The translations under genes were made by a program, and so were the position numbers. This document shows, piece by piece, positions 1-15,000 of a stretch of DNA of 15,000 nt (its first letter is position 1; every line of letters starts with the position of its first letter). The DNA is from Actinidia chinensis (lineage: Eukaryota > Streptophyta > Magnoliopsida > Ericales > Actinidiaceae): contig CM018894.1 of assembly GCA_009663005.1 (NCBI GenBank), forward strand, positions 359,979 through 374,978. Direction: 5' to 3'. The notes beneath the pieces were generated by a model, which did not search any database, was not told where the DNA came from, and saw only the letters and a program-made list of their open reading frames with translations.

Positions 1-709
1 TGGAACATTGAGAGATCCACTCATACAGTACATGTATCATTCCATTCCATAGGCATTAGCCATTCAAACAATAACATCATACTATTCACGATGCAACAAA
101 ATACATAGATTTCACAGATTAGCACCATGCTCAAGAGGAATACAAAATCCGATATTTTAAAAAAAAACACTCCGGAGTTTAGAAAGCATATTGTAACCCT
201 GCTTACCTCAAATATTGAAAATACATACTTAGAGATGAAGATCTGACTCACATGATCATCATACTAAAATTTTTTCACATTGATATGCATTCATCTACAC
301 CGTTGATCTGCACCCTATCTCTCATGATCAAAACTTAAAACTAACCACACCATATATTTCTCTCCTTTCTTTCTCTCTCTCTTCTCTTTCTTTCCCTCTT
401 CTCTTCATTTCATCCGAACTTATCCCTCTCCTATTATAGGTTTTATAATAAAGTCTATTTATTATAATAAAATATTTGATTTTATTATTGATTATTATTT
501 TTTATTATTTTTCTTTTCTTTTTCTTTTACTTTCTTCGGCCGCCTCTTCGGCCGCCCCGGGCCGAATGCTTCGGAGGGACAAATTACACAGTAGCCCCTC
601 CACTGTCTAATTACATTATATCATCTCAATTTAAATGTCCTCTTTAATTTATCCACAAGTGGTATTAAAGTTCATGACACCCTAAAATTTTAAAAAGTCG
701 GGTTATACA
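1..709 (+). mobile_element. LTR of a chromovirus-like (Tekay/Del type) Ty3/gypsy element, probably a solo LTR, 5' end outside window
   Basis: No coding region is visible. The stretch has a pyrimidine-rich tract (about 358-412), an AT-rich segment with TATA-like words (about 430-515), a GC-rich patch (534-566), and an end reading TCGGGTTATACA at 698-709, which resembles the 3' ends of plant Tekay/Del LTRs. A full element would have a primer-binding site directly after position 709. Instead the sequence switches to what looks like the inside of a different LTR, so this is best read as a solo LTR or the 3' LTR of an element lying to the left. The right-hand target-site duplication would be ATCAC (710-714); its partner is off the window. 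Family assignment is from memory of LTR signatures and is moderate at best. Confidence 0.45.
534..566. repeat. GC-rich direct repeat and hairpin
   Basis: An 11-base word CTTCGGCCGCC occurs at 534-544 and again at 546-556. The second copy overlaps a perfect 7-bp inverted repeat, TTCGGCC (547-553) and GGCCGAA (560-566), with a 6-nt loop. It is a conspicuous CpG-rich island in AT-rich surroundings, inside the presumed LTR. Its role is unknown. Confidence 0.85.
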
Positions 710-1082
710 ATCACTCCCCAAGCACACCACTGAGATTCAATCCACTAATCCCAATCCTTACGGGTGGAGTTCAAACCTTTACACGTCAAGAGCACACCAC
801 TCTTCTTCACAAGGTGGAAAATCCCTGTCAAACCTCACAAGGGTCACACAACCCTCTTGATACAAATCAACTGATTTGATCGGATTTAAGATTTTCTGTC
901 ACAATAACAATTCTCCTTTTTGAGAAGGATATACAAATGAAGCTTTTACAAGGATATCTCTCACTAAACTCTTGTAGAATCAAACTTGGAAGGCTCAAAG
1001 AAATTGAAAGAAGTATGCTTTGGTTTCTAAACTTGTTTATCTCACTTGTTGCTTGATTAATAAAAATGAGAGCTAAGGATAG

Positions 1083-1089
1083 TTTTATA
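1083..1089 (-). promoter_or_regulatory. TATA box of the Copia-like LTR
   Basis: The minus strand reads GGCCTATAAAACTATCC here. It lies between the repeat-bearing U3 and the R/U5-like segment, the position expected for the LTR promoter. Confidence 0.5.
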
Positions 1090-1151
1090 GGCCTTAGCAA
1101 GAATCATAACCGTTGGAGGAAATTCTTGAAATTGTTAGCTAATTTGCAAAT

Positions 1152-1560
1152 TTGAAACACATTTTCAAAGTCAAAAGAAATTGTTGTTACTATCCAAATT
1201 TTTAAAAGTTGCAACACATTTTCAAAGTCAGAAAGAAATGTTTCTACCCACATTTTCAAAAGTTGCAACCACATTCAAAGTCAGAAAAAATTGTTGCTAT
1301 CCAAAGTTTCAAAAGTTGCAACACATTTCAAAGTCAGAAATTGTTTCTACCAATTTTTAAAGTTGGTTGCAACACATTTTCAAATTCAAAATTGTTGCTA
1401 TCCAAATTTTCAACGTAATAAATGTGCTAACCAATTTTTCAAACTTGGAATCAACTTTTCAAAGTCCGCAAGGTTGCCTGCAATTTTTCAAACTTGAAAT
1501 CAAATTCAAAATCAAAAATTATTACTAGCCCATTTTTAAAATTTAAAATTAAATTTCAAA
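1152..1560. repeat. Degenerate tandem array, ~51-54-bp unit, in the U3 of the Copia-like LTR
   Basis: A unit built around GTTGCAACACATTTTCAAAGTC recurs with starts at about 1152, 1208, 1262, 1315 and 1366, then more diverged copies to about 1560. Two overlapping small plus-strand ORFs here simply reflect the repeat. Confidence 0.85.
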
Positions 1561-1912
1561 GATAAGAATTATTTCTTGCTAGTATATTTAAGAAATTTAA
1601 GGTTTTATGCATTTTGTATTATTAAAAAAAATTGCATGAAAGGATATTAAAGTCATTTTTAGAGCCTCAAGAATTTACCCATGCAAGAGGTACCAAAAAT
1701 CCCTAATGAAAGTTATTAATTCTTGAGATCATCGTGTTGAGGCTTCTTGCTTTGCAGTCCAAATATCTTCGATATTTTTGCCCTTGAGAAATATGTGCTT
1801 GAATATTTCTTGTAACTATCATACTGAATTAATTACATTAGAGCAATAAGAGTTCTAATTTGTTATCATCAAAATATTTGCAAAAAATCGGATTGACGCC
1901 ATAAGGCTAACA

Positions 1913-2079
1913 GTATAACACTATCCAACAAAAGTTATTCACACATTATAGCATATATAATTGTATAAATTTTCTCACATAAATTATATGAGACTCATCT
2001 CTAAATTGTGGCCCTCACACCAGTAGCGAAGCTATAACTTTTTGTAAGTAAGATTATTAAGATATTCACTAATTCAAAA
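1913..2079 (+). repeat. 167-bp direct repeat, copy 1
   Basis: It matches 2236-2402 at a fixed offset of 323 bases with about six substitutions by eye (about 96% identity) and no indels. The copy holds 109 bases of flank plus the first 58 bases of the hAT-like element, so it arose by duplication after that element had inserted. Confidence 0.95.
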
Positions 2080-2235
2080 AATTTTAGGTGGATAGCGTAC
2101 TTTACCCTTAAAATTAAATAAATGTTAGTGTTTCTTAATCAGTTGTCTTTATGAAGTGTTCCACACTATTTATAATCATTTTTATTGTGAATTATTGTTT
2201 ATCCATGGACTTTACAATACGTTTTGATGGTTGTG

Positions 2236-2402
2236 GTATAACACTATCCGACAAAAGTTATTCACACATTATGGCATATATAATTGTATAAATTTTCTCA
2301 CATAAATTATATGAGACTCATCTCTAAATTGTGGCCCTCACACCAGTAACGGAGCTATAACTTTTTGTGAGTAAGATCATTAAGATATTCACTAATTCAA
2401 AA
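2236..2402 (+). repeat. 167-bp direct repeat, copy 2
   Basis: Partner of 1913-2079. This copy leads into the complete hAT-like element, so it is probably the original location. The 156 bases between the copies (2080-2235) are AT-rich and show no recognisable feature. Confidence 0.95.
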
Positions 2403-2699
2403 CTTTTTGTACTTTATAAATTTACAGAAATAAATTAATATTGATAGAAAAGGAGAACTTTCTTGCAATATATTTTAACATTTTCGTTTAACAAATATGA
2501 AATTTGTTTGAGAAAAATAGAGTAAGCATTGAATTTTTACTATAGTTATAACTATTTTAATTAAAATTAATCCTCGTAATCCAATTTCTTTATAATTGGT
2601 TCAAAATATATAATTACTCGTAATTTAAGGAATAAATTAACTATATTCACTATCTTTTCAAAATTTCAGTAGGTTCAATTGAATGTAGCCCCTCCCCTG
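2344..2699. mobile_element. Non-autonomous hAT-like element, 356 bp
   Basis: The left end CAGTAACGGAGCTA and the reverse complement of the right end, CAGGGGAGGGGCTA, match at 9 of 14 positions. Both fit the CAGGGGCGGAGC-type termini common in plant hAT elements. The flanks CCTCACAC (2336-2343) and CATCACAC (2700-2707) form an 8-bp target-site duplication with one mismatch, the size expected for hAT. The interior is AT-rich and has no ORF, so the element would depend on a transposase from elsewhere. The first copy of the neighbouring duplication carries the better-preserved start CAGTAGCGAAGCTA. Confidence 0.7.
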
Positions 2700-2764
2700 C
2701 ATCACACATCTCATGAGTTTGAACAAAAAAAAATGTGGAGAGTTAATAAAGAGTAGTAGCATAA

Positions 2765-2780
2765 CTATCTATCTATCTAT
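2765..2780 (+). repeat. (CTAT)4 microsatellite
   Basis: Four perfect copies of CTAT. Confidence 0.95.
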
Positions 2781-2809
2781 CAATCTGACGTGTGTTGATC
2801 ACCCCATTA

Positions 2810-3125
2810 GAACATCTCCAATAAAATAGCTAAATTTTTATGCTAGTGAATGTGTTAAAGTGCACGTTAAAAAAATAAAGTTCATTTTTTTTTGTATGGA
2901 TGGAAACTCCATGAACTAGGTAAAGAGTTACTAGCTAATACTGAGTAGATGAATACTCTAAGTGAAGAAGTAATGTCTATTTTATAGGAGTTGTTGTAAT
3001 AAATGAATGATTTTAATATCTTAGACCACTTCTAAACTTAGTGAGTGGTTTAATTAACAAAAATTAAAACTTGTCAAACTTGTCAAAATTAGAGACCCAT
3101 TTTAACTATTCTATTGGAAGTGAAA
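2810..3125. mobile_element. MITE, probably PIF/Harbinger-like, ~315 bp
   Basis: The left end GAACATCTCCAATAAAATAG is mirrored at the right end by a segment ending CTATTCTATTGGAAGTG (to about 3122), giving an imperfect terminal inverted repeat of roughly 23 bp. Starts of the form 'catctccaata' are common in plant Tourist/Harbinger-type MITEs. No clean 3-bp target duplication is visible and there is no ORF, so the superfamily is uncertain. Confidence 0.55.
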
Positions 3126-3639
3126 AAGTAAAATAAAAATATATTAATTTTACATATTACCTAATGAGTAGATATAACAAGGTATTTATGAATCCAAATA
3201 GAGGTGCTATTAGTATAACTTTTGAAATAAAAGTTACAAATATTTGTGTGTTTACAAATCAGCGCACTGCGGTAGTTTTAGAATTTAGAAAAAAAAATTA
3301 TAAATTTAAAATAAATGATTCAAAATTTATTTTAAATCATGTAAACTTTTATCTGTTCAAAATCTGAGACCTAGTGTTTCTCTTTACAAATTGTAATCTT
3401 GTCAACCATAATCACAATTTTTGTCATATTATATAAGAAAATAATGTGAGGACCAACACGTTTTAAAATATGCCGTGTAGATTCGAATAATAGGAATTAA
3501 TTGTTTTTCTTGCTTGTTTATTTTTTAATTTTATTTTTCTCCTTCCTAGACAGGGACAATTAATAGCGTTGAAACTCCAATTACATATATATAGTAATGT
3601 TAATGATCATGATTATATCCTTAATAATACATTAAAAAG
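3126..3639. other. AT-rich stretch without recognisable features
   Basis: No coding, RNA or repeat structure was found. A 67-codon plus-strand ORF (3164-3367) has low-complexity, lysine- and asparagine-rich content and no family resemblance. The stretch may be old unique intergenic DNA. Confidence 0.6.
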
Positions 3640-3756
3640 TGTTGAAATATCCCACATCGCTAAGTTTTGGCCCTCTCTATGTTGTTTATAAGGCTCATGT
3701 TCCCCTATCCTTAATACCTGATTTTTTTAAAAAAAAGATGGATTGGATCTGACTAG
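3640..3756 (+). mobile_element. Short LTR (TRIM- or LARD-like retrotransposon)
   Basis: It begins TGTTGAAATATCCCACATCG and contains TTTATAAGGCTC, a pattern I know from the short LTRs of plant TRIM-type elements. It is followed directly by the initiator-tRNA-Met primer-binding site, which fixes the LTR's right end at about 3756. The length of ~117 bp is in the TRIM range. No second LTR was found in the window, so only the left end of the element remains. Confidence 0.65.
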
Positions 3757-3768
3757 TGGTATCAGAGC
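3757..3768 (+). promoter_or_regulatory. Primer-binding site for initiator tRNA-Met
   Basis: TGGTATCAGAGC is the standard plant retrotransposon primer-binding sequence complementary to the 3' end of initiator tRNA-Met. It sits immediately after the short LTR. Confidence 0.85.
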
Positions 3769-3801
3769 AAGGTTGGGTTGTCCAGCTTGTCAAGTGTCCA
3801 G

Positions 3802-3990
3802 TTTAAATAGGTCATAGTACATTACCTCCACGGAGCTTCCGGTATCCACCAAGATCCTTTTTACGTCATAATTGTTCATTCTGAGTTGGATGACCAGTGG
3901 GTCATTGTGGGGATGGTGTACCCTCTCCCAGTTGGCTTTTGTGAAAGTGACGCTTCCTGGCTCAGACTCTCCTGCTCGAGTCTTTTCTTA
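3802..3990 (-). pseudogene. Tat-lineage Ty3/gypsy aspartic protease, truncated (element A)
   Basis: The minus strand encodes a retropepsin-like segment: [13 protein letters not shown], then [17 protein letters not shown], then MYYDLFK. The catalytic DTGSS motif (3832-3846) is intact. In related plant elements this domain matures the Gag-Pol polyprotein. Homology stops after DLFK at about 3802. Beyond it lies the short LTR and primer-binding site, so the flap region and all downstream pol domains are missing. A stop lies between the gag knuckle and this domain. Compared with element B, about 65 codons of the gag-protease linker are absent, so the two copies differ by an internal deletion. Confidence 0.85.
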
Positions 3991-5384
3991 ATCTACAAAT
4001 TTCTTCAAGTGTCCATCTCGGACCAACTGGTCTAGGAAGACCTTCAAGGATCGGCAATTCTTTGTTCTGTGTCCTCTTTCTTCGTGGTAGGAGCACTTTC
4101 ACCATTGGTTGCGCTTCTTAGGGTCTCCTCCCATGGGTTCGGGCTTTCTATAGTAAGGCTTCTCTCGAATCCATGCGAGGAGTTTATAGATTAGTTCCCT
4201 AAAACTACGTTAATCCCTTGCCTGACCCGGTTCTCTTAATCCACTGAGCTCTCCTTACGCTTTTTGAACGGGCACTTCTCCCCGGGTTATTGTCCCTATA
4301 GCTTTTTCTGCCTGTTTGACGTCATCTTCCAATTGAGCGAACAATTTAACCTGAGACATGAGGTTTCGGAGGTCGGTCGGAGGGTTGAGTGTCAAGTTCT
4401 CTCAAAGTCTCTACCAATGAGTTAGCCCAAACTTGTAGCTCGCCACTACCAACTCGTCGGAGCACTCCTCGATCTCATTGTAAGTCTCCATTACCGCTTA
4501 CTATAATTTTGAATTGATTTATTTTTGCCCTTCCTGAGCATCAAAAGAGAGCCAATCCCTTTTGGCGCTTTCATGTTAATCACGAACTAAGCTATGAATG
4601 ACTCGGTAAGTTGATGGAAGCTCTCGATTGACCCCACAAGTAGCTTGTCGAGCCACTTTAACTCGAGATCACCTAGGCTGGATGGAAATGCCCAGCATGT
4701 CATGTCCATATGGTTCCAAAGGGTTATCATCTGTCTGACGTGGCTCACGTGAGATCTTGGGTTGGACTTTCCATCATACAACGTGAACCTCAATGGTGTG
4801 AACTTCTTTGGTGGATCTATTCCCTTGATTTCTCGGAAGAATGGAGTTTGGTATTTTGGGACTGTTTCCCTCTATTCGGTCTAGTCGTGCGAGCTATCGA
4901 CTTGGCAGGGGCATCAACCTTGCTAGAGGTCGCCGCCCTCTGGTCATTGAGCTTAGTGTGTAGTCATAGTCTCGGTTTTGCTTAGCATTGAGCGTCTCGT
5001 GGAGATCCCTACCAAAATTAGCTCGGTTAGGAGATCCCCTTTACTTATTCGATGTTTTTGACTTGCTATCCATTCGGTTGTCCAAGCTAACATGAGACCG
5101 GTGTTGCCTTCTGTCTCAACCTTCCCAAGGCAAGAGGGTTGGTTCTCTAATTTTGTCTTCAAATTGTCCCACTTCTACTGATGGGACCGATTTCACTAGC
5201 CTATTGTCAGCCAAAATTTGCGCCATTTTGGCTAGCTAGTTTTATAAGAGTTGGATGGTTATGTCTCGGCTATCTGCCCCTCCAAAGAGTAACCAATCTG
5301 GATTCTGTCGGGAGGTGGCCTTGGCTGTCCTCTGGCCATCATCCTGTAGTTTAACCCTTTTACCCCTAGGAGTTTTGGGTGCAT
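3991..5384 (-). pseudogene. Tat-lineage Ty3/gypsy Gag, decayed (element A)
   Basis: Gag is the capsid and nucleocapsid precursor. The region begins near an ATG at 5384, about 95 bases downstream of the primer-binding site. An N-terminal basic segment (PKTPRGKRVKLQDDG) is followed by MAQILADNRLVKSV. Next comes the retrotransposon Gag core, with FTLYDGKSNPRSHVSH, WLDKLLVGSIESFHQLTESF and later YWETYNEIEECSDELVVASY. A nucleocapsid knuckle (4054-4095) lies near the C-terminus. Several stops and frameshifts break it, and only pieces up to 69 codons stay open (for example 4587-4793). It is immobile on its own. The lineage call rests on these motifs and on the adjacent DTGSS protease. Confidence 0.85.
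4054..4095 (-). other. Nucleocapsid zinc-knuckle-like motif, element A
   Basis: The minus strand reads [14 protein letters not shown]: Cys, His, then GH, then a final Cys, the C-x2-H-x4-H-x4-C form common in plant Tat Gag. The corresponding motif in element B (about 10755-10800) is damaged by a frameshift and by loss of the glycine. Confidence 0.8.
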
Positions 5385-5477
5385 GAGAAGCCTCCCTATG
5401 AGTTTTCTAACTACCGGAACAATTACTGCCTTGTGATGCGATCAAAACCGGCTTTACGAATGTCTATATTTGTTTTT

Positions 5478-5493
5478 CCACAAAATGGCGCCA
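5478..5493 (-). promoter_or_regulatory. Putative primer-binding site of Tat element A
   Basis: The minus strand reads TGGCGCCATTTTGTGG. The first seven bases fit the tRNA-complementary start seen in many Ty3/gypsy elements, and the site lies 4 bases inside the presumed LTR end and about 95 bases before Gag. The rest matches poorly, and the tRNA is uncertain. Confidence 0.5.
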
Positions 5494-5704
5494 ATAGTGG
5501 GGTGTATTCTTTAAAAGGTGAGAGGAAGAAAATCGAGGATAAACAATCGCGGTGGTTCTATAGTGGTGATGGTAGCTTCAACCAATCAACCAGTAGTGTC
5601 CTAGCTACAACATAGGAATAGTGAGTTTAGCTGCCAGATCTATTTTTGAGAAACGACTCTCTGACGGTCAAGTTAGAAGACCATAAAGACCCCATCGAGC
5701 TTGC

Positions 5705-5712
5705 TATATATA
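5705..5712 (-). promoter_or_regulatory. Candidate TATA box for the Tat LTR
   Basis: TATATATA within the palindrome GCTATATATAGC. Transcription leftward from here would reach the primer-binding site and Gag of element A after about 200 bases. Because it is a palindrome, its direction comes only from context. Confidence 0.35.
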
Positions 5713-5931
5713 GCGACAGTCCAATGACAGTGCTTGCCCTAGCTTAGTTAAAGTTTATATTTGGTATTTTATCCCCTTACAATTGTCTCTCAGCTCGCAT
5801 GAGCTAGGTCTTCGGTTATGAGGTCATGTGAGTTGGTCGCCAATGTTATTTAGTGTGATGAAGCTTGTGGTCAAAGCTTTGTATATGCCTACAAGATGTC
5901 CCTTTAGATGTCTTTTTGCTATTCTGTAGTG

Positions 5932-6122
5932 CCACATGTCAGCATCCGATTTGCCTAGAGCTCAATTTTGGCGTGTATGCTAAAGCAATGCACCTATCCT
6001 TAGGTATTGTTTAGCAGGAAGTTACGATGATATAACTACCACGTGTCATCACCTTATTAACTCAGAGCAAAATTTTGGCCTAGAAGTCAAATCTCCCTTA
6101 GAGCATGTTTGGCAGGAAAATG
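5932..6122 (+). repeat. Diverged ~107-bp direct repeat with G-box-like starts
   Basis: Copy 1 starts CCACATGTCAGCATC (5932) and copy 2 starts CCACGTGTCATCACC (6039). Both continue through AGAGC-CAA-TTTTGG and end near TTTAGCAGGAA or TTTGGCAGGAA. The second copy holds a true G-box CACGTG (6040-6045) about 95 bases upstream of the plus-strand TATA box. The arrangement suggests a duplicated upstream regulatory segment. Confidence 0.65.
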
Positions 6123-6137
6123 TGATCTTTTTGATTT

Positions 6138-6148
6138 TATATAAATAG
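6138..6148 (+). promoter_or_regulatory. TATA box of the plus-strand (antisense to gag-pol) transcription unit
   Basis: TATATAAATAG is a near-ideal plant TATA box. A start site would fall near 6170 (CATGCACTATTCACA), followed by a GA-rich leader (about 6193-6207). It points toward the plus-strand extra ORF at 6879. It could alternatively be the promoter of a plus-oriented LTR. Confidence 0.6.
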
Positions 6149-6341
6149 ATGGCTCTCTCCCATGCACTATTCACATTATGTTTGAGAGAATTGTAGAGAG
6201 AGAGAGAAACTGTGAGAGCTTGAGAATTGACCCCGCCCGACTATTGCTTCTGAAGCCGATTCAGTTACTGATTGTCCTATTTTGTCTTTTAACGACTGCC
6301 TAGTCTTTCAACCATTTTTTGGCCATCTTTATGCTGATATT

Positions 6342-6875
6342 GTAAGTTTTCCTTTTTTAGAAATTTCTTGCAATACTTGTGCTTTTTTGCATTTGCTTTT
6401 TCATTCTATTTTAACCCATCTGGTTTGCATTTTGTTCCCATAATTCTGAATTTTTTGCTTCTATGAATGTTGACTGTTTGTTAGACTCTGTCTATGAACT
6501 ACATGTCTTCAAGATTTTGTGGTCCTAGGGACTTAGGTTGTCCCTGTGTCTATTTCCCCTGATGAAATGGGTCCCAAACATGCTTGTAGTTTAATATGGA
6601 TTTCTGAAGGCCCAATTACGCCAAAATTTTGCCTTCTAGAGTTAGGGTTATGTTGAAATTTTGCCTTTTAGAGTTATGGTTTTGCCCCCCTCAAGTTATT
6701 CTTTCACTGGGAGAGCTTCGAGATGGAAGGACAGATTGAGAGTTGATCCAAGACAGATTGAGAGTTGATCCTCATGTGACAGACTTTGGAGTTCATGTAG
6801 AGATCGGCTAGCGATGCATCCCAATGTAATCCTACTAAGGTTGAGCTTGTTTTGATTGCTGTGTTTGTATTTCAG
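6342..6875 (+). other. Candidate leader intron of the antisense extra ORF
   Basis: The donor is ATT|GTAAGTTTTCC at 6342 and the acceptor is TTTGTATTTCAG|AAT ending at 6875, 3 bases before the presumed ATG at 6879. The interior is T-rich, as plant introns are, especially 6342-6480. No transcript evidence is available. Confidence 0.45.
6624..6687 (+). repeat. 32-bp tandem duplication
   Basis: AAATTTTGCCTTCTAGAGTT and the following bases (6624-6655) are repeated with few changes at 6656-6687. The duplication lies in the candidate leader intron, next to a C6 tract that on the minus strand would be a candidate polypurine tract. Confidence 0.85.
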
Positions 6876-7437
6876 AATATGGAGTTGAACCGAGCTCAAC
6901 GCTTAGTCCATGATTATGCCGCAATGGCCTAGTTTAGGAGTGACCATGACATTCCTAATGATGTATTGATAGAAAAACCTTGCGCCAACTAGGAGGCTGC
7001 CATAGTGCAAGGAGATGGGGATCGCATCTCAGTCCGCACATGGCTAATCCATCAGGCTGGACTCTGGTTCCTAATCAGTCCAACTCTAAAGGAGGTCATG
7101 GCGCTCTACCACCTTACCTTTATACAAGTGTCAATAAACTTTGTTTTAACCATGCTTGCGGTAGACACATTAGTACAGAAGGAAGGGCTATAATTTGGCG
7201 TCTATGACCTGCTGCATGTTTATACAGTGATACCCAAAGAAAGAACTCGATACTGACTTGCACATTGCCAACCACTACCTCTGACTTCATAACAACCGAC
7301 CCCCCTAGATGTGACAAAGATCTCGGACAAAGATTTGTACCTTGATGAATTTGTCTTGGTCTAGGGTAATTGGGAGTTCCGAGCCGAGTATGATGGCATA
7401 TGGTCATTCCCTATGCGCAACAGTAGAATACTTGATA

Positions 7438-7548
7438 GTAAGTTCTTTTTGTACCTTGATTGTGTTGATTTCTTACTACACTTTTATAAATTTTTGTTTG
7501 AACATATTGTTGATATCTAACGGTTGCATCTCGATTGATTTGTCTTAG
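7438..7548 (+). other. Candidate intron, 111 bp, in the antisense extra ORF
   Basis: The donor is GATA|GTAAGTTC and the acceptor GATTTGTCTTAG|AG, with a T-rich interior and a TTGAT branch-like word about 15 bases before the acceptor. It begins just after the GNWEFRA block, where coding resemblance stops. The length and composition are typical of short plant introns. Confidence 0.5.
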
Positions 7549-7829
7549 AGTTCAATAGCTGATTCCACTAAAGGACTGAGTGGCACAGCAAGGCTATCAA
7601 GCCGTGAACGATAGCCAAGCACCTTGAGACGCAAAAATGCTTCTATAGTATGAGCCTATCTATCGCTATACAATACCCTATAGTGTAATGTAGCTCGGTT
7701 AGGTCAAACTTCTGCCACTTTGCATCCGGGAACCTACACCTTAACACTATCGTTCTAGCCCAAACGACGTCAGTGAAGAAGTTGAGGTTATTATTGACAG
7801 CCTTACGATCATGTAGAATGTGCAATTAA

Positions 7830-7907
7830 GTATCTAAGCTTGGCTGATTTATTACTTTTTGTATTTCTTGGACACTTAGAAGTTTTTGTTCTGAACATGT
7901 CTTGTAG
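7830..7907 (+). other. Candidate intron, 78 bp, in the antisense extra ORF
   Basis: The donor is AA|GTATCTAAG and the acceptor ACATGTCTTGTAG|GCC, with an alternative AG at 7879. The interior is T-rich. The coiled-coil-like reading frame opens directly after the acceptor. Confidence 0.4.
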
Positions 7908-8639
7908 GCCCTTTAGAAGTCAATATAGAACCTCTGAGTGCCTTCAAAAAATGTTCTAACAAGCTGAAGAAAGCCAACGCTTTAGAGGGTGAGCAAAAGC
8001 TTGTTTTTGCAAATACAGCTCTCTCCGAGGAGCACAAGTCCCTGCCTTGGTTACTACTGTTGTAAGGGAAGAGGTAACCTTTTCTTGTGATGCAATGGAC
8101 AAGCCTCAACAATAGTTAGTCGAGCTCCAAAAGGTGGCACAAGACCTTATCTACCAGCAAGTCTTCGACCGCGGCTAGAACAAGGGCTAAGTTGCATTGT
8201 GTCCGTGAGGTAGCACAAATGCGCCCAAATATATTTTGCGAAGGCTGGTTTGCGTGTCTTAAGAAGCTCGAAACTTCTCCTTATCATCCCTTATGGATAG
8301 CAATGAAACCTCCAAAAGCTCTCCCAAACCTTCCCAAGCCGTACTTGCCAATCCTCCTCCCGAGCTTCAACGAAGAGGAATATCCAACCAGGAGGTAGAG
8401 AAGAATGAAGCTGAAGATGGCGGGGTCGAGGTGGAAGATGTCGAGGCACCAAAGGTGCTAGGGGTAGGAGTTAAGACAGACCGAGATGAGGGAGATCTTC
8501 CAAACATCCCCTGAGGTGTAAAATGCTTTATTGCATTACAAGGAGGATGATCTTTTGAGTTTTTGAAAATATTCCCTTTTTAGTACAGCCTATGAACAGT
8601 TCAAAATATTTTATATAAAGAGTTTCATTCCCCAACTCA

Positions 8640-8940
8640 GTTTATCTCTACTTTTGCCTTAGCATATTTCTGCTTTTGCATGTTGAGTACTTTAATACCT
8701 CTTGAGCTTGGTTCTGAGGTAGCTCAAAAACCAAGTAGTACACATGCCTTAGTGAAAAATTTGTTGTTTGCATTCTATAGGTTTGCATGCTATAGCATAG
8801 AGTTTGCTCTTCTTGACTTGTCTTGAGATTGATTTGAATGTTTTTGTGCTTAGGCAACTCGTTGAACAAGTTATCCACATGCCTTAGTAAAATTTTGTTA
8901 TTCTGCATGTAATAGTGTTGATGTTGCTTTTCTTCAAAAC
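8640..8940. repeat. Diverged repeats around CACATGCCTTAGT in the Tat 3' region
   Basis: The word CACATGCCTTAGT occurs at 8741 and 8876 (135 bases apart), with a weaker relative (GCCTTAG) at 8656. Each is preceded by TCTTGAG-TTG and followed by TTTTGTT-T-CAT. A 106-codon minus-strand ORF (8648-8968) spans these repeats and contains the echo LRHVDNLFNELP and LRHVYYLVFELP. I regard that ORF as a by-product of the repeat. Confidence 0.65.
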
Positions 8941-8948
8941 TGAAAACA

Positions 8949-9213
8949 TTAGGACATATCAAGCTCATGCATAAGCAGGTTGGCGGATTAGCCTCACGCT
9001 AACTTTAGTATATCTCAAGCTCATGCTTGAGCAGGTCGGTGATTAGTCACGCTTCCTTAGGACATATCAAGCTCATGCTTAAGCAGCTCGATGACTAGTC
9101 TCGCATTACTTTAGGACATCTCAAGCTCATGCTTGAGCAGCTCGGCGACTAGCCTCGTGCTTGCATTAGGACTACTTTAGCGTTAGGACCACCTTAGCTC
9201 GTGCTTTAGGGAA
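8949..9213. repeat. Hairpin-bearing minisatellite, ~52-56-bp unit, four copies plus a partial
   Basis: Units start at 8949, 9005, 9057, 9111 and 9166 (partial). Each carries a core like CTCAAGCTCATGCTTGAGCAG, a perfect 7-bp stem with a TCAT loop in the second and fourth units and a worn version in the first and third. The array lies between the integrase end and the extra ORF, the hypervariable 3' region in which Tat-lineage elements are known to carry tandem repeats. Confidence 0.9.
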
Positions 9214-9530
9214 ATGAGAAATGCATCTTGGTTTAATTTCACTTAGGAAAATTTTCTACTCAATTTTTTTTCAAATGTAACATTTATGGCTTCAAAATAT
9301 AGAACTTTTGACGACTGAGTTATATACATTTCTAAAGCTTTTTAGAAAGTTGTAAGAAACTCTTGAAATGATCAGACTTTGTTTGCATAATCAAAAATAT
9401 TTTATAGCATTTTGTAAATAAATGCAGAAAACATAGAGGTTTCACATAGATAATTTTTTCTCAAAGCAAACCAATTTGGTATAATATACTTTTGCAAATA
9501 CGAGCTCATTACAGAAAGTGGTTGCATCTT
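9214..9530. other. 3' untranslated stretch of Tat element B
   Basis: AT-rich sequence between the end of pol (on the minus strand) and the minisatellite. I see no ORF, RNA gene or further repeat in it. Confidence 0.5.
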
Positions 9531-9990
9531 TTATTGATAGTATTCCTCAAGTTATTGGAGTTCCAAGGTCTTAGAACTTGCTTTCCCTCCAAGTATTCAA
9601 GATGTTAAGTGCCATTGCCGTCAAGCTTAATAATTTTGTATGGACCTTCTCAATTAGAGCCAAGTTTCACGTTTGTTTGGTCCTTTGGACTTCCAACAAC
9701 TTCAAAACAGAGTCCTCAGCCTTGGGTCAATCTAAGGTGGTTCCTTGCGAGCGCAGAACCCTCATTGAACTACTTGCCTACGGGTGCTGATTCGACCTAA
9801 GTGGTTCATTGAGATCCTCGGTTATTGTTTCACATGTTTTCTTTTAGGAATCTCGATGACTTCAGTTCTCTTTTACTTCATCAAGTTCATAGCTATTCTT
9901 TTTAGATTGTCCTCGAGGATTCTACCAAGATTCTAAAGGACTTCCCTCTCATTTTCCAACAATTACACCTTCTTCATGTTTACCTTTATG
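9531..9990 (-). pseudogene. Tat element B pol remnant: integrase C-terminus with upstream deletion
   Basis: The minus strand shows the end of a Ty3/gypsy polyprotein. VLKLLEVQRTKQT is followed by KLGSN*EGPYKIIKLDGNGT, HLEYLEGKQVLRPWNSNNL, then the probable original stop (TAA, 9531-9533) after a one-base slip. This is the integrase C-terminal chromodomain-like barrel region, and PWN-NL is highly typical of the pol end. Upstream, between about 9740 and 9990, the reading is broken. In intact relatives over 2 kb of reverse transcriptase, RNase H and integrase core would lie here, so those domains are deleted. The element cannot have been autonomous in this form. Confidence 0.8.
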
Positions 9991-10444
9991 GATACTATGG
10001 CAAGATAACATTATTTTGCTGCCACTTGGTCTTTCATGTAGTGTTTCCTCGCCCTTGGGGGCGACAAATTTGAAGGTATGGTGTAGAGGGAAGGCGATTC
10101 CCGTCATCCTTTTAACCAATCTCTACCAACGATCGCGTTATAGGGAGAGGAAATATCAACCACTACAAATCGAGTCACCAATTCATACTTTAAGTATTAT
10201 AGTTCCCAAGGGCCAATGAGTTTGGACGTTAAACTCCACTAGTGGAGCTCGGGCCGACTTTATATTAGCCTTGGACAATTTAAGCTATTTAAAAAGATCA
10301 TAATACATCATCTCAATCGAACTCCTGGAGTCCACGTGGTTTCGTTTTACGTCATAGTTGTGGATTCGTAGTTGGATGAGCAAGTGATCACTATAAGGAT
10401 GTTAGACCCACTTAAGATCTGCATTGGTAAATGTGATACTTCTT
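9990..10444 (-). pseudogene. Tat element B aspartic protease and downstream linker
   Basis: Homologous to the element A protease but extends further: [12 protein letters not shown], then a degraded active site, then MYYDLFK, APLVEFNVQTHWPLGTI, and KRMTGIAFPLHHTFKFVAPK. The catalytic motif reads DSRSS instead of DTGSS (10321-10335), so the glycine of the active-site loop has been lost. Stops interrupt it at several points. It supplies the part of the domain that element A lacks. Confidence 0.8.
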
Positions 10445-10990
10445 GGCTCGATCAAGCTCTGTCTTGGCTTCACCACTAGTTGGACCGAATACCTCGTGCA
10501 TTTGTTTGATAATGTGGATTTCCCCCCGAATCCTATTCTCTAGATCGGGGTGATTTAGGCCTCCAATTGTATGTATAGTTCCGAGGGGGAGGTCTTCCTC
10601 TAAGGCATTGTCAACTTCATTATCACCTTGGTCAAACCTTGGGTTTAGGCTTACCTTGGTTTCCTCTGCCTCTATCCTCTACTAATGAACATATTCTTTC
10701 AAATGCCCTGCTTGAACGAGTTGATCCATGAAATACTTTAAGGCCTTGCAGTTCTCTTATTTTATGTCTTTTTTTCTCGTGGAAGACACATTTTTATCGC
10801 TAGTTGCGTCTTTTGGGGTCTCCTCCCCTGAGGGATAGGATTTCTGAAGTATGGCTTGTCTCGAATCCTGGTAATGAGTTTGTAAATTGGTTATTTAAAG
10901 ACCACGTTACCTCCCTTCCTCACCCAATGTTCATGAACCTTGGTACTTTACTACCGTTTCATGAACGAACCTTCTCCCCGGGAAGATTAC
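10445..10990 (-). pseudogene. Tat element B Gag C-terminal part
   Basis: The minus strand shows a worn nucleocapsid knuckle (KCVFHEKKRHKIRE, frameshifted), then an acidic linker with NEVDNALEEDLPLGTIHTIG and GLNHPDLENRIRGEIHIIKQ, leading into the protease. Element A matches up to the knuckle and again from the protease, but lacks this linker. The Gag core found in element A (FTLYDGK...) was not recognised upstream. Confidence 0.75.
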
Positions 10991-11340
10991 CCCAAATCTC
11001 ATAAACGAACCTTTTGGTGTGGACATGGAAGTCCTTATTTCTAACCTCGTTGGCATGATAGCTTTGGCAGCCGTTGCTACCTTGGCAACTAGTTTTGCTC
11101 ATAAATCCCCATTTTCTTGGCATCAATGCCAGAAAGGGTCTGATGAACATCAATGCTAGAATTGGTTTGGCTCAGTGGTACCGTTTATTTTCCCGATGTC
11201 ATGGTTCTGCTATCACTTCAGTTCTCGGCCTCAGTGTAATAGGATTTTGCTTATTTTCCTTTTGGGCAACCTTGAGGTCCATATTCATGTTGGGTCGAAC
11301 TCACCTCAAACGGTCCTTCACTAGCATTGGGGGCTAGTTT
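10991..11340. other. Unassigned segment between Tat element B and the Athila-like LTR
   Basis: It should continue the Gag of element B on the minus strand, but I could not match it convincingly to the element A Gag. The small ORFs on both strands have no recognisable features. Confidence 0.4.
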
Positions 11341-11732
11341 TGTTAGATTACTGGCCCCTAGGACCCACTGTACCACTGCCATTTAAGCTTTTGAATGCCT
11401 TATGGTAGGGTTTCTGTTGTCTTCTTGTCATTAGGGAGTAACTGACCAGGCTTTTTCCTAAAGGGGCCCTTGGCCTCCTAATTCGACTCAATAATTGGAA
11501 AATATCAAACAAATTCCTCTGCACTTAAGTAGATTGCACATATAAATTGTTCATTTTAATCTTGTTGTGGCACAAGTGAATTTTATTGCTCTGCAGGAAG
11601 AAATACGTAAAATAGTTGGGAAGGAAAAGAGCAATTACTGAGGAGCCTTTACAGCATTATATGCGAAATAGCATGGACCCAAGGTTGTACCAGTTGATGG
11701 CAGACAAAAAATAAGAAAATCAAGCTCGACCT

Positions 11733-11970
11733 CTAGCATATCCTTTACCGATCCAGGAGGAGGCATAAGCAGCAGAGCTAAATCTCCATACCTGGACCGG
11801 TCTAGCATATCCTTTACCGATCCAGAATCCATCAGCAGCCAGCAGAGTTAAACTACCATACCTAGACCGATCTGGCATATTCTCCACCGGTCTAGGAGGG
11901 GATAAAAGCAAGAGAGCCAAACTACTATACTTGAACCAATTAAGCAAATTCTCTACTAGTCTAGAATTCA
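11733..11970. repeat. Tandem repeats of ~69 bp with a conserved hairpin in the Athila-like U3
   Basis: Units start at 11733, 11802, 11872 and about 11939 around CTAGCATATCCTTTACCGAT. Each junction pairs a GGACCGG-type arm with a CCGATCC-type arm across about 16-18 bases. In the third unit the arms CCTAGACCG (11861-11869) and CGGTCTAGG (11888-11896) pair perfectly. The fourth unit is strongly worn. Confidence 0.85.
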
Positions 11971-12131
11971 TCAATAGACTAACTTACTTATTCTCGACTG
12001 GTCGGACAAAGCCTCGACCGATCGGGAGTAGGCGGCAGAGCAATAAATGCTAGGCGGCAGAGCAGTTGAAAAAAAACAACTTACAGCTTTTAGAGACTTG
12101 TTGGCCACTCTACTTTCCACTTTTCTTCCTC

Positions 12132-12140
12132 TATTAAAAG
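12132..12140 (+). promoter_or_regulatory. TATA-like box of the Athila-like LTR
   Basis: TATTAAAAG followed by GGGG, downstream of the U3 repeats and about 880 bases before the LTR end. Confidence 0.4.
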
Positions 12141-13021
12141 GGGTTAATGCATTGGAAGAAAAGACACTTACCATAGAACACAACTTTGAGAGAAAAAACC
12201 ATGGAAAATTAGTTTCATATGAGTTCTCTCTTCTTTTTCTTTAGTTTTATATCTATTTCAAAAAATGAATTTATACTTGTATAAGCCTATTTGAATTCAA
12301 GTTCTAGTTGACTTCAATTCTTATCCTTCTAATGTCTATAATTATGTTTAAATATTACTTAGTTATGGTAGGCTAAATTTGTAGGCTTGGTCCAAAGACC
12401 ATGCCCATTTTTCAATTCTAGATGAAACTAGTTTCTTTCTTTCTCTAATATGAACTCCAATGTTTATTTAGAATTTCATCAATGATAATGAAGAGATCAA
12501 AACTTAGAATTGTATAAATCTTGATTATTTGTCAACAAATTCCTTGGTACAAATAATGCTTAGATCTCTTGCATTCTAAGGGTTTGACATAATCGATTAA
12601 TCTATTGTCAATTCATAAACATATTTTTAGACATAAACTAAATTTCATTGCAAAATGTTCCAACCAATATCATTTTACTTTGAGAATTGGTTGAGTACAA
12701 ATGAGAAGAAAGAAACTACGAAATCTAAATTAGGAACAAGGCTAAGTACTTGGACCACGCTATTTTCTATATATTGGTTACAAATCTCAAAAGAAAATAC
12801 ATCAAAACTTCACCGAAACTACTCAAAAACTCTTTCAGAACTTTTATAATTTTTTTTTACAATTTAGTTACTCGCAACAAATTTAACTGTGAAATATTGA
12901 GCTATCTATAGATTCGATCTCGGTACTTCCGACTATTATACTGCACTGATAGGTTCCTACGCTTGGGAACTGAAAAATAGACATACAAGATAATCTGTTA
13001 ACACCGGAAAGTAAGCATTTT

Positions 13022-13039
13022 TGGCATTGTTGCCAGGGA
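13022..13039 (+). promoter_or_regulatory. Primer-binding site, tRNA-Asp type, mutated
   Basis: TGGCATTGTTGCCAGGGA differs by four transitions from TGGCGCCGTTGCCGGGGA, the tRNA-Asp-complementary site I recall for Athila elements. It lies four bases after the LTR end and about 110 bases before Gag. Confidence 0.75.
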
Positions 13040-13151
13040 ACTCTTTAGAGTACACAAGTTAAATCTTGTGATTGCATCTTAAGGGTTGGAAGTATACTTC
13101 TTCATTCTTTTTAAATTTTTGTTATAGTATAAATTACATCTTAGAGGGGAG

Positions 13152-15000
13152 ATGGGAATTGCATGTCACTGTGGTATCGAAATAATACTAGTAGATTATC
13201 ATGAAGAGGGCAGAATTCGCCTTCAACTTCAGGTCCCCAATGAGGCTCTTATGCCTTACGGACGTCATATGCAAGATTATCTTAACCCAACACGAGTGTC
13301 GACACCATCATGCATAATTCTACCTGCCAATGTGAACACATTTGTCATTAAAACAGACATGTTGCCATCGCTTCTCACATTCCACGGAATGGAAAGTGAG
13401 AGCCCGCACTTACATGTAAAAGAATTTGAGGAAATGGTAGGCACGATGGTCGATGGCCCTCAAAGAGAAGACGCCACCATCTTAAATTCTTTCCTTTTAT
13501 ATTAAAAGATCGAGCTAAAATTTGGCTAAACTCTCTTAGAGCTTGTTTTATAAGGTCATGGGAAATAATGCAATAAGAATTTTTAAAAAATATTTTCGCA
13601 ATGAACAAAACTACATCCCTTAAGAAATTAATTTATAATTTTCAAAAAAAGGAAAGATGAGTCATTTTATACATGTTGGGAAAGATATAAAGATCTTTTA
13701 AACACCATACCACATCATGGCTATGATACACGCCGCATTTTGAGTTTCTTTTATGAGGGGGTTTTACCCCAAACCAGGCAATTCATAAACATAATGTGTA
13801 ATGGGCAGTTCATGAGAAAAAGCCCTAAAGAAACTTCTGACTTCTTTGATGGATTAGCACAAAATAATCAATCATGGGATTTTTTTATTCTTCTAATATA
13901 ACAAGACACGATTCAAATCAAAACACATCTGGACATGAGAAATATACAGTGAAGGAACAGGAAGACCTGCAAATGAAATATGCTCAATTAGCCAAAAAAT
14001 TAGAATCCCTGGAATTCAAAAAAATCATGAGGTTAGCACAGCGTCTAGCAGTGATGAAATTTGTGTTATTTATGATAGACAGGGGCATTCTATTGCTGGA
14101 TGTCATACATTACCAGCATTTAAGGAAGTATTACAAAATGGACAGCAAATTTTAGTCAATACTCTTAACCAACCACAAAAACCATTTAATAATGCATTAT
14201 CTAATACATACAATCCACGCTAGCGGAATCATCCTATTTTTTCATGGGGAAATATTAAAAACACAAGTTTTAGGTCACATGGGAAAACTTCTGGCCCACC
14301 ATAACAACATACCAATCTAATGGGACCCAATTCAGATGGATATCAGAACACTGGTCAAGTCAATAGTCCATAAGGTTATTATCAAGAAGAAAATACAAAT
14401 GTGTACCAGCCTCCACAAAAAAGGATTCTAGAGGACACACTGCAGACTTTTATTCAAAGCCAACAAGCATCATGGAATCAGAACAACCAGGCTATTGGAG
14501 ACATGCATACCTAGCTAACGAAATTGACCACGGCTGTTGGTGGGCTACAAACGAGAAAGGGAAGTTCTCTACCCAACCACAAGCGAATCCTCTTGCGCAA
14601 CACAGTATGAATACCTCTATGGTGTCAGTCCCACAGTTAGAATATTTAAAGTCAATCACCATGTTAAGAAGTGGAAAGAAGATTGACAAAATTGTCTACC
14701 CAAAACCAATTAGCATTGAGACTCATAAATCTTCTGTTGTGAGTTATGAGGAACTAGATCCTTCAAGTAGTGGGTCAGAGAGTGTGTCTGAGAATAAGGG
14801 AAAAGAAAAAATGCTTTGTCAAATTTTGGAACCATTTCCTCAAAGACTCCGGGTGCCAAAGAAGGGGACAATGAATGTTGAAATTTACAGGCTTTTCGTG
14901 CAAGTGAAAAAAAATTCCTACATATGCTAAATTTTTGAAAGACTTATGCATAGTGAAGTGCACAATGTAAATGCAAAAGAGAGCATTCTTAACGGAGCAA
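13152..15000 (+). pseudogene. Athila-lineage Ty3/gypsy Gag and start of the protease linker, frameshifted, cut by window end
   Basis: The ATG at 13152 opens a 117-codon frame containing MQDYLNPTRVSTPSCIILPA and LLTFHGMESESPHLHVKEFE, diagnostic of Athila-type Gag. The Gag core then continues in other frames: LKDRAKIWLNSLRACFIRSW (about 13503-13560), TRQFINIMCNGQFMRKSPKE (about 13770-13830), TVKEQEDLQMKYAQLAKKLE, and a nucleocapsid knuckle (14062-14103). The linker follows (LEDTLQTFIQSQQASWNQNN; EKGKFSTQPQANPLAQHSMN; ITMLRSGKK; PFPQRLRVPKKG), and then PTYAKFLKDLCIVK near 14915-14958. At least five frame changes and several stops make it non-functional. About a dozen residues expected just before PTYAKF appear to be missing. 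Pol would lie beyond the right edge. Confidence 0.9.
14062..14103 (+). other. Athila-like nucleocapsid CCHC knuckle with Cys-to-Tyr change
   Basis: The sequence reads CVIYDRQGHSIAGC, a C-x2-C-x4-H-x4-C knuckle in which the second cysteine is a tyrosine (TAT instead of TGT, a G-to-A transition). One zinc ligand is lost. Confidence 0.8.

Follow-up and report, generated by a model that had tools for sequence, protein, structure and literature searches.

The 15,000-nt stretch analysed here (positions 359979-374978, hereafter the window) carries on its minus strand a decayed and broken LTR retrotransposon of the Tat/Retand type. Facing it on the plus strand is what is very probably the remnant of an accessory gene of that lineage, one with introns and subject to splicing, lying antisense to gag-pol between the integrase and the 3' LTR; this reading rests on comparison with other copies in the same genome. 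A plus-strand ORF opposite gag-pol, three intron-like segments and a TATA box had been noted in a preliminary description of the window, and all of them are present in the sequence. The features are as follows.

About 3790-5440: by direct reading, a second stretch of gag-protease.
5705-5712, minus strand: TATATATA, read from the sequence as a candidate TATA box for the LTR promoter in the sense (gag-pol) direction.
5933-6045, plus strand: duplicated upstream element (CACATG at 5933-5938, CACGTG at 6040-6045), read from the sequence.
6138-6147, plus strand: TATA box of the antisense gene, its ATAAATA core kept in copies.
6170-6341, plus strand: exon 1, 5' untranslated, its start placed from the TATA box.
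6342-6875, plus strand: intron 1, a 5' UTR intron (GTAAGT...CAG), with borders shared with copies.
6876-7437, plus strand: exon 2, with an ATG at 6879 and a TRP28-like N-terminal part, recognised by codon periodicity and homologs P0001-P0010.
7438-7548, plus strand: intron 2 (GTAAGT...TTAG), phase 1, with conserved borders and no periodicity.
7549-7825, plus strand: exon 3, its start shared with Actinidia rufa gene models.
7826-7907, plus strand: intron 3, GTAA/AG in copies, the donor GT mutated to TT in the window copy.
7908-8514, plus strand: exon 4, a coiled-coil-like, acidic C-terminal part, frameshifted in the window, with a P0015 tblastn match at the exon start.
8946-9157, no strand assigned: tandem array separating the antisense gene from the integrase end, its 4 units spaced by about 50-56 bp.
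About 9540-9670, minus strand: by direct reading, GPYKIIKL...LRPWN, presumably the C-terminal end of integrase.
About 10280-10400, minus strand: presumably a protease remnant of the same element, read beside the DTGSS stretch to which it is homologous in the left copy.

The window copy of the antisense gene is dead, since exon 2 contains six in-frame stops. About 700 bp are also absent from exon 3, between about 7731 and 7783, where the copies at L005, L012 and L020 have 673-708 bp extra; the missing stretch is where relatives carry a basic stretch.

The segments first proposed as introns (6342-6875, 7438-7548 and 7830-7907) have T fractions of 0.40, 0.50 and 0.47, against 0.23-0.27 in exons 2-4. 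They had been credited with good donor and acceptor signals, and GTAAGT does stand at 6342 and 7438. The donor scores, however, were not outstanding: 9 of the 132 GTs in the region scored above the donor at 6342, 8 above that at 7438 and 50 above that at 7830, and among 172 AGs the acceptors at 6875, 7548 and 7907 were exceeded by 1, 7 and 16. Splice-site scores alone were set aside as not decisive, and because the donor scores are unremarkable, the case for introns rests on comparison with copies.

Copies were sought with positions 6138-8514 across the 638 Mb assembly (1499 contigs), giving at least 52 matches when the best 40 of 136 candidates were scored. They are old (66-77% identity) and fragmentary, and lie on many contigs. 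Exon 2 and intron 2 were aligned in 21 copies and the window; L038 and L048, in which the sequence after intron 2 is unrelated (L038 also has N), were dropped before counting, leaving 20 rows. Outside the alignment were L016/L043 (one place), L036 and L046, with the end of exon 2 or the following part deleted or unrelated, as well as L027, L037 and the short loci L015 and L018. For codon positions 1, 2 and 3 of exon 2, mean pairwise identity was 0.643, 0.751 and 0.535, respectively, a difference reached by none of 10,000 shuffles; relative to the window, divergence was lowest at position 2 in 21/21 copies and highest at position 3 in 20/21. Identity by phase in intron 2, over the same rows, was 0.551, 0.582 and 0.527, i.e., without codon periodicity, and its length ranged from 69 to 119 nt with every remainder modulo 3 represented. 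The gap fraction was 0.021 in exon 2, 0.115 in intron 2 and 0.013 at the start of exon 3.

At the borders of intron 2, GT was found in 16 of the 20 rows and AG in 14. Ranked by conservation among the 111 columns of the intron, the donor G is 22nd and its T 1st, and the acceptor A is 12th and its G 27th. The four rows lacking GT and the six lacking AG are as expected of decayed copies, yet lost borders are no proof of decay. No aligned row lacked intron 2. Conserved splice borders were therefore found together with non-coding drift. A coding pattern was found for exon 2 but not for the first 91 bases of exon 3 (0.605/0.480/0.494), a result that counts against the spliced-gene reading.

Introns 1 and 3 were compared in fewer copies. 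The sequence from the promoter is alignable up to about 6206; the intron 1 donor at 6342 is GTAAGT, GTAAAT or GTGAGT in 6/8 alignable copies, a count that omits L049 and L013, which could not be aligned, and L027, which was misaligned. L052, another copy of the antisense gene, has GTAGTT there, as judged by eye. At the acceptor that precedes the ATG, 19 of 22 rows have letters, and 14 of these 19 read AG. For intron 3, ten of 27 loci had a recognisable flank: the homologous donor at 7826 is GTAA in eight of these and TT (7826-7827) in the window, and the acceptor is AG in eight and also in the window. Of the six splice sites originally proposed, that at 7830 was consequently off by four bases, and the others were kept; the GT at 7830 might at best substitute as the donor of the window copy. 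Alignment of the candidate introns across copies of the same genome, the check that had been suggested, thus found shared borders for introns 1, 2 and 3, and supports the retention of introns across copies that had been claimed.

The promoter was compared in the same way. Its ATAAATA core is intact in 11 of 12 promoter blocks, with the window counted and a misaligned L027 row removed; L051 deviates. The G-box-type duplication described upstream exists in the window as the CACATG/CACGTG pair, and 5 of the 11 promoter blocks examined have CACGTG. The candidate sense TATA box lies about 440 bp from the antisense one. A loose pattern located a sense TATA in the window, L035, L036, L052 and L013 at a distance of 437-447 bp from the antisense one, and in L041 at 399 bp; it located none in the remaining 5 of the 11 promoter blocks. 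The stretch between the two may be a two-way promoter. As far as within-genome comparison reaches, an own promoter and an intron architecture are both supported: by the promoter core, the coding constraint on exon 2, the length drift of intron 2, the borders of introns 2 and 3 and the presence of intron 2 in every aligned row.

The LTR block (5441-6226) is a chimera of two families with its junction at about 5686. A genome search with 5440-6240 returned, among the best 40 of 294 places, the window itself, 32 places ending at or before 5687 and seven beginning at or after 5685, and it is this division that identifies the block as a junction of two families. It would join the U3 of one family to the R-U5-leader-gag of another near the sense start. 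The switch lies near the expected start of sense transcription, a pattern to be expected from template switching in R or from a nested insertion.

The element itself has lost most of pol: RT is absent, and the protease and integrase ends are left. The preliminary description had placed the antisense gene between the integrase end and the LTR; the integrase end is indeed present at about 9540-9670, albeit with most of pol gone and a chimeric LTR block. The long region between pol and the 3' LTR, with an antisense ORF and often tandem repeats, is a trait of Retand/Tat elements, and the tandem array is matched in several genome copies. The order of antisense gene, tandem array and integrase end in the window recurs, whole or in part, in copies. 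In 16 of 20 loci taken with wide flanks, other element sequence surrounds the antisense gene, and five of the 20 (L035, L037, L040, L042 and L046) continue to the integrase end in the same order; in the remaining four (L034, L038, L039 and L050) no other element sequence was found by DNA match. This context favours a gene of the element over cargo.

Several further observations concern the surroundings. In the window (9529-10701) and L046 (7053-8248), which are about 72% identical there, protease is followed directly by the integrase end, RT, RNase H and most of integrase being absent; this arrangement suggests an old non-autonomous sub-lineage. At 3640-3790 a short LTR-like end is followed by TGGTATCAGAGC, a primer site of the initiator-tRNA type, and the whole is possibly a TRIM-like insertion. 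A further retrotransposon gag-like ORF lies on the plus strand at 13632-13901 (flanks about 11700-15000), its match to PF03732 (E 0.11) being under the cut-off. A 173-nt direct repeat of 95% identity occupies 1913-2085 and 2236-2408, with starts 323 nt apart. A search of viral contigs gave one chance match and afterwards none.

If the introns are real, the copies could still have multiplied by DNA duplication and not by reverse transcription. The copies, old and fragmentary as they are, have no LTR pairs or target-site duplications that could be examined, which suits that explanation; their spread over many contigs, the element sequence in 16/20 wide loci and the continuity to the integrase end in five of them argue against it, and it is considered improbable.

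The protein relatives bear on whether the gene is split at all. Ten proteins (P0001-P0010) were hit by exon 2, at 54-67% identity, and all named relatives are from Actinidia rufa. Twenty-seven A. rufa gene models are 250 aa or longer, and in 12 of them exon 3 begins at the same FN-x-x-FK stretch (the pattern gave 13 hits, P0016 matching elsewhere); 15 do not show this start, and several of the 12 differ in the preceding residues. As gene predictions, P0042 continues in frame from exon 2 into exon 3, and in P0015, P0026, P0027 and P0038 an MQ..Q run precedes the junction of exon 3 with exon 4. An author-made, basic nuclear-signal-like pattern matches 8/27 of the models.

P0020, an ENA protein, continues into intron 2. 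This would fit a single continuous antisense ORF, now decayed, in which the T-rich segments are mutated coding sequence or linkers. Every copy examined in detail is decayed, and antisense ORFs of Retand elements are usually drawn as continuous, the available text of PMC11963269 describing ORFs with introns unmentioned. However, intron 2 is aperiodic, occurs in all modulo-3 remainders with about five times the gaps of exon 2, and has conserved GTRAGT and AG borders, as intron 3 likewise has conserved borders. A continuous ORF is accordingly thought still less probable than DNA duplication.

A search against PF04195 had been suggested. Pfam had no hits for pieces of the window; among 41 related proteins, PF04195 matched six at E values up to 0.1 and was the sole family touching more than one, its best match (E 0.018, 15.7 bits) falling under the cut-off of 26.2 bits. 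AlphaFold models of two exon-2 proteins had mean pLDDT values of 53 and 65, and a Foldseek search of the PDB with the second model only gave a best E of 2.4, so no particular fold is claimed. Pieces of the antisense gene are fused to host domains (Peptidase S28, AAR2, PX and protein kinase) in the A. rufa models P0011, P0014, P0029 and P0043; these are probably annotation artefacts and possibly exonised copies.

Least probable of all is the suggestion in the preliminary description of a host-like gene as cargo, which would have been acquired together with its introns, for although the promoter and introns are host-like and the introns suggest entry other than as spliced mRNA, no host homolog could be recognised in three protein searches, hits bearing the names of host genes appear to be fused models, and the domain, weakly matched as PF04195, is described as element-borne in the available text of PMC11963269. 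Together with the element sequence around most copies, these points make the antisense gene look like an element gene and not host cargo.

The best explanation for these observations is the spliced accessory gene of a Tat/Retand-lineage element. Transcription would begin at a TATA promoter located within the 3' LTR or next to it and proceed back into the element. From the resulting mRNA the 5' UTR intron and two coding introns would be spliced out, so that the TRP28-like exon 2 is joined to exon 3 and then to the coiled-coil exon 4. In the sense genomic RNA the introns would read as reverse complements, and because they are reversed relative to it, splicing of that RNA would leave them in place, so that antisense-oriented introns would pass through reverse transcription. 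We infer that the mRNA was made and spliced and that the copies arose by reverse transcription; the product may have regulated the element from within the nucleus, a role proposed for such ORFs in the available text of PMC11963269 and PMC7264820.

Antisense ORFs and promoters are already known in Retand elements. The TRP28 (PF04195) ORFs in the available text of PMC11963269 share with the window gene the antisense orientation, the position between pol and the 3' LTR, tandem repeats and, by weak resemblance, a TRP28-like domain, and are found in flowering plants including Ericales, as is the window gene; no similarity to the domain is reported there outside transposable elements. They are drawn without introns, whereas exon 2 in the window ends at a conserved donor and is followed by two more exons; the word 'intron' occurs 0 times in the main text. 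The same text places the TRP28 domain in ORFs of less than 600 nt in five clusters (three from Sambucus, two from Camellia), as might be the case if the gene were split. A search of the open literature found no description of introns in Retand antisense ORFs; papers on Grande gene23 and by Steinbauerova et al. beyond that scope could mention them. Maize gene23 of Grande, as described in the available text of PMC7264820, is likewise antisense between pol and the 3' LTR, with its own promoter and a nuclear product, a likeness of description. Ogre and EVADE are named in the available part of a recent review (PMC12786077) as notable exceptions among plant LTR elements, which are generally without introns; their introns are in the sense genomic RNA, whereas those of the window gene are antisense to it.

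HTLV-1 HBZ offers an analogy of arrangement only, with no sequence relation and no kinship claimed. HBZ mRNA is spliced. Named in the available text of PMC11963269, HBZ would resemble the window gene in its antisense start from the 3' LTR side, its splicing and its role as a nuclear regulator.

Elements that copy through RNA are expected to lose introns. The present observations suggest that introns can survive RNA-based copying when the gene points against the element genome, and an antisense gene with surviving introns would parallel, in nature, the intron trick on which retrotransposition reporters rely. The finding bears on questions left open in the available texts of PMC7264820 and PMC11963269, namely the origin of these genes, where the presence of introns speaks against acquisition of an mRNA that had already been spliced, and whether the several antisense ORFs of an element represent independent genes or parts of a single split gene. 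A wider proposal, tentative and somewhat doubtful, is that a single spliced gene underlies all Retand antisense ORFs, TRP28 as well as the separate coiled-coil or Smc-like ORFs being its exons, and that its introns persist through retrotransposition solely by virtue of their antisense orientation. If this is true, the Retand lineage would consist of retroelements that naturally carry introns, and export of the antisense mRNA in spliced form could separate it from the sense RNA and from double-stranded-RNA silencing.
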